From: Opitutia bacterium Tous-C4FEB
Lineage (GTDB): Bacteria > Verrucomicrobiota > Verrucomicrobiia > Opitutales > Opitutaceae
DNA length: 64,000 nt
Assembly (NCBI GenBank): GCA_002304445.1
Contig: NEVA01000002.1
Coordinates: 186,001 to 250,000, forward strand
Direction of reading: 5' to 3'
A model generated the notes under the pieces. That model did not search any database. It had not been told where the DNA came from and was given only the letters and a program-made list of their open reading frames with translations. The stretch's first letter is position 1. Each line of letters opens with the position of its first letter. A program made the translations under genes and the position numbers. This document shows positions 1-64,000 of the stretch, piece by piece.

Positions 1-293
1 AGGAGATTGAACCCTTGGAAGACGAAGCCGAGCTTCTGGTTGCGCAGATCGGCGAGCTCGTTGCGGTCGAGTTTGTCGATATCGATCCCGTCGAGAAGGT
101 AGGAACCCTTGGTCTGCCGATCGAGGCAGCCGAGCATATTCATCAGGGTGGATTTGCCGGAGCCGCTGGCACCCATCAAGGCGATGAACTCGCCGCGCTG
201 GATATCGAGGCTGACGCCACGGACAGCGTGGACGGGAACTTCCCCGGACTCGTAGATTTTGTGGATGTCCTTGATTTGGACGACAGGGGGCAT
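1..293 (-). CDS. macB: MacB-type ABC transporter ATPase, N-terminal part
   Basis: Only the first 97 residues are inside the window; the gene continues past the left edge. The start ATG is at 293. Residues 41-48 read GASGSGKS, a perfect Walker A, and residues 89-96 (GFVFQGFN) form the Q-loop region. The arrangement VHAVRGVSLDI, GEFIALMGASGSGKST, MNMLGCLDRQTKG is the lipoprotein/macrolide-export (MacB/LolD) ATPase signature. It lies 51 bases downstream of macA on the same strand, the usual macA-macB order. The permease half, which would separate MacB from a stand-alone LolD-like ATPase, is not visible. The substrate is unknown. Confidence 0.85.
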   Translation of the reverse strand, partial: MPPVVQIKDIHKIYESGEVPVHAVRGVSLDIQRGEFIALMGASGSGKSTLMNMLGCLDRQTKGSYLLDGIDIDKLDRNELADLRNQKLGFVFQGFNL

Positions 294-344
294 GAGCGAG
301 AATCGGAGGTCGAATTTCGGAGCGTTGAGCGCGTTGGCGGTGGA

Positions 345-1898
345 TTAGCGGCCACCGCGCGAGCTACCGGGGCTGCTGCCGCCGAAAGTGCTGCGGCCGC
401 TGAAGGGATTAGCGGAGCCTCCTTGGGCGCCAGGGGCCCCTGGGGCGGCAGTTGCCCCGGGCATAATGACGGCGGTGATCACGTCGTCGCCTTCGGTGAG
501 GCCTTCGAGGACTTCGGTGGTGAAACCGTCGGAGACGCCGAGCTTCACCGAGATCGCCTGAAGTTTCTTGTCTTTATCCGCAGCATTCGGCTCGACGAAT
601 TTATAAAGCGTGCGCTGCACCACGGTGTTGTTGAAGCCTTGGTCGCCGCTAGAGCTGGGGCCTCCACCGCTACGGCGGCCGCCGCCGGAATCGCCACCGC
701 CCTTGGAGCCTTTGGGACGACCGCCAGGGGTGGCGAAGCGGGCGGCAATAAGTTCGGGATCCAGGCCCTTGGCCTTGGCGAGGACCTTGGCCTTGGCGAT
801 TTGGTCGGGAGAGGCAGGGGTGCCGCGCTCGAAGCCGATCTCGCGCATGATGGCCATAGTGGCTGCTATGCGTTCGTCGTCAGTCATGTTGGTTGCGGCG
901 CCGGCAGGGGCGGCTGTTTTCTCTGTGGATTTGGCGACGGCTGGGTTTGCGGGGGTGGCGGCGAGGACCTCGGCGGGGATGCGAACGCGGAGGGCACCGT
1001 TGGCGACTCGGAGGACGCCGCTGCGTTGTTGAACGATGATGGAAACGTTGGCGGTCATGCCGGGCTTGAGTCGGCCGTCCTCATTGGCGACGTCGATGAT
1101 CGTGGCGTAGGAGACGACGCTCTGACTGATACTGGCGGCGTTGCGCACCATCCGGACCTTGCCGGTGAAAGTCCGGCTGGGGAAGGCGTCGACGGTGAAC
1201 TTGACGTCTTGGCCTTCCGCGATCGTGCCGATATCGGCCTCGGCGACAGCGGCGTTGATCTGCATGCGCGTGAGGTCGTTCACGAGGGTGAAGAGCACCG
1301 GGGCGTTCATGCTGGCGTTTACGGTGCGGCCCTTGTCGGTTTTTCGGTCGAGGACCATGCCGTCGATGGGCGAGACGATCGTGCAGCGCGAGAGGTCGAG
1401 CTTTGCGTTTTCGACCGCGGCCGTGCGGGTGAGCATGGTGGCGTTGGACTGCGCGAGTTGGGCCTCGGAATTGTCGAGCTCCGATTGGGAGACGAGGTTC
1501 TTCTCTCTGAGGCCGCGAACGCGCTCGGTGTTGAGACTGAGCAGGCGGTTATTCGCCTTGGCCGATTCGTAGTCGGCTTCAGCCTGTTTGAGGCGCTGGG
1601 TCGGGGTGGCTTCGTCGATGCGGGCAAGGAGGTCGCCGGCTTTCACCTTGGAGTTAAAGTCGACAAAGACCTCCTTGATTTGACCGGAAACTTGCGCGCC
1701 CACATCGACGGTGACCACGGGCTGAAGATCGCCGGTTGCGGTGACGGATTGGGTGATATCTCCGCGGGCTGCTTTGGTCGTCTGGAACTCGGGGGCCTTG
1801 TCGGTTTTTACCTCATAAAAACGCCAAGTTAATCCGCCGCCGACCGCGAGGATAAGGATCAAAATGATGAGACCGCCGTAGCTTTTGGATTTGGCCAT
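345..1898 (-). CDS. macA: MacA-like periplasmic adaptor (efflux membrane-fusion protein)
   Basis: 517 residues from ATG 1898. An upstream extension is open to 2033 but is basic and Pro-rich, and residues 9-26 from this Met form the expected single membrane anchor. A barrel-sandwich half follows (GDLQPVVTVDVGAQVSGQI), then an alpha-hairpin (LKQAEADYESAKANN, LSQSELDNSEAQLAQSNAT), the second lipoyl half (IVSPIDGMVLDRKTDKG) and a beta-barrel. It would bridge MacB to an outer-membrane channel for export. It is about 130 residues longer than typical MacA: after the beta-barrel there is an Ala-rich helical insert (MTDDERIAATMAIMREIG) and a Gly/Ser-rich linker, and the C terminus is also Gly/Ser-rich. 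No Shine-Dalgarno precedes the start; the leader is pyrimidine-rich. Confidence 0.85.
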   Translation of the reverse strand: MAKSKSYGGLIILILILAVGGGLTWRFYEVKTDKAPEFQTTKAARGDITQSVTATGDLQPVVTVDVGAQVSGQIKEVFVDFNSKVKAGDLLARIDEATPTQRLKQAEADYESAKANNRLLSLNTERVRGLREKNLVSQSELDNSEAQLAQSNATMLTRTAAVENAKLDLSRCTIVSPIDGMVLDRKTDKGRTVNASMNAPVLFTLVNDLTRMQINAAVAEADIGTIAEGQDVKFTVDAFPSRTFTGKVRMVRNAASISQSVVSYATIIDVANEDGRLKPGMTANVSIIVQQRSGVLRVANGALRVRIPAEVLAATPANPAVAKSTEKTAAPAGAATNMTDDERIAATMAIMREIGFERGTPASPDQIAKAKVLAKAKGLDPELIAARFATPGGRPKGSKGGGDSGGGRRSGGGPSSSGDQGFNNTVVQRTLYKFVEPNAADKDKKLQAISVKLGVSDGFTTEVLEGLTEGDDVITAVIMPGATAAPGAPGAQGGSANPFSGRSTFGGSSPGSSRGGR

Positions 1899-2063
1899 GA
1901 TGAAAGGAGGGAAAGGGGGAATGGGTGACGTTGGAAAATATAATCTGGCTGGGTTATGCCGTTTGCGGGAGTTAACCAAACAGGCCCGGCGGTCCGGTAG
2001 CGCAAAGACGCGACGAAGGCCAATAGGTAACAAAGATTTTGGGTAATCGAGCGGACGGACTGT

Positions 2064-2561
2064 TTAGCCGGTCTTTCCGGTCGAACGGGAAAAAGCGCGG
2101 GTGAGTTCCTCCGCGACATTGGGCGGGACGAAATGACTGATGTCGCCACCAAATTTCGCGACCTGCTTTACGAGGGTCGAGCTGGTGTAGCTGAATTGCT
2201 CATTGGGCATGACGAAGATCGTTTCGATTTTGGGCTGAAGGTGGCGGTTCATCAGCGCCATGTTGAATTCGAATTCAAAGTCGGAAAGCGCGCGAAGACC
2301 GCGGATGATCGCGTCGGCTTTTTGTGCGAGGGCAAAGTCCACGAGCAGACCGCCGAAGGTGGTGGCTGTGACGTTGGGGAACGGGGCGAGATTGGGCGCG
2401 AGCATCGCGAATCGCTCTTCTGCGGTGAAGAGCGGGCCTTTGCCGGCGTTGTGGGCGACGGCGACAGTGACGCGGTCGAAGAGTTTTGCGGCCCGGGCAA
2501 GGACGTCGAGATGTCCGTAGGTGATGGGGTCGAACGTACCGGGATAAATGCAATGGCGCAT
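2064..2561 (-). CDS. coaD: Phosphopantetheine adenylyltransferase
   Basis: 165 residues, the normal length for CoaD. It transfers AMP from ATP to 4'-phosphopantetheine, the penultimate step of coenzyme A synthesis in the cytoplasm. Residues 8-17 (GTFDPITYGH) contain the nucleotidyltransferase TxGH signature. The internal IIRGLRALSDFEFEF block and the C-terminal SSTLVKQVAKFGGD block are both diagnostic of CoaD. The start at 2561 is the only Met that keeps the first beta strand (MRHCIYPGTFDP). It is divergent from pgsA with 164 bases between the two starts. Confidence 0.95.
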   Translation of the reverse strand: MRHCIYPGTFDPITYGHLDVLARAAKLFDRVTVAVAHNAGKGPLFTAEERFAMLAPNLAPFPNVTATTFGGLLVDFALAQKADAIIRGLRALSDFEFEFNMALMNRHLQPKIETIFVMPNEQFSYTSSTLVKQVAKFGGDISHFVPPNVAEELTRAFSRSTGKTG

Positions 2562-2725
2562 GGCGAGAGGTGTCGTGAAACAAAAGTCAGGTCCGGCAGA
2601 TTGGCGATGATGTTTTCGCCCGTAGTCGGGTCGAATAAGCGCGAAGCCCTAACAAAAAACGTACGAACGGGTCCGGGATTGATTTCGGGCGAGGCGCGTG
2701 CGTTGGTGGAAGTCTTGTCATTCCG

Positions 2726-3328
2726 ATGCTGACCCTGCCCAACATTCTCACGTTCTCCCGATTGCCGGCGATGTTTGCGATCGTCGGTTTGATGAACGCA
2801 GAGTTTCAATGGGCGGCGACGATCGCATTCTGGCTGTTCATCGCGGCGGCGCTCACGGATTGGTTGGACGGAAAACTCGCGCGTCAGAGCAATACCGTTT
2901 CGACGTTTGGCCGCTTCATGGATGCGGTCATCGACAAGGTACTGGTGCTGGGGATCATGATCGCATTCGTCGCGGGGAACGGGTATTTCATGGGTTACAA
3001 GGTCGCCGGGATGCTGCTGCTGCTGTGCATCCTTGGTCGCGAGTTCATGGTGTCGGGATTACGGATGGTGGCTGCGACGAAAGGCACTGTGGTGGAGGCC
3101 GACGCGGGCGGTAAAGTGAAGACGTTTATCCAACTGAATGCCATCGGCTGGCTGATGGGCGCAAGGATGCTTGAGCAGGATTTTGCGGATTTGTTTGCCG
3201 GCGACGCGCGCTGGCAAGTCACTGGGGTTCACCTGCTCGGGTTGAGTTTGTTTGTGCTGTCGGCGGTCCTGACGGTGACCTCGGGGGTGACGTATTTCCG
3301 ACGTCACGGACACTTGGTGTTTAAGTGA
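2726..3328 (+). CDS. pgsA: CDP-diacylglycerol-glycerol-3-phosphate 3-phosphatidyltransferase
   Basis: 200 residues. It makes phosphatidylglycerol phosphate from CDP-diacylglycerol and glycerol-3-phosphate in the inner membrane. The CDP-alcohol phosphotransferase motif is complete: D45-x2-D48-G49-x2-A52-R53-x8-G62-x3-D66-x3-D70. Several hydrophobic segments follow, the last ending near residue 190. The N terminus LTLPNILTFSRL is typical of PgsA rather than of phosphatidylserine synthase. The stop overlaps the start of pgpA (GTGA), so the next enzyme of the pathway is probably translationally coupled. Confidence 0.93.
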   Translation: MLTLPNILTFSRLPAMFAIVGLMNAEFQWAATIAFWLFIAAALTDWLDGKLARQSNTVSTFGRFMDAVIDKVLVLGIMIAFVAGNGYFMGYKVAGMLLLLCILGREFMVSGLRMVAATKGTVVEADAGGKVKTFIQLNAIGWLMGARMLEQDFADLFAGDARWQVTGVHLLGLSLFVLSAVLTVTSGVTYFRRHGHLVFK

Positions 3329-3861
3329 GCCCTGCTATGGGACTCGCGCATCCAAACTGGCCGCGGGCCCTCCCAACTTGGCTTGTGGTCGGTGCGGCGA
3401 CCTTGGGTCCGATTGGTCGGCTGCTGCCGGCGCCCGGAACTTGGGGATCGCTGGTCGGAGTGGGCGCGGTGGCGGGAATTTTGCTCGGGTTTAACGAGGG
3501 GATGGGCCCGGCGGTCTTGCTTGCGGCCGGTACGGTGGGCGCCTGGTGGGCGGTCGGAATTTGCGGCGAAGCCGAGGTGCGGCTCGGGCAGCAAGATCCG
3601 GGTGAGGTGATTTTGGACGAACTCGTCGCGATGCCGTGGTGTTTTGTGGGCTGGCCGGTGTTGGTCGGCGTCTGGCCGGCATGGGTGGTGCTCGCGCTGG
3701 GCTTCGGATTTTTTCGCTTCTTCGATATTCTGAAGCCGCTGGGGATCGCCCGGCTGCAAGGCTTGCCGGCGGGGTGGGGCGTAGTGGTGGACGATGTCGC
3801 GGCGGCGCTGGCGACGTGCGCGGCATTGCACGCGGCGCAACTTATTTGGCAGCTCGTTTGA
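3325..3861 (+). CDS. pgpA: Phosphatidylglycerophosphatase A
   Basis: 178 residues from GTG 3325; an alternative ATG lies at 3337. It dephosphorylates phosphatidylglycerol phosphate to phosphatidylglycerol. PgpA family landmarks are LLPAPGTWGSL, QQDPGEVILDELVAMPW (acidic metal-binding block) and FFRFFDILKPLGIARLQ with GWGVVVDDVAAA near the C terminus. Several membrane helices lie between these blocks. It overlaps pgsA by 4 bases, so synthesis and dephosphorylation of the lipid head group sit in one transcription unit. It is convergent with the NusG-like gene, with only 14 bases between stops. Confidence 0.92.
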   Translation: MSPAMGLAHPNWPRALPTWLVVGAATLGPIGRLLPAPGTWGSLVGVGAVAGILLGFNEGMGPAVLLAAGTVGAWWAVGICGEAEVRLGQQDPGEVILDELVAMPWCFVGWPVLVGVWPAWVVLALGFGFFRFFDILKPLGIARLQGLPAGWGVVVDDVAAALATCAALHAAQLIWQLV

Positions 3862-3875
3862 GCCGGGCCGTTGCG

Positions 3876-4409
3876 CTAAGGCAGAGCGAGAAGCGACTCG
3901 ACGGGGACTTTGACGAGGAGACCTTGGCGGAGGACATCGACCGAGAGGACGATGCCGTGGGGATTGCTCGGATCGTCGACGAAGCCCTCAAGACCGAAGA
4001 GCGGGCCGCTGATGATTTTGACGCGGCGACCCTTGGTGAAGAGGGGCATCACGCTGACCTCGTAGCCGGACGCGACGATGGCTTTGACGTCGGCGAGCTG
4101 GCGAAGAAAGGTTGTTTCGTCGGAGACAACGATGGCGCGGGCGAGCAGATCCTGTTGATAAATACGGCTCTTTTCTTCGAGGGGCACGCAGGCGAAGACA
4201 TAGCCAGGAAACAGGGGTTTGGTGAATTTCTTGGTCTGCTGCGCGTAGTGGCGGACACTCGTGATGAGCGGCAGGTAGTGGTCGAACCGCTCGGCAGCCA
4301 TGAGGGCGGCGAATTTTTTTTCGCAACGGGGTTTCGCGTGGCAGACGAACCACGTGAGGGCTTGGGCGGCCCGAGCGGGCGGGATTGCGAGATCGGGGGC
4401 GGACGGCAC
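3876..4409 (-). CDS. NusG-family transcription factor (RfaH/UpxY-like paralogue)
   Basis: 177 residues. The NusG N-terminal domain runs from about residue 17 (LTWFVCHAKPRCEKKFAALM) through KKFTKPLFPGYVFACV to about 115. A KOW motif follows near residues 125-150 (FTKGRRVKIISGPLFGLEGF). Such proteins bind RNA polymerase and control elongation and pausing. Housekeeping NusG normally sits beside secE and ribosomal protein genes. This copy lies between pgpA and aroQ, so I read it as a specialised paralogue of the RfaH/LoaP/UpxY kind. Those usually act on long polysaccharide or secondary-metabolite operons; none adjoins it here except the polyketide cluster upstream on the same strand. Its target is unknown. 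Confidence 0.85.
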   Translation of the reverse strand: MPSAPDLAIPPARAAQALTWFVCHAKPRCEKKFAALMAAERFDHYLPLITSVRHYAQQTKKFTKPLFPGYVFACVPLEEKSRIYQQDLLARAIVVSDETTFLRQLADVKAIVASGYEVSVMPLFTKGRRVKIISGPLFGLEGFVDDPSNPHGIVLSVDVLRQGLLVKVPVESLLALP

Positions 4410-4418
4410 AGGAGGGAA

Positions 4419-4850
4419 TCAGAGCGACTTCAGGCGTTGCAGGGCCTGGACGTAACCGGGAAATCCCTGGCCGCAAATCATCGCGCGGCAGGCGCCGGCG
4501 GTCATCGAAGTGTGACGGAATTTTTCACGCTTTTTGATGTCGGAGATGTGGACCTCGATCGCGGGTTTGTCGGAAGCGGCGAGCGCATCCCGCAGGGCGA
4601 TGCTGGTGTGCGAGTAGGCGCCAAAATTGACGATGAAGGCGTCGATACCTCGATCGGTGAGGGCGTGGATTTTATCGACCAGCGCGCCCTCGTGGGCCGA
4701 CTGGAAAAACGTGGGCGTGAACCCCAGTTTCTTTGCCTCGGTACGGATGAGCTTCTCGAGGTCTTTGAGCGTGGCTGAACCGTAAATCTCGGGCTGGCGC
4801 TTGCCGAGGCGGTCGAGGTTGGGGCCGTGGAGGATGGCGATGCGTTTCAT
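4419..4850 (-). CDS. aroQ: 3-dehydroquinate dehydratase, type II
   Basis: 143 residues from ATG 4850; the open frame runs further upstream but Met 4850 starts the canonical MKRIAILHGPNLDRLG. It converts 3-dehydroquinate to 3-dehydroshikimate in the shikimate pathway. The catalytic Tyr is Y23 in KRQPEIYG. The flanking active-site blocks are SAHEGALVDKIHAL, NFGAYSHTSIALRDAL and VHISDIKKREKFRHTS. One small variation is NFGAY where most family members have NPGAY. The NusG-like gene follows after 9 bases on the same strand, so the two are probably co-transcribed. Confidence 0.95.
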   Translation of the reverse strand: MKRIAILHGPNLDRLGKRQPEIYGSATLKDLEKLIRTEAKKLGFTPTFFQSAHEGALVDKIHALTDRGIDAFIVNFGAYSHTSIALRDALAASDKPAIEVHISDIKKREKFRHTSMTAGACRAMICGQGFPGYVQALQRLKSL

Positions 4851-4870
4851 CGGAGAGGTGGAGCGTCCAT

Positions 4871-4895
4871 CACGAAACACACGAAAACCGCGAAA
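4871..4895. repeat. Tandem CGAAA-type intergenic repeat
   Basis: Three imperfect units read CACGAAA, CACACGAAA and ACCGCGAAA, lying just upstream of aroQ in the gap to the Nif3-like gene. Similar CACGAA/CGCGAAT strings recur in intergenic DNA of Verrucomicrobia as I remember them. A related decameric string occurs at 53811-53837. Confidence 0.5.
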
Positions 4896-4925
4896 GGGGA
4901 AGACCAAGTTTAGCAGGGCGCGGGA

Positions 4926-5678
4926 CTAAAGCGGATTGTCGGTGGCGATGAATTCCCACGGGAGATTGAACTTGGCGGCGAGTTCGGCGGCGAGGGCGCG
5001 GACGGCGTGGACCTCGGTGGCGTAGTGGCCGCAGAGGTAGAGGTTGAGTTTTTGCTCTTGGGCAAAGTTGAAGTGTTCTTCGCGCAGTTCGCCGGTGACG
5101 AGCGTGTCGCAGCCGGCCGAGGCCAAAGAGGCGAGGGCGCTGTTGCCGCTGCCGCTGCAGAAGGCGACCTCAGCGGGCGAAGCGGAGCCGAATTCGATGG
5201 CGGTCACGCGCGTGTAAAGTGATTCGAGTTTGGCTCGAAGCGCAGCGCGAGGGGAGGATTGGGCGGCGATGGCCCCGATGGGGCCGCCCTCGTTGGGGAG
5301 CCAAGTGCGGGTGACGGTCAGGCCGAGCTGGCGGGCCAGAAGAGCGTTGTTGCCGAGTTCGGGATGGGCATCGAGGGGAAGGTGGCTGGAGTAGAGCGCA
5401 CAATCGGCGCGGAAGAGCGTGGCCACGCGATCGTAAACCGGCCCGGTGAGCGGGCGGGGCATGTCCCAATACATGCCATGGTGAACAATGAGGAAATCGA
5501 CGCCAGCGGCGGCGGCTTTTTGAAACGGGACGACGCCCGCGTCGACGGCAGCACCGATTTTGGTGGCGCGGCCGGAGTTGGCGACTTGGAGGCCGTTGAA
5601 GGCGGAGGGAGCGTCCTTGAAGGCGGAGCGGTTGGTCCGCTGATCGCAGTAGGTGACGAGGTCGGCGAGGGTGGGCAT
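4926..5678 (-). CDS. Nif3-like dinuclear metal centre hexameric protein
   Basis: 250 residues, matching the short bacterial Nif3/DUF34 form. Dinuclear-site ligands are visible: H66-H67 in IVHHGMYW, D103 in HLPLDAHPE, and the C-terminal His/Glu pair in CGHYATEVHAV. The internal LVTGELREEH block is also typical. The family has been linked to GTP cyclohydrolase I type 2 activity and to metal-insertion roles, but its function is not settled, so I give no specific reaction. It starts 18 bases after the stop of the chalcone-synthase-like gene and may be co-transcribed with the polyketide cluster. Confidence 0.9.
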   Translation of the reverse strand: MPTLADLVTYCDQRTNRSAFKDAPSAFNGLQVANSGRATKIGAAVDAGVVPFQKAAAAGVDFLIVHHGMYWDMPRPLTGPVYDRVATLFRADCALYSSHLPLDAHPELGNNALLARQLGLTVTRTWLPNEGGPIGAIAAQSSPRAALRAKLESLYTRVTAIEFGSASPAEVAFCSGSGNSALASLASAGCDTLVTGELREEHFNFAQEQKLNLYLCGHYATEVHAVRALAAELAAKFNLPWEFIATDNPL

Positions 5679-5696
5679 TGGGGATTCGGAATAACG

Positions 5697-6731
5697 TCAG
5701 ACGCCGAAGCGGCAAGAATGGGCGCTAAAGCCGGCACCGAAACTGACGAGCCAAAAATCACCGTCGGCGGCAGTGGGAGTGGCGGTGCGGAGGGTTTCTT
5801 CAAGTGCGAACAGCACGGAGGGGCTGCTCATGTTGCCAAAATCGCGGAGGACGCGGGCACTGGCGTCGAGGGAGTGCGGGGCGACGACGGGTGCGAGGGC
5901 ATCCAAGACGTCGCGGCCGCCGGGATGGGCGACGACGCGGGCGACGGGGCGCGGACCGCGGGCCGCCCAAAGGTCCGTAACGGCGGACGCCGCGAGTTGG
6001 GGCACGGCGCGGTCGAGGAGGTTGCGCAGTTTGCCGTCGCGGTGTTCGAAGCGGAGTTTGTCGCGATCGGCGGGCCGATGGAGCGTTTGAAAATCAAACG
6101 CGCGGAGACCGGTGGGCCCGGGCGTGGCACGCCAGAGGGTGGCGGCGGCACCGTCGGAAAAAAGACAGGCGCTGATAATCACGCCGGGGTCGTCATCGAG
6201 AAAGAAGACGGCCGAGCAGATTTCGACGGCGATGCAGGCGACGGTGGCGCCGGGCTGCGCGGCGAGCACGTGACTCGCGGCCCGCAGCGTGGGAATCGCG
6301 GCGCCGCAACCGAGACCGACGAGATCCTGGAGAATCGCATCGGTGCGCAGGCCGAGTTGTTCGGAAACGTAACTGGTGAGTCCAGGGCAGAGGTAACCGG
6401 TGCAGGTGCAGATGAGCAGGGCGTCGAGGTCCGAGGCTTTGAGGTTGGCTTGGGCGAGCGCGGCAGTGAGAGCGCGGGCGGCAAGTGCGGGGCCTTCGGC
6501 GCGGAAGATCGCGTTCAATTCGTCGGAGCTCCGGTCGAAGATCTTTTCGATGTCGGGCGCAGCGAAGTGTCGGGTCGCGATACCGTGGTCGCCGCGCAGG
6601 ATACTGTGCAGAATCAGTCGTGAGCGTTTTTGCAGCCGGGCGCGGACGGGAGACTTTTCCACGATGTCCCAGCACTGGCTTTGGGAAAACTGCGTGGGCG
6701 GGACGGCGGTGGCGAGGGCTTGGAGGAACAT
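5697..6731 (-). CDS. Type III polyketide synthase (chalcone/stilbene synthase family)
   Basis: 344 residues, slightly shorter than plant enzymes. The full catalytic triad is visible: C142 in LVGLGCGAA, H269 in VVAHPGG and N300 in DFGNMSSPSV. The enzyme would condense an acyl starter with malonyl-CoA units to give an alkyl pyrone or resorcinol-type product. It lies 13 bases downstream of an FAD oxidoreductase and a methyltransferase on the same strand. That trio is a recurrent bacterial type III PKS cluster, usually with unknown or alkylresorcinol/alkylpyrone products. The starter and chain length cannot be read from sequence alone. Confidence 0.93.
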   Translation of the reverse strand: MFLQALATAVPPTQFSQSQCWDIVEKSPVRARLQKRSRLILHSILRGDHGIATRHFAAPDIEKIFDRSSDELNAIFRAEGPALAARALTAALAQANLKASDLDALLICTCTGYLCPGLTSYVSEQLGLRTDAILQDLVGLGCGAAIPTLRAASHVLAAQPGATVACIAVEICSAVFFLDDDPGVIISACLFSDGAAATLWRATPGPTGLRAFDFQTLHRPADRDKLRFEHRDGKLRNLLDRAVPQLAASAVTDLWAARGPRPVARVVAHPGGRDVLDALAPVVAPHSLDASARVLRDFGNMSSPSVLFALEETLRTATPTAADGDFWLVSFGAGFSAHSCRFGV

Positions 6732-6744
6732 GGGTGGGGACGGC

Positions 6745-7767
6745 TTAGTGGAGCAGGGCGTAAAGGGGGCGGAGCGGAAGCACGCGGGCGCGGGTGAGTT
6801 GCGCGAGCATGAGTTGGAGGTGAGGGCGCAGAAAAAAAGGGTGCAGGGCGCGGGCGGCGGTGAGGCGGACCCGAAAGCGGAGGTGAAGTGCCCTCGCGGT
6901 CGCAGCGCAGGCGGCCGACCAATCGGAAGATCCCTGAGCGTAGGCGAGAAGAGGTCCGAGTGCGCTCTCGGCGCTTTGCAAGGCCACCGCCATCCCGTTG
7001 CCGGTGAAAGGCGGAATCAAACCAAGGGCGTCGCCGAGGCGTATAATGCCGGCTTCGGGAGCCGGCGCGGAGTAGTCGAGCGCGGCAACGGCGCAGCAGC
7101 TGGCGGGGTCGGGTGCCGCTGCGCTGATGCGCGCAGCGAGGGGACCGAGTCCGATGGCGGTGAGGTAAGCGGGCAGCAGAGCTGGGCCGGCGGCGGTGAT
7201 GGGGCGGCGCCGAAAAAGGCCGCAGACGTTGACGGCACCGGACTCGGTGGTGGCCAGGCCGACGTAGCCTTCGGTGCCGAGGTGGAGCTCGAGGTCGCGC
7301 GTGAGCGTGAGGCCGTGGACGTGAAACTTAAGACCGAGCCAAGGTGAATCGCGGCGGGCGCGCCCGGTGGCGAGCACTCGGCCGGGCGCGGCCGAAAGAT
7401 CGACGGCGCGGGTCTCGGAGCGAAGTTCGCCGCCGGCGGCGACAAAAGCAGTGGCGAGACGGGCGTCGAGGGCATGCCGGCTGAGTCCGAGGGCAGGGGC
7501 GGGGAGTTGTTGAACGCGGATGAGACGCGCGCGGTGATACCACGCGACCGTTCGATGGTGGAGGGCGTCGGCTAAAAATGGGGCGAGTCCCAGGCGGGCG
7601 ATGGTGTCGGGTGAGAGCCCGGCGATGAAATCGCCACACACCCGATGGCGTGGATAACGGCCGGCGTCGAAAAGTGTAACGGGCACATCGGCGCGGCGCA
7701 GGGCGAGGGCGAGGGCAAGGCCGGCGAGTCCGCCGCCAACGATCTCGATCGGGCGGGGTAAATTCAT
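6745..7767 (-). CDS. FAD-dependent oxidoreductase (geranylgeranyl-reductase/hydroxylase family)
   Basis: 340 residues. The N-terminal Rossmann motif is G11-G-G-L-A-G16 within IEIVGGGLAGLALALALR, followed by RHRVCGDFIAGLSPDTIARLG. The late GD motif (LGDALGLIPPFTGNGMAVAL) contacts FAD. This is the group that includes geranylgeranyl reductases and flavin monooxygenases. In this setting it most likely oxidises or reduces the polyketide made by the next gene. Its start overlaps the methyltransferase stop by 4 bases (ATGA), which suggests translational coupling. The exact reaction is unknown. Confidence 0.88.
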   Translation of the reverse strand: MNLPRPIEIVGGGLAGLALALALRRADVPVTLFDAGRYPRHRVCGDFIAGLSPDTIARLGLAPFLADALHHRTVAWYHRARLIRVQQLPAPALGLSRHALDARLATAFVAAGGELRSETRAVDLSAAPGRVLATGRARRDSPWLGLKFHVHGLTLTRDLELHLGTEGYVGLATTESGAVNVCGLFRRRPITAAGPALLPAYLTAIGLGPLAARISAAAPDPASCCAVAALDYSAPAPEAGIIRLGDALGLIPPFTGNGMAVALQSAESALGPLLAYAQGSSDWSAACAATARALHLRFRVRLTAARALHPFFLRPHLQLMLAQLTRARVLPLRPLYALLH

Positions 7768-8465
7768 GTGCGGCGCAACGCAACGAGGCGGTAGGCGCCG
7801 AGTAGCGAAGTGGTGACGCGCCAGTCCCAGTGCGAAGGTTCGAGGCCGAGGTAGCGGGGGAGTTCATCGGCGCGAAAACCGGCCGCGATGCTGACGTGCG
7901 CGTCGTGGAGCGTGACGTGATTGGCGCGGAAAAGCGGGGCGAACGCGGCGAATAGTTTTTGAAATCGAGTGTGGCGGGCCGGTTCGGAGGCGACGATCAG
8001 CCGGGTGTGGGCGCGGAATTGTTGACCCAGTGCGGCGAGTTCTGCCGTGGAGAAATGGTGAAAGATGAGATTGCCGATGATCGCGGGGTAGTCGGCGTAG
8101 TTTGAGAACCCGAGCAGATCGGTTTGGTGCCAAGGGCGCGAGCCGGGCCAAAGGGTTGGGCGGGAAACTTGGTCAAGCCCATCGATAGCGACGCCGCGGG
8201 TGTGCAGGGCCTGACTGAGTTCACCGCTGCCGGCACCGAGCTCGAGGGAGTTTTCGCCGGGAAGAAGGAGCGGCGGCAGGGTGCGGAGGAACCAGCGGGA
8301 GTTGCCCATGATGCGATTGATCAGGCGCAGGTCGCGGCGGCTGTGGATGGCGTCGGGATGATGCGGCGGGAGCGAATCGAGGATTTCTGGCTGGAGCTGG
8401 CGAAGCATCGCGAGTCGAAGGTTGCCCGGCGGCGCAAGGGTGTCCAGTGTGCCGAGCAGTTTCAT
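7764..8465 (-). CDS. SAM-dependent methyltransferase of the type III PKS cluster
   Basis: 233 residues. SAM-binding motif I is ELGAGSGEL (residues 75-83), and YPAIIGNLIFHHF is a typical motif IV/post-motif region. It is the first gene of the methyltransferase-oxidoreductase-PKS trio and probably O- or C-methylates the polyketide. The start at 8465 is only 2 bases from the divergent dCMP deaminase ATG. An in-frame Met at residue 20 (coordinate 8408) is a plausible alternative that would leave room for a promoter. Confidence 0.85.
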   Translation of the reverse strand: MKLLGTLDTLAPPGNLRLAMLRQLQPEILDSLPPHHPDAIHSRRDLRLINRIMGNSRWFLRTLPPLLLPGENSLELGAGSGELSQALHTRGVAIDGLDQVSRPTLWPGSRPWHQTDLLGFSNYADYPAIIGNLIFHHFSTAELAALGQQFRAHTRLIVASEPARHTRFQKLFAAFAPLFRANHVTLHDAHVSIAAGFRADELPRYLGLEPSHWDWRVTTSLLGAYRLVALRRT

Positions 8466-8467
8466 CC

Positions 8468-8941
8468 ATGAGCAAAGCCGACACGCCCGTAGACCTCATC
8501 GCCCAAGCGGCGAAGAAATTTCCGCACCGTCCCTCATGGGACGAGTATTTCATGGCGACGGCGGTGTTGATGTCCACGCGCTCGAACTGCGAGCGACTCC
8601 ATGTCGGGTGCGTCATCGTGACGGGCGGGGCGAGGAAGAACCGCCTCGTGGCGGCGGGTTATAACGGTTATCTGCCCGGCACGCCGCACGTTTCTCGGCT
8701 GCGCGACGGGCACGAACAAGCGACCGTCCATGCGGAACAGAACGCGGTGGCCGATGCGGCGCGGCGCGGCAGTTCGGTCGAGGGCTGCGTGGCCTACGTG
8801 ACGCATTTCCCGTGCGTCAATTGCGCCAAGATTTTGGCGGCCGCAGGAATCGCCGAGGTGAAGTATCGCACCGACTATCATAACGATCCGTTGGTTGCTC
8901 CTTTGTTGGCGGACGCCGGGGTCAAGATTTTGAAATTGTGA
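8468..8941 (+). CDS. dCMP/cytidine-type deaminase
   Basis: 157 residues from ATG 8468. It carries the zinc deaminase signature HAE at residues 88-90 (VHAEQNAVADAA) and PCxxC at 115-119 (FPCVNCAKIL). The N-terminal block RPSWDEYFMATAVLMSTRSNC and the GYNGYLPGTPH loop match ComEB/dCMP deaminases, which deaminate dCMP to dUMP for thymidylate supply. An alternative start at 8447 would lie inside the divergent methyltransferase gene. The YqgE gene follows after 30 bases. Confidence 0.9.
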   Translation: MSKADTPVDLIAQAAKKFPHRPSWDEYFMATAVLMSTRSNCERLHVGCVIVTGGARKNRLVAAGYNGYLPGTPHVSRLRDGHEQATVHAEQNAVADAARRGSSVEGCVAYVTHFPCVNCAKILAAAGIAEVKYRTDYHNDPLVAPLLADAGVKILKL

Positions 8942-8971
8942 CCGTAGCCAGGAACCAAACGGATCCAACCG

Positions 8972-9529
8972 ATGAAGCGCGAGCCACGAGAGACGAATGA
9001 AGAGACGTTGGCCGGTGCATTGTTGTTGGCGCACCCAACGCTCAAAGAGGCCAATTTTAACCGCACGGTGATCTTGATGTCCGCCCACAGCGCAGAGGGT
9101 GCGATGGGGGTGGTGTTAAATCGGCCGATGGGGAAACGGCTGGGTGAATTGCAGGGGGATTTTGCCCTCGGTCCGCTGGCGGGTGTGCCGCTATGCAACG
9201 GGGGTCCGGTCGAGCAAAAGCAGCTCGTGTTGGTCGCTTGGGAGAGGCAGGACAACGGGTTTCGCCTGCACTTCGGGATCGAACCGGATCACGCGAAACA
9301 ACTGCGCGACACGGAGGACGCGGACTTGCGGGCCTTTGTGGGTTATGCCGGGTGGACGGGTGGACAGATCGAGCAAGAGCTCGAGCGGAACACATGGGTC
9401 GTGGTGACGGCGCCGCGCGATCTTTTCAGCCTGCCGATGGACGCGAGTTTGTGGCGCACGTTGCTGGCGCGGGAGGGCGCGGAGTGGCGGTTGTTGGCCG
9501 ACGAGCCGGAGGAAACGGGGCAGAATTGA
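8972..9529 (+). CDS. YqgE/AlgH family protein (UPF0301)
   Basis: 185 residues, the standard size. Family landmarks are LAGALLLAHPTLKEANFNRT, EGAMGVVLNRPMG, PLCNGGPVEQ and FVGYAGWTGGQIEQELE. AlgH was linked to alginate regulation in Pseudomonas, but the biochemical role of the family is unclear. It is cytoplasmic, with no signal peptide or membrane segment. It follows the deaminase on the same strand. A new promoter and the ribosomal protein genes come next. Confidence 0.93.
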   Translation: MKREPRETNEETLAGALLLAHPTLKEANFNRTVILMSAHSAEGAMGVVLNRPMGKRLGELQGDFALGPLAGVPLCNGGPVEQKQLVLVAWERQDNGFRLHFGIEPDHAKQLRDTEDADLRAFVGYAGWTGGQIEQELERNTWVVVTAPRDLFSLPMDASLWRTLLAREGAEWRLLADEPEETGQN

Positions 9530-9591
9530 ACCGGGCTAACGACTGCAATTAGCCGCGGCGAAACGGCCCACGCTCAGAGCGGACAATTCAG

Positions 9592-9620
9592 TTGACAGGG
9601 GTTGGAGCGGACTCTGTTTT
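9592..9620 (+). promoter_or_regulatory. Candidate sigma-70 promoter of rpmJ-rpmE2
   Basis: A perfect -35 TTGACA at 9592-9597 is followed by a 17-base spacer and TGTTTT at 9615-9620. The rpmJ ATG is only 10 bases further on, so the transcript would have almost no leader. The -10 matches the consensus poorly (3 of 6). Confidence 0.5.
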
Positions 9621-9630
9621 CACGCGTTTT

Positions 9631-9756
9631 ATGAAAGTCGTTTCCTCTATCAAATCTGCCAAGAAGCGTCACCCGGCGTGCCAAGTGGTGCGTCGTAAGG
9701 GCAAAATCTATGTGATTAACAAGGTCGAGCCGCGTTACAAAGCGCGCCAAGGCTAA
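9631..9756 (+). CDS. rpmJ: Ribosomal protein bL36, zinc-free (type B) form
   Basis: 41 residues encoded by a short frame. The sequence begins [18 protein letters not shown] and ends [15 protein letters not shown], the type B bL36 pattern with the SxKSxKKRH start. It has one Cys only, so it lacks the Cys/His zinc ribbon of the classical form. It is a structural protein of the large ribosomal subunit near the peptidyl transferase region. There is no Shine-Dalgarno sequence before the ATG. rpmE2 starts 19 bases after the stop. In other bacteria this zinc-independent pair is often induced by zinc limitation. Confidence 0.95.
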
Positions 9757-9775
9757 TTAATCCTCTTTTATTACG

Positions 9776-10030
9776 ATGAAACCCGAAGGCCATCCCATTC
9801 TCAACGACGTTTGCTTCCTCGATATCGGAACCGGCAAACGCTTTCTCACCAAGTCCACGATGAAATCTGCCCGCAAGGAGACCATCGAGGGCATCGAGTA
9901 TTACGTCGTGATCCGCGATGTGACGATGGACTCGCATCCCGCCTACACCGGCGAGAAGCGTCTCGTCGACACGGCTGGCCGCGTCGAGAAATTCACCAGC
10001 AAGTTCAAGCGCGTCGCGACCAAGAAATAA
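9776..10030 (+). CDS. rpmE2: Ribosomal protein bL31, type B
   Basis: 84 residues, the length of type B bL31. Diagnostic strings are GHPILNDVCFLDIGTGKRFL, SHPAYTGEKRLVDTAGRVEKF and the basic end KFKRVATKK. It lacks the CxxC zinc motif of type A bL31. It forms an inter-subunit bridge on the ribosome. It is followed by a strong intrinsic terminator at 10063, so rpmJ-rpmE2 looks like a two-gene operon. Confidence 0.95.
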   Translation: MKPEGHPILNDVCFLDIGTGKRFLTKSTMKSARKETIEGIEYYVVIRDVTMDSHPAYTGEKRLVDTAGRVEKFTSKFKRVATKK

Positions 10031-10062
10031 TTGGATCAGACCAGCGCTTTGGTTTTGGAAGA

Positions 10063-10087
10063 CCCTCCGGAAACGGAGGGTTTTTTG
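10063..10087 (+). terminator. Rho-independent terminator after rpmE2
   Basis: The 7-bp stem CCCTCCG / CGGAGGG closes a GAAA tetraloop at 10063-10080 and is followed directly by six T residues. It lies 32 bases after the rpmE2 stop and before the serB-like start. Confidence 0.9.
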
Positions 10088-10123
10088 TTGCCGGAGCGGT
10101 GCACCGGGAGCGTCTATGAGCGG

Positions 10124-10780
10124 ATGCGCCCCTCAAAAATCATCGCCTTTGACTGCGACAGCACGCTGAGCGGAATCGAAGGGATCGACGAGATGGCCCG
10201 ATTGCGGGGCGCCGCGTGCTTTGCTGAGATCGATGCGATGACGCGCGATGCGATGGAAGGGCGTATTTCGCTCGACAGTATTTTTGCCCGGAGGCTGGAC
10301 ATCGTCCGGCCAACGCGGGTGGAAAGCGCCCTCATCGGGCAGCTTTACATCAAACATGTTGAGCCAACCGCATTGGCCGCATTGGCGGTGTTGCGGGCGG
10401 CAGGATGGACGCCTCTGATTATCAGCGGCGGTTACACGCAGGCAATCGAGCCGCTCGCCACGTTCCTCGGCATTGACCGGGTTGAAGCCGTGGGCCTGCG
10501 GTTTGACCTGGCGGGGAATTATGCGGGTTACGAAGCTACGCATCCGGCGAGCCAGCGCGGCGGCAAGCCCCGGATAATCCACGCGCTCCGGGAGGAGCTG
10601 AAGCCCGAGAAGATCGTGATGGTAGGCGACGGCGCGAGCGATTTGGAAACCAAAGGAAGCGCGGACGTGTTTGTCGGTTTCGGCCGCTACGTGTCCCGGC
10701 CGGCAGTGAAGGCAGGGGCGGACCAATTTGTGGATTCGCTCGCTGAAGTCGCCAGCTTGCTGATTGGCGAAAAAAGATAG
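10124..10780 (+). CDS. serB: Phosphoserine phosphatase-like HAD hydrolase
   Basis: 218 residues from ATG 10124. The frame is open back to 10031, but that stretch contains the rpmE2 terminator, so the upstream start is rejected. The HAD motifs are DCDST (D10, D12; motif I), ISGGYTQ (motif II, Ser/Gly) and VGDGASDLE (motif IV). The order and the helical cap SGIEGIDEMARLRG match SerB, which hydrolyses O-phosphoserine in serine synthesis. Other small-molecule HAD phosphatases cannot be excluded. A terminator follows immediately. Confidence 0.85.
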   Translation: MRPSKIIAFDCDSTLSGIEGIDEMARLRGAACFAEIDAMTRDAMEGRISLDSIFARRLDIVRPTRVESALIGQLYIKHVEPTALAALAVLRAAGWTPLIISGGYTQAIEPLATFLGIDRVEAVGLRFDLAGNYAGYEATHPASQRGGKPRIIHALREELKPEKIVMVGDGASDLETKGSADVFVGFGRYVSRPAVKAGADQFVDSLAEVASLLIGEKR

Positions 10781-10781
10781 A

Positions 10782-10810
10782 CCGGCGGGTGGAAATCGCC
10801 GGGTTTTTTT
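10782..10810 (+). terminator. Rho-independent terminator after serB
   Basis: The 6-bp stem CCGGCG / CGCCGG (10782-10787 and 10797-10802) with a 9-base loop is followed by a run of seven T at 10804-10810. It begins one base after the serB stop. Confidence 0.88.
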
Positions 10811-10867
10811 GCAGCAGATCGAGGGCTGCTTGACGGGGGGCCTTGCTCGGCGATTCTCGTAGTACGC

Positions 10868-11818
10868 ATGATTTCGTGGATTTATCTGATAGCAGGGCTC
10901 TGTCTGCTCTATCTGGGAGCGCAAATTTTGGTAAAGGGAGGCGCCGCGCTCGCGCTGCGACTGGGGCTGAATGCGCTGGTCGTCGGGCTGACTGTAATCG
11001 CCTACGGTACGAGCAGTCCGGAAATGGTGGTGAGTGTGAGCGCTTCGCTTCAGGACAACGGGGCGATCGCGATCGGGAACGTGGTAGGTTCCAATATCTG
11101 CAACATCGCGTTGATTCTCGGGGTGTGCGCGCTCGTTTCGCCGCTTTCGGCTTCGGCGCAGATCATCCGTCGGGAGATTCCGATCATGATCGGGGTTTCG
11201 GTGGTGCTGGCGGCAATGCTCTGGGACGAACAGTTGAGTCGCCCCGAGGGCGGGGTGCTGTTTGCGGGCATCGTCGTTTATACAGTGCTCACCGTGCGCG
11301 ACGCGCGGGCCGAGACCAAAGGAAAGGCGGAGCAGGAGTATGGGGAGGATTTCCCGGCAGGCTCGATGGGACTGGGGAAGTCGGTGCTGTTGGTGGTTGC
11401 CGGTCTCGGAGTGCTGGTGGTGGCTTCGCAGCTTTTCGTTGGCGGGGCGGTCGTGCTGGCCAAGTCGTGGGGTGTGACGGAGGCGGTGATTGGACTGACC
11501 GTAGTCGCGGTCGGCACCAGTATGCCGGAGTTGGCCACATCGCTCGTGGCGGTGGTGCGCGGGCATGGTGACGTGGCGATCGGAAATGTGGTTGGATCGA
11601 ATATTTTCAATGTGCTCGGGATTCTCGGAATTGCGGCGTTGATCAATCCAATCGACACCAGTGGATTGAGCCGGGTCGACTTGGCGACGATGGTAGTAGC
11701 CGCGTTGGCGATGCTGCCGGCGGCGCGTTCCGGCGGGGTGATTTCGAGGCTCGAAGGCGCCGTGCTTCTGTTCGCTTATTTGGGGTATACTGCTTGGTTG
11801 GTGGCACAGACGATCTAA
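10868..11818 (+). CDS. Calcium/sodium antiporter (CaCA family, YrbG-like)
   Basis: 316 residues with about ten hydrophobic segments. It contains the two inverted alpha repeats of the cation/Ca2+ exchanger superfamily: GTSSPEMVVSVSA with GNVVGSNICNI in the first half, and GTSMPELATSLVA with GNVVGSNIFNV in the second. The acidic residues of GTSxPE are the ion-binding Glu pair. It sits in the inner membrane and would extrude Ca2+ or exchange Na+. A TTGACG hexamer lies 38 bases before the ATG. A second cation antiporter gene follows after 23 bases. Confidence 0.92.
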   Translation: MISWIYLIAGLCLLYLGAQILVKGGAALALRLGLNALVVGLTVIAYGTSSPEMVVSVSASLQDNGAIAIGNVVGSNICNIALILGVCALVSPLSASAQIIRREIPIMIGVSVVLAAMLWDEQLSRPEGGVLFAGIVVYTVLTVRDARAETKGKAEQEYGEDFPAGSMGLGKSVLLVVAGLGVLVVASQLFVGGAVVLAKSWGVTEAVIGLTVVAVGTSMPELATSLVAVVRGHGDVAIGNVVGSNIFNVLGILGIAALINPIDTSGLSRVDLATMVVAALAMLPAARSGGVISRLEGAVLLFAYLGYTAWLVAQTI

Positions 11819-11841
11819 CTCAAACTACTTAACCTTAATTC

Positions 11842-13281
11842 ATGGCTGCACCCTCTACCCCTGCTTTCCCTCCGACATTGAGTTCCTACCCGGAAATTCC
11901 GGGAGCAGGCCTGACTGAAATCCTGTCGTCGCGAATCCAGATTGACCCCTTTAACTTGGTTGCGACGGTGATCTTCTTGCTCGCGATCGCGCACACGTTT
12001 GCGGCAGCAAAAATTCAGCATCTTGCCCATGTCGTTGAGAAACGACACGCGCAGCGACTCAGGTCAGCCGGCCGGTTTACCGATAGCACCGGCGACGGAA
12101 ATCCGGATGAGGTGAGCTTCACTGGAAAAGTGCTGCACTTTTGCGGAGAGATCGAAGCGATTTTCGGGATCTGGGTGATCGCATTGGCAGCGGCGATTGT
12201 GGCCTTAAAGGACACGGCTACGGCGATCCACTATTTGGCTGATACGGTGAATTTTACCGAGCCAATGTTTGTCGTGGTGGTCATGGCGATCGCGGCGACC
12301 CGGCCGGTCCTGGGGCTCGCGGAACAGGCGCTACGGAGCGTGGCTAGGTTGGGCGGTGGCCGGCCGGCGGCGTGGTGGCTGGCGATCCTGATTTTGGCTC
12401 CGCTATTTGGCTCCTTTATCACCGAGCCGGCGGCTATGACGATCGCCGCGCTACTTTTGGGGCGGCAGTTCTACGAACTAAATCCGTCGCCTCGGCTCAA
12501 GTATGCGACGCTGGGTTTACTGTTTGTGAACATTTCTGTAGGGGGAACGCTGACGCATTTTGCGGCGCCGCCCGTGCTGATGGTAGCGAAGCCTTGGAAC
12601 TGGGACTTCGGGTTTATGCTCGTGAATTTTGGCTGGAAGGCAGCCGTTGGAATCGTGGTCGCGACGAGTTTTTACTTTGTGATGTTTAAAGATGAACTAC
12701 TTGGCCTGAAATCATCGGCCGCTGATGCCGCGGTGACGCAACCGGAACGAACGGTGCCGATATGGATCACCTTTGTGCACCTGGGATTTCTAGGGTTCAC
12801 GGTTTGGATGGCGCATTACCCGGTTTTATTCATCGGAGGATTTCTGTTTTTCTTGGCGTTTACTGAAGCTACGTACCACCACCAGTCCCGGTTGGAATTG
12901 CGCGGACCCATGTTGGTGGGATTCTTTCTCGCCGGGTTAGTAGTCCACGGCGGGTTGCAGGGGTGGTGGATCGGACCCGTGCTGAAAAGCATGGGCGAGA
13001 CGCAAGTGTTCTTCGGCGCCACGGTGCTGACCGCATTCAACGATAATGCCGCAATCACTTATCTCGCGACGCTGGTGCCGGGGTTTACTGACGGTATGAA
13101 ATACGCAGTCGTCGCCGGGGCGGTAACGGGTGGCGGACTCACGGTCATTGCAAACGCGCCGAACCCAGCGGGGCAGACGATCTTGAAAAAATATTTTCCA
13201 GAGGGCGTTTCACCGATGGGTCTGTTTTTGGGGGCCTTGGTGCCAACGCTCATCATGGGTGTGTGCTTTATGTTGTTCTAA
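11842..13281 (+). CDS. Putative Na+/H+ antiporter (PF07399-type)
   Basis: 479 residues with about ten to twelve membrane segments. The pattern APLFGSFITEPAAMTIAALL, SVGGTLTHFAAPPVLMVA and AFNDNAAITYLATLVPG, with the late NAPNPAGQTILKKYF block, fits the putative Na+/H+ antiporter family related to the ion transporter (IT) superfamily. An extra hydrophobic helix precedes a basic loop near residues 60-80. It is 23 bases after the CaCA antiporter, so the two may form a cation homeostasis unit. Transport specificity is inferred from family only. Confidence 0.75.
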   Translation: MAAPSTPAFPPTLSSYPEIPGAGLTEILSSRIQIDPFNLVATVIFLLAIAHTFAAAKIQHLAHVVEKRHAQRLRSAGRFTDSTGDGNPDEVSFTGKVLHFCGEIEAIFGIWVIALAAAIVALKDTATAIHYLADTVNFTEPMFVVVVMAIAATRPVLGLAEQALRSVARLGGGRPAAWWLAILILAPLFGSFITEPAAMTIAALLLGRQFYELNPSPRLKYATLGLLFVNISVGGTLTHFAAPPVLMVAKPWNWDFGFMLVNFGWKAAVGIVVATSFYFVMFKDELLGLKSSAADAAVTQPERTVPIWITFVHLGFLGFTVWMAHYPVLFIGGFLFFLAFTEATYHHQSRLELRGPMLVGFFLAGLVVHGGLQGWWIGPVLKSMGETQVFFGATVLTAFNDNAAITYLATLVPGFTDGMKYAVVAGAVTGGGLTVIANAPNPAGQTILKKYFPEGVSPMGLFLGALVPTLIMGVCFMLF

Positions 13282-13324
13282 AGGGACGGGCTGGTCCGTC
13301 GAAGAACACCGGGCCGCTCCTTGA

Positions 13325-14599
13325 TCAGGGAAACAGTCCGCGAGCGGCTTTGGCGTCGGCGACCCGCTGGATGCCGAGGGTGAGCGCGGCGAGACGACGG
13401 CTGAATTGGAATGTGGCCTTCTGCGCATCGACGGCGGCTTTGGCTTTGTCGAGGATGCCGAAGAGCTTCGTGATGACTTCATCGCGGCCCCAGTAAAAAT
13501 TGGAGAGATTTTGCAGCCACTCGAAATACGAGACAATCACGCCGCCGGAATTGCAAAGAACGTCGGGGATAATCTCGATGTCGCCGCGGGCCTCGATGAT
13601 TTTGTCGGCGGCGTTGGTGGTGGGGCCATTGGCAGCTTCGGCGAGGACGCGACATTTGAGCTTGGCTGCGTTCTGATCGGTGATGACCCGCTCGAGGGCG
13701 GCCGGGACGAGAACGGTGCACGTGAGCTCGAGCAGCTGTTCGTTGGTAATCGCTTCGCCGCCATCAAAGTCGCGGAGGGTTTTCTGGTATTGAACGTAGT
13801 TAAGGGCTCGTCGGACATCGATGCCCTTGGGGTTGTAGTAGGCCCCGGTGTAGTCGGAAATCGCGATGATCTTGGCGCCGTAATCTCCGAGGGAAAGGGC
13901 GGTTTCACTGCCGACGTTGCCGAAACCTTGGATGGCGACCGTGGCCTCGTTGATCGGAATTTTTAGGTCTTCGAGATACTTTTTGACGAGGTAAGCCACG
14001 CCGGCGCCGGTCGCCTCACGCCGTCCTTGCGAGCCGCCGAGGGCGATGGGCTTGCCCGTAACGATCGCGGGGGAGACGTGGCCGATATGATTGGAATAGG
14101 TGTCCATCATCCAGCCCATGATGCGCTCATTGGTGCCCACGTCGGGCGCCGCAACATCGATGTGGGGTCCGAGGAAATTGACCATTTCCTGCATGTAACG
14201 GCGGGAGAGATGCTCGAGTTCGTTCAGGGAAAGATCATTGGGGTTGACGATCACTCCGCCCTTGGCGCCGCCGTAGGGCAAGCCGACGAGGGAGCATTTC
14301 CAACTCATCCACATGGCGAGCGCGGCGACCTCGCCGAGGGTCACGTGCTGGTGAAAGCGGATGCCGCCCTTGGAGGGGCCGGTGGAGAGATTGTGTTGGA
14401 CGCGGTAGCCCTCAAAGACGGTCACGGAGCCGTCGTCGCGCTTCACTGGCAACGCGACGGCGAGACAGCGGCGGGGGTATTTGGTGCGATCGCGCAGCGC
14501 ATCGGGAAGGTTGATGGCATCGGCGGCCTGGTCGAACTGACGGCAGGCCATCTTGAAGACTTCGGAGTCGTAAAGGGACGAAACAATGGCTTTGGACAT
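13325..14599 (-). CDS. gdhA: Glutamate dehydrogenase (Glu/Leu/Phe/Val dehydrogenase family)
   Basis: 424 residues from ATG 14599; the frame is open to 14701 but the extra 34 residues lack family similarity. The catalytic Lys is K113 in PYGGAKGG, and substrate-binding residues lie in GPSKGGIRFH. The dinucleotide motif is GFGNVG (225-230). The C-terminal block AEAANGPTTNAAD...IIPDVLCNSGGVIVSYFEW is diagnostic. It interconverts glutamate and 2-oxoglutarate plus ammonia; cofactor preference cannot be stated. It is convergent with the Na+/H+ antiporter gene. Confidence 0.93.
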   Translation of the reverse strand: MSKAIVSSLYDSEVFKMACRQFDQAADAINLPDALRDRTKYPRRCLAVALPVKRDDGSVTVFEGYRVQHNLSTGPSKGGIRFHQHVTLGEVAALAMWMSWKCSLVGLPYGGAKGGVIVNPNDLSLNELEHLSRRYMQEMVNFLGPHIDVAAPDVGTNERIMGWMMDTYSNHIGHVSPAIVTGKPIALGGSQGRREATGAGVAYLVKKYLEDLKIPINEATVAIQGFGNVGSETALSLGDYGAKIIAISDYTGAYYNPKGIDVRRALNYVQYQKTLRDFDGGEAITNEQLLELTCTVLVPAALERVITDQNAAKLKCRVLAEAANGPTTNAADKIIEARGDIEIIPDVLCNSGGVIVSYFEWLQNLSNFYWGRDEVITKLFGILDKAKAAVDAQKATFQFSRRLAALTLGIQRVADAKAARGLFP

Positions 14600-14768
14600 A
14601 CGAATGGGCGGAAGGATTCCGCATCGAGGGTTGATGATCTGAGCCGAGAGGCCGGCCGTTGCTTGTGGGCGGAGAATGGAATAAGGGCAGGGGTTTAGCA
14701 ATTGGCTTCAGGCCGGGGGAAAGCTTGCATCGCTTACACTTATTCCACGCACGTGGGTCTTTGTTAAC

Positions 14769-16178
14769 ATGGGAACTCTGATAAATTTTACTCGCTGGGT
14801 GCTGGGTAAAACTGCGGGTGCGGGTTTGATCCTAGCCGTGGGCTTGGCGGCGGCCGGGCTTTGGGTTTATTTGAAGGATAACGTGATCTTGCTCGACTGG
14901 CGGCGCGAGGTCGTCGCGACGTTGAGCGGAGAGCGGGCAAAGGTGCAGGCGGCGCTGGGCGATGTGCAGCAACGGATGAACCGGACGGCGGCAGAGATTG
15001 CGCGTGAGCAGGCCAAAGCAGAGCAGGCCGACAAGGTGGTGGCGCAGCTTAGGGCATTGGAAAGCCTGTGGGACCGGCTCGTGGGCGATCCCGAACAACA
15101 ACGCGCCAACGCGGAACAACGCCGGCGGATGGAAGCGGTGAGTGCGGAGGCCAAGGGCAAGGCGGCCGGTTTGCAGGAAGTGCTGATGCGCTCGGGGTGG
15201 GAGCGCGATGGGTTGCTGCTGGCGCTGGGAAAAAAAGATGCGGAGCTGCGCGAGGCGCAGAAAAACAAATCAAGGGTGCAGCAATTTATCGAAGACGCCT
15301 GGTTGCGGTCGAAGCCGTGGATAATCGGGGCGCTGGTGCTGTATTTTTTTGGTCCGACGGCGGGCAAGTTGCTGCTGTATTTTGGGGTGGCGCCGTTGAT
15401 CGCCGGTGGAAGGCCGGTGCGATTGACGCCGGACTTGGCCGTATTGCCGGAAGTCGCGATGAGTCGGGTCTCGGCTGAAATCAGGCTGGATCCGGGTGAA
15501 CGGCTTTGGGTGAAGGGGCAGTTTTTACAGGCCTCCGACGAGGGCGTTACGCGGGCGACCAAATATGTCCTCGATTGGCGAATTCCGGTCACCTGCGTGG
15601 TGACGGGACTGGTCGAATTGATCGAGCTCAAGGCGAAGGCCGGTTGCGGCGAGCAGCGGCTCACGTTGTCGAATCAGGCCAACCCCCAAAGTGAACTGAC
15701 GGTACTGACGCTGCCGGCGGGAGCGGCGGTTGTGCTGCGGCCGAGTTTTTTGGCGGGCGTGATCGTGCCCGAGGGGGCGCGACTGGACCTGCGGAGGCGG
15801 TGGCAGTTGTTCCGCTGGCAAGCGTGGGTCACGCTCCAGTTTCGTTTTTTTGAATTTGCGGGGCCGTGCCGTCTGATTGTTGCAGGCAGTCGCGGCGTGC
15901 GCGCGGAGCGCCTGGTCGATCGTGAAGGCAATCCGGCGCCGGCGCGGCGGGCGAATCAGGATGCAACCGTGGGCTTCACGCCCAATCTGTCCTATCGGCC
16001 GGTGCGGGCGGAGACGTTTTGGAGTTACTACCGAGGGGTGAATCCGTTGTTTGACGACATGTTTGCCGGGCAGGGAATTTTCCTGTGTCAGGAAATTTCA
16101 GCCGACGGCGATGCCCGCCGGGCCCGGAATTTTTGGAGCGGGTTGTGGGGCGGTTTGACCAAGGTGTTCGGGCTTTGA
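14769..16178 (+). CDS. Membrane coiled-coil protein with possible AIM24-like C-terminal domain
   Basis: 469 residues, function not recognised. A hydrophobic segment spans residues 16-36. A heptad-rich Ala/Glu/Gln/Arg coiled coil follows (about 45-170). A second membrane segment is WIIGALVLYFFGPTAGKLLLYFGVAPLI (about 185-212). The remaining 250 residues are beta-rich. The strings EIRLDPGERLWVKG, LTVLTLPAGAAVVL and GFTPNLSYRP...GQGIFLCQE resemble the AIM24/TRAP-like fold; this is an inference from pattern only. The HAD gene starts 32 bases later. It is divergent from gdhA. Confidence 0.55.
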   Translation: MGTLINFTRWVLGKTAGAGLILAVGLAAAGLWVYLKDNVILLDWRREVVATLSGERAKVQAALGDVQQRMNRTAAEIAREQAKAEQADKVVAQLRALESLWDRLVGDPEQQRANAEQRRRMEAVSAEAKGKAAGLQEVLMRSGWERDGLLLALGKKDAELREAQKNKSRVQQFIEDAWLRSKPWIIGALVLYFFGPTAGKLLLYFGVAPLIAGGRPVRLTPDLAVLPEVAMSRVSAEIRLDPGERLWVKGQFLQASDEGVTRATKYVLDWRIPVTCVVTGLVELIELKAKAGCGEQRLTLSNQANPQSELTVLTLPAGAAVVLRPSFLAGVIVPEGARLDLRRRWQLFRWQAWVTLQFRFFEFAGPCRLIVAGSRGVRAERLVDREGNPAPARRANQDATVGFTPNLSYRPVRAETFWSYYRGVNPLFDDMFAGQGIFLCQEISADGDARRARNFWSGLWGGLTKVFGL

Positions 16179-16210
16179 CTCAAAGATACGTGGCGGTGGA
16201 GTGGCGGGCT

Positions 16211-16888
16211 ATGTCTACGAACGGAGCAGAACAAGTAGCGGTGCTGTTTGACTGGGACGGGGTCATTATCGACTCGTCGCGGCAGCATGAGGAGAGCTGG
16301 GAACGACTCGCCCATGAGGAAAAGAAGTCGCTGCCCCGGGATCATTTTACGGTGGGGTTCGGGAAGAAGAACGAGTGGATCATTCCGAGTCTGCTGCGTT
16401 GGACGGACGATGTGGCGGAAGTGAAACGGCTATCGTTGCGCAAGGAGGCGCTTTACCGGGAAATCATCGTCGAGCGCGGACTGAAGGCCTTGCCGGGCGT
16501 GCTGGTATTCCTGGAGCGCCTCAAAGCGGCCGGCGTGCCGAACTGCATCGGCTCTTCCACGCACCGGGAGAACATCACGACGACGCTCGGGGTGCTTGGT
16601 TTCGAGGGGCTGTTCGGCGGAATGGTGACATCGGAAGATGTTAACCAAGGGAAACCGCATCCGGATGTTTTCCTGAAGGCGGCGGCGAAGACGGGAGTGA
16701 TGCCGGCGCGCTGCGTGGTTTTTGAGGATGCGTTTGCCGGGATCGACGCGGGGCATGCGGGCGGAATGAAGGTAGTGGGCGTGGCGACGACCCACCCGGC
16801 GGAGGCGCTCGCCGGGAAGGTGCACCGGGTCGTGGGCCGGTTGGACGAACTGACGGTTGCGGATCTGCGAGGGCTGGTTTCCGGTTGA
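16211..16888 (+). CDS. HAD-superfamily hydrolase, beta-phosphoglucomutase-like
   Basis: 225 residues from ATG 16211 (the frame is open upstream into the preceding gene). Motif I is FDWDGVIIDSS, motif II GSSTHRENI, motif III in GKPHPDVFLKAA and motif IV FEDAFAGIDAGHAGGMK. The helical cap between residues 20 and 90 fits the PgmB/GPH subgroup of sugar-phosphate phosphatases and mutases. The Trp in DWDG replaces the more common Leu/Met/Phe. Substrate unknown. uvrB starts 4 bases after the stop, so the two are co-transcribed. Confidence 0.85.
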   Translation: MSTNGAEQVAVLFDWDGVIIDSSRQHEESWERLAHEEKKSLPRDHFTVGFGKKNEWIIPSLLRWTDDVAEVKRLSLRKEALYREIIVERGLKALPGVLVFLERLKAAGVPNCIGSSTHRENITTTLGVLGFEGLFGGMVTSEDVNQGKPHPDVFLKAAAKTGVMPARCVVFEDAFAGIDAGHAGGMKVVGVATTHPAEALAGKVHRVVGRLDELTVADLRGLVSG

Positions 16889-16892
16889 GGTC

Positions 16893-18932
<2,040 letters not shown>

Positions 18933-18970
18933 CGCGCCGAAGAAGCGGACGACTTCGACGAACAACGCCG

Positions 18971-19549
18971 TTACGCCGGCGATTTAATGCGGGCCGGATC
19001 AAGCACGCCGACACAAGGGAGGTTGCGGTAGCGTTCGGCGAAATCGAGGCCGTAGCCGATGACGAACTTATCGGGAATTTTGAAGCCGACGAAATCAGCT
19101 TTGAACTCGACCTCGCGGCGCCCGACTTTATCGAGCAGGACGCAGGTGCGCAGGCTCGCAGGATGCAGTTTTTGCACAAGGCCGGCCACGAGCTTCATGG
19201 TTTTGCCGGTGTCGAGAATGTCGTCGATGATGAGCACGTGACGGTTGCGAATATCGAGGGTGAGGCTGGCCACGACCTGCGGCGTGCCGACGGATTTTGT
19301 CTTCTCTCCGTAGCTTGAAGTGCGGATGCAATCCAAGCGCACGGGATTGTCGATTTCCCGCATGAGATCGGCGGTAAACATGATCGCGCCGTTGATCAGC
19401 GAAACGATGGTGAACTCGCCGTCGCCGTAAGTTGACTTGAGTTCCTGGGCGATGGAGCGAACGCGGCGTTTGATTTGAGCTTCGGTGAAGAGGACGCTCT
19501 CCAAGTGGGGGTGAATGGCGGCGGGTTTCGGCTTCGGACGGGTGGGCAT
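18971..19549 (-). CDS. hpt: Hypoxanthine phosphoribosyltransferase
   Basis: 192 residues from ATG 19549. The PRPP-binding loop is VLIIDDILDTGKTM (105-118). Other family landmarks are IVSLINGAIMFTADLMREI, RTSSYGEKTKS and KADFVGFKIPDKFVIGYGLDFAERYRNLP (ends quoted separately in the family as GYGLDF and RNLP). It salvages hypoxanthine or guanine to IMP or GMP. A basic, Pro-rich stretch (residues 2-9) precedes the usual start. It is convergent with uvrB and divergent from the ABC transporter operon. Confidence 0.93.
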   Translation of the reverse strand: MPTRPKPKPAAIHPHLESVLFTEAQIKRRVRSIAQELKSTYGDGEFTIVSLINGAIMFTADLMREIDNPVRLDCIRTSSYGEKTKSVGTPQVVASLTLDIRNRHVLIIDDILDTGKTMKLVAGLVQKLHPASLRTCVLLDKVGRREVEFKADFVGFKIPDKFVIGYGLDFAERYRNLPCVGVLDPARIKSPA

Positions 19550-19623
19550 AGTCGTAGGCGGAGGGAGACAAGAGGAGTCCCCGGAAGCAATCCGTTCTCC
19601 GCCGGGAAAAGAGGTTAATTCCT

Positions 19624-19654
19624 TTGACTTGGCTGGAGGCCAAATCTTGCCTCC
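19624..19654 (+). promoter_or_regulatory. Candidate promoter and inverted repeat before the ABC operon
   Basis: A TTGACT hexamer at 19624-19629 is followed by the inverted repeat GGAGGC-N8-GCCTCC at 19635-19654, which ends 18 bases before the ABC ATPase start. The palindrome would overlap the expected -10 region, a good place for a repressor. No factor can be assigned. Confidence 0.4.
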
Positions 19655-19672
19655 GCGACGATCCACGCCGGC

Positions 19673-20746
19673 ATGATTTCCATCAAAATCCAGCAACTGA
19701 CGAAGCGATTTGGAGCCGTCACGGCGCTGCATAAACTGGACCTGACGATCGAGCCGGGTGAGTTGTTTTTCCTGCTTGGACCCAGTGGCTGCGGCAAAAC
19801 GACGCTGCTGCGCAGCATGGCCGGATTCTACATTCCAGAAGAAGGGAAGATCCTCTTTGGCGACGAGGACGTGACGCGGCTGGCGCCGCACAAGCGAAAC
19901 ACCGGGATGATGTTTCAGAGCTACGCGCTGTGGCCGCATATGACGGTGGCCGGCAATGTGGCTTTTGGGTTGGAGGAGCGGCGGGTGCCCAAGGACGAAA
20001 TCAAGCGGCGGGTGGGCGAGGCGTTGGAGTCGGTGCGGATGAACCAGTATGCCGACCGGAAACCAAACCAACTGTCCGGCGGGCAACAGCAACGGGTCGC
20101 ACTGGCCCGGGCGCTGGTGATCCGTCCGCGTTGTTTGCTGCTGGACGAGCCGCTCTCGAATCTCGATGCCAAACTGCGGCTGGAAATGCGCACGGAGATT
20201 CGGCGCGTCTGCAAGGAGTTCAAATTGACGACGGTTTACGTGACTCACGACCAAAAGGAGGCACTGTCCGTGTCGGACCGCATGGCGATCCTGGAGCACG
20301 GGCACATTCTCCAAGTGGGCACGCCGCGGGAAGTCTATCGGCGACCGACGCGGAAGACGGTGGCGAATTTTATCGGCGAAACGGACTTCATCACCGGCAA
20401 GGTGGCCGGGATGCACGGTGATTCCGTGACGGTTGAGACCGCCATCGGCCGCTTCGACGGGGTGCTTGGCGATCCGGGGCAGCGGCCAAAAGTCGGCGAC
20501 GACGTCACGCTCTCGGTCCGCCCGGAGTGTTGGGAGCTCAGCCGGGAACGGCTTTCGGAACGCAACTCGGTGCAGGGCACGATCGGAGGTTTTGTCTATC
20601 TCGGAGAAGTCGCACAGTATGACTTTGTGGTGCGCGACCGGACGCTCAAAGTGTTCGAACGCAATCCGCGGTTTGTGGACGGCGCGTCGCGGGGCGAACT
20701 GTTCGCGACCGCAGCGCCCGAGGACGTGGTCGTGCTGGTGAGTTGA
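19673..20746 (+). CDS. ABC transporter ATPase (Fe3+/polyamine/thiamine importer type)
   Basis: 357 residues. Walker A is GPSGCGKT (36-43), the Q-loop lies in GMMFQSYALWPHMTV, the signature is LSGGQQQRVALARAL, Walker B is LLLDEPLSNLD and the H-loop is TVYVTHDQ. The C-terminal 100 residues form a TOBE domain (VTLSVRPECWEL). This is the FbpC/PotA class that energises uptake of iron, polyamine or similar solutes. The binding protein gene follows after 7 bases. No permease is in the operon; the fused permease at 32966-34660 is the likely partner. Confidence 0.9.
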   Translation: MISIKIQQLTKRFGAVTALHKLDLTIEPGELFFLLGPSGCGKTTLLRSMAGFYIPEEGKILFGDEDVTRLAPHKRNTGMMFQSYALWPHMTVAGNVAFGLEERRVPKDEIKRRVGEALESVRMNQYADRKPNQLSGGQQQRVALARALVIRPRCLLLDEPLSNLDAKLRLEMRTEIRRVCKEFKLTTVYVTHDQKEALSVSDRMAILEHGHILQVGTPREVYRRPTRKTVANFIGETDFITGKVAGMHGDSVTVETAIGRFDGVLGDPGQRPKVGDDVTLSVRPECWELSRERLSERNSVQGTIGGFVYLGEVAQYDFVVRDRTLKVFERNPRFVDGASRGELFATAAPEDVVVLVS

Positions 20747-20753
20747 TGGGCAT

Positions 20754-22379
20754 ATGTTGCGGCAGACGCTGATAATCCTGACGTTGGTGGCGACGTTGGT
20801 ACTGCCGTTTGCGCTGCGGCCGGCGAAAGAGTCGGCGGCGAAGGCCGACGACACGCTGGTGCTCGTGACCCCGCACAATGAAGCCATCCGACATGAATAC
20901 ACGCGTGGCTTCTCGGAGTGGTATCGTACGCGCACCGGGCGAACAGTAGCGATGGACTGGCGAGTGTTGGGCGGGACCAGTGAGATTGCGCGGTTTTTGG
21001 AAGGCGAGTATGTCGCTTCGTTTAAGAACATCTGGACCAAGAAACTGGGCCGGGAATGGAGCGGTGAATTGCAGGCGGGGTTTCAGAATCCACGGCTTAC
21101 GGCGGATGCGCCGGCCATCGTGAAGGAAGCGCGGGCCGCGTTTCTGACGTCGGAGGCGTCGTGCGGGATCGATCTTTTTTTCGGCGGGGGCACGTTTGAT
21201 TTTGAAAAGCAGGCGCGGGCAGGCCGGCTGGTGGACAGCGGAATTTTGAAGAAACACCCGGAATGGTTCACGGATGCGGTAATCCCAAGGTCTTATGCGG
21301 GTGAAGAGTATTGGGACAAAGAAGGTCGCTGGATCGGATCCGTGCTGAGTTCCTACGGTATCATTTTTAACCGGGATTCGCTGAAGCGGCTGGGTATCAC
21401 GAACGAGCCAAGCCAATGGACCGACCTGAAGGACCCGCGCCTCATGGGGGAAGTGGCGCTATGTGATCCGACCAAGAGCGGTTCGATCGCCAAGGCGTTT
21501 GAGAACATCATTCAGCAGCAGATGCAGCGACGCTTGGTGGCTTTGACGAAGGAGAATCCGTTAGAGGAGCCGAAAGCGCGCGAGGCGAGGGCAGTGCGCG
21601 AAGGATGGATGGCCGGCCTGCAATTGCTGCAGATCGTGGGGGCAAACGCGCGCTACTTCACCGATACGTCGCAAAAGCCGCCGATTGATGTGGCGGCGGG
21701 GAACTGCGCCGTGGGGCTTTGCATCGATTTCTACGGCCGGCAGCAGGAGGAGGCGGTGCGTCGTCGCGGGATATCGGACCGGATCGGCTACGCTTCACCG
21801 GCGGGCGGATCGGTGAGTTCGGTAGATCCCGTCGCGCTGTTGCGCGGAGCGAGAAACCCGGAAGTGGCTAAATTATTCATCGAATATCTGCTCTCAATGG
21901 AGGGGCAGAAGCTTTGGAACTTTAAGCCAGGGACCGAGGCGGGGCCGGAGCGGTTCGCGTTGCGCCGTTTGCCGGTGCGGCGGGATTTCTACGCGAACGC
22001 CGAGTTTACGGCGCGCCGAAGCGATCCGGAGGCGCAGCCTTTTGTGCAACAGGACCAGCTGATCTATCGCAGCGAGTGGACGGGCGGAATTTTTCGTGAG
22101 ATGGCGTTTATCATCCGGGTTGTCTGCCTCGATACCCACGCCGAATTGAAGGATGCTTGGCGGGCGATCAACGCGGCACCGCCCGAAGCGCGAGCGCAGG
22201 CGCTGGCGGTGTTGAGCGATCTTTCGGTGGTGGATTATGATCGGGCGAACAAAGAGGTGAAGCAGGCGTTGGGTTCGAAGAACAAGGTCGACGAGATCAA
22301 ACTGGCCAATCAGCTCGGCGCGATGTTTCGCCAGAACTACCTTAGGGCGGAGCAAATCGCCAAAGACGGCACGAATTAA
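20754..22379 (+). CDS. ABC transporter extracellular substrate-binding protein
   Basis: 541 residues, long for this class. An N-terminal signal peptide or anchor covers residues 4-21. The mature part begins DDTLVLVTPHNEAIRHEYTRGF, the class II/Fe3+-type binding-protein pattern. Further blocks are SCGIDLFFGGGTFDFEKQ, SSYGIIFNRDSLKRLGI and EVALCDPTKSGSIAKAFENI. It would capture the solute in the periplasm and deliver it to the membrane permease. The C-terminal 150 residues are an extra helical region. Substrate is not readable; Fe3+ is the commonest for the ATPase class found beside it. Confidence 0.85.
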   Translation: MLRQTLIILTLVATLVLPFALRPAKESAAKADDTLVLVTPHNEAIRHEYTRGFSEWYRTRTGRTVAMDWRVLGGTSEIARFLEGEYVASFKNIWTKKLGREWSGELQAGFQNPRLTADAPAIVKEARAAFLTSEASCGIDLFFGGGTFDFEKQARAGRLVDSGILKKHPEWFTDAVIPRSYAGEEYWDKEGRWIGSVLSSYGIIFNRDSLKRLGITNEPSQWTDLKDPRLMGEVALCDPTKSGSIAKAFENIIQQQMQRRLVALTKENPLEEPKAREARAVREGWMAGLQLLQIVGANARYFTDTSQKPPIDVAAGNCAVGLCIDFYGRQQEEAVRRRGISDRIGYASPAGGSVSSVDPVALLRGARNPEVAKLFIEYLLSMEGQKLWNFKPGTEAGPERFALRRLPVRRDFYANAEFTARRSDPEAQPFVQQDQLIYRSEWTGGIFREMAFIIRVVCLDTHAELKDAWRAINAAPPEARAQALAVLSDLSVVDYDRANKEVKQALGSKNKVDEIKLANQLGAMFRQNYLRAEQIAKDGTN

Positions 22380-22433
22380 AGTGTGCGGACTGGGATTTCG
22401 TTGCGGATGCGGTCCGGGCGTTGGCTGGAACTT

Positions 22434-23093
22434 CTAGAGCTGGGCGAATTCGGCGGCGAAGGCCGGCTTGTCTGTGGCCTTAAAAAAAGACGTTCCGGCG
22501 ACGAAGGTATCGGCGCCGGCGGCGCGGCATTCGCGAGCAGTTGAAAGATCCACCCCGCCATCCACCTCGAGACGGAAGCTAAGGTTCCTCTCCTTTCTCC
22601 AAGCGGCGAGTTGGGCGAGCTTGGGCAACATGTCCGAGCGGAACGGCTGGCCTCCGAAACCGGGTTGCACCGTCATGACGAGCACGAGGTCGACCGACGC
22701 CAGCAGAGATTCGACGGCGCTCGCCGGTGTATCGGGGTTGAGAACGATCCCGGCTTGTGAGCCCAGCGAGCGAATCCGGGCAAGCGTGCCGACATGGTCG
22801 TAAGTGGGTTCAATATGGACGCTGATGAGATCCGCACCGGCGCGGGCGAAGGCTTCGACATAACGATGAGGCTCGGAAAGCATCAGGTGGGTGTCGAAAA
22901 AGAGCTTGGATCCGCGGCGGCGCAGGGCTGTGAGAGTTTCGGGGCCGAAGGTCAGGTTGGGGACGAAGTGCCCGTCCATGATGTCGATGTGGAGCCAGTT
23001 GAGTCCAAGCTCGGCGACGGTCGCTACGCTGGAGGACAGGTTGGCGTGGTCACCGGCCAGCAACGATGGAGCGAGGATAGGAGCGTGGGTCAC
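22434..23093 (-). CDS. rpe: Ribulose-phosphate 3-epimerase
   Basis: 219 residues if translated from GTG 23093 (VTHAPILAPSLLAGDHANL). No ATG lies at a suitable place, and the upstream extension to 23171 lacks family similarity. TIM-barrel and metal-ligand motifs are visible: HIDIMDGHFVPNLTFG (Asp/His ligands), DTHLMLSEP, VMTVQPGFGGQPF and EVDGGVD. It interconverts ribulose-5-phosphate and xylulose-5-phosphate in the pentose phosphate pathway. It is the last gene of the envelope block and convergent with the substrate-binding protein gene. Confidence 0.93.
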   Translation of the reverse strand: MTHAPILAPSLLAGDHANLSSSVATVAELGLNWLHIDIMDGHFVPNLTFGPETLTALRRRGSKLFFDTHLMLSEPHRYVEAFARAGADLISVHIEPTYDHVGTLARIRSLGSQAGIVLNPDTPASAVESLLASVDLVLVMTVQPGFGGQPFRSDMLPKLAQLAAWRKERNLSFRLEVDGGVDLSTARECRAAGADTFVAGTSFFKATDKPAFAAEFAQL

Positions 23094-23164
23094 GGTCCGG
23101 ATAGAAAACGGAGACAGGTCAAAGGCGCAAGGCGGCAGCACTGTTGGTGTCCGCCGCTGCCGCC

Positions 23165-23713
23165 TTACCAAACGTCGAGGACGACGTGCACGACCTTTTC
23201 GGCCAAGGCATCGGCGAGCAGGGGGAAGGTTTGAAACTCCGCCTGCAGTTGGCCGCTGACTTCGGTACCGGAGGGAAGACTGAGTTGACTGTCGGTGTAG
23301 GCATCGCGCCGCACCGAGATCTCGCGATGGGTGAAATAGGTTTTGCCGGAGCGGTTATCCTTGAGGGTACAACGCGTGATCAGATTCAGGGTAAACTTTC
23401 GAGCCAAGCCGGTGTCGTCGCGCCGTTGGGTGGCCACATCCCGCCGATAGTCGCTGATCTCAACTTCGAGAGCGGCGTCGGCTGTTCCCGGCGAATTGAC
23501 GAGCGTGACCCGTGAATCGCGAAGGAAAGCGGCGCGGATCTGGGCCGTGGTGATCGCCTGCGCCTGTGGCAGCAAAATCTTCAGGGTTGTCGGCGCGACG
23601 TAGAGCGTTGCGAAGGGGAGGGGCGTGCTGGTGCCCAATCGGTAATGAGAACACCCCGACCCTAGGCCGAGCAGCACGGCGCAGGCGACGATAGCGAAAA
23701 ACAAACGCGACAT
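23165..23713 (-). CDS. lptE: LptE-like outer-membrane LPS-assembly lipoprotein
   Basis: 182 residues from ATG 23713. Residues 2-19 form a signal peptide that ends in a lipobox LGSGC, so the mature protein is a lipoprotein with Cys at the start (CSHYRLG). The pattern HYRLGTSTPLPFATLYVAP, a middle ALEVEISDYRRDVA strand and the C-terminal amphipathic helix ALAEKVVHVVLDVW fit LptE. LptE plugs the LptD barrel for LPS export. The gene follows the BamD-like gene by 26 bases. Family similarity is moderate. Confidence 0.75.
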   Translation of the reverse strand: MSRLFFAIVACAVLLGLGSGCSHYRLGTSTPLPFATLYVAPTTLKILLPQAQAITTAQIRAAFLRDSRVTLVNSPGTADAALEVEISDYRRDVATQRRDDTGLARKFTLNLITRCTLKDNRSGKTYFTHREISVRRDAYTDSQLSLPSGTEVSGQLQAEFQTFPLLADALAEKVVHVVLDVW

Positions 23714-23739
23714 GAAGTCAGCCCCGCGAGATCGCTCGT

Positions 23740-24786
23740 TTAGAAGAGCCAAAACCGTTTCTTCTTCCCGCCCTCGGGCCCCACGGGGTTCCCGGCAAGG
23801 CCAGCTTCGACGTCGACCAAGCGGAGCTTGGCGCGCTTGGCCACTTCGGAGTCAGGATACGCGGTAATCGCTTCGTTGTAGAATACTTTGGCCGCCTTAA
23901 AATTACTGCGTTTGTAGAGGTAGAAGTCGCCGATCTTCATTTTGCTCTCGGCGAGCATTACCTTCATGCTGTCCAACCCCTTGGCCGCAGCGGCAATGTT
24001 TGGATCGCTGGGAAAGAGAATCATGAAGTCTTCGAAGTAGGTAACCGCTTCCTTGGTGGAGGCTTGGTCGTAGAACGGCCCTTCGACGAGGCTGGAGTGA
24101 GACTGGGCCAGCTTTAGGTAAGCATCGGGTGCGAGCAGGCTCTGTGGATAGCTGTTGATCATGCGATCCAAGGCATCGATTGCCTCTTCGGGCTGACGAA
24201 GCTTTTGGTGTCCCCGCGCCACGTTCATCAGGGCCAAGGGCGCGTAATCGCTATACGGGGCGTTGAGCAAAATGTATTCGAAAAACTCGATGCCCTTTTC
24301 GCGGTTCCGGAAGCCGGGCAGCCAACCCCATGTCCGGTTGCGGGCACCGTCGAGCATGGAGCTGGCGATGCGGTATTGTTCGCCGATAATCTCCGAGAAG
24401 CGTTTGCTGTTTGGGTAGCGGCCGACCACGCCTTGGTAATCTTCGAATGCTTTAAAATACTCCCTGCGGCCGAGGCGAAGTTTCGCGGAACGATAGAGGG
24501 CTTCCGGAGCGTAGATTGAATTGGGGTAGCGTTTTGCAACCTTACCGTAGGCGCTTAACGCCGAGCCGACGGAGCCCTTTTCTTCCGAAGCCCGGCCTTG
24601 GTTCATCAGGTCCAAAGCGTTGCGACCTTCGGTGCCGAGCAGGCCAGAAAAAGCGCCGCCGACGACGGTCCAGCCGGTGCCGGGGGTCCAGACCAACTCG
24701 GCTGCAAGCCGGGCAGGAATCGACAGAAAAAGTGCCGCGAGCGTAAGCGCGAGGACAGGCAGGCGGCGGGAGGAGAAGTTCAACAT
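23740..24786 (-). CDS. bamD: BamD-like TPR protein of outer-membrane assembly, no lipobox
   Basis: 348 residues. A signal peptide occupies residues 8-29 (cleavage near RLAA). Tetratricopeptide-like repeats follow, with the pattern of BamD/YbgF proteins: SALSAYGKVAKRYPNSIYAPEAL, FEDYQGVVGRYPNSKRF, AIDALDRMINSYPQSLLAPDAY, TYFEDFMILFPSDPNI and KVFYNEAITAYPDSEVAKRA (each given in parts of its repeat). BamD is normally a lipoprotein of the BAM complex. This protein contains no cysteine at all, so it cannot be lipidated in the usual way. The C terminus is basic (GGKKKRFWLF). Confidence 0.75.
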   Translation of the reverse strand: MLNFSSRRLPVLALTLAALFLSIPARLAAELVWTPGTGWTVVGGAFSGLLGTEGRNALDLMNQGRASEEKGSVGSALSAYGKVAKRYPNSIYAPEALYRSAKLRLGRREYFKAFEDYQGVVGRYPNSKRFSEIIGEQYRIASSMLDGARNRTWGWLPGFRNREKGIEFFEYILLNAPYSDYAPLALMNVARGHQKLRQPEEAIDALDRMINSYPQSLLAPDAYLKLAQSHSSLVEGPFYDQASTKEAVTYFEDFMILFPSDPNIAAAAKGLDSMKVMLAESKMKIGDFYLYKRSNFKAAKVFYNEAITAYPDSEVAKRAKLRLVDVEAGLAGNPVGPEGGKKKRFWLF

Positions 24787-24797
24787 GACGACAGAAA

Positions 24798-25793
24798 TTA
24801 CCAGCGAATCAGCGCGCTTCCGTAGGTCAAGCCCGCCCCGAACGCGACGAGCAAAGTGAGGTCACCGGGGTTTATTCGGCCCGCCCGGCGAGCTTCATCG
24901 AGGGCGATCGGAATCGAGGCCGCCGACGTGTTGCCGTACCGGTCCAAGTTCACAAAAAAGCGCTCCATGGGGAGTTCGAGATATTGGGCGATAGACTCGA
25001 TAATGCGGAGGTTGGCCTGATGAGGGATCACTAAATTAATCTGATTCGCGGCGATACCGTGTTGTTCCAAGATATCCCGCGCGGCTTCTTCCATCCCGCG
25101 GACGGCATATTTGAAGACTTCTTTTCCCTTCATCTTCAAGAAGTGATCACGACTTGCGAGACTGGCCGTGGAGGCGGGGGTGTTGCTGCCGCCGGCCGGA
25201 ATGCACAACAGATCGACGCAGTCACCGTAAGAACCGAGTTTTGCACCGATGAGTCCAACAGCGGGCCGAGCGGAAGCTCCGATGACGGCGGCACCGGCTC
25301 CGTCTCCGAACAGCACGCAGGTCGTGCGATCGGTCCAGTCGACAATCGACGAGAGTTTCTCGACGCCGATCACCAGAGCGTGCCGGTATCTGCCCGAGCC
25401 GACCATGGCGCAGGCGGTGTCGAGAGCGTAGATAAATCCTGAGCAGGCCGCGTTCAGGTCAAAGCAGGCGGTGGAAGTCGAGAGGCCGAGTTTATGTTGA
25501 ACACTGCACGCGGTTGCGGGCATGGGCATATCCGGAGTGATCGTGGCGATCACGAGCAGGTCGATATCAGCCGGTTGAAGTTTGGCATCGGCGAGCGCGA
25601 GTCGCGCCGCGTGAACCGCCATGTCTGAAGTCATCTCCCCGGGAGCGGCAATATGGCGCTCCCGGATACCGCTGCGGGAGACGATCCACTCGTCCGACGT
25701 GTCGATAGTCAAAGCAAGCTCGGTATTGGTCAGCACCCGAGCCGGCGCGTAGGCACCAGTGCCGAGGATAACGGTGGAAACGGGAAGAGACAT
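24798..25793 (-). CDS. fabH: 3-oxoacyl-ACP synthase III
   Basis: 331 residues. The catalytic triad is C117 in DLNAACSGFIYAL, the His of VIPHQANLRI and the Asn of RYGNTSAASIP. The N terminus VILGTGAYAPARVLTN and the SDEWIVSRSGIRERH block are standard. FabH starts fatty-acid synthesis by condensing acetyl-CoA with malonyl-ACP. It is 19 bases downstream of plsX on the same strand, the widely conserved rpmF-plsX-fabH arrangement. Confidence 0.97.
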   Translation of the reverse strand: MSLPVSTVILGTGAYAPARVLTNTELALTIDTSDEWIVSRSGIRERHIAAPGEMTSDMAVHAARLALADAKLQPADIDLLVIATITPDMPMPATACSVQHKLGLSTSTACFDLNAACSGFIYALDTACAMVGSGRYRHALVIGVEKLSSIVDWTDRTTCVLFGDGAGAAVIGASARPAVGLIGAKLGSYGDCVDLLCIPAGGSNTPASTASLASRDHFLKMKGKEVFKYAVRGMEEAARDILEQHGIAANQINLVIPHQANLRIIESIAQYLELPMERFFVNLDRYGNTSAASIPIALDEARRAGRINPGDLTLLVAFGAGLTYGSALIRW

Positions 25794-25812
25794 GGCGCGG
25801 GACGGAGACCTC

Positions 25813-26880
25813 TTAACTCGCAGCCTCGGGAATGGGCGCGGAGAGGATCTCGTTGGCGCGGGCGATATCGGCTTCGATGCGGTGATTCATGTCGGCTTTG
25901 ATAATCTCTCCGGCCGCCCGAATGGCGCTGCTGATGGCACGCCGGTTGGAGGAACCATGGGCCTTTAGGATGTTGCCCTTGAGCCCGAGAAGCGGGGCAC
26001 CGCCGTAGCGCTCGGGATTGATCCGCTCCTTCAGGGCGTTGAAGGCTCCGCGGGACAGAAACGCGCCAGCGGTGCGGAGGGGGTTTGCCTGAAGTTCAAC
26101 GCGCAACGTCCCGGAAAAGAATTTGGCTAGGGACTCCCAACTCTTGAGCATGATATTTCCGACGAAGCCGTCGCAGACCACCACATCGACGTGGTTTTCG
26201 AAAACTTGGAAACCTTCAATCGGACCGGCGTAGTTGATGAGGCCGCCCAGCCGCCGTAACTGTTCGTTGGTTTCGGTGATCAGGGCGTTTCCCTTACCCT
26301 CCTCGGTGCCGATCGTCATCAGGCCAATACGAGGAGAAGCGATGCCCAACATCACCCGGCAATAGTGGGAACCGAGAATAGCATTGTGCACCAGATGTTC
26401 GGGCTTGGCCTCGGGATTGGCCCCCGCGTCGATCAAAATGAAGTGGCCACCTTCGCGCGGGACCACTGCGGCAAGCGCCGGCCGGTTTACCCCTTCCATC
26501 ATGCGGAGGCGCAATGTACCGCCAGCCATGAGCGCCCCGGTATTGCCGCAACTCACGAGCACTCCAGCATCCCCGCCTTTGACGAGTTCGATCGCCCGAA
26601 CCATCGAAGAATCTTTCTTCTTCTTGAGGGCCATGAGCGGTTTGTCGTCCATGGTGACGACCTCGGAGGCGTGGAAAATACTCAGACTCGGTCCGAGCTG
26701 CAGGCCGAACTGACGAAGCAGAGGCTCAAGCACGGCTTGATCGCCCACCAATGTGATGGGACCGAGGTTCGAATCTTGGCGCTGCGCGAGGCGGATGCCG
26801 GCGACGACTTCAGCCGGGCCGAGGTCGCCGCCCATGGCGTCTACCGCGATGCGACCGGGTGCTCCGGAAGACATATCCAC
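25813..26880 (-). CDS. plsX: Phosphate acyltransferase PlsX
   Basis: 355 residues. The start IAVDAMGGDLGPAEVVAGI and the internal VSCGNTGALMAGG, LIDAGANPEAKPEHL and VVCDGFVGNIMLKSWE blocks identify PlsX. It makes acyl-phosphate from acyl-ACP for phospholipid synthesis. It follows rpmF by 32 bases and precedes fabH by 19 bases. Confidence 0.97.
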   Translation of the reverse strand: MDMSSGAPGRIAVDAMGGDLGPAEVVAGIRLAQRQDSNLGPITLVGDQAVLEPLLRQFGLQLGPSLSIFHASEVVTMDDKPLMALKKKKDSSMVRAIELVKGGDAGVLVSCGNTGALMAGGTLRLRMMEGVNRPALAAVVPREGGHFILIDAGANPEAKPEHLVHNAILGSHYCRVMLGIASPRIGLMTIGTEEGKGNALITETNEQLRRLGGLINYAGPIEGFQVFENHVDVVVCDGFVGNIMLKSWESLAKFFSGTLRVELQANPLRTAGAFLSRGAFNALKERINPERYGGAPLLGLKGNILKAHGSSNRRAISSAIRAAGEIIKADMNHRIEADIARANEILSAPIPEAAS

Positions 26881-26912
26881 CGCGTGGGCGGGGCTGGGGT
26901 AAAACGTGAGGC

Positions 26913-27092
26913 TTAAGCCTCGACGTTGAGCACTTGGCGACCGCGATACATGCCGGTCGTTGGATTTACAACGTGGCGGCGGTAAAGCGAGCCGTCGACC
27001 GGGTCCTTCGCGAATTCAGGAGCGATAAAAGCATTGGCGGCGCGGCGGTTGGCGCTGCGGCGTTTGGACTGTTTGCGTTTCGGATTGGCCAT
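26913..27092 (-). CDS. rpmF: Ribosomal protein bL32, cysteine-free
   Basis: 59 residues from ATG 27092. The sequence starts MANPKRKQSKRRSANRRAAN, the bL32 signature, and ends GMYRGRQVLNVEA. It contains no Cys, so it lacks the zinc ribbon found in some bL32 proteins. It is part of the large ribosomal subunit. Its position before plsX-fabH is the classical arrangement that links ribosome and lipid synthesis. Confidence 0.95.
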   Translation of the reverse strand: MANPKRKQSKRRSANRRAANAFIAPEFAKDPVDGSLYRRHVVNPTTGMYRGRQVLNVEA

Positions 27093-27119
27093 GGAGGGTG
27101 GTTATTTGAGTGAGGGTGT

Positions 27120-27187
27120 CCCTCGAAAACGAGGGCGCGGGAGTGATCAAAGGTACAGAGGTAAAGGGTGCGACTTTTGCGCGTCAA
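27120..27187 (-). promoter_or_regulatory. Candidate rpmF promoter and leader hairpin
   Basis: On the minus strand TTGACG (27187-27182) is followed after 17 bases by TTACCT. Further downstream, a perfect hairpin CCCTCG-TTTT-CGAGGG (27135-27120) sits 28 bases before the rpmF ATG. There is no T tract after the hairpin, so it is not a terminator; an RNA-level control site in the leader is possible. Confidence 0.4.
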
Positions 27188-27196
27188 GCGCACTTA

Positions 27197-28198
27197 TCAA
27201 AGCCGATCAAGAGCGAGCAACACGGCGAGGGCGGCGGCCAGCACCAACCGATACCACGCGAACGCCGCGAGACCGTGGCGGGTGAGCCAGCCCACCAAAA
27301 AGCGCACCGAAAGCGCGGCTGTGACGGCCGCCACGGTCGCGCCGAGCAGCACGTTGGACCAGCCAAATACCTGAATCATCGCCGCGCCCCCCTTGTAGCT
27401 TTTATAGACGGTGGCGGCGGTCAGGGTCACGAAGCCCAAGAGGAAACTGAATTCGGCAGCGCGGCGCGGATCAAGGCCGGCGAAATAACCGCCCACGATC
27501 GTGGTCATTGAGCGGCTCGTGCCAGGCCACAGGGCCAGGCATTGGAGCGCGCCGATGCCCGCGGCTTGTTTCGGCGTCAGCTCGGCGGGTGGCGCGGCGC
27601 GGTTGGCATGTTTTCGGCGCCATGATTCGGCGAAAAACATCAAGCCGGCGCCCGCAACCAACGCGACGATCACGGCAGGAATCGAAAAGAGATGGGCATC
27701 AATCCAGCCGTGGAGCCAAAAGCCGAGTCCGGCGGCGGGAAGAAAGGCAATCAGCAGGTTGATCAGCAGGCGGCGTCCGGCCGGATCGCGGCCGAGCAGT
27801 CCCCGGAGCATGGCGATGAGTTGCGTCCAATATAAAATACCGACGGCGGCGATGGCGCCGAATTGGATCACGACGACATAGGTGTCGGCGGCTTGTTTGA
27901 TCGTGAGCGGGACACCCTGGGGATACTGCGGGGAGGGGGCGCGGTAATAAAGCGGCCGGCCATCGGTGCCGAGTAGTGGTTCTTCGGCTTCCAAGCCCAA
28001 AAAGTGATTGGCGATGATTAGGTGGCCGGTCGAGGAAACCGGGAGAAACTCGGTCACGCCTTCAACCAACCCAAGGACGAGGGCATCGGCGACACTGAGC
28101 TCGGCGGCGGGCGCGGAGGCTGAGGACGCAGGCTTGGGGCTCTCGGCCGCAGCGACGGGGAGCAAGAGAAGGGTGAGGGCGGCGAGGAGCGGGCGCAC
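27197..28198 (-). CDS. uppP: Undecaprenyl-diphosphatase with N-terminal extension
   Basis: 333 residues, about 60 longer than typical UppP/BacA. Active-site blocks are EGVTEFLPVSSTGHL (46-60) and PGTSRSMTTIVGGYFAGLDP. It recycles undecaprenyl pyrophosphate, the lipid carrier for peptidoglycan and LPS, in the inner membrane. The first 18 residues look like a cleavable signal peptide (LLAALTLLLLPVAAAES), followed by a Ser/Ala/Pro linker. There is also an insert of about 30 residues after the first active-site block (LGTDGRPLYYRAPSPQYPQG). It lies 104 bases upstream of rpmF on the same strand. Confidence 0.93.
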   Translation of the reverse strand: MRPLLAALTLLLLPVAAAESPKPASSASAPAAELSVADALVLGLVEGVTEFLPVSSTGHLIIANHFLGLEAEEPLLGTDGRPLYYRAPSPQYPQGVPLTIKQAADTYVVVIQFGAIAAVGILYWTQLIAMLRGLLGRDPAGRRLLINLLIAFLPAAGLGFWLHGWIDAHLFSIPAVIVALVAGAGLMFFAESWRRKHANRAAPPAELTPKQAAGIGALQCLALWPGTSRSMTTIVGGYFAGLDPRRAAEFSFLLGFVTLTAATVYKSYKGGAAMIQVFGWSNVLLGATVAAVTAALSVRFLVGWLTRHGLAAFAWYRLVLAAALAVLLALDRL

Positions 28199-28276
28199 CA
28201 GTCCTTGGTTTCAAGGTTGGTGGCATGGCGCAATTTTATTTGCGACCGGCGCTGGCCTTCGCTCTCTCGAAGTCGC

Positions 28277-29323
28277 ATGACCGACCTTGCCACGCTTACC
28301 GACTTGCTGATTGCCCGGCAGGATTTGTCGACCGAGGACGCCGGAGCCGCGGCGACGGCTTTGGCCTCGCCTGAGGTGTCCGACGAAGTGAAGGCGGCGT
28401 TTCTCACGGCACTGTCGGCCAAAGGGGAATCGGTCGCTGAGTTGGCGGCATTTGCTCGGGCGTTTCGGGCGCGGGCGGTTGATCCCGAAGTGGGCGCATG
28501 GTCGGCGCAGGCGATCGATATCGTGGGCACCGGCGGGGACCATGCCGGCGGATTCAATATTTCCAGTCTCGTGGTCCTCGTGCTGGCGTCGGCGGGTGTG
28601 CCCGTGATGAAGCACGGGAACCGTGGGATAACGTCCAAGTGCGGCAGTGCCGATCTGCTTGCGGGCCTGGGCGTGGATCTCGCGGCGTCTCCGGAAAAAC
28701 TGCGACGTGCGCTGGCCGAGCTCGGTTTTGTTTTCTTTTTCGCGCCGAACTATCATCCCGCGTTCAAGAACATCGGGCCGGTGCGCAAGGCACTCGCGGC
28801 GCGCGGGCAACGCTCGGTCTTCAATATCCTTGGGCCGCTGATCAACCCCGGGCGGCCGGCGCATGTGTTGATGGGCGTGTTCGCCGAGGCTTGGGTGCCC
28901 AAGCTGGCCGGGGCGCTGGACGCGCTTGATTGCACGGCCGGGCTGGTGGCGCACGGGGTGATCGGGCCGACGGGCGGCATCGATGAACTCACGACGGCGA
29001 CGACGAACCGCGTGCGCGGTGCGGGTCGGCTGCGGGCCATCGATACGAATTGGACCGCAAGTGATTTCGGGTTGGCGCAGGCGCCGTTTGTCGAACTTCA
29101 GGGCGGCGATCTGGCAACGAATCTCGCGTTGACCGACGCCGTGCTGGCCGGACGTGGCCCGGTGGGCCTGGTCGAGACGATCGCGTTGAACGCGGCGGTG
29201 GGGCTGTGGCTCACGGGTAAAATAGCGGAAGTAAAGGACGGCATCGATGCCGCCCGAGACTTGCTGCTCGGCGGCGCGGTAAAGGCCAAGATTGCGGCGA
29301 CGCGGGAGTTTTACCGCGCATGA
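28277..29323 (+). CDS. trpD: Anthranilate phosphoribosyltransferase
   Basis: 348 residues from ATG 28277 (the frame is open from 28205). The PRPP-binding block is DIVGTGGDHAGGFNIS; the KHGNRGITSKCGSADLL and RSVFNILGPLINP blocks follow. It transfers phosphoribose to anthranilate in tryptophan synthesis. No other trp gene is nearby. Its stop overlaps the glmM start (ATGA), giving an unusual pairing of amino-acid and cell-wall precursor enzymes. It is divergent from uppP. Confidence 0.95.
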   Translation: MTDLATLTDLLIARQDLSTEDAGAAATALASPEVSDEVKAAFLTALSAKGESVAELAAFARAFRARAVDPEVGAWSAQAIDIVGTGGDHAGGFNISSLVVLVLASAGVPVMKHGNRGITSKCGSADLLAGLGVDLAASPEKLRRALAELGFVFFFAPNYHPAFKNIGPVRKALAARGQRSVFNILGPLINPGRPAHVLMGVFAEAWVPKLAGALDALDCTAGLVAHGVIGPTGGIDELTTATTNRVRGAGRLRAIDTNWTASDFGLAQAPFVELQGGDLATNLALTDAVLAGRGPVGLVETIALNAAVGLWLTGKIAEVKDGIDAARDLLLGGAVKAKIAATREFYRA

Positions 29324-30660
29324 AACGCATCTATTTTGGCACCGACGGAATTCGTGGCGAATTTGGCGGGCCGGTAATCAACCCGGAGTTCGCGGCGCGC
29401 TTGGGCGCGGCGGTGGGGCGCTGGCTGCGCGCGCAGGCCCAAGTAAGCGGGGGGGCGGTTTTGATCGGACGCGATACGCGCGCTTCGGGGGTGGTGTTGA
29501 TGGAGGCGTTGGCGGCAGGTTTGGCCACGGCCGGATGGACTGCGGTCGATCTTGGGGTGTTGCCAACTCCGGCGGTGTCGCGGGCGGTCAGGGCGGACGG
29601 GGCCGCGCTCGGCGTCATGATTACGGCCTCGCACAATCCCGCCGAGGACAACGGTATCAAATTTTTTAACGGGACCGGCGTGAAATTGACCGACGTGCAG
29701 GAGTCCGAGATCGAGCAGCTAATTTCGACGGAGCCGGTCGCCGTCGTTGCGGGGCCGTTGCCTTTGGGTGAGGCCTTGAAGAGTTATGCGATGGCGGCGA
29801 ACGCCCTGCTCCCGGCGGGCGCGCTCCGGGGCTGGAAGATCGTGTTGGACACGGCCAACGGCGCCACGTGCGGATCGAGCCCGTGGGTGTTGAAAGAACT
29901 CGGAGCAGAGGTCGCCGGAATCGGCGACCGGCCTGATGGGACGAACATTAATGAGGGCGTCGGCAGCGAGCATCCGGAGCCGTTGGCGGCACGCGTGGTG
30001 GCGGAGGGCGCCCGGCTCGGGATCGCCCATGATGGGGATGGTGACCGTTGTGCGTTGTGCGACGAAAACGGCGGGGTGCTCGACGGTGATGAAATTCTCA
30101 CGATCCTTGCGACCCACGGGCTCGCCCACGGGCGGTTGGTGAAAAAAATTCTGGTGGCGACCGTGCAGAGCAATCTGGGCTTAGATGCGGCGATCGCGGC
30201 GGCGGGCGGCACGGTGCGGCGGTCGGCGGTGGGCGACCGTTATGTGATCGAAGAGATGCTGGCGTGTGGTGCGACGCTCGGGGGCGAATCCTCGGGGCAC
30301 GTCATTTGCCTGGAGAACGCGGCAACGGGCGACGGCTTGGTGGCAGCGTTAAAGGTGATTGAGGTGATGCGGGCGACCGGCAAGCCGCTGTCGGAGTTGC
30401 GCCGCGTGTTGCGAAAATTTCCGCAAATGACGGCGGCGTTGAAGGTGAAGACAAAGACTCCGCTGGAGAATCTGTCCGGCTTGCAGGCGGTGATGGCGGC
30501 GCTTGCGGGCGAGTTGGGGGCCGAGGGCCGTTTGCTGGTGCGTTATTCCGGCACGGAGGCTAAGCTGCGGCTCTTGGTCGAAGGCCCGACAAATGATATC
30601 GTCCGATCGGCGCTGGCGCGGCTGGAAACGGCGGTGCGGGCCGAGTTGACGGTGATTTAG
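29320..30660 (+). CDS. glmM: Phosphoglucosamine mutase
   Basis: 446 residues. The start KRIYFGTDGIRGEFG, phosphoserine S104 in ITASHNPAEDNGIKFF, metal loop DGDGDRCA and C-terminal phosphate loop RYSGTEAKLRLL are all present. It converts glucosamine-6-phosphate to glucosamine-1-phosphate for UDP-GlcNAc. It overlaps trpD by 4 bases. Confidence 0.97.
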   Translation: MKRIYFGTDGIRGEFGGPVINPEFAARLGAAVGRWLRAQAQVSGGAVLIGRDTRASGVVLMEALAAGLATAGWTAVDLGVLPTPAVSRAVRADGAALGVMITASHNPAEDNGIKFFNGTGVKLTDVQESEIEQLISTEPVAVVAGPLPLGEALKSYAMAANALLPAGALRGWKIVLDTANGATCGSSPWVLKELGAEVAGIGDRPDGTNINEGVGSEHPEPLAARVVAEGARLGIAHDGDGDRCALCDENGGVLDGDEILTILATHGLAHGRLVKKILVATVQSNLGLDAAIAAAGGTVRRSAVGDRYVIEEMLACGATLGGESSGHVICLENAATGDGLVAALKVIEVMRATGKPLSELRRVLRKFPQMTAALKVKTKTPLENLSGLQAVMAALAGELGAEGRLLVRYSGTEAKLRLLVEGPTNDIVRSALARLETAVRAELTVI

Positions 30661-30668
30661 CTCTAGCG

Positions 30669-30697
30669 TTGACGCGGTTCGGAGCCGGAGCTGAGTT
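30669..30697 (+). promoter_or_regulatory. Candidate promoter of the TPR gene
   Basis: TTGACG at 30669-30674, a 17-base spacer and TGAGTT at 30692-30697, six bases before the ATG at 30704. The layout resembles that before rpmJ and implies a leaderless or nearly leaderless mRNA. The -10 is weak. Confidence 0.35.
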
Positions 30698-30703
30698 GAG
30701 TCG

Positions 30704-32059
30704 ATGCCCGAAATCGCCGTTACCTCGCTCGATCCCCGTCACCAGAAACTCATCGATAACGCCCGCATTGCGTTGGAGCGCGGGCAGCTCGACTACACGC
30801 TCGACGCCTGCACGCAGGTGCTGAAGACGGCCCCGGGCTGCCTGCCGGTCCGACGGCTGCAACGGGCGGCACAGCTGCGCGATTTTAAATCGAAAAACAA
30901 ATTCATGGCCAAGGCGATGGGTGGTTTTTCGACCGCGCCCTTCATGTTTGGCGGCGGCAAGAAAGAGCCGGCCAAGGTGCTGGAAACGGCGGAGGGAATG
31001 TTGGCCAAAGATCCGACCAGCGTGCCGGCCTTGAAACTGCTGGCCGAGGCGGCGGGCGGTCTTGGTTTGTTGGAGACGGTGGCGTTTGCGCTTGATGCGG
31101 TGCGCGAGATCGAGCCCGACAACCGAGCGAACTTGCTCGCGCTCGGTGAGGCCTGGATCACGGCAGGCAAGCCGGCGGAAGCGTTGAAAGCCGCGGACGC
31201 GATCTTGAGGACGAAGCCGGCGGACGCAGACGCGCAGAATTTGATGCGCAAGGCGTCGATCGCGCAGACCGTGACCAAAGGCAATTGGGACGGGCAGGGG
31301 AATTTCCGCGACAAACTGCGCGACGAGGCGCAGGCGGTATCGCTCGAACAGGCGGCCAAAGTCGTAACAGCGGGAGACATGGCGCAGCGCCTCGTGGACG
31401 AAGCGAAGGCACGCGTGCAGGCGGAGCCGACGAATCTGAATCATTACCGCGCCGTCGCGCAGGCGTATCGGCAACTGGGCCGGAGTGACGAGGCGCTCGT
31501 CTGGGTGCGCAAAGCGCGGGCATTGCCGAACGGCGCGGTGGATCCGACGTTGGAAAAGGAAGAGTCGGAGTTGCAGACCGCGCTGCTTGAGGCGCGGGTG
31601 AAGGCCGAGTCGGGCGACGGTCTCGCGGCCGCGCAGGCGGAACTGGCGGCGTGGCGGCTCACGGAAGCCAAGCGCACGGTCGAGCGTTACCCCAATGACT
31701 TCCCGGCGCGATTGGCGCTGGGCGAACTGCTGCTGGCGAGCGGACAACTGGACGCGGCGCTCGCGCAATTTCAGCAGGCGCAGAAAGGGCCGCAGGTGCG
31801 GGTCGCGGCGCTGGTGGGACTCGGGCGGGGATTCCGCGCGAAGAAGATCTACGATCTCGCGGTCATGCAGTTCAATTCGGCGAAGACCGACCTCACCGCG
31901 ATGGACGACACGAAAAAAGAAGTCATTTACGAGCTCGGCAGTTGTTATGAAGCGATGGGCAAGCCCGAGGAGGCCATCGCCGAGTTTAAGGCGATCTACG
32001 GCGAAGACATCGGCTACCGCGATGTCGCCGATAAGATCACGGCGTTCTACTCAAAGTGA
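30704..32059 (+). CDS. Cytoplasmic tetratricopeptide-repeat protein
   Basis: 451 residues, no signal peptide or membrane segment. TPR-like helical pairs run along the chain: IALERGQLDYTLDACTQVLK (18-37), LGEAWITAGKPAEALKAADA, YRAVAQAYRQLGRSDEALVW, LGELLLASGQLDAALAQFQQ and LGSCYEAMGKPEEAIAEFKA. A Gly/Phe/Lys-rich insert lies near residues 66-88 (KFMAKAMGGFSTAPFMFGGG). It probably acts as a protein scaffold; no enzyme domain is seen. Its stop overlaps the convergent EamA-family gene by 9 bases. Confidence 0.8.
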   Translation: MPEIAVTSLDPRHQKLIDNARIALERGQLDYTLDACTQVLKTAPGCLPVRRLQRAAQLRDFKSKNKFMAKAMGGFSTAPFMFGGGKKEPAKVLETAEGMLAKDPTSVPALKLLAEAAGGLGLLETVAFALDAVREIEPDNRANLLALGEAWITAGKPAEALKAADAILRTKPADADAQNLMRKASIAQTVTKGNWDGQGNFRDKLRDEAQAVSLEQAAKVVTAGDMAQRLVDEAKARVQAEPTNLNHYRAVAQAYRQLGRSDEALVWVRKARALPNGAVDPTLEKEESELQTALLEARVKAESGDGLAAAQAELAAWRLTEAKRTVERYPNDFPARLALGELLLASGQLDAALAQFQQAQKGPQVRVAALVGLGRGFRAKKIYDLAVMQFNSAKTDLTAMDDTKKEVIYELGSCYEAMGKPEEAIAEFKAIYGEDIGYRDVADKITAFYSK

Positions 32060-32911
32060 GGAGCGCCGGGGCGGTCGCCGCTCCGCGAGCCAGACGGCGA
32101 GACCCAGTAGGACGCCGCCGATCGCAAGGCGGGTGAGATCGGCGGTTTCGCCAAAAACGAGCAGCGAGACGGCGACTGCGAGAGGGATTTTCGCGTTGTT
32201 CATGACCGCAAGCGTGCCGGCGGGGACGCGGGTCGCGCCGATATTCCAGAGGAAGAAACCGAGCCCGGAAGCGATGAGCCCGAGGTAGAGTAGAATTGCG
32301 AGATTGGGCGGGGTGAGGGGCAAGGCGGCAAAGTCCGTGCGGGCGAGTGAGACGGGCAGGGTCAGGGCAAATGCGCCCAGATAGACCAGCGCGAAAACAT
32401 CGCGGTCGCGTAGCTCGGGCCGGGTCGAGCGGAGTCGGCGGTAGAGTACCTGTCCGAGGGCAAAGGCGAGGTTGGAGAGTTGGATCAGGACCACGCCGGT
32501 AAACGTGCCGGCGGTGGGCGCCGATTTCACGACGATGGCGGCACCGCCGAGGACCGCGAGCAAGGCGGCTCCTAGGGCTGGACCGCGGAGCGTGCGGTCA
32601 AAGGCGTCGGCAAGCAGCGTGACGAAGATCGGGGTAGTGAGGGTAAAAACGGCGACCTCGTGGCTCTTCAGAAAGCGGAAGCTCTCGTTGTAGGCGAGAT
32701 ACATGAGCCCGAATTGGAGTGCGCCGATGCCGGCGAGGGCGAAGGCGGTGCGTGGAGCGATGCCGCGAAGGCGAAGAAATGGCAGGAAAACGAGGAGCGC
32801 GAGACCGAGCCGCGCGGCGGAGATGAAGGCTCCGTCAAAGCCGGCGGTCAGGTGCTTAATGAGCCCGAAGGAAAATGCCCAAAGAAGGGAGACTAACAGA
32901 AGCAGGGGCAT
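32051..32911 (-). CDS. EamA/DMT-family transporter
   Basis: 286 residues with ten hydrophobic segments and two EamA repeats, as in RhaT/YdcZ-type drug/metabolite transporters. Landmarks are LLWAFSFGLIKHL at the start, GLMYLAYNESFRFLKSHEVAVFTLT, and the second repeat ending GFFLWNIGATRVPAGTLAVMNN (family P/G pattern). The substrate cannot be inferred. It is convergent with the TPR gene and lies 54 bases upstream of the ABC permease start side on the same strand order. Confidence 0.85.
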   Translation of the reverse strand: MPLLLLVSLLWAFSFGLIKHLTAGFDGAFISAARLGLALLVFLPFLRLRGIAPRTAFALAGIGALQFGLMYLAYNESFRFLKSHEVAVFTLTTPIFVTLLADAFDRTLRGPALGAALLAVLGGAAIVVKSAPTAGTFTGVVLIQLSNLAFALGQVLYRRLRSTRPELRDRDVFALVYLGAFALTLPVSLARTDFAALPLTPPNLAILLYLGLIASGLGFFLWNIGATRVPAGTLAVMNNAKIPLAVAVSLLVFGETADLTRLAIGGVLLGLAVWLAERRPPRRSSL

Positions 32912-32965
32912 GGCTGGAGTCAGCGGGTCGGAGGTATTGTCCGAAGGCCGGGCGCAGAAGGAAAC

Positions 32966-34660
32966 TCACACCCTGAAAATCGCCCCAAGCTTTTTGCCGA
33001 GCAGCAAGCTCATGCCGACGATGGTCACACCCAGAAACACCATCGCCCAGACGCCGAGGGCGCTGGCGATGAATTTGCCATCACCGAGCAATTGGAAGAG
33101 CTCCATGATCGCCTTGGTGATCGGATAAAACGCCTGTTTTTGCGCGAGGATGAGCGAGTCGCTGACCTCCAGCATCGCAAAGGCGAAAGCGAGCAGGCCT
33201 CCGGCAATCAGGTTGGCGGCGATGAGCGGGAGCGTGATCTTGATGACGGACTTGAGGGGCGGGCAACCGAGGTTTTGCGCGGCTTCTTCGAGGGTTTCGC
33301 TCGTTTGCTGGAAGCCGGCGGCGGCGGACCGGACGACGTAGGGCAGACGGCGAACGGAATAGGCGACGATCAACAAAATCGTGGGGTCGACGACCGGATT
33401 CAGGAACGAGAAAAACTTTCCCTCTTGCGACATCGCAAGGTAGCCGAAGGCCAAAACCAGGCCGGGCACGGCGAGGGGCAGCATCGCGAGAAAATCGAGA
33501 ATCTGCCGCCCGGCGATTTTCGAACGCACCACGACGTAGGCGATGGCGATGCCCAGAATGACGTCGATCAGCGTGGAGATACTGGCGAATTTCAGGCTGT
33601 TCGCGATGGCGGGCACGGTGAGGTCGTGGCCGAGGGCGATGGCGAAGTTTTCGAGAGTGTAATACTGCGGCAGGACGGTGCCATACCAGTCTTGGGAGAA
33701 CGCGACGAGGGCGACGCCGAAGTGGGGGAGGACAGCGATGAACGTGACGCCGCCAAACAGCGCGGTGCAGAGCAAGGCTTGGGGCAAGGGTAGGCGCCTA
33801 GGCCCGCCGGCGCTCGTGGCCTTGGCCATCATCGCGTGGCCGGCCCGGCCGAAAAGGCCCTTGCCGATCGCGTAGAGCGTGATCGAGGCGAAGAGCATCA
33901 CGGCGACGAGAGCGAAGGGCGCGGGGTTGGCGCCGATGTCCTTGAGGCCGTAGAAAATTTGGACGCTGGTGACCTGCGCGTAGTCGAACACCAGGGGCGT
34001 GCCGAGCTCGGTGAACGCCCAAATGAAGACGATGGTGCCACCGGCGAAGAGGCCGGGCTTAATGAGCGGGAGAGTAATTTTCCAAAAACGGCGGAAGCCG
34101 GTGCAGCCAAGATTCTCGGCGGCTTCCTCCATCGCGGGATCGATGTTGGCGAGGGCGGCGACGGCGTTGAGGTAAATGATCGGGTAGAGCGTGAGCGCCT
34201 CGACGATGGCGATGCCCCAGAACTGGTTCGCGGCGAACCAATCGAAGGTCCACCCGGGCGGGCGGAGGTTGAGCTCGATGAGGAGGGCGTTGAGAGCGCC
34301 GTATTGGCCGAAAATCTGTTTGATCCCGATCGCGCCGACAAAGGGCGGCAGAATCATCGGGATCAGCACGAGCGAGCCGAGCAGAGTTTTCCCGGGGAAG
34401 AGAAAGCGGTCGCTGATAAAGGCGAGCGGCAGGGCGATCGCCATGGCGAAGGTGGTCGCCGCGCACGCGAGGAAGAAGGAATTGCGCAGACCGCCGAGGT
34501 AGGTGGGGTCGGACAGAATGGTCGCGAGGTAGGCGAAGGTGAGTCGACCGTCGGCATCGATGAATCCGCCGCGGAGAATCTGGTAAATCGGCCAGATGAA
34601 AAACGCCGCGAAGAACACGGCGGTGAACCCAAAAACGACTCGGGCAAAAGTCTGCGACAT
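32966..34660 (-). CDS. Fused two-domain ABC permease (Fe3+-type, FbpB-like)
   Basis: 564 residues with about twelve membrane helices arranged as two BPD-permease domains. Each half has an EAA loop: EEAAENLGCTGFRRFWKITL in the first and LEEAAQNLGCPPLKSVIKIT in the second. This fused form occurs in Fe3+ (FbpB/SfuB) and thiamine importers. No ATPase or binding protein is adjacent. The FbpC-like ATPase and binding protein at 19.7-22.4 kb lack a permease, so together they would make one complete importer. Confidence 0.9.
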   Translation of the reverse strand: MSQTFARVVFGFTAVFFAAFFIWPIYQILRGGFIDADGRLTFAYLATILSDPTYLGGLRNSFFLACAATTFAMAIALPLAFISDRFLFPGKTLLGSLVLIPMILPPFVGAIGIKQIFGQYGALNALLIELNLRPPGWTFDWFAANQFWGIAIVEALTLYPIIYLNAVAALANIDPAMEEAAENLGCTGFRRFWKITLPLIKPGLFAGGTIVFIWAFTELGTPLVFDYAQVTSVQIFYGLKDIGANPAPFALVAVMLFASITLYAIGKGLFGRAGHAMMAKATSAGGPRRLPLPQALLCTALFGGVTFIAVLPHFGVALVAFSQDWYGTVLPQYYTLENFAIALGHDLTVPAIANSLKFASISTLIDVILGIAIAYVVVRSKIAGRQILDFLAMLPLAVPGLVLAFGYLAMSQEGKFFSFLNPVVDPTILLIVAYSVRRLPYVVRSAAAGFQQTSETLEEAAQNLGCPPLKSVIKITLPLIAANLIAGGLLAFAFAMLEVSDSLILAQKQAFYPITKAIMELFQLLGDGKFIASALGVWAMVFLGVTIVGMSLLLGKKLGAIFRV

Positions 34661-34780
34661 CGGCGGCGAGACTGCGAGGACCGCGCAAAGGGCGGCAAGG
34701 CGGAAGTGCCTTTTGCGGAGCTAGGGCGCTGCATCTCAACGCCTCTCGACGCGAAATGCGGCAAGGCCGTCGGTCACGTC

Positions 34781-35659
34781 TTACGTGATAGATGGGACTT
34801 CGTCGTGGGGCTCGGGGGCGGAGGCAGGGGCGGGGCGCCGGCGGAGGAGGCCGCGACGCGGGGCGAACAGGAGGGCCGTGAAAAAGACCAGGGTTTGCAC
34901 GAGCACGATGCAGGCGGCCGGGGCACCGTCGATAAAGTAGCTCACGTAGATGCCGGCGAGCGCGGAGCCGACGGCCACAACGACGGCTATGATGATCATA
35001 CGGTCGAAGCGTTGCGTGAGCAGTTGGGCGGTTGCTCCTGGCGTGATCAGGACGGCGATCACCAGAATCAGCCCCACGGCTTTCATGGCGGCGACGATGG
35101 CGAGCGAAAGCAGGATAAGCAGCAAGTAGGTGAGGCCGCGCACGGATTTGCCAAGAGCGCGGGCGTGCGAGGGATCGAAGCAGACCAAGAGTAGATCGCG
35201 GCGGAGGGTGAGCATCACGGCGAGCACCGCGGCCGAAAGAGCGCCGGTTTCCCAAAGTTGCGCGGCGGAGATCCCGAGGATGTTCCCGAAGAGGATGTGG
35301 TCGAGGTGAAGGTCAGAGGGCGTTTTCGAAAACAGGACGAGGCCAAACGCGAAGAGCCCGGTGAACACGACGCCCATGACGGTATCTTCCTTGATGCGGC
35401 TGTTGGCCTTTATCCATCCGGTCGCGACCGCGCAGAAAAGCCCGCTTGCAAACGCCCCGATGGCGAGCGGGATGCCGGCGATATACGCGAGCACCACGCC
35501 GGGAAGGACCGCATGAGAAATCGCGTCGCCCATCAGTGACCAACCGCGCAAAACCAGAAAGCACGAGAGCACCGCACCCACCGCGCCGATGATCGCGCCG
35601 ATGGCCAAGGCTTGCTGCATGAAGCCGAAACGCAGGGGCTCGACGAGGTGCTCGATCAT
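34781..35659 (-). CDS. Metal ABC transporter permease 2 (Mn/Fe/Zn family)
   Basis: 292 residues from ATG 35659; the open frame continues upstream but belongs to the previous gene. It has about eight to nine helices with the ABC-3 family blocks GWSLMGDAISHAVLPGVVLAY, HLDHILFGNILGIS, CFDPSHARALG and VGLILVIAVLITPGATAQL (each in parts). It is paralogous to the preceding permease. The ATG overlaps its stop by 4 bases. The pair would form the heterodimeric channel of a TroCD/SitCD-type importer. Confidence 0.9.
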   Translation of the reverse strand: MIEHLVEPLRFGFMQQALAIGAIIGAVGAVLSCFLVLRGWSLMGDAISHAVLPGVVLAYIAGIPLAIGAFASGLFCAVATGWIKANSRIKEDTVMGVVFTGLFAFGLVLFSKTPSDLHLDHILFGNILGISAAQLWETGALSAAVLAVMLTLRRDLLLVCFDPSHARALGKSVRGLTYLLLILLSLAIVAAMKAVGLILVIAVLITPGATAQLLTQRFDRMIIIAVVVAVGSALAGIYVSYFIDGAPAACIVLVQTLVFFTALLFAPRRGLLRRRPAPASAPEPHDEVPSIT

Positions 35660-36525
35660 GGGACGACGGCCTCTTGGGCGCGGGCGCGGCGCAATATCCG
35701 GCGCGAGGCGAAAACGCCGTGTTTGGGCGCAAACAACAGCGCGGCGACGAAAATCAAGGTTTGCAGCGATACGATGCAGCCGCCGGTGGCGCCGTCTAGA
35801 AAGTAGCTGAGGTAGGTGCCGAAAAACGACGTCACCGCACCCAGCGCGGCGCCGATCCGAAGCATGACGCTGAAGCGATCGGTGAGCAGATAGGCAGTCG
35901 CGCCCGGGGTGACGAGCATGGCGACGACGAGCATGGCGCCGACGGCTTGGAGCGCGGCGACGGCGGTGGCGGAAAGCAGGAGCAGCAGCGTGACGTGGAG
36001 CGCGCCGACGCGGAGGCCGAGGGCGCGGGCTTGGTTGGGGTCGAAGCAGAAGAGCATCAAGTCGCGCCATTTCAGCGCGAGGACGATCAGGCAGACCGCC
36101 GACACGATGACGACTTGGACGACATCGCCGGTGGCGATTCCGAGAATGTTGCCAAAGATAATTCCCTTCAAATCAACCCGGCTGGGAAACAGCGAGATGA
36201 GCAGTAGGCCGAGGGCGAAGAACGCCGTGAATACGATCCCGATCACGGCGTCTTCCCGAACGGGCGTTTTCATTTTGACGAAGGCCATGGCACCCGCGGC
36301 GAGCAGGCCGCTGGTAAAGGCCCCGACGGCGAACGGAAGCCCGAGCAGGTAGGCGATGGCGACGCCGGGGACCACGGCGTGGGAGAGCGCGTCACCCATG
36401 AGCGACCAACCCTTGAGCGTCACGAAACCGGAGAGCAGTCCGCAGACGCCGCCGATGAGCGCACTCGTCCACAGGGCGGTGACCATGTAGTCGTAGTGGA
36501 ACGGTGCGAGTAGGGAGGTGAACAC
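35656..36525 (-). CDS. Metal ABC transporter permease 1 (Mn/Fe/Zn family)
   Basis: 289 residues if started at GTG 36525 (VFTSLLAPFHYDYMVTAL), which aligns with the start of the second permease (MIEHLVEPLRFGFMQQAL). An ATG at 36486 would give 276 residues and lose this conserved segment. Blocks include GWSLMGDALSHAVVPGVAIA, IIFGNILGIATGD, CFDPNQARALGLRVG and AMLVVAMLVTPGATAYLLTD. It lies 52 bases after the ATPase gene; a REP-like palindrome fills that gap. Confidence 0.9.
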   Translation of the reverse strand: MFTSLLAPFHYDYMVTALWTSALIGGVCGLLSGFVTLKGWSLMGDALSHAVVPGVAIAYLLGLPFAVGAFTSGLLAAGAMAFVKMKTPVREDAVIGIVFTAFFALGLLLISLFPSRVDLKGIIFGNILGIATGDVVQVVIVSAVCLIVLALKWRDLMLFCFDPNQARALGLRVGALHVTLLLLLSATAVAALQAVGAMLVVAMLVTPGATAYLLTDRFSVMLRIGAALGAVTSFFGTYLSYFLDGATGGCIVSLQTLIFVAALLFAPKHGVFASRRILRRARAQEAVVP

Positions 36526-36538
36526 GGGCGTGGTGGTA

Positions 36539-36560
36539 GGCGGCGAGCAAGCTCGCGCCC
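36539..36560. repeat. REP-like palindrome between ATPase and permease genes
   Basis: The core is GCGAGC-AA-GCTCGC at 36543-36556, flanked by GTAGGCG and GCC, in the 52-base gap between the ATPase stop and permease start. It resembles REP-type palindromes of related genomes, and a second palindrome of the same style is at 51396-51416. Confidence 0.5.
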
Positions 36561-36577
36561 GGCGTCGGACTGGGGCG

Positions 36578-37495
36578 TTAGCTTTTCCCTTTCTGTTCTT
36601 CTTCGCGGTCGGACATGAGCTGCTCGCGGCCGGTGCGGTCGAGGTATTCGAGGTGCCCGCGCTTGCCGAGGACGAGAGGCCGCTCGTCGTCGGTGAGGAC
36701 GGTGACGGAGCGGCCGTCGTGGTCGTTGACGGTGGACTGGGCCAGATCGAAGAGGCGCAGGGCGCCGCCGAACGCGCGCGTGAGATTCTCGGCGGTGAAC
36801 ACCTCGGACGTCGGGCCGTAGGCGAGCACGGTGCGGTTGATGAGCACGACTTGATCGCAGAATTCGGGGACGGAGCCAAGGTTGTGGGTGGAAACGAGAA
36901 TGAGCCGACCCTCGTCGCGGAGTTCGCGGAGCAAACTCACGATCGCCTCCTCTGTGCCGACATCGACGCCGGTAAAGGGCTCGTCGAGGAGGATGACGCG
37001 GCCGGCTTGAGCGAGGGCGCGGGCCACGAAGACGCGTTTCTTTTGCCCGCCGGAAAGCTCGCCGATCTGGCGGTCGCGGTAATCCCACATGCCGACGCGG
37101 CGCAGGCTGGTCTCGACGGCGGACCGGTCGGCTGCGGAGGCGATCCGCAGGAAATTCATGTAACCATAGCGGCCCATCATGACGACGTCGTGCACGCTGA
37201 CGGGAAACGTCCAGTCGACTTCTTCGGCCTGCGGCACGTAGGCGACCCAACTCCGCTTCTGCGCTTCGCGGACCGGACGGCCGTCGATTTCGACGCGGCC
37301 GGTGGTCGGGGTGACGAAGCCCATGAGGGCCTTGAACAACGTGGATTTACCCGAGCCGTTGACGCCGACGAGCGCGCAGATAGTGCCGCCGGCCAGCCGG
37401 AAACTCGCGTCCCGGAGAGCGGTCAGCCCGTTGGGATAAGTGACGGCGACATCGATTGCGGCCAATGAGAGTGGGGGAGAAAACGAGGTGGGCAC
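36578..37495 (-). CDS. Metal ABC transporter ATPase (Mn/Fe/Zn family)
   Basis: 305 residues from GTG 37495; no nearby ATG suits. Walker A is GVNGSGKS (44-51), then the [20 protein letters not shown] block typical of manganese/zinc-type ATPases, signature [15 protein letters not shown], Walker [13 protein letters not shown] and H-loop LVSTHNLG. About 55 residues extend past the usual end (from [10 protein letters not shown] to a Glu/Lys tail EEEQKGKS). It starts 13 bases after the binding-protein gene. Confidence 0.93.
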
Positions 37496-37508
37496 GGGAA
37501 GTGGAAAC

Positions 37509-38450
37509 TTAGCGCGGCGGTGGGTTCCCTGCGCCGAGAAACGCCCGCACGATCGTGTCGGCATTGTAGCGGAGCAAGTCGAGGTAGGTCGGGGCCGGGC
37601 CGGAGGCGTCGGTGAGGGAATCGACGTAGAGGACGCCGCCGTAGCGGGCCCCAGTTTCCTTCGCCACCTGGCGGGCGGGTTTGTCGCTGATCGTGCTTTC
37701 GCTGAAGACGACGGGGATTTTGTGTTCGCGGACGAGGTCGATCACGCGGCGGACCTGTTGGGGCGTGCCTTGGGCATCGGCGTTGATGGGCCAAAGGTAG
37801 AGCTGGCGCAGGCCGTAATCGCGGCAGAGGTAGGAGAATGCGCCCTCGCTGGTCACGAGCCAACGCTGGGCGGCGGGGATGCGCTCGATCTGCGCGCGGA
37901 CGGGAGCGTCGAGGGCGCGGATCTTTGCCGAGTAAGCGGCGGCATTGGCGGCATAGGCGGCGGCGTTGGCGGGATCAACGCGGGCGAGGGCGGACCGGAT
38001 GTTTTCGACGTAGACGAGGGCGTTGGCGGGCGACATCCAGGCGTGGGGATTGGCGCGGCCGGTATACGGTCCATCGGTGATGCCCATGGGCTCGATGCCC
38101 TGCGTCAACACGACCTGCGGGACGCCGCGGACGTTTTCGAAAAACTTCTCGAACCAGCGCTCGAGGTTCAGGCCGTTCCACAGGACGAGGGACGCCCGCT
38201 GGGTCTTGACGATATCCCTCGGGGTGGGCTCGTAGCCGTGGATTTCGGAGCCCGGCTTGGTGAGGGAATCGACGTCGGCGTGCTCGCCGGCAACGTTGCG
38301 GGCCATGTCGGCCAAGATGGTGAATGTGGTGAGCACGCGGGGCCGAGCGGAGTCGGCGGCGAGGGCCGGGAGGCAGAGACCGGTGAGCGCCACGAACAGC
38401 AGCGAGATGCCACAGCCTCTTGATTTGGTGAGAATATCAATCTTAGGCAT
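37509..38450 (-). CDS. Manganese/iron-type ABC substrate-binding protein (PsaA/TroA family)
   Basis: 313 residues from ATG 38450, with a signal peptide ending near residue 32. All four metal ligands of the PsaA type are in register: H71 (IHGYEP), H136 (NPHAWMS), E202 (TSEGAF) and D277 (LYVDSL). A Glu at the third position and no His-rich loop favour Mn2+ or Fe2+ over Zn2+. It captures the metal in the periplasm for the ATPase and permeases that follow. The divergent neighbour is mntR, which supports manganese. Confidence 0.92.
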
Positions 38451-38490
38451 GACTATACTTTGTTCCGGCGCGGAAGTTAGGGGCAACTAA
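38443..38490. promoter_or_regulatory. Candidate MntR operators between the Mn importer and mntR
   Basis: Two related inverted motifs lie in the divergent gap: TTAG-GGGCAA-CTAA (38477-38490, perfect arms) and TTAG-GCATGA-CTAT (38443-38456, one mismatch). Their starts are 34 bases apart. The second overlaps the importer start codon and a TATAGT hexamer read on the minus strand. DtxR/MntR-family operators are AT-rich palindromes with TTAG/CTAA-like arms. Confidence 0.5.
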
Positions 38491-38540
38491 AAACGATTGC
38501 GGGGTTGAATTGGGACCGAAGTCCGGCACGGTGATCGGCC

Positions 38541-39038
38541 GTGTCGACTTCCAACCCCCGCACCGGTCCCCGCAAAAAAACGGCTGCATCCGCATCGCGC
38601 GGGGCGCGCTCCCGGAAGCCGGCGGGGTTGAAACCGTCGGCCGCCCGCGAGGATTATCTGGAATGTATTTCGCAGCTGATCGGCAGCAAAGGCTATGCCC
38701 GGGCCGTGGACATCGCGGCGACGCTGGAAATCGCGCAGGCCAGCGTGACGAACATGACCCAGCGGCTGGCGATCGAAGGGTTGCTCAAGTACGAGAAGTA
38801 TCGGGGGGTCACCCTCACGGCGGAGGGTGAGAAGCTGGCGGCCGACATCATTTTGCGGCATCTGATTTTGACCCGTCTGCTGCGGCATTTCGGCATGGAT
38901 GAACACACGATCTACCGCGATGTGGAGGGAATGGAGCATCATGTGAGCCGGCAGGCGCTGCGAGGATTCAAGGCCCTGACGGAAGCTTTGGATGCGAGTC
39001 CCGAGTTGGTGAAACGGGTGCGCTTGGCGATGGGGTGA
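38541..39038 (+). CDS. mntR: Manganese-responsive regulator MntR (DtxR family)
   Basis: 165 residues from GTG 38541. The winged helix covers about 38-98 (GYARAVDIAATLEIAQASVT as recognition region). Every metal ligand of Bacillus MntR is present with exact spacing: D38, E41, H107, E129, E132 and H133. No SH3-like C-terminal domain is present, as in MntR and unlike DtxR. An unusual feature is a basic, Ser/Arg/Lys/Ala-rich N-terminal tail of about 35 residues. It would repress the divergent importer when Mn2+ is ample. Confidence 0.93.
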   Translation: MSTSNPRTGPRKKTAASASRGARSRKPAGLKPSAAREDYLECISQLIGSKGYARAVDIAATLEIAQASVTNMTQRLAIEGLLKYEKYRGVTLTAEGEKLAADIILRHLILTRLLRHFGMDEHTIYRDVEGMEHHVSRQALRGFKALTEALDASPELVKRVRLAMG

Positions 39039-39111
39039 GACTGGGGAGAAATTTTGGAGTTTCGCGCGTGGCTCCCTTGCCAACGGCGCGGGGGGGCACT
39101 ACCGGTAGCGC

Positions 39112-41712
39112 ATGTTAGTGAGTCGGAATTTACGCCTGCCTCACGCCCTGCGCTACGGCGCCCGGCGATCTTTCGGCGTCGCCTTGCTGGCGGTGGGGTT
39201 GCTGGCGGGAGCGGCGAGCGCGGCCGACGCACCGGCGGGGCAAACCGAGTTTTTCGCGGGAGAGTATACGGAGGCGTTAAAAAAGGCGGCGGCGGCGGTC
39301 GAGGACATGCCGGGTGGCGAAGACGGACAACTGCTGCGGATCGAGATTTTGCTCGCGCAAGGCCGCGCGGAAGCGGCCGACGAGGCGTTGACGGAGGCGT
39401 TGCGTGTTCTGCCCCAAAGCCTGCGTCTGGTGTGGTTGGGGCGCGACGTGGCGTTTGCCAACGGCCGGCCCGAGGTGGCGGCGCTCCGGCTCGATCAAGT
39501 GCGGCAGCTCTACGGGAGCCGACCGAGCGCCTACCGCAACCCGGCGGACTTGGTGGTGTTTGGCCGCGCGGCGTTGCTGCTCGGAGCGGATCCCAAGGAT
39601 GTGCTGACGAAAGTTTATGCCCCGGCGCAGAAGGCCGCTCCGAATCGGCGCGACGTTTACCTCGCGCGCGGCGAACTCGCCTTGTCGAAAGGTGATTATG
39701 CGCTGGCGGCAACCGCGTTTCAGGAAGGCGTGAAGCAAGTGCCGAACGATCCTGATCTGCTGAGCGGTCTCGCGCGGGCCCATGAAGAAGGCGATCGCAA
39801 GGAAATGCTCGCCGCGCTTTTGGCGGCGTTGAAGCTAAACCCGCGGCATGTGCCGAGTCTTTTGCTCCAAGCGGATCACGCGATCGATGGCGAACGGTAT
39901 GCCGACGCCGAGGAAAATCTCGCGACCGTGTTGAGCGTGAATCCCGATCAGCCCGATGCCTGGGCCTTGCGGGCGGTGTTGGCACACCTGCGCAACGATC
40001 CGGCGGCCGAGGCCTCGGCCCGGGCGGCGGCGCTGCGCGTGTGGGCGACCAATCCGCGCGTGGATTGGCGCATCGGAGAGAAACTCTCGAAGAAATATCG
40101 CTTCGCCGAAGGCGCGGAGCGGCAGCGGCAGGCCCTGCAATTCGATAAAACCTACCTGGCGGCGAAGGCGCAGCTCGCGTCCGATTTGCTGCGGTTGGGC
40201 GAGGATGCCGAAGGGTGGCGGCTCGCCCAAGAGGTGCACAAGGAGGACGGCTACGATGTGGAAGCGTTCAACCTCGTGACGCTGCAGGACACGATGGCGA
40301 AGTTTACGACGCTGCGGAACGAGGACTTCGTCGTTCGTATGACGGCGCACGAGGCGGCGGTTTACGGGCCGCTGGTGATGGATCTGCTGGGCCGGGCGAA
40401 GACGGCGCTGGTCGAAAAATACGGGGCCGAACTCATCGCGCCGACCACGATCGACATCTTTGCGGACCCGAAAGATTTCGCCGTGCGGACGTTTGGCATG
40501 CCGGATATCCCGGGGTTTCTCGGCGTGTGCTTCGGCCGCGTGGTGACGGCGAACAGCCCGGCGTCGACGGCAAAATCCAACACGAATTGGCAGTCGGTGA
40601 TGTGGCACGAGTTCTGTCACGTGGTCACGCTCCAGCTCACCAAAAACAAGATGCCGCGGTGGTTGAGCGAAGGGATTTCGGTTTACGAAGAACGACAGGC
40701 AAATCCGGCGTGGGGCCAGCACATGACGCCCGTTTACCGGGAACTCATCTTGAAAGAAGGCCGCGAAGGATTGACGCCGGTGCGCAGCATGAGCGCGGCG
40801 TTTCTGGCGCCGCCGACGCCGGAGCGGCTGCAGTTTGCCTATTATCAGGCGTCGCTGGTGGTGGAGTTCCTGATCGCAAAGCACGGACTCGACAAATTGC
40901 GCGCCGTGCTGCGGGCCTTGCGGGATGGGGACGATATCAACCGGGCGCTGGCGCGGCACATCGCGCCGCTGGACGAGATCGAGCCGGCGTTTGTCGCTTA
41001 CGCCCGCGATCTCGCGAGAGCGATGGGCCCGGACCTTAACTGGGATAAGCCTGAAAAAGAGCTGCTCCGCCCGGATGCCGCCGTGCAGTTGCAAGGGTGG
41101 AGCGCGTTGAGGCCGAGGAATTACTGGTTGGAGCAGCGACGCATCCGGATGTTGCTCGACGACAAGCAATGGGCGGAAGCGAAGAGCGCGCTCACGGCAT
41201 TGTTGAACCATTATCCCGATCAACGTGGTGACGACAGCGCGTTGCGGTTGCTCGCGCAGGTGCAGCGGGAGCTCAAGGAAACGGCGGCGGAGCGGGAGAC
41301 TTTGCGGAAGTGGGCCGCAATCGACGGTGAGGCGGCGGACGCCTACTTGCGGCTGGCGGAGCTGGCGGCGGCGGATGGCGAGTGGCCCGAGGTTAAGCTG
41401 AACGCCCGGCGGTTTTTGGAAATCAATCCGCTCGTGCCCGCGCCATGGCGCTTGCTGGCCAAGGCGAGCGCGGCGGGCCCAGATACGGCGACGGCGATCA
41501 TGGCCAACCGGACGCTGCTGCGGTTTGATCCGGCCAACCCCTCAGACGTGCATTTTGAGTTGGCGCGGCTGTTGCAGAAAACGGGCGACCCTGCGGCACG
41601 GCGTGAAGTCCTGTTGGCTCTCGAAGACGCGCCGAGGCACCGGGCGGCACTGTCGTTGTTATTGGAGATCGACGCGGCCCGACCGGCCGGGTCGCCCTCA
41701 CCCCAACCATGA
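39112..41712 (+). CDS. Exported TPR protein with HExxH metallopeptidase domain
   Basis: 866 residues. A signal peptide covers residues 18-38 (GVALLAVGLLAGAASAADA). TPR-like helices fill about 45-370 and 680-850. The centre holds a gluzincin motif H499-E-F-C-H503 with the downstream Glu in MPRWLSEGISVYEE, the peptidase-MA pattern. It is therefore a probable periplasmic zinc protease on a repeat scaffold. It is the first gene of the nine-gene MoxR-type module, its stop overlapping the next start (ATGA). Substrate unknown. Confidence 0.85.
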   Translation: MLVSRNLRLPHALRYGARRSFGVALLAVGLLAGAASAADAPAGQTEFFAGEYTEALKKAAAAVEDMPGGEDGQLLRIEILLAQGRAEAADEALTEALRVLPQSLRLVWLGRDVAFANGRPEVAALRLDQVRQLYGSRPSAYRNPADLVVFGRAALLLGADPKDVLTKVYAPAQKAAPNRRDVYLARGELALSKGDYALAATAFQEGVKQVPNDPDLLSGLARAHEEGDRKEMLAALLAALKLNPRHVPSLLLQADHAIDGERYADAEENLATVLSVNPDQPDAWALRAVLAHLRNDPAAEASARAAALRVWATNPRVDWRIGEKLSKKYRFAEGAERQRQALQFDKTYLAAKAQLASDLLRLGEDAEGWRLAQEVHKEDGYDVEAFNLVTLQDTMAKFTTLRNEDFVVRMTAHEAAVYGPLVMDLLGRAKTALVEKYGAELIAPTTIDIFADPKDFAVRTFGMPDIPGFLGVCFGRVVTANSPASTAKSNTNWQSVMWHEFCHVVTLQLTKNKMPRWLSEGISVYEERQANPAWGQHMTPVYRELILKEGREGLTPVRSMSAAFLAPPTPERLQFAYYQASLVVEFLIAKHGLDKLRAVLRALRDGDDINRALARHIAPLDEIEPAFVAYARDLARAMGPDLNWDKPEKELLRPDAAVQLQGWSALRPRNYWLEQRRIRMLLDDKQWAEAKSALTALLNHYPDQRGDDSALRLLAQVQRELKETAAERETLRKWAAIDGEAADAYLRLAELAAADGEWPEVKLNARRFLEINPLVPAPWRLLAKASAAGPDTATAIMANRTLLRFDPANPSDVHFELARLLQKTGDPAARREVLLALEDAPRHRAALSLLLEIDAARPAGSPSPQP

Positions 41713-42620
41713 GGAAAGCTCCGCTGATCGTCGTCTGCTTCGCCTTTGGCTCCGGGCTTTTGCTGGCGCAGCGATGGTATGGCGAGGGCAGCGGCATTGA
41801 TGAGAACACGCGGACGGCGCGAGAAGTGGCCTCCCACAGCACAGGCACGCCGGAGTGGAGCAACCGGCCGGGCTTCGAAAAGGACGTGTTTACGTTTGCG
41901 CGGATCCGCTACTCTTCGGGCGGCGGTCGCTCATCGTTTGCCGGCGGTTTCGGTCAACGGGTCGGTGGCTTCGGCCGGCGCGGCCGGGCAAATTCCTGGG
42001 CCATCGATACGCCCGACAGCGATCTCAATCTCTCCTATCGCCTCCAGCAGATGACCTCGATGAAGGTCGACCCCGATGGTCGTTATCTGCGCCTGACTGA
42101 CCCGGAGCTCGCCGAGTATCCGTTCATTTACATCGTCGAGCCCGGCGGCCTCAACCTTAGCGACGACGAGGTGTCGGCGTTGAGGCGTTACTTGCTGAAC
42201 GGCGGGTTCCTAATGCTCGACGATTTCTGGGGTGCGGCGCAGTGGGACAACATGGCCGGCGAGCTCAAAAAGGTGCTGCCGGAGCGCACCTTTTCCGAAC
42301 TGCCGATGGACCACCCGGTGTACACGGCGGTGTTTCAGATCAAAGCCAAGGGCCAGGTGCCGAGCGTGTATCTGGGCATGCAGAGCGAATACGACCCCGA
42401 TCGCCGCACGTGGGAGGACCACGGGCCCGACAGCGAGCAGGTGCACCATCGCGGGCTGTTCGACGACAAAGGCCGCCTCATGGTTTTGGCGTTGCACAAC
42501 ACCGACAACGGCGACGGTTGGGAGCGTGAAGGCGAGAGCGACTACTACTTCAAAAATTTCTCGGAGAAAATCGCGTATCCGCTCGGGATAAATGTGATGT
42601 TTTACGTGATGACGCACTAG
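41709..42620 (+). CDS. DUF4159 protein, copy 1
   Basis: 303 residues with an N-terminal signal peptide (LIVVCFAFGSGLLLAQ). The core carries the DUF4159 pattern RPGFEKDVFTFARIRY, LSYRLQQMTSMKVDPDGR, LSDDEVSALRRYLLNGGFLM and the end NFSEKIAYPLGINVMFYVMT (parts). DUF4159 has a flavodoxin/glutaminase-like fold and occurs with MoxR and VWA proteins, but has no known activity. A Gly/Arg-rich stretch near 70-95 is specific to this copy. It is clearly a tandem duplicate of the next gene. Confidence 0.85.
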   Translation: MRKAPLIVVCFAFGSGLLLAQRWYGEGSGIDENTRTAREVASHSTGTPEWSNRPGFEKDVFTFARIRYSSGGGRSSFAGGFGQRVGGFGRRGRANSWAIDTPDSDLNLSYRLQQMTSMKVDPDGRYLRLTDPELAEYPFIYIVEPGGLNLSDDEVSALRRYLLNGGFLMLDDFWGAAQWDNMAGELKKVLPERTFSELPMDHPVYTAVFQIKAKGQVPSVYLGMQSEYDPDRRTWEDHGPDSEQVHHRGLFDDKGRLMVLALHNTDNGDGWEREGESDYYFKNFSEKIAYPLGINVMFYVMTH

Positions 42621-42621
42621 C

Positions 42622-43635
42622 ATGATGACTCTGCGCAAAGCTTTGAAAATTACGTCGGTCCTGCTCTTTGCGGCCGGCGGGGTGGCGGGTTTCGCCCAGT
42701 TTGGGCCCAACGATCCCAATCGCTTTCGTTTTGGGTCCGGCGGCAGCGGCGGTTACGGAGGGCGGGGAAATTATTATTCGCCGATCATCCGGACCGAGGG
42801 CGGAGTGCTGGTGAACGAAGACTCGGTCCGCACCGCTCGCGAGACCGCACCCAACAGCACGGACACGCCGACTTGGATAAACCGGCCTGGTTTCGAGAAC
42901 GATGTTTTCACGTTTGCCCGTGTGATCTTCAAATCAAAGGACGACTCGGGCTACCTAGGGACTTACAATTGGGGGGCCGGGCCACACCTGAATTGGTGGG
43001 TAGATTTCCCGGACGCCGATTTGAATTTTTCCCTCCGGCTCCAGCAAATGACGTCGATCCGGACCGATCCCGACGGCCGGGTCTTGAAGCTCACTGATCC
43101 GAATCTGAATAACTACCCGTTCCTTTACATGACGCATCCGGGCTACATCAAACTGTCCGACGCGGAGGTGACGGCTCTGTCCCGATACTTGCGCAATGGC
43201 GGCGTGTTGTTGATCAACGATTTTTGGAGCGCGCTCGAATGGAAGAACTTTGAGACCCAGATGCAGCGGGTTTTGCCCGGACGGACCTGGACGGAGCTTG
43301 AGACCGATCACCCGATCTTCAACTGCGTCTACAAAATCGAAGGACCGATGCAACGGCTACAGGTGCCAACCATGCAGTTCTGGGATCGAAGTTTCGATCC
43401 GAATAATCCCAACTCACGTCTTCAGCAGGTGAATCGCGGTGAAGGGTCCGAAAAGAAGCACATCCGCGCGTGGCACGACGACCGGCAACGCATCTCGATC
43501 CTCGCGATTCACAACAGCGACGTCGCCGACGGTTGGGAGCGCGAGGGCGAGTATGAGGATTATTTCAAAACGTTTTCCGAGAAAATAGCCTATCCGTTAG
43601 GCGTGAATATCGTCTTCTACCTGATGACCCACTAA
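42622..43635 (+). CDS. DUF4159 protein, copy 2
   Basis: 337 residues with a signal peptide (ITSVLLFAAGGVAGFAQ). It shares long blocks with copy 1: RPGFENDVFTFARVIF, LRLQQMTSIRTDPDGR, LSRYLRNGGVLLINDFW and FSEKIAYPLGVNIVFYLMTH. It differs by a WGAGPHLNWWVDFPDADLNF stretch and a longer WDRSFDPNNPNSRLQQ loop. It starts one base after copy 1 ends, and its own stop shares a base with the moxR start (TAATG). Confidence 0.85.
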   Translation: MMTLRKALKITSVLLFAAGGVAGFAQFGPNDPNRFRFGSGGSGGYGGRGNYYSPIIRTEGGVLVNEDSVRTARETAPNSTDTPTWINRPGFENDVFTFARVIFKSKDDSGYLGTYNWGAGPHLNWWVDFPDADLNFSLRLQQMTSIRTDPDGRVLKLTDPNLNNYPFLYMTHPGYIKLSDAEVTALSRYLRNGGVLLINDFWSALEWKNFETQMQRVLPGRTWTELETDHPIFNCVYKIEGPMQRLQVPTMQFWDRSFDPNNPNSRLQQVNRGEGSEKKHIRAWHDDRQRISILAIHNSDVADGWEREGEYEDYFKTFSEKIAYPLGVNIVFYLMTH

Positions 43636-44669
43636 TGAGCATTGCCCCTCCTCCCGCTCTCGTCCCCGACGCCTTCCAAGCCGAGCGCGCCGCCGTCGAA
43701 CAACTCATCGCCGGCCGCGCGCGCATCGACGCGGAGCTGGCCAAAGCGATCGTCGGCCAACGCGCCGTGATCGAGCAGATCCTGCTCGCGCTGCTGGCGG
43801 GCGGGCACGTCCTGATCACCGGTGCTCCCGGTCTGGCGAAGACGCTGCTCGTGAAGTCGATCGCGCAGATCTTTCACCTGAAGTTCCAGCGCATCCAGTT
43901 TACGCCCGATCTGATGCCGGCGGACATCACGGGCACCGAGATTCTGCAGGACGGGGAGGGCGGACGGAAACTCGCCTTCGTGCCCGGACCGATTTTTGCG
44001 AATCTGGTGCTGGCCGATGAGATTAACCGCACGCCGCCGAAGACGCAGGCCGCGCTGCTCGAGGCGATGCAGGAGCACCAGGTCACGGCCGCGGGCGTGC
44101 GCCACGCGTTGCCGGAGCCGTTCTTTGTGCTCGCGACGCAGAATCCGATCGAGATGGAAGGCACCTATCCGCTGCCCGAGGCGCAGCTCGACCGCTTTAT
44201 GTTTAACGTCGTCATGGATTATCTGCCCGAAGATGACGAAGTGCGGGTCATCTCGCAGACCACCGGCGGCAAGCCGGCGGCGATTGAGCCGCTGTTTACG
44301 GGGGAGGATGTGCTGCAGTTTCACCAGCTGGTGCGGGCCGTGCCGGTCGCCGACGACATGGTGCGCTATGCGGTGCGGATCGCCGCGGCGTCACGGCCGC
44401 GGCAAACGGGCACGCCGGATTTCATCAACGACTGGGTGAGCTGGGGGGCGGGCACGCGCGCGGCGCAGTTTCTGGTGCTTGGCGCCAAGGCCCGGACGCT
44501 GCTGCAAGGCCGGGCGCATGTGACGGCCGAGGACATCCAGGCACTCGTAGCGCCCGTGCTGCGACACCGCGTGTTGCTCAACTACCGCGCCGAGGCCGAC
44601 GGCATGCGCGTGGAAGAAGTGATCCGCCGCCTGGTCGCGGCCGTGCCGGTGCCGGTGAAGGCGGCGTAA
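43635..44669 (+). CDS. MoxR-family AAA+ ATPase
   Basis: 344 residues. Walker A is GAPGLAKT (63-70), Walker B lies in LVLADEINRTPPKTQAALLEAM, sensor 1 in FFVLATQNPIEMEGTYPLPEA and the AQLDRFMF block follows. A C-terminal lid with an arginine-rich helix completes the domain. MoxR ATPases act as chaperones that load metal or assemble VWA-domain partners, usually the DUF58 and Bat proteins encoded beside them. That is exactly the context here. Confidence 0.95.
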   Translation: MSIAPPPALVPDAFQAERAAVEQLIAGRARIDAELAKAIVGQRAVIEQILLALLAGGHVLITGAPGLAKTLLVKSIAQIFHLKFQRIQFTPDLMPADITGTEILQDGEGGRKLAFVPGPIFANLVLADEINRTPPKTQAALLEAMQEHQVTAAGVRHALPEPFFVLATQNPIEMEGTYPLPEAQLDRFMFNVVMDYLPEDDEVRVISQTTGGKPAAIEPLFTGEDVLQFHQLVRAVPVADDMVRYAVRIAAASRPRQTGTPDFINDWVSWGAGTRAAQFLVLGAKARTLLQGRAHVTAEDIQALVAPVLRHRVLLNYRAEADGMRVEEVIRRLVAAVPVPVKAA

Positions 44670-44684
44670 GGCTCCGCGCTCACG

Positions 44685-45617
44685 ATGGCCGTTGCAAATC
44701 TGCCTCCCGCGCTCGCCGCCGGCACGCTCATCGAGCCGAAGGCGCTCATGGGCATCCGTAGCCTCGAGCTGCGGGCGCGGGCGGTCGTCGAGGGATTTTT
44801 GCACGGATTGCATCGCAGTCCGTTTCACGGTTTCTCGGTGGAGTTTACCGAGTATCGGGCCTACACGCCGGGCGACGATCTGCGCTACCTGGATTGGCGC
44901 GTGTTTGCCCGGAGCGACCGGTACAACATCAAGAAGTTTGAGGACGAAACGAATCTGCGGTGCCAGCTCGTTGCGGACCAAAGCCAGTCGATGACCTTTG
45001 GCTCGGGCGGGCACACCAAAGCCCATTACGCGGCCACGCTCGCGGCGACGCTCGCTTATTTTCTCCACCTTCAAGGCGACGCGGTGGGGTTGCTGACCTT
45101 TGACGAAAACGTGCGGGATTTTCTTCCACCGCGGCAACGGGCCGATCACTTGCGGCTGCTCATGCTCGCTCTGGAAAAACCGGCCGGCGGCCGGGCGACC
45201 GATCTCGCGGCGCCGCTGGAACGGGTGGCGCAGCTCACGCGGAAGCGCGGGTTGGTGGTGCTCATTTCCGATTTTCTCGCGCCACTGGAACAACTCGAGC
45301 GCAGCCTCCTGTTGCTGGCGGCGAGCGGGCAGGAAACCGCGGTGTTTCAGGTGCTCGATCCGGCGGAGCTCACTCTCGCATTCGAGCGGCCGACGCTGTT
45401 TCAGGACATGGAAACCGGGCGCGAAGTTTACGTCGATCCGGCGGCGGCACGGGCGGGCTATGTCGAGAAAATGACCGCGCACCTCGCCGCCGTGGCCGGA
45501 ATCTGCGAAAAACTCGGCGTGGCGTATCAGCGGGTGACGACGGATCAGCCGCTGGAGCTGGCGCTTTTCGAGTTTCTTGAACAACGCCGTCGGCGGAAAA
45601 CCCGGGGCCGCGTATGA
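44685..45617 (+). CDS. DUF58 protein with VWA metal site
   Basis: 310 residues, no membrane segment. The DUF58 core is EYRAYTPGDDLRYLDWRVFA with NIKKFEDETNLRC (58-93). The MIDAS motif D98-Q-S100-Q-S102 is intact, so it can bind a divalent ion. It is the usual cytoplasmic partner of MoxR. It starts 15 bases after moxR and overlaps the BatA-like gene by 4 bases. Confidence 0.93.
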   Translation: MAVANLPPALAAGTLIEPKALMGIRSLELRARAVVEGFLHGLHRSPFHGFSVEFTEYRAYTPGDDLRYLDWRVFARSDRYNIKKFEDETNLRCQLVADQSQSMTFGSGGHTKAHYAATLAATLAYFLHLQGDAVGLLTFDENVRDFLPPRQRADHLRLLMLALEKPAGGRATDLAAPLERVAQLTRKRGLVVLISDFLAPLEQLERSLLLLAASGQETAVFQVLDPAELTLAFERPTLFQDMETGREVYVDPAAARAGYVEKMTAHLAAVAGICEKLGVAYQRVTTDQPLELALFEFLEQRRRRKTRGRV

Positions 45618-47698
45618 GTTTCCTGACGCCGCTCTTTTTGCTGGGAGGACTTGCGCTGGCTTTGCCCGTGATCTTCCACCTGATCCGGCGGACGACGCGG
45701 GAGCGCACGGTGTTCAGCTCGCTGATGTTTTTGCTGCCCACGCCGCCCCGGCTGACCAAGCGCAGCCGGCTGGAGCATTGGCTGCTGTTGCTCCTGCGTT
45801 GCCTGGCGTTGGCGCTGTTGGCCTTGGGTTTCGCGCGGCCGTTTTTTAAGGAGACGACCACCAACGACGCGGCGGTGTCCGGGGCGGCGTGGCGGATCGT
45901 GCTGGTGGATACCAGCGCTAGTATGCGCCGCGCGGGGCTTTGGGCTGAGGCGCGGGCGCGCGTGGACCGAGAGCTGCGGGCGACCGGCCCGGGCGATCAG
46001 GTGGCGATGTTCACGTTTGCCCGGGAGAGCCGGCCATTGCTGAGCTTCGGCGACTGGACGGCGACGTCGCCGGACGCGCGGGCGGCGCTGGTCAACGCCA
46101 AGCTGGCGGAGGTCTCGCCGGGCTGGGGGGCGACGAATTTGGGCGCGGCTCTGATCGGCGCGGCGGAAGCGCTGATCGACACCGAAGGCCAGACGTTGAC
46201 CGGACCGAGGGAAATCGTGCTCGTGAGCGATTTGGCGGCGGGAAGCCACACGGAAGGCTTGCAAGGCTACGAATGGCCAAAGGGTGTGACGTTGCGGGTC
46301 GAGACCGTGGCGGCGAAGGCGGGAACGAATGCGAGCGTGCAACTGCTCGCCGACCCGACGGACGGCGACCGCCAAACCGCCGCGACGGTGCGGGTGCGGG
46401 TGAGGAATGCGGCGGACGCGCAGCGCGAGCAGTTTTCCGTGGGCTGGGTGCCGGAGGCGGGCGGGGCCTTTATGGGCGCGCCGGTCGAGACCTATGTGCC
46501 GCCGGGGCAGAGCCGGATCGTAACGCTGCCGGTGCCCGCGGGGGCCGCGCAGGCGATCGCGCTACGGGGTGATGACGAAGATTTTGACAACACCGTGTTC
46601 GTGATCCCGCCAGTCGCGCAGAAGATTTCGGTGGCTTATGTCGGCAGTGAGTCGGCCGACGATGCGCGGCAGCCGCTTTATTTTTTGCGGCGGGCGTTGC
46701 CCGCGACGCCGCGGCTGGCGCTGGCGGTGACGCCGGTGCCGGCGGGGGCGGGCGTCCCGGCGGATGCGGCGGTGGTCGTGGTGACCGATGCGCTTTCGGC
46801 GGGCCAAGCGACGGCGCTGCGCGAACAGGTTTTGGCCGGTAAAACCGTACTGGCCGCGCCGAAGAATGTGGCCGCAGCGGTCGCGCTTGCGCCGCTGCTT
46901 GGGCTGGCGACGTGGCCGGTGGAGGAAGGTCAGCCGAAGGGCTATGCGATGTTGGCGGAGATCGATTTCAAGCATCCGCTCTTCGTGGCCTTTGCCGATC
47001 CGCGCTTCAGTGATTTCACCAAGATCCACGTTTGGAAGTATCGTCGTCTTGATTTCTCGGCGCGGCCGGAGGCCCGGTTATTGGCCAAGTTCGACAGCGG
47101 CGATCCGGCCATCGTCGAAGTTCCAGCGGGCAAAGGCCGGGTGGTGGTGCTCGGCATGGGTTGGAACACGGAGGACAGCCAATTGGCGGTGTCGTCGAAG
47201 TTTGTGCCGTTGCTTTACGCTTTGCTTGAGTGGAGCGGAGCATTGGCCGCGCCGGGTGCGCCGCAGGCCGTTGAGGAAAATATGGCGCTTTCGGCCGGAC
47301 CGAACGAAGCCGTGGTCGTGACCGGTCCGACGGGCCCTGCGACAACGCTTGCAGTGGGAACCAACCGTTTCACGCCCCTGCAGCCGGGCATCTACCGATT
47401 TGAAATCGGTGGGCGCACAGAGGTGCAGGCGGTGAATCTTGATCCGGTGGAGGCGCGCACGACGCCGTTGCCCACGGATGAGTTGGAGCGTTTGGGCGCG
47501 CCTGTGGCGCGGGCCAAGCCGAGTGCCGTGGGTCCGACCGGGCAGGAAATGGCGCTGCAGGGAGCCGAGGCCGAAGGGCGTCAAAAACTCTGGCGTTGGT
47601 TCGTCGTGGCGACGTTGCTTTTTTTGCTTGGTGAATCCCTTTTGGCCGGTCGAACCGCGCGCCGCAGCGTGACGGCTCCGGCCCCCCTCGCACCATGA
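45614..47698 (+). CDS. BatA-like membrane protein with VWA and glutaminase-fold regions
   Basis: 694 residues. The N-terminal BatA segment has two helices (3-22 and 54-76), with the RERTVFSSLMFL linker typical of the family. The VWA domain has an intact MIDAS D99-T-S101-A-S103. A beta-rich part (about 260-330) and a glutaminase-like region (AVVVVTDALSAGQATALREQ) follow. A final helix (WFVVATLLFLLGESLLAG) anchors the C terminus. The middle of the protein is therefore periplasmic. Its 4-base overlaps with both neighbours indicate coupled translation. Confidence 0.87.
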   Translation: MSFLTPLFLLGGLALALPVIFHLIRRTTRERTVFSSLMFLLPTPPRLTKRSRLEHWLLLLLRCLALALLALGFARPFFKETTTNDAAVSGAAWRIVLVDTSASMRRAGLWAEARARVDRELRATGPGDQVAMFTFARESRPLLSFGDWTATSPDARAALVNAKLAEVSPGWGATNLGAALIGAAEALIDTEGQTLTGPREIVLVSDLAAGSHTEGLQGYEWPKGVTLRVETVAAKAGTNASVQLLADPTDGDRQTAATVRVRVRNAADAQREQFSVGWVPEAGGAFMGAPVETYVPPGQSRIVTLPVPAGAAQAIALRGDDEDFDNTVFVIPPVAQKISVAYVGSESADDARQPLYFLRRALPATPRLALAVTPVPAGAGVPADAAVVVVTDALSAGQATALREQVLAGKTVLAAPKNVAAAVALAPLLGLATWPVEEGQPKGYAMLAEIDFKHPLFVAFADPRFSDFTKIHVWKYRRLDFSARPEARLLAKFDSGDPAIVEVPAGKGRVVVLGMGWNTEDSQLAVSSKFVPLLYALLEWSGALAAPGAPQAVEENMALSAGPNEAVVVTGPTGPATTLAVGTNRFTPLQPGIYRFEIGGRTEVQAVNLDPVEARTTPLPTDELERLGAPVARAKPSAVGPTGQEMALQGAEAEGRQKLWRWFVVATLLFLLGESLLAGRTARRSVTAPAPLAP

Positions 47699-50600
47699 AT
47701 GCTTTTCTCACCGCCCGCCTTCGCCGGGTCATCCGACGGCACCAGTGGCGCCTGCTCTCCTATCGGCTCGCGGTGGTGTGGGCGATTGCGGCGGCGGTGG
47801 GCCTCGTGGTGCTGATCGTGCAGGCGCAGTTCGGCTGGTCTTCGCTCTATTCGTTCCCTGCGGTTGCGGCGCTGGCGGCGTGCGGTGCGATGTTGGTGGT
47901 GTGGCGCAGCGTGGAAGAGCGGCCAACGATCCGGTCCATCGCCCACACGATCGAGACGGCGTATCCCGAACTGCGCGGACTGCTGCTTACGGCAGTCGAA
48001 CAGTTGGAAGCCGACGACGGAGGCGAGGGGAGTTACCTGCGCTACCGGGTGCTCCAGCAGGCGGTGGAACACTGCCAGGAAACGGGCAACTGGCGGGCGG
48101 CGGTGCCGCTATTGCGGGTGCGGACCGCGGACCTGGTGCATGGCGCGGCGCTGGTGCTGTTCGTCGGCACGTTTTGGGTGGGGCGCGAGAATTGGCGCAA
48201 AGAAGGCGGCGGGGTCGGTGCGACGATGTTTGCGAAGCGTGGTCTGACGGTCAGCCCGGGCGATACGACGTTGGAACGGGGTGAAAGCCTTGTGGTGCTG
48301 GCACGATTTGGCGGAGCGTTACCGGCCGGGGTCGAACTCGTCGTCAATGACGGCAGCGGACCGGCGCGCACGATCTCGTTGGTGAAGAGCCTCGCGGATC
48401 CGGTCTTTGGCGGGACGGTGCCGGATGTCGCGACGGATTTCGTTTACCACATCGATACCAAGGGCGAGCGCTCCCGGGATTTTAAGGTCACGGTGTTCGA
48501 GTATCCGCGGCTCGTGCGGTCCGATGCGGAGCTGGTGTTCCCCGGCTACACCGCGCTGCCGCCCCGCCGGATCGAGGACACGCGCCGGGTGAGCGCGGTC
48601 GAGGGCACCCAGCTCAGCGTGACGTTCCAACTCAATAAACCGGTGGCGACGGCCAAATTGGTCGCGCGGGGCAAGGAGAAGACGGAGATTCCCCTTGCGG
48701 TCGTGGACGGGAAGGCCGTCGCGACGTTGTCCGGATTCACGCTGACGGGGACGCAGAGCTACGACGTGAAACTCACCGATGCGGAAGGGCGTGATAACAA
48801 GTCCGCGCCGCCGCTCGTGGTCGAGGTTTTGCCGAATCGCACGCCCGAGCTGAAACTGGTCTCGCCCCGTGGCGATGTGCGGCCGTCGGCGCTCGAGGAG
48901 ATCGCGTTTGAAGGCACGGTCTGGGACGACTTCGGCGTGCCGGCTTACGGTCTGGCCTACACGGTGGCCGGGCAGGAGACGAAGGTGATCGAACTTGGCC
49001 GGACCGTGGCGGCGAAGGTGAAGCAGCCGTTCGCGCAGTTGGTGCGCTTGGAGGAACTCAAAGTGAAGCCGGACGATTTGGTTTCCTGGTATCTCTGGGC
49101 GGACGATATCGGGCCGGACGGACTGGTGCGGCGGACGACGACCGATATGTTTTTTGCGGAAGTGCGGCCGTTCGAGGAAATTTTCCGGGAGAGTCAGGAG
49201 ATGCAGGGCGAACCCCCGGAAGGGCAGGCGGGGAGCGGCGAGCAAATGAGGAAGCTCGCCGAGCTGCAGAAGCAGATCATCGCGGCGACTTGGAAACTGG
49301 TCCGCACTCCGGGTGCGGGGACATTTGGCGCCGACGTCACGGTCGTCACGCAGTCACAGGCGCAGGCGTTGCAACAGGCCGAAGGTGAGGCCGGGAAAGC
49401 CACGGGACCCCGGGGGCAGGGGCTCTGGGCGGCCGTCATCAAGGAGATGGAGAACGCCAAGGGCCAGTTGGAGCTGGCGGCGAAATCGCCCGAGGCGCTC
49501 AAGGCGGCGCTGACGGCCGAGCAGGCGGCGTATCAGGCGTTGCTTAAGCTGCAGGCCCGCGAAACCAGCGTCACGAATAGCCGCAACCGAAGTCAGGGCG
49601 GCGACAGCCAAGGCGACCAACGGGAACTCGACGGCCTCGACCTCGACCAATCGGAGAACCGCTATGAAACGAAGCGGCAGGCCAATTCGCCGCAGAGTCC
49701 GGAGCGACGGGAGCAAAATCAAGTTTTGAACCGATTGCAGGAGCTGTCGCGACGGCAACAGGACGTGAACGAACGGCTCAAGGAGTTGCAGACGGCGCTC
49801 GAAGCGGCGCGTACCGCGCAGGAAAAAGAAGAAGTGCGGCGGCAGTTGAAGCGGCTGCAAGACGAGCAAAAGCAGATGGTGGCGGACATGGACGAAGTAC
49901 GGCAGCGAATGGACCGGCCGGAGAATCAGTCGGCCATGCAGGAGCAGCGCGATCAACTCGACCGCACGCGCGCCGAGGCGCAAAAAGCCGCGGATGCGGC
50001 GGGCAAAGGCGAAGTCTCGCAGGCCTTGGCGGCGGGCACCCGGGCGCAACGTGATCTGCAACAGATGCGCGACGAATTGCGGAAGAGCAGCTCGAGCGAG
50101 TTCGCCGAGGACTTGAAAGAGATGCGAAACGAGGCCCGCGATCTCGCCCGCGAGCAGGAGGAAATCTCGAAGAAAATTGCCGGTCTCGACGACCCGAAGA
50201 AGAAGACGCTCGGCGAGGCGCCGGAAAAAGACGCCGCGCTCAAACAGCTGGCGGAACAACAAGAGCGCATGAGCGACCTGATCGACAAGGCGACGCAACT
50301 TTCGGAACAAGCCGAGAACTCTGAGCCGTTGTTGTCGCGTCAACTTTACGACAGCGTGCGCCGGATCGCTCAGGACGACGGCAAGGCGGTGAAGGACACG
50401 CGCCAAGAGTTACTGGAGCAGGGCAATCTCACGCGGAGCTTCAACGAACGGCTTAAGGAAGCGGAGAAACGCGAAGGCTCGGGCAAGGCCTTGGAGCTGA
50501 CGAAGGACCTGTTGCAACAAGGCCTGTTGCCCCAGGCCGGCCAAGCCGGACGTCGCGCGGCGGCCGGGATCGACGAATTGAGAAAAGGAGTGGAACGGGC

Positions 50601-51357
50601 GGTGGAGAACGTGCTCGGCGACGACGGCGAGGCGTTGAAACTCGCGCGCTCGGAGCTGGAGCAAGTGACCGAGCAACTCACCCGCGAGCTCGCGCAAGGC
50701 CAACCGGGCGAAGGCCAACCCGGAGAGGGCGAGCCCCAAACGCCTACGACCGACGCGCCCGGCCAACCGGGTGAGGGGCGCCAAGCGAGCACGGAGGCGA
50801 ATCCCAACGGCACGCCGTCGGGCGAAGCCACCGGGGGACAACCCGGCGGGCAGCCCGGAGAACGGCCGGGCCAAACTCCAAGCGAACGCGGGACCCGTGA
50901 GGGCCAGCGTTCCTTGGCGGGTGGCGGCGGCGGAGGCGAGCGCGGGGACGCGCGGGGTCCTGGTCGCTTGGAGGAACTCTTGCGGGGCGAGCGACGTCCG
51001 AGTGCGCCGGGAGAGGGCTACGGCGGACCGATCACCGGGGATGATTTTGGGGCGTGGGCGGACCGCTTGCGTGATGTCGAAGAACTGGTGGATCAACCGG
51101 CGTTACGCGATGCCGTCGCGAATGCGCGCGAACGCGCGCGCTTGATGCGCCAAGAGTTCAAACGTGATTTGAAGAAACCCGACTGGGCGGTGGTGCGCTT
51201 GCAAGTATTGCAGCCGCTGCTCGAAGTGCGGAAGCGGCTCGGCGAGGAGCTGGCGCGGCGGGATTCGAAGGATGCCCTCGTGCCGATCGATCGCGATCCG
51301 GTGCCGGGGCGTTATTCGGAGTCGGTGCGGCGCTATTACGAGGAGCTGGGAAAGTGA
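47695..51357 (+). CDS. Giant membrane coiled-coil protein (DUF4175-like)
   Basis: 1220 residues, role unknown. Two helices lie near 24-43 and 54-70 and a third near 144-160. A beta-rich, Ig-like extracytoplasmic part runs to about 480. A long Gln/Glu/Arg/Lys coiled coil follows (about 495-1000, for example RQQDVNERLKELQTALEAAR). A Gly/Pro/Gln/Glu low-complexity linker with GQPGEG repeats spans about 1002-1100, then a helical C terminus. The layout resembles DUF4175 proteins seen beside MoxR modules. It could act as a rod or tether in the envelope; this is inference. Confidence 0.7.
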   Translation: MNAFLTARLRRVIRRHQWRLLSYRLAVVWAIAAAVGLVVLIVQAQFGWSSLYSFPAVAALAACGAMLVVWRSVEERPTIRSIAHTIETAYPELRGLLLTAVEQLEADDGGEGSYLRYRVLQQAVEHCQETGNWRAAVPLLRVRTADLVHGAALVLFVGTFWVGRENWRKEGGGVGATMFAKRGLTVSPGDTTLERGESLVVLARFGGALPAGVELVVNDGSGPARTISLVKSLADPVFGGTVPDVATDFVYHIDTKGERSRDFKVTVFEYPRLVRSDAELVFPGYTALPPRRIEDTRRVSAVEGTQLSVTFQLNKPVATAKLVARGKEKTEIPLAVVDGKAVATLSGFTLTGTQSYDVKLTDAEGRDNKSAPPLVVEVLPNRTPELKLVSPRGDVRPSALEEIAFEGTVWDDFGVPAYGLAYTVAGQETKVIELGRTVAAKVKQPFAQLVRLEELKVKPDDLVSWYLWADDIGPDGLVRRTTTDMFFAEVRPFEEIFRESQEMQGEPPEGQAGSGEQMRKLAELQKQIIAATWKLVRTPGAGTFGADVTVVTQSQAQALQQAEGEAGKATGPRGQGLWAAVIKEMENAKGQLELAAKSPEALKAALTAEQAAYQALLKLQARETSVTNSRNRSQGGDSQGDQRELDGLDLDQSENRYETKRQANSPQSPERREQNQVLNRLQELSRRQQDVNERLKELQTALEAARTAQEKEEVRRQLKRLQDEQKQMVADMDEVRQRMDRPENQSAMQEQRDQLDRTRAEAQKAADAAGKGEVSQALAAGTRAQRDLQQMRDELRKSSSSEFAEDLKEMRNEARDLAREQEEISKKIAGLDDPKKKTLGEAPEKDAALKQLAEQQERMSDLIDKATQLSEQAENSEPLLSRQLYDSVRRIAQDDGKAVKDTRQELLEQGNLTRSFNERLKEAEKREGSGKALELTKDLLQQGLLPQAGQAGRRAAAGIDELRKGVERAVENVLGDDGEALKLARSELEQVTEQLTRELAQGQPGEGQPGEGEPQTPTTDAPGQPGEGRQASTEANPNGTPSGEATGGQPGGQPGERPGQTPSERGTREGQRSLAGGGGGGERGDARGPGRLEELLRGERRPSAPGEGYGGPITGDDFGAWADRLRDVEELVDQPALRDAVANARERARLMRQEFKRDLKKPDWAVVRLQVLQPLLEVRKRLGEELARRDSKDALVPIDRDPVPGRYSESVRRYYEELGK

Positions 51358-51395
51358 TCAGTTTTTACTTAGAGTGTTTCTCGGGCGGAGGTGAC

Positions 51396-51416
51396 GGGCG
51401 TCGGCGAGCGACGCCC
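51396..51416. repeat. REP-like palindrome
   Basis: An 8-bp perfect stem GGGCGTCG / CGACGCCC with loop GCGAG, followed by CCTAC, sits in the only sizeable gap (67 bases) inside the MoxR module. The GTAGGGGCGTCGC style read on the minus strand is a repeat type I recall from Opitutaceae-like genomes. Confidence 0.55.
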
Positions 51417-51424
51417 CTACACGG

Positions 51425-53791
51425 ATGAGAATCGCGGCGCTGACATTCTCCGGAGGACATTGGCTTTGGCCGGTGGTTGTGTTTTTGGCGTTGGCCGGGC
51501 TCGCGGTATTTTGGAGCTACCGGGCGGCTGCGGGGTTGGGCGGCTGGCGTTGGGCTTGTCTGGCTTTGAAGATTTTGGGTCTGGCGGCTCTGGCGGCGTG
51601 TCTGTTGGAGCCCTTATGGACCTCGGAGCGGGCGCGGACGGGGGCCAACCTCTTCGTGGTGGCGGCGGACAACAGCCAAGGGCTGCAAATCAAGGACCGG
51701 GGCGAGGCGACCACGCGCGGCGAGTCGTTGCGGGCCTTGTTGGACCCGCGGGAAAACGACTGGCAGGCGACGCTGGAAAGCTCGTTTGAGCTGAGGCGTT
51801 ACTTCTTCGACACGCGGCTCCAGTCGACGACGGATTTTCATGAGTTGGTTTTTGACGGTCGGGCCACGGCGCTGGCGGGCTCGTTGCGCACGCTGAAAGA
51901 GCGCTTCCAAGGCCGGCCGTTGGCGGGAGTGCTTTTGCTCACGGATGGTAACGCCACCGACCTGAGCGGCGTGGCGTTGCCGGACCTGTCGGGCATGCCT
52001 CCGATCTATCCGGTCGTGATCGGTCGGAGCGAGCCGGCGCGCGATTTGGCGGTGCAGCAGGTGAACGTGAGTCAGACGGCGTTTGAGGACGCCCCGGTGT
52101 CGATCCAAGCGGAAGTCGCGGCGGCGGGCTTTCGGGGCGAAGACGTGGTGGCGACCTTGACCGATCAGGCGGGGAAAGTGGTGCAGGAACAGACGCTCGC
52201 GGCGAAGAAGGACAGTGATGCGCTGGCGTTTCGCTTTCAGGTGAAGCCGGAGCAGAAAGGATTGTCGTTTTACGAAGTGAAGGTGGCGGCGAAACCCGGC
52301 GCCGTGGCGGCACCGGCCGAAGCGACGACGCTCAATAATCGGCGCGTGATCACGGTCGATCGCGGGGAAGGACCGTATCGGATTCTCTACGTGGCCGGCC
52401 GGCCGAATTGGGAATTCAAGTATTTGAACCGGGCGGTGGAGACGGACGACCAAGTGCAGTTGGTCGGACTGATCCGCGTGGCGAAACGGGAGCCGAAGTT
52501 TGATTTCCGCGGGCGCGCGGGCGAGACGAGCAACCCGCTGTTCCGCGGGTTTGGCAATCAGGCGGCGGAGGAAGTGCAACGCTACGACCAGCCGGTGCTG
52601 GTGCGTTTGAACACCAAAGACGAAGTGGAACTGCGGGCGGGATTCCCGCGCACGGCGGAAGAGCTGTTTGGTTACCACGCGGTGATTTTGGACGATGTGG
52701 AGAGCGAGTATTTCGCGCCGGAACAGGCGCAGCTCGTGCAAAAATTTGTCGGGGAACGGGGCGGCGGTTTCCTGATGCTCGGCGGGATGGAGTCGTTTCA
52801 GGAGGGCAATTACGCCCGGACGCCGATTGGCGATTTGCTGCCGGTGTATTTGGAGAAACCGACGGAGCAGACGGCCCAGGCGCCGGTGAAATTGGAGTTG
52901 TCGCGTGAAGGCTGGCTTCAGCCGTGGGCGCGGTTGCGGGACAATGAAGCCGATGAAAAAGTGCGGCTGACGGAGATGCCGGGATTTCAGGTTTTGAACC
53001 GGGTGCGCGGAATCAAGCCGGGCGCGAGCGTGATCGCGACGGTGCGCGACGAGCAAGGCGGGGAGTTGCCGGCGCTCGCGGTGCAGCGATTTGGCCGGGG
53101 TCGGAGTTCGGCGTTGATGGTGGGCGATGTGTGGCGTTGGGGCATGAAGGATGCGGCCGCGCGGACGGATATGGACAAGGCCTGGCGTCAGCTCATGCGC
53201 TGGCTGGTCGCCGATGTGCCGCGGCGCGTGGAGCTGGCGATCGAGCCCTTGGCGGGAGATGCCAACGGCGCGGTGCAATTGCAGGTGCGGGCGCGGGATG
53301 CGGGCTACAAGGCGCTGGACGAGGCGAGCGTCACGGTCGAGGTTGAGTCGATCACCTTTGGCGGAGAAGCTGCCGTGGCGGCGGCCCCGATCCGGCTTCA
53401 GGCCGAGGCGGTGGGAACGGAGCCGGGATTCTTTCAGACGACGTATGTGCCCCGCGCGACGGGCGGCTATCGCGCCCGGGCGATCGTGACGAATGCGGCG
53501 GGGGCCGAAGTCGGTCGGGCTGAGGCCGGTTGGAGCACGGATTTGGCGGCGGAGGAATTTCGTTCGCTCACGCCCAACGTGGCGCTACTGGAAGAACTCG
53601 CGAAGAAGACCGGCGGCGAGGTGATCGCGGCGGGCGATTTGGAGAAATTTGCCCGCAGCCTGCCGGCACGGAAGGCACCGGTGATGGAAACGCGACTCGA
53701 GCCTCTGTGGCACACGCCGGTGATGTTTCTGTTGGCGCTGGCGTGTTTTTTGGGGGAGTGGGGCGTGCGGCGTTGGAAGGGCCTGCCATGA
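51425..53791 (+). CDS. Membrane protein with degenerate VWA and glutaminase-like domains
   Basis: 788 residues. Two N-terminal helices (13-30, 44-62) and one C-terminal helix (MFLLALACFLGEWGV) bracket a large periplasmic part. The VWA-like domain carries D82-N-S84-Q-G86, where the last MIDAS Ser is replaced by Gly. A class I glutaminase-fold region follows (ILYVAGRPNWEFKYLNRAVE, FLMLGGMESFQEGNY) without a nucleophile Cys. A final beta-rich domain precedes the anchor. It is paralogous in layout to the BatA-like protein and probably a non-catalytic partner. Confidence 0.8.
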   Translation: MRIAALTFSGGHWLWPVVVFLALAGLAVFWSYRAAAGLGGWRWACLALKILGLAALAACLLEPLWTSERARTGANLFVVAADNSQGLQIKDRGEATTRGESLRALLDPRENDWQATLESSFELRRYFFDTRLQSTTDFHELVFDGRATALAGSLRTLKERFQGRPLAGVLLLTDGNATDLSGVALPDLSGMPPIYPVVIGRSEPARDLAVQQVNVSQTAFEDAPVSIQAEVAAAGFRGEDVVATLTDQAGKVVQEQTLAAKKDSDALAFRFQVKPEQKGLSFYEVKVAAKPGAVAAPAEATTLNNRRVITVDRGEGPYRILYVAGRPNWEFKYLNRAVETDDQVQLVGLIRVAKREPKFDFRGRAGETSNPLFRGFGNQAAEEVQRYDQPVLVRLNTKDEVELRAGFPRTAEELFGYHAVILDDVESEYFAPEQAQLVQKFVGERGGGFLMLGGMESFQEGNYARTPIGDLLPVYLEKPTEQTAQAPVKLELSREGWLQPWARLRDNEADEKVRLTEMPGFQVLNRVRGIKPGASVIATVRDEQGGELPALAVQRFGRGRSSALMVGDVWRWGMKDAAARTDMDKAWRQLMRWLVADVPRRVELAIEPLAGDANGAVQLQVRARDAGYKALDEASVTVEVESITFGGEAAVAAAPIRLQAEAVGTEPGFFQTTYVPRATGGYRARAIVTNAAGAEVGRAEAGWSTDLAAEEFRSLTPNVALLEELAKKTGGEVIAAGDLEKFARSLPARKAPVMETRLEPLWHTPVMFLLALACFLGEWGVRRWKGLP

Positions 53792-53810
53792 GCGACTATT
53801 TTTTCTACCG

Positions 53811-53837
53811 CGAATGAGCACGAATGCGCACGAATTT
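53811..53837. repeat. Decameric CGAAT repeat at the start of the caspase-like gene
   Basis: Units CGAATGAGCA, CGAATGCGCA and CGAATTT follow each other at 10-base steps (53811, 53821, 53831), preceded by ACCG. The ATG of the next gene lies inside the first unit, so the first eight codons are repeat-derived. Confidence 0.55.
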
Positions 53838-54815
53838 TGGAAGTGGAGTCGGGCCGGACTGGTCTCGTTGACCGCTCTGATGGCGGGGACTTGGGCCGAA
53901 GCGGCGACGGCGGAGCAGCGAACGGTGTTGATCGTCTTGGGGGCCGAAGGTGAGGCAGACTACAAGGCGGGTTTTGCGGCGCAGGTGCCGCTTTGGGAAA
54001 AGGCGGCGGCTCAGGCGGGCGCGAAACCGGTCGTGATCGGAGCGGCGCCCGAGATCGAGACGGAAACGGACTGGGCGCAGATCAAGCAGACGCTGGAGGC
54101 GGAGCCGACGGCGGGCACCGGTGAGCTCTGGGTCGTGATGATCGGACACGGCACGTTCGACGGAAAGGAATCGAAGTTCAATTTGCGCGGGCCCGACTTG
54201 GCGGCGGGCGATTTGGCGGCGTGGCTCAAGCCGTTCGGGCGACCGCTGGCGGTGATCAACACGGCCTCGGCGAGCGCGCCGTTTATCGGGAAATTGTCCG
54301 GGCCGAACCGGGTGGTGGTCACCGCCACGAGGACGGGCAAGGAGCAGAATTTCGCGCGGTTCGGTCCCTATTTGGCGGAGGCGATCGGCGACGCGAAAAG
54401 CGACCTCGACCAAGACGGACAGACGTCGCTTTTGGAGGCGTTTCTTAGCGCGTCGGCGCGGGTGAAGGAGTTTTACAAGACGGAAGGCCGGCTGGCGACG
54501 GAGCACGCCTTGATCGATGACAACGGCGACGGATTGGGTACGCCGGCGGAGTGGTTCCGGGGAACGCGGGCGACGAAGAAGGCGAAGGATGGCGCGGAAC
54601 TTGACGGCACGCGCGCCCGGAATTTGCCGCTGGTGCGGAGCGATGCCGAAGAGAAGCTCACGCCGGAGCAACGCGCGCGACGGGATGAATTGGAACTGGC
54701 CGTGGAAGCATTGCGCGAGACCAAGTCCAAAGCGGCCGAGGCCGATTACTACCGCGACCTCGAGCGACTCATGTTGGAGCTGGCGCGGGTGTATGCGCCG
54801 TCGGTCGCGAAGTAG
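53814..54815 (+). CDS. Cysteine-less caspase-fold (C13/C14-like) exported protein
   Basis: 333 residues with a signal peptide near 12-30. The caspase-like His is H112 in VVMIGHGTFDG. The strand that should carry the catalytic Cys reads VINTASASAPF (147-157), and the whole protein has no cysteine, so peptidase activity is not possible. Two perfect EF-hand-type calcium loops follow: D197-x-D-x-D-G to E208, and D235-x-N-x-D-G to E246. A helical C terminus rich in Glu/Arg/Lys ends the protein. It closes the MoxR module, 22 bases after the previous gene. Likely a calcium-bound pseudoenzyme. Confidence 0.7.
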   Translation: MSTNAHEFWKWSRAGLVSLTALMAGTWAEAATAEQRTVLIVLGAEGEADYKAGFAAQVPLWEKAAAQAGAKPVVIGAAPEIETETDWAQIKQTLEAEPTAGTGELWVVMIGHGTFDGKESKFNLRGPDLAAGDLAAWLKPFGRPLAVINTASASAPFIGKLSGPNRVVVTATRTGKEQNFARFGPYLAEAIGDAKSDLDQDGQTSLLEAFLSASARVKEFYKTEGRLATEHALIDDNGDGLGTPAEWFRGTRATKKAKDGAELDGTRARNLPLVRSDAEEKLTPEQRARRDELELAVEALRETKSKAAEADYYRDLERLMLELARVYAPSVAK

Positions 54816-54910
54816 GGGAAGGGCATAAATCGAGCGGGTCATCGGGGACGAACTGTGGAGAGCGCGGGTTTTGTTCGTCGTGGGTAGAGCGGAGAGGAAG
54901 ATGGCGGGAC

Positions 54911-55018
54911 CGCGCGGGCGGCGGTGAGTGATTGCTGCAACGCGTCTATCCAAGCAATCCGTTGCGCCACGTTGGCCATGATGTGGTGCTGTTCAGCGAG
55001 GGGTGGGATGAGGACGAC
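54911..55018 (-). pseudogene. hsdS: Fragment of type I restriction specificity subunit (HsdS)
   Basis: Read on the minus strand, 36 codons give VVLIPPLAEQHHIMANVAQ followed by IAWIDALQQSLTAARA. The PPLAEQxxI block with a following helix and LTAAR is the conserved end of an HsdS target-recognition domain. The surrounding frame has no further homology. It abuts the HsdR fragment in a different frame. Confidence 0.65.
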
Positions 55019-55124
55019 CGTTGGAACGGTAGGCAAATGGGACGTCGAGCAGCTCGGCGTGGTCGGGGGCCTGTTGCATACCGGCGCCGACGGCGCGCTT
55101 GGGTAGTGGGCCTTGGAGTTCGAC
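55017..55124 (-). pseudogene. hsdR: Fragment of type I restriction endonuclease subunit (HsdR)
   Basis: On the minus strand the frame from 55124 reads VELQGPLPKR, then AVGAGMQQAPDHAELLDVPF and AYRSNG. Intact HsdR proteins have VExKxxxxxVGAGMQQAxxYAExLDIPFxxSSNG in their N-terminal nuclease domain. Homology stops at 55017, exactly where the HsdS fragment begins in another frame. The frame then runs into a stop at 54993. Confidence 0.65.
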
Positions 55125-55136
55125 CACCGGTCGGTT

Positions 55137-55853
55137 CTACCGCGTGGATGGCTCGATGGGCGTGGGGATGTAGCGGCGGCGGTTGGGGCTGAGAACGCGT
55201 TGCTCGGGGGTGCGGAAGGCGCGGCGGCGGTAGCCGGCGAGGGCGGGGTCGGCGGCGCATTTCATCTGAAAGGCCTGCATCCGAGCAAAAAGATCGAGGA
55301 GTTGCGCGGGCAGCGGGTAGGTGTCGAGGCCGGAGGACGTAAGGGCGAGCAGGAGCTCGTGCGCGGTCTCGAGCGTGGAAAGGCAACCGTCCTGGGGCTG
55401 TTGCTTGATCAGGAAGCGGCTTGGGGCGGTGGGCGTGAACATCACGCGCGGGAGCTTTTGCAGGCTCGGACTTAGGCGGAGTATTTTACGGGCGCCGCTC
55501 CACGTGCCGTCGAGGAGGAAGAGGACGAGACGTCGGCCGCCGAGCTCGGCGGGGGCGAGGGCGCCGGTGGTCAGGTTGCGCGCGGTGGGGCCCGGGTAGA
55601 CGAGCACGGGGAAGTTGGCGGGATCGGCGATGAGTTCCTGCACGACCTCGTCGGTGTCGAAGTTGAGGCCCATGTGGATCTCGCTGTTGCCGAGGCAGAG
55701 GTGGGTGAGGCGGCCGGTGCCGGCCTTCTCGTGCTTGAATTCCTTCGGGTGCATCAGTAACACAAACCGCGTGCGTGTGGGCATCGGCGTGATGGACGCG
55801 CACCAGCAGAGGGATTGCGGCCAGAAGCAGCGGTAGCAGGTGAGGCGGCTCAT
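55137..55853 (-). CDS. DTW-domain tRNA aminocarboxypropyltransferase (TapT-like)
   Basis: 238 residues from ATG 55853; the frame is open far upstream but lacks homology there. An N-terminal zinc motif reads C-x2-C-x6-C-x-C in TCYRCFWPQSLCWC. The DTW signature is LFLLDGTWSGARKIL, and NLTTGALAPAE, LPRVMFTPTAPSRF and CLSTLETAHELL blocks fit the family. TapT adds the 3-amino-3-carboxypropyl group of SAM to uridine 47 of tRNA. It is divergent from trmO, with 111 bases between starts. Confidence 0.88.
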   Translation of the reverse strand: MSRLTCYRCFWPQSLCWCASITPMPTRTRFVLLMHPKEFKHEKAGTGRLTHLCLGNSEIHMGLNFDTDEVVQELIADPANFPVLVYPGPTARNLTTGALAPAELGGRRLVLFLLDGTWSGARKILRLSPSLQKLPRVMFTPTAPSRFLIKQQPQDGCLSTLETAHELLLALTSSGLDTYPLPAQLLDLFARMQAFQMKCAADPALAGYRRRAFRTPEQRVLSPNRRRYIPTPIEPSTR

Positions 55854-55964
55854 GTCGTGGGTGGGAGGATGAACGGCGAGGGGCGAGGGGTGAAAGGGGA
55901 AAGAGAGGGGGGCGCGAAGACGGAGCGTTGCGGTGGGGCGGCTGGGTCTGCCTGACTGCGGATC

Positions 55965-56699
55965 ATGTCTGCCGATGAAGTGAATCAACCGATGGTGCTG
56001 CGGCCGGTGGCGGTGTTGCGCACGCCGTTCATGGAAAAATTTGGCGTGCCGCGGCAGAGCGGATTGGTGCCCGAGGCGGAGGGGCGCGTGGTGTTTGCGC
56101 CGGAGTTTGCGCGGGAGGAATTTGTGCGCGGGCTGGAGGCGTTTTCGCACATTTGGCTGATCACGCAGTTTCACGAGAATCCGGTGTGGGCCGGCACGGC
56201 GACGGTGCGGCCGCCGCGGCTGGGTGGGAATGAGCGCGTGGGGGTCTTCGCCTCGCGCGCGCCGAATCGGCCGAATGGGCTCGGGCTGAGTCTGGTGCGG
56301 CTGTTGGCGATCGAGACGGTGCCGACGTTGGCGTTGCGGGTGGCGGGAATCGACGCGGTGGACGGCACGCCGGTTTTTGATGTGAAGCCTTATCTGCCGT
56401 GGTGCGAGGCGCCGGCGGGAGCCCGGGCGAACTGGGCGCAGGCAGCGCCGGCTGCGCGCGCGGCGGAGGCGGTCGTGATCGCTCCGGATTTGGCGGAGAA
56501 AATTATGCGCGAGACAGGAGGGGAAGGCGCGCCGACGCTGGCGATGATCCGGCACCTGCTGCAGCACGATCACCAGCCGGCGTATCAGCAGGACCCGGCG
56601 CGCGTGTATGGGATGAATCTGGCGGGGTGGAATGTGCGTTGGCGGGCGTTGGAGGGAGATCGGGTGGAGGTGTGCGGGGTGGAGCGGATCGGGGCGTGA
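55965..56699 (+). CDS. trmO: tRNA (N6-threonylcarbamoyladenosine37-N6)-methyltransferase TrmO
   Basis: 244 residues. TsaA/TrmO family strings are VLRTPFMEKFGVPRQSG, LEAFSHIWLITQFHEN, VGVFASRAPNRPNGLGLSLV and DGTPVFDVKPYLPWCEAP. It methylates t6A37 of some threonine tRNAs with SAM. The C-terminal part (TLAMIRHLLQHDHQPAYQQD) is the usual extension. The two divergent tRNA-modification genes suggest a functional pair. Confidence 0.92.
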   Translation: MSADEVNQPMVLRPVAVLRTPFMEKFGVPRQSGLVPEAEGRVVFAPEFAREEFVRGLEAFSHIWLITQFHENPVWAGTATVRPPRLGGNERVGVFASRAPNRPNGLGLSLVRLLAIETVPTLALRVAGIDAVDGTPVFDVKPYLPWCEAPAGARANWAQAAPAARAAEAVVIAPDLAEKIMRETGGEGAPTLAMIRHLLQHDHQPAYQQDPARVYGMNLAGWNVRWRALEGDRVEVCGVERIGA

Positions 56700-56747
56700 T
56701 TTGGCCCGGGGCTTGTCTTGTGGCGGGCGAGCGGGCGTTGTGAGGGG

Positions 56748-59318
56748 ATGACGCCGCCGACGCCTCCGCTCGCGCCGTTGGCGGGACGGCCAACGGTGGA
56801 CGCGGTCATGGACAAATTTCTCGCGGTCGCAGCGGCCAAAGGCCTGACCCTCTACCCGGAGCAGGAGGAGGCGATCCTGGAACTATTCGACGGGAAAAAC
56901 GTGATCCTCGCGACGCCGACGGGCTCGGGGAAGTCACTCGTGGCCGCCGCGCTGCATTTCAAGACGCTGTGCGCGGGCGAGCGGTCGGTTTACACGTGCC
57001 CGATCAAGGCGCTGGTGAACGAAAAGTTCCTGTCGCTGTGCCGCGATTTTGGGCCGGAAAACGTCGGGATGATGACGGGCGATGCGAGCGTGAATCTCGA
57101 CGCGCCCGTGCTGTGCTGCACGGCGGAGATCTTGGCCAATATCGCGCTCGGCGGCGGGCCGCGGGCGGCGGCGGTGAAGGCGGTGATCATGGACGAATTT
57201 CACTACTACTCGGACACGGAGCGCGGGACGGCGTGGCAGGTGCCGCTGCTCACGCTGCCGGGCGCGCGGTTTCTGCTGATGTCGGCGACGCTGGGCGCGA
57301 CGGAATTTTTTGAGCGTGAGCTGACGCGGGTGACGGGCGCGGCGAGCCTCACGGTGCGGAGCGACCGGCGGCCGGTGCCGTTGAGTTTCGAGTATTCGGA
57401 GACGCCGCTGACGGAACGCGTGGCGGAAGTGCTCACGCAGAAACGTGCACCGGTGTATCTCGTGCATTTCACGCAGCGAGACGCGGCGGAGGCGGCGCAG
57501 GACCTGATGAGCCTCGACGTGTGCTCGAAGGATGAAAAGGCGGCGATCGCGACGGAGTTAGAACGGGTGAAGTTCAACAGTCCGTATGGCAAAGAAGTGA
57601 AACGCTGGTTGCGGCACGGCGTGGGCGTGCACCACGCGGGATTGCTGCCGAAGTATAAAATCCTGGTGGAGCAACTCGCGCAGAAGGGGCTGCTGAAGGT
57701 CATCTGCGGCACCGATACGCTCGGCGTGGGCATCAACGTGCCGATCCGCACCGTGCTGTTTACGCAGCTTTGGAAATACGACGGGAAGAAAGCGGCGGTG
57801 TTGGCGGTGCGGGATTTTCGGCAGATTGCAGGGCGGGCGGGCCGGGCGGGTTTCGATGATCGCGGCTACGTGATCGCGCAGGCGCCGGCGCACATGATCG
57901 AGAACAAGCGCGCGGAGGAGAAGCTCGCGGGCAATCCGCAGAAGCTGCGGAAACTTGTGAAGGCGCGGGCCCCCGAAGGCGCGGTGGGGTGGGACGCGAA
58001 GACCTTTGAGCGCTTGCAGACCGCGCCGCCGGAAGGGCTGACGTCGCGGTTCGCGGTGTCGCACGGGATGATGTTGCTGATGCTCGGGCGGGATGGCGAC
58101 GGGTGTCGGGCGATGCAGCGGTTGATCGCGGATTCTCACGAATCGGCGAATCGCAAGAAGGCGCTGCGGGACCGGGCGTGGCAGTTGTTCCGCGCGCTGA
58201 TCGACCGGAAGATCGTGTCGATCATTCCCAAGGCGGAGCGTGGGCCGGTCGGATCGGGAGGAAAGCTGCGAGTGAACGTGGAGTTGCAGGACGACTTTTC
58301 GCTGCACCAGGCGTTGTCGCTATATCTGTTGGACACGCTGCCGCTGCTGCAGCGGGAGTCGGCGGACTATCCGTTTGATGTGCTGACGTTGTGCGAGGCG
58401 ATTGTGGAGGACCCCGAGGCGATCCTGCGGCGGCAGGTGGACCGGCTGAAGACGGAGAAGATGGCGGAGATGAAAGCGGCGGGCGTGGAGTATGACGAGC
58501 GGATCGCGAAGTTGGAGGAAGTGGAACACGTGAAGCCGTTACGGGAGTTTTTATACGATACGTTCAACGCGTTCGCGGCGGCGCATCCGTGGGTGGAGGG
58601 CGAGAACGTGCGGCCGAAGTCGATCGCACGGGAGATGTTTGAAGGGTATCGGTCGTTTGCGGACTACGTGAAGGACTACGGGCTCGAGCGCATGGAGGGC
58701 CTGTTGCTGAGGCACCTCACGCAGGTGTGGAAAGTGCTCGCGCAGACGGTGCCGGACAGCGCGAAGACCGAGGAAGTGGCGGAGATGGAAGTGTATTTCC
58801 GGGAACTGATCCGGGGCGTGGATGCGAGTTTGTTGGAGGAATGGGAACGGCTGAAAAATCCGGAGTGGGTGGCGGTGGAAACAGGCGGCGCAGACAAGCC
58901 GGCGCGGCCCGCGAGTTTTGATGTCACGCGGGACGAAAAAGCGTTTCGGCGGCTGGTGCGGGCGGAGATTTTTGCGCAGTTGCAGCGGGCGCTTTCATGG
59001 GACGATGAGCACGAAGCGGAGCGCGCGGTGTTTGCGGCGTATGGTGAGGCGCGGGGACGGTTCCGACTCGATCCCGAAGGGCGCTCGGCGAAGCACACGC
59101 ATTTTGGCGCGGTGGTGACCGATGGGGTCGTCGCGACGGCGGCGGTGGGCGAACTGGAAGTGGCGCAGGTGCTGGTGGACGCCGAGGGCGCGAACGACTG
59201 GGAGGCAGTTTTCGGCGTGGCGATGGCGGCGTCGCGGGCTGAAAATCGCGCGGTGGTGCGACTCGTGGCGGTGCGAGCCATCGGTGCCAGCGCCGGCGAA
59301 GTGTCACCTATGGAGTGA
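56748..59318 (+). CDS. Ski2/Mtr4-like DExH helicase, DUF3516-type
   Basis: 856 residues from ATG 56748. Walker A is ATPTGSGKS (55-63), followed by [12 protein letters not shown], the DExH box [54 protein letters not shown] and motif [14 protein letters not shown]. The C-terminal 350 residues are helical and match the DUF3516 extension as I remember it. It probably remodels RNA. DNA polymerase IV follows 61 bases downstream. Confidence 0.88.
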
Positions 59319-59379
59319 CACTCTCGGGCGGGCCGAAAAGGCTTGGCGGGAGGGGCGGGCGGGAGGTCATCGTGGCGGG

Positions 59380-60552
59380 ATGGAAGTGCCGCCGCTCATT
59401 GTTCACCTAGACGCCGATGCGTTCTTTGTGGCGTGCGAACAGGCGCGGCGACCGGAGTTGCGCGGGACCAAGTGCGCCGTTGGCGGGACCGAGCGGGGCA
59501 TCATTTCATCGGCGAGCTACGAGGCGCGGGCGTGCGGCGTCTACACGCCGATGCCGACCTCACGGGCGCGGCAGGTGTGTCCGGATCTGATCATGATCCC
59601 GCACACCAGCGGGCTGTATGGGGAAGTGTCGCGGCGGATGTTTGATCTGTGCGAGACGCTGACGCCGTTGGTGCAGCGGAACTCGATCGATGAAGGTTAT
59701 CTGGACCTGGGGCCGTGCGGGTTGACGACGACGGAGGCGGTGGAGGCGGCGGTGCGAAAGTTGCAGAAACGGATTTGGGACGAGTTGCAGATCACGGTTT
59801 CGATGGGAATCGCCGCGAACAAGTTGGTGGCGCAGATCGCGAGCAAGTTGAGGAAGCCGCGCGGGTTCGTCGTGGTGGCACGAGGGGAGGAGGCGGGATT
59901 TTTGGCTCCGCTCGCGCTCGGGAAACTGCCGGGTGTCGGCGCGAAAACGGAAGCGGAGTTGGCGGAGCGCGGGTTTAGGCTGATCGGGGATTTGCTGGTG
60001 CGAAGTGAGGCCGATCTGAAAGGTGCGTTCGGCTCCGGTTGGAGAGAGATGATTGGGATGGCCCGGGGCATCGACGAGCGGCCGGTGGAGACGGAGAGCG
60101 AGGACGCGAAGAGTTATTCGCAGCAGGAGACCTTTGGCGAAGATGTGGGAGAGTTTACCATGATCGAGCGGGTCGCGAAGCGGATGATCGACGAGTTGTT
60201 GCCCAAGGTGCGGGCCGACGGAAAGCGCGTGCGGACGATGACGGTGAAGGTGCGCTACCCCGATTTCACGCAGGAGACGCATGGCCGAAGCTTGGCCGAC
60301 GCGACGGATCTGGAGGCGCCGTTTTATCCGTTGGTCGCCCCGTTGCTGCGCGAGGCGTGGACAAAGCGGCTGCCTTTGCGCCTGGTCAGCGTGCGTTTTA
60401 GCAACGTCGAGCAAAGCCGTCAGCAATTGGAGATGTTTGCGGAGACGGACGAAAAACGCCGCCGCCTGGCCGGGGTGTTGGATAAGCTGAACAACCGCGG
60501 CGGCACCGCCGCCGTGCGGCACGGTCACCAACTCGGCGCCAAGAAGGACTAG
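59380..60552 (+). CDS. dinB: DNA polymerase IV (Y family)
   Basis: 390 residues from ATG 59380. Catalytic acidic residues are D11 (LIVHLDADAFF), D104 and E105 (NSIDEGYLDL; the Ala before Tyr of most family members is Gly here). The thumb helix-hairpin-helix is LGKLPGVGAKTEAELAERG, and the little-finger domain follows the ETFGEDVGEF block. It carries out translesion synthesis. No C-terminal clamp-binding peptide is obvious; QLEMF at 423-427 of the DNA-coded tail (RQQLEMF) is a candidate. Confidence 0.93.
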   Translation: MEVPPLIVHLDADAFFVACEQARRPELRGTKCAVGGTERGIISSASYEARACGVYTPMPTSRARQVCPDLIMIPHTSGLYGEVSRRMFDLCETLTPLVQRNSIDEGYLDLGPCGLTTTEAVEAAVRKLQKRIWDELQITVSMGIAANKLVAQIASKLRKPRGFVVVARGEEAGFLAPLALGKLPGVGAKTEAELAERGFRLIGDLLVRSEADLKGAFGSGWREMIGMARGIDERPVETESEDAKSYSQQETFGEDVGEFTMIERVAKRMIDELLPKVRADGKRVRTMTVKVRYPDFTQETHGRSLADATDLEAPFYPLVAPLLREAWTKRLPLRLVSVRFSNVEQSRQQLEMFAETDEKRRRLAGVLDKLNNRGGTAAVRHGHQLGAKKD

Positions 60553-60700
60553 GCGCACGCCGCTGGCCGTTAAAAAGAACCAGTGCCTTGTGGTTGTCCG
60601 ATGCGACTCTGGCGGCAAAGACTTGGCACTAACGGTTTCCCGTAAGGACGTTGCCTGATGCGTCTGTCCTGAAAGGAGGTCGCCCTCAACCCTGCTCCCC

Positions 60701-63067
60701 ATGCTGCTAATAAAAATCCCCCGTCTCATCGTGCTGTGCGCTCTCTCGCCGGTTTTCGACGTTGTCGCCCAAACCGCCCCGGCCCCTGTCATCCCCCCCG
60801 CATCTGTCCGCCCGGCCCCCAAGGAAGACCCCGTCCAGCTTTCTGTCTTCGAGGTTACCACCTCCCAAGACATCGGCTACCAGTCCACCAACGCCGCCGA
60901 GGTGACGCGCATGAACACCGCCATCACGGACATTCCGATGAATGTGACCGTTCTCAACCAGCAGTTCATCGAGGACACGCTGGCTCGCAAAACAGAGGAC
61001 GTGTTGGAATATGTGCCCGGCTTCGTTCCGACCTCGAACAACGATTCGTGGTCGGTCCGCGGCTTTGCCAATGCCAATACGAAATTCCTCAACGGCTTTC
61101 TCCAGCAGGAGAGCATCGGCACCGTCTCTGTGGCAAACGTCGAGCGCGTCGAAGTGCTTAAGGGCCCGGCCGCGGTGCTGTTCGGACAGGGCGGATTCGC
61201 CGCTACGGTCAACCGCGTGACCAAGCGCCCGCGCGACAAGACTGCGACTTCGGTGCGTGGCAGTTTCGGTCCGCTCGATTCGTGGCGAGCCGAAGTGGAC
61301 ACGACCGGCCCGATCGGGGGCAGGGGATCGCCCTTCGCCTTCCGAATCACCGGGGTATGGGACGACGGGGAATACTACCGCAAGATTTCGCACAAGGAGA
61401 AGGCGTTCTCCTCCGTCGTATCGTGGCAGATCGCGAAATCCACCCGGCTCACACTCGAGCAACTTTATGTTGAGGAGACCGACGGGGGCGCGGTCTGGCG
61501 CCAGCCGATGTTTCGTGGCGATCCGCGCGGCTTTCTGCTAGCGGATGGCACTTTTCTGTCTTCCGGCGATAATCGCCAGGGGTTTTCCGCGCCGGGTGAT
61601 ATCCGCGTTTGGAAACGTGGTTTCGCGATGGCCGACCTCCAGCACGCCTTCAACCGCAATGTCCAGTTGCGGGTTCAATTCGCCCACGATGTGAAGGACC
61701 AACTTTACGACGAGACGCAGCCCGAGCAGGGCTCGCTTACGATCCTCAAGGACGCCGTTCTCATGCCCAAGCGCTGGCGCGTCCGCATCCAAGACGTTGA
61801 GAATCTCCGTTTGCGCTCAGAGCTTTTGGCCACGTTCAAGACCGGTCCGGCCAGCCATCGCGCGCTGTTCGGTTACAGTTGGGACGACTCCGACGGCATC
61901 GTCTGGAATCGCGATGGCATCTATAACCGTGGCGGGCTCGCGGCGAATGCCGCCGCGCTTAACCAGCGCTTCCCGACCGCCAGTGTGGGCAGTCGCTTCA
62001 ACCAATACCCCAATCTCAGTTATGCCGATTTCTTGGTCGATGTCCGCCGCGCTGGTTTCAACCCGTTTATGATTCCTCCGGTTAATGTGATGAACCCCGG
62101 CATATCTCCTCCCGTGTCCGGGAAAGCGGAGCGCCCGCCGTTGCCGATCGGGGCCCGCAATCGGGATACCACCGTCAACCACGAGTTCTACCTTGCCGAC
62201 GTCGTCTCCTTCATGGAAGAGCGGCTTTTCGTGACCGGTGGCCTGCGGCATACGCGCACGGACGACGGACGGTTTAATACCACGACCAACGTCCGCGCGT
62301 TCGATAACAACGCCAAGTCCACTACCTTCAGCACCGGCGTTGTCTATCACCTGAATCGTGAGAAATCGCTGACGCTTTACGCGAATGCGAACAGCTCTTT
62401 TATCCCGGAGTTTCAGAGGCAGCCGGACGGCGATGCGCTGAAGCCCCAGGAGGGAAAGCAAAAAGAAGCCGGTCTGCGCTTCAGCCTCGCCGGTGATCGC
62501 ATCCAAGGTCTGCTCTCGGTCTACGAGATCCAACAGCGGAATGTGACGCAGCCGGATCCGAACCGGGTAGACTATTTCGTGCAACTTGACGGCATTCGTT
62601 CCCGTGGCACGGAGTTTACGTTAAACGCCCGGTTCACGGACGCTTGGTCCGTAATGGGCGGCTACTCCTACAACGACTCCCGCGACACGAAGACTCGTGT
62701 GCGCTCGATCTATGCGCCGTATCACATGTTCACGGCGTTCAACAAGTATGCCTTCCGCCAAGGCAAGCTGCAGGGCTTGGATGTCTCGCTGGGGTCGATC
62801 TACATCGGAGAACGTCCTATTGACCCGACGCCGATCACGACGCTCGGAGGGCTCGTCAACACGCCGATTTGGACGATGTCCGGCGAGTGGCGCTTCGATG
62901 TCGTGTTGCGTTACGCGCTCCGCACCAAAGGTCGGGTGCAATATGTGTTTGGGGCCAAGCTGCAGAACGCGCTCGATAACCAAGACATCTTCAAACTCGG
63001 CGACCGGGTCAGCGTTCAGCGCCAGCCGGGACGCACCGTGCAATTTAGCGTCTCGGCCAAGTTCTGA
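60701..63067 (+). CDS. TonB-dependent outer-membrane receptor
   Basis: 788 residues with signal peptide (2-23), a possible TonB box near VQLSVFEVTT, a plug domain (TDIPMNVTVLNQQFIED, DVLEYVPGF, SVRGFANAN, VERVEVLKGPAAVLFGQ) and a 22-strand barrel ending in Phe (FSVSAKF). The siderophore-receptor-like plug suggests uptake of an iron chelate or similar ligand. A perfect AAAGGAGGT Shine-Dalgarno lies 20 bases before the ATG, too far for normal use; an in-frame CTG at 60692 is nearer. The gene uses more C-ending codons than its left neighbours. Confidence 0.92.
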   Translation: MLLIKIPRLIVLCALSPVFDVVAQTAPAPVIPPASVRPAPKEDPVQLSVFEVTTSQDIGYQSTNAAEVTRMNTAITDIPMNVTVLNQQFIEDTLARKTEDVLEYVPGFVPTSNNDSWSVRGFANANTKFLNGFLQQESIGTVSVANVERVEVLKGPAAVLFGQGGFAATVNRVTKRPRDKTATSVRGSFGPLDSWRAEVDTTGPIGGRGSPFAFRITGVWDDGEYYRKISHKEKAFSSVVSWQIAKSTRLTLEQLYVEETDGGAVWRQPMFRGDPRGFLLADGTFLSSGDNRQGFSAPGDIRVWKRGFAMADLQHAFNRNVQLRVQFAHDVKDQLYDETQPEQGSLTILKDAVLMPKRWRVRIQDVENLRLRSELLATFKTGPASHRALFGYSWDDSDGIVWNRDGIYNRGGLAANAAALNQRFPTASVGSRFNQYPNLSYADFLVDVRRAGFNPFMIPPVNVMNPGISPPVSGKAERPPLPIGARNRDTTVNHEFYLADVVSFMEERLFVTGGLRHTRTDDGRFNTTTNVRAFDNNAKSTTFSTGVVYHLNREKSLTLYANANSSFIPEFQRQPDGDALKPQEGKQKEAGLRFSLAGDRIQGLLSVYEIQQRNVTQPDPNRVDYFVQLDGIRSRGTEFTLNARFTDAWSVMGGYSYNDSRDTKTRVRSIYAPYHMFTAFNKYAFRQGKLQGLDVSLGSIYIGERPIDPTPITTLGGLVNTPIWTMSGEWRFDVVLRYALRTKGRVQYVFGAKLQNALDNQDIFKLGDRVSVQRQPGRTVQFSVSAKF

Positions 63068-63104
63068 CGCCGCCTCGCTCCGTTCGGGCCATCCACCCTC
63101 CCTG

Positions 63105-64000
63105 ATGCGACTCCTCTTTCGCTCCGAGTTGCTCCCCCGGCTTCTGGTATGCCCGGCAGGGCTGCGGTGGCGCCTCGCGACGGCGTCCGCTTTACTTGCG
63201 AGTGTGTGGGGATCTTCTGGGCTGGCCGCGGTTCCGGTGTCCACCGCCGATCATGCGGGTGAAACTGCTTGGCTCGCCCAAGGCTTCACCACTCGTCAGC
63301 GCGATGAGTTGCGCGAGGTCTGGCGGTGGGGCATCGCGGAAAAATTCGTCGCGGGCGGCGCCATGCTGATCGTGCATCGCGGCGAGACCGTTTTCCGCGA
63401 GGCCTTCGGAGTCGCCGATCTCGCCACGGGCCGGCCGTTCACGGTCGACGCCCCGTGCCGCCTCGCTTCGGTCACGAAGCCGTTTACCGCGACGCTCTTT
63501 GCCCGGCTTGTCGAGGAAGGCCGGCTGGCGTGGGACGACCCGGTGGACAAATTTCTGCCGGAGTTTGCCGCGCTTGAGGTGCGAGGGCAGGGGCGCGCCA
63601 AACGCGCGCCGTTGATCCGCGAACTCCTCTCGCACACGGCCGGTTTCCCCGGGAACGACGAGCGTCGCGCCGGTGCGGTCGATATTCCGCCGGAGAGTAC
63701 ACTGGCGGAGGTAGCCGCGTCGCTCGCGCGTGCCGGCCTCGTGCGCGAGCCCGGGTCCGGTTACGCTTATTCCGGGTTTGGCTACATGGTCGCCGGCCGG
63801 GTCGCAGAAGTCGCGACGGGACGCGAGTTTTCCGCGCTTCTGCATGAGAAGCTGCTCGCGCCGATCGGCGCCGACCAGGTCGTGTTCCACCCGTCGGCCA
63901 CCGCCGCCCTGCGCGCACGCCTACCTGTGATGTATGACCGAACGGACGGACGTCTCGTGCCCGCCGCCGCTGCCGGACGTGAGGATGCGGGGGTGAAATT
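63105..64000 (+). CDS. Class C beta-lactamase-like serine hydrolase, C-terminally cut
   Basis: The first 298 residues are in the window; the frame is open at the right edge. A signal peptide covers about 23-42. The nucleophile motif SxxK is S122-V-T-K125, and the second motif is Y222-S-G224 (AYSGFGY), as in DD-peptidases, esterases and class C beta-lactamases. LLSHTAGFPG is the usual intervening block. It lies 37 bases after the TonB receptor gene and may process the ligand that receptor imports. The KTG-type third motif is beyond the window. Confidence 0.88.
   Translation, partial: MRLLFRSELLPRLLVCPAGLRWRLATASALLASVWGSSGLAAVPVSTADHAGETAWLAQGFTTRQRDELREVWRWGIAEKFVAGGAMLIVHRGETVFREAFGVADLATGRPFTVDAPCRLASVTKPFTATLFARLVEEGRLAWDDPVDKFLPEFAALEVRGQGRAKRAPLIRELLSHTAGFPGNDERRAGAVDIPPESTLAEVAASLARAGLVREPGSGYAYSGFGYMVAGRVAEVATGREFSALLHEKLLAPIGADQVVFHPSATAALRARLPVMYDRTDGRLVPAAAAGREDAGVK

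Follow-up and report, generated by a model that had tools for sequence, protein, structure and literature searches.

Inactive caspase domains are already known from bacterial gene systems organized around MoxR ATPases. According to Kaur et al. (2020; PMC7159879), about 70% of the caspase domains found in the effector position are catalytically inactive, and the portion of that paper used here suggests that such domains may be dominant negatives or peptide-binding domains. A second group of natural pseudoenzymes, the bacterial pseudo-orthocaspases, carries a tyrosine and a serine in place of the histidine and the cysteine, according to the part of the description consulted (PMC6426788); the main text of that paper mentions neither Verrucomicrobia, nor Acidobacteria, nor MoxR. 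The protein that interests us had been read, from its sequence, as a non-catalytic caspase fold closing a MoxR module, which was considered unusual. Since inactive caspase domains in MoxR-vWA systems have been published (PMC7159879, in the portion used here), it is less unusual than supposed, and the protein is better regarded as a variant of an already described kind. A description of its particular family was nevertheless not found in the open-licence literature on MoxR/BatA/DUF58/DUF4159, caspase-like pseudoenzymes, bacterial legumain or EF-hand calcium binding.

The gene lies in a stretch of 64,000 nucleotides from Opitutia bacterium Tous-C4FEB, here called the window, whose positions are used throughout. 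It is the ninth and last gene of a run of nine genes on one strand (39112-54815) and starts at 53814, after a gap of 22 bases from the stop of the preceding gene, GAT788. The run is made up of the following genes:

39112..41712, plus strand: TPR and Peptidase_MA-like protein, with which the run opens (TPR families; PF13485, E = 6.2e-14)
41709..43635, plus strand: two DUF4159 proteins, 41709-42620 and 42622-43635 (PF13709, E = 3.9e-46 and 2e-43)
43635..44669, plus strand: MoxR AAA+ ATPase (PF07726, E = 3.2e-63; also PF20030 bpMoxR, E = 1.1e-11)
44685..45617, plus strand: DUF58 protein (PF01882, E = 8e-52)
45614..47698, plus strand: BatA-like VWA membrane protein (PF07584, E = 2.8e-19; PF13519, E = 8.7e-9)
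47695..51357, plus strand: CC1220, 1220 aa, hydrophobic segments at the N terminus and, by eye, a coiled-coil-like character (no Pfam match at E 1)
51425..53791, plus strand: GAT788, 788 aa, with N-terminal hydrophobic segments, a VWA-like part and a GATase1_like domain (PF07090, E = 8.2e-12)
53814..54815 (stop codon included), plus strand: cysteine-free protein of predicted caspase/legumain fold, 333 aa, ATG start

The DUF4159 genes form a tandem pair at 41709-43635, where many related loci have just one.

Plain sequence searches do not recognize the fold of the last protein. Whole-protein scans against Pfam and NCBIfam gave no caspase match for its 333 residues, PF01650 (Peptidase C13) and PF00656 (Peptidase C14) did not match it at E 1, and PF00656 had no match at E 0.001 across the genome of the window. 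A sequence search of the PDB retrieved calmodulins alone (E 0.8-1, over the acidic loops), and the profile of alignment A1, which has 26 rows, gave weak and unrelated matches only when compared with PDB sequences (the best being WbdD, E = 0.19). PF01650 was weakly matched by three of the 26 A1 members (best E = 9.3e-4). The structure prediction, in turn, bears out the caspase fold proposed in the sequence-only reading: AlphaFold2 run on the 26-row A1 alignment gave a caspase/legumain fold with a pLDDT of 85.6 and a pTM of 0.83. The 50 Foldseek rows listed comprised MALT1, caspases, metacaspases, SAVED-CHAT and an asparaginyl endopeptidase, with a best E-value of 6.3e-6 (TM-score by query 0.40) and with TM-scores by query that are low among the rows listed (0.30-0.43). 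VIA placed legumain and metacaspase chains on top, including prolegumain 4nol_A (Z 17.4, rmsd 2.9, 194 residues), in a ranking where rows at most one Z apart count as tied. Finally, hhalign related the profile of 94 family members to that of 20 cysteine-bearing verrucomicrobial caspase homologues at 96.6% in local and 98.0% in global mode, the hhalign E-values being those of a single pair; the controls remained at 2.0% and 0.1% for the reversed profile, at or below 0.8% for 20 column shuffles and at 0.1% for a GAT788 profile. As the plain searches are blank, the fold is visible only through AlphaFold2, the weak Peptidase_C13 matches (3/26) and the profile-profile comparison. On the predicted structure, the protein has the clan CD (caspase/legumain) fold. 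From the pair of residues expected of a clan CD peptidase, it has the histidine of the His-Gly motif (H112), whereas the cysteine after the next strand is absent and replaced by A151. It is thus very probable, as far as the model goes, that this is a caspase fold devoid of catalysis. The features of the protein are:

53814..53903, plus strand: N-terminal signal-peptide-like stretch, residues 1-30, basic, then hydrophobic, then A-x-A (AEA), by eye
54144..54152, plus strand: GHG, residues 111-113, His112 taking the position of the catalytic histidine (94/94 members; aligned with the GHG of cysteine-bearing homologues)
54258..54284, plus strand: NTASASAPF, residues 149-157, end of the cysteine strand and loop; A151 is the cysteine site by register
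54402..54437, plus strand: acidic loop 1, DLDQDGQTSLLE, residues 197-208, with a helix at 206-223 (D197, S205 and E208 in 94/94)
54501..54551, plus strand: EH, residues 230-231, and acidic loop 2, DDNGDGLGTPAE, residues 235-246 (E230 and D236 in 94/94; D239 in 88/94)
54663..54791, plus strand: C-terminal helices 284-302 and 309-326 (AlphaFold2 secondary structure)

In the N-terminal stretch (residues 1-30), the best 12-residue hydropathy is 1.72, at residue 14, no 19-residue stretch exceeds 1.6, and AlphaFold2 draws a helix at 11-34 with a pLDDT of about 50 through residue 30; the protein is probably exported, to judge from this stretch.

The protein contains no cysteine at all (count 0, the residues NTASASA being 149-155), as had been noticed from the sequence. 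The position that the catalytic cysteine would occupy was located through the cysteine-bearing homologues, which have the motif D-[ACST]-C after the strand. In the AlphaFold2 model of one of them, L135 (pLDDT 78.3, pTM 0.66), the strand ends at D165 and the invariant cysteine is residue 167; the strand ends here at N149, so the site corresponds to residue 151, an alanine. In the larger hhalign alignment, too, A151 stands opposite the cysteine of the homologues, with low local confidence near the cysteine (digits 1 to 5), and in the alignment with the smaller profile the cysteine falls in a gap directly past residue 150. Because of this low confidence and this gap, the register leans mainly on the secondary structure and on L212, a C13-type protein (PF01650, E = 1.7e-8). 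The family profile recovers L212 at 2.2e-7, and its sequence here, QQCYGGGF, points by eye to 151 once more.

The absence is shared by the relatives read. The family was studied through 94 distinct domains matching the A1 model at E <1e-40, of which 63 are verrucomicrobial, the phylum of the window, and 31 are of Acidobacteriota type. In the Acidobacteriota-type phylum, the sequences of 30 of the 55 matching genomes were read (L133, L137-L165); L210, L211, L214, L215 and L216 were also read, outside the 94, and 22 more distant domains were excluded from the 94 and read by eye. Of 57 relatives, 21 gave a match, as did 59 of 286 genomes of the class sample (44 at E <1e-40), 21 of 288 genomes of the phylum sample (13 at E <1e-40) and 55 of 199 genomes of the Acidobacteriota-type phylum (53 at E <1e-40), the samples of 57, 286 and 288 genomes overlapping one another. 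Close members are therefore absent from most sampled genomes, as the 44 out of 286 in the class sample indicate. The 94 homologues have a mean pairwise identity of 39.5% (minimum 22%), and conservation reaches at least 97% in only 16 of 317 columns, among them G111, H112, G113, D197, S205, E208, E230, D236 and G238; the features noticed from the sequence thus go beyond chance. The invariance of His112 (94/94) agrees with the earlier observation of this histidine in a GHG motif. Residue 151 is A in 41, S in 18, T in 15, G in 12 and F in eight of the 94, and never C; residue 152 is S in 87, A in four, E in two and P in one, again never C; Ser154 is kept in 91. The sequence-only reading had left it to the homologues to tell whether the cysteine had been lost once or had never been there: none of the 94 has a cysteine at the catalytic site, and the family looks ancestrally cysteine-free.

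Active cysteines at another site would argue against a non-catalytic family, and the few cysteines found near the site are off register, none of the members read having one at the catalytic position. Cys150, present in eight of the 94, is one residue before the cysteine site of the comparator; it corresponds to the leading C of the DCC motif of some cysteine-bearing homologues and arises about six times on the tree, so that it was rejected as a catalytic residue. Cys153 (3/94: L104, L105 and L140) is two residues past the site by register, and the cysteine of the distant L131 is four residues past the strand-end Asp; the same register excludes both.

In the FastTree phylogeny with midpoint root, the verrucomicrobial and the Acidobacteriota-type groups form separate clades (supports of 0.998 and 0.899, the values printed for the re-rooted tree). 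Along this tree, about 26 changes occur at residue 151, and the gains of Cys150 start from a cysteine-free root state. The 22 distant domains lack a catalytic-site cysteine by eye, several of them lacking the histidine too (e.g. L066, L068, L070, L071 and L075), and no cysteine-bearing member nested inside the family was seen among the members read. On these sequences, the family seems to be cysteine-free since its base, and a loss preceding the split of the verrucomicrobial and acidobacterial branches would be the simplest account. A decaying, functionless copy of a once active protease would also have lost its catalytic cysteine. Yet this possibility is extremely unlikely, as the cysteine is missing family-wide among the members read, and 94 distinct members retain an invariant His112, conserved acidic loops and their place by GAT788.

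Some other Verrucomicrobia have a cysteine-less caspase-like N-terminal domain at the head of stop-to-stop ORFs of 849-963 codons (L064, L069 and L070), and ORFs of like length are found in L065-L067 and L071-L074, with the histidine lost in several. Pfam places DUF3857 next, over its cut-off in 3/3 of L064, L069 and L070, and a transglutaminase domain over its cut-off in 2/3 (L064 and L070). In these distant Verrucomicrobia, the cysteine-less domain adjoins MoxR in 15 of the 18 loci L059-L076.

The retention of His112 and of the loop raises the possibility that the protein is still an enzyme, a serine-type hydrolase or transferase built on the caspase fold in which His112 would act with Ser152 or Ser154. 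A histidine and a loop kept without the cysteine are the remnant that such a switch would be expected to leave, and His112 (94/94), Ser154 (91/94) and Ser152 (87/94) are all widely conserved. Nevertheless, the register puts the nucleophile at position 151, where the family has A, S, T, G or F; in the hhalign alignment Ser152 belongs to an insertion of one residue, and 7/94 members have A, E or P in its place. Ser154, for its part, aligns with the serine of the C-x-S-G motif of the cysteine-bearing relatives, which we take not to be the nucleophile. Judged on these residues, a serine enzyme appears quite improbable. As the cysteine is missing here and in the relatives read from two phyla, the protein most likely serves a larger envelope complex by binding or as a structural component, and not as a protease.

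The two acidic loops had been described as perfect EF-hand-like loops. The 12-residue pattern used here, [DN]x[DNS]x[DNS]Gx5[ED], is indeed present in both loops of the protein, and in the family it is found in 80/94 members for loop 1 and in 34/94 for loop 2, the core [DNE][DN][NDST]G[DS] of the latter being present in 86/94. An EF-hand as a domain is not supported: PF13202 (EF-hand) was matched by only five of the 26 A1 members, with a best E of 0.072, and loop 2 does not have the helix-loop-helix frame, since in the model a strand (230-235) precedes it and two strand residues (243-244) come after it, together with a helical turn of three residues. Loop 1 has half of this frame, as the helix 206-223 follows it and merely a three-residue helical turn (194-196) comes before it.

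The idea that these loops are special to the protein is not supported for loop 1. A similar loop (D-x-N-x-D-G in L135, L136 and L179; another in L212) occurs in cysteine-bearing homologues, although not in every one read; an acidic loop of this type is thus no unique gain and was probably inherited. Loop 2, on the other hand, is a family trait among the sequences compared, although it is worn in L210, L214, L215, L216, L096, L104 and L105. The cysteine-bearing C13-type protein of L212 (L212:5852-8005) combines a loop-1-like loop and EHP at the place of E230-H231 and is devoid of loop 2. Going by its sequence, it is likely to be a catalytic cousin of the family; module genes were looked for in the L212 locus and none was found.

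Calcium binding by the acidic loops remains putative but is reasonably probable. One could imagine a purely structural calcium-binding protein, in which the caspase fold would be an inert support and the active parts would be the acidic loops with the C-terminal helices, which could for instance tether GAT788. The invariance of D197, S205, E208, E230 and D236 (94/94) would be consistent with such a role, and so would the two predicted C-terminal helices, in which R290 and E294 are invariant and L316 and E317 nearly so over the 26 rows of alignment A1. Nevertheless, a structural calcium protein leaves the retention of the GHG and of the old active-site loop unexplained, and we consider it unlikely.

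The genomic context is more constant around GAT788 than around MoxR. Forty verrucomicrobial regions were chosen by hand, in two sets of 20, from the matching genomes among the relatives and in the class sample, with some very short contigs omitted. To these were added 29 small acidobacterial-type loci and 20 large acidobacterial-type regions chosen from the matches in the 199-genome phylum set, 18 of which are also among the 29 small loci. GAT788 lies directly upstream of the caspase-fold gene, on the same strand and with a gap of less than 700 bases, in 40/40 verrucomicrobial regions, in 26/29 small loci and in 18/20 large acidobacterial-type regions. Among the small loci, L156, L160 and L161 are the exceptions, and a TPR-peptidase gene takes the upstream place in L202 (which holds L156) and in L205 (which holds L161), as well as in L214. 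The profiles of the module proteins were found, in the 40 verrucomicrobial and the 20 acidobacterial-type regions respectively, 28 and 13 times for MoxR, 29 and 16 times for DUF58, 31 and 16 times for BatA, and 36 and 16 times for CC1220, some of the regions being cut by contig ends. MoxR is absent from seven of the 34 verrucomicrobial regions of at least 15 kb, and L085, L092, L097 and L115 (about 17 kb each) have GAT788 and the caspase-fold gene alone of the nine. Given these MoxR-less and pair-only regions, the pair appears as a tight unit for which the MoxR run is usual but inconstant company. The place of the gene as the last of a MoxR module thus stands for the nine-gene run of the window and is weaker elsewhere (28/40 and 13/20 regions). 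Many of the acidobacterial-type regions are also permuted, with TPR-peptidase, DUF4159, MoxR, DUF58 and BatA genes downstream. On this basis, we regard it as highly likely that the caspase-fold protein is a dedicated partner of GAT788, and as likely, with less assurance, that it is tied to the MoxR machine.

In GAT788 itself, a MIDAS-like DxS[GS] motif is present in all 59 distinct rows that have letters at that place. Position 454, with which the GGxxxxLGG motif ends and where we take the GATase nucleophile to belong, is G in 60, A in five and S in one of 66 distinct rows, and never C; a cysteine occurs at 457, three residues past the last Gly of the motif, in three rows of the 80-row GAT788 set, repeats included. 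Two adjacent genes, one with a GATase1_like domain without the motif cysteine and one with a cysteine-free caspase fold, therefore have cysteine-free hydrolase folds.

The presence of MoxR (43635-44669) and BatA/VWA (45614-47698) in the run provides the MoxR and vWA pair of the conflict (anti-invader) systems, and the protein could in principle be a cysteine-free effector or a dominant-negative part of such a system, like the inactive caspase domains published for the VMAP-type systems (Kaur et al., PMC7159879, in the portion used here). The MoxR protein does match PF20030, the model of the beta-propeller ternary systems, with 44.6 bits for a cut-off of 27, but AAA_3 is far better (211.9 bits). 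The run carries, however, DUF58, BatA, GATase-like and DUF4159 genes, and no third component (VMAP, iSTAND, FtsH or beta-propeller) is found among the Pfam matches of the nine module proteins, a set of models with no dedicated VMAP or iSTAND model. In addition, the adjacency to GAT788 and the loops are conserved, not hypervariable, over two phyla, and the protein has the look of an exported one. A role in conflict is improbable under these circumstances.

The account that we favor, at somewhat better than even chances, is that of a non-catalytic, probably exported clan-CD protein, belonging to a family that seems to have long lacked the catalytic cysteine, that would be the dedicated partner of GAT788, usually within a MoxR-DUF58-VWA envelope module, and would act as a periplasmic binding subunit. 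In such a scenario, the protein would be a periplasmic subunit for binding or scaffolding, a peptide or another ligand would be held in what was once the active-site groove, where His112 and the Ser-rich loop lie, the acidic loops would bind Ca2+ and stabilise or gate the site in the groove, and MoxR, where present, would remodel the complex. The conservation of His112 and of much of the old active-site loop is a counterpoint to a scaffold, as a pure scaffold does not obviously need them. A calcium-gated ligand sensor is a possibility that we view with some doubt. More speculative still, and in our opinion unlikely, is the broader picture in which a branch of the caspase fold present in at least two phyla, without the catalytic cysteine in any member read and with its histidine always kept, would have become a calcium-gated periplasmic receptor through which an envelope machine, often with MoxR, would sense a ligand by means of two dead enzyme folds, the second being that of the GATase-like partner.

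Pseudoenzymes are often viewed as scattered losses among proteases, whereas this family looks cysteine-free from its base and has a fixed GATase-like neighbour in two phyla, for the most part accompanied by MoxR/VWA genes. To our knowledge, few targets of bacterial MoxR-VWA envelope modules have been described, and a conserved pseudoprotease with a kept histidine and acidic loops is a concrete entry point for testing what these modules bind. The family also calls for caution in annotation: the fold alone is insufficient to call such genes peptidases.

The comparison with the known systems places the protein near several of them. It resembles peptidase C13 (legumain/asparaginyl endopeptidase, PF01650) by its fold (Z 17.4) and by its GHG histidine, and differs from it by the lack of the catalytic cysteine and of a PF01650 match at E 1, and by the presence of loop 2 and of the C-terminal helices; a distant cysteine-less relative, L126, does pass the PF01650 cut-off (25.2 versus 22.8 bits), which L063 just misses (22.2). 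With the cysteine-bearing bacterial caspase homologues of PF00656 or PF01650 type (L135, L136 and L179), it shares the GHG, the strand and loop, and the loop-1-like D-x-N-x-D-G, but these proteins carry D-[ACST]-C and show no loop 2 in the stretches read. The pseudo-orthocaspases (PMC6426788) are, like it, natural bacterial pseudoenzymes of the caspase fold; in the part of their description consulted the histidine is replaced, whereas here it is kept in 94/94 and site 151 varies (Ala in 41 and Ser in 18 of 94). The MoxR-vWA ternary systems (PMC7159879) likewise have an inactive caspase domain genetically tied to MoxR and VWA. By the portion of the description used here, however, those domains are effector domains of the VMAP or vWA components of variable systems, while the protein of the window stands alone and has a fixed place beside a GATase-like gene.
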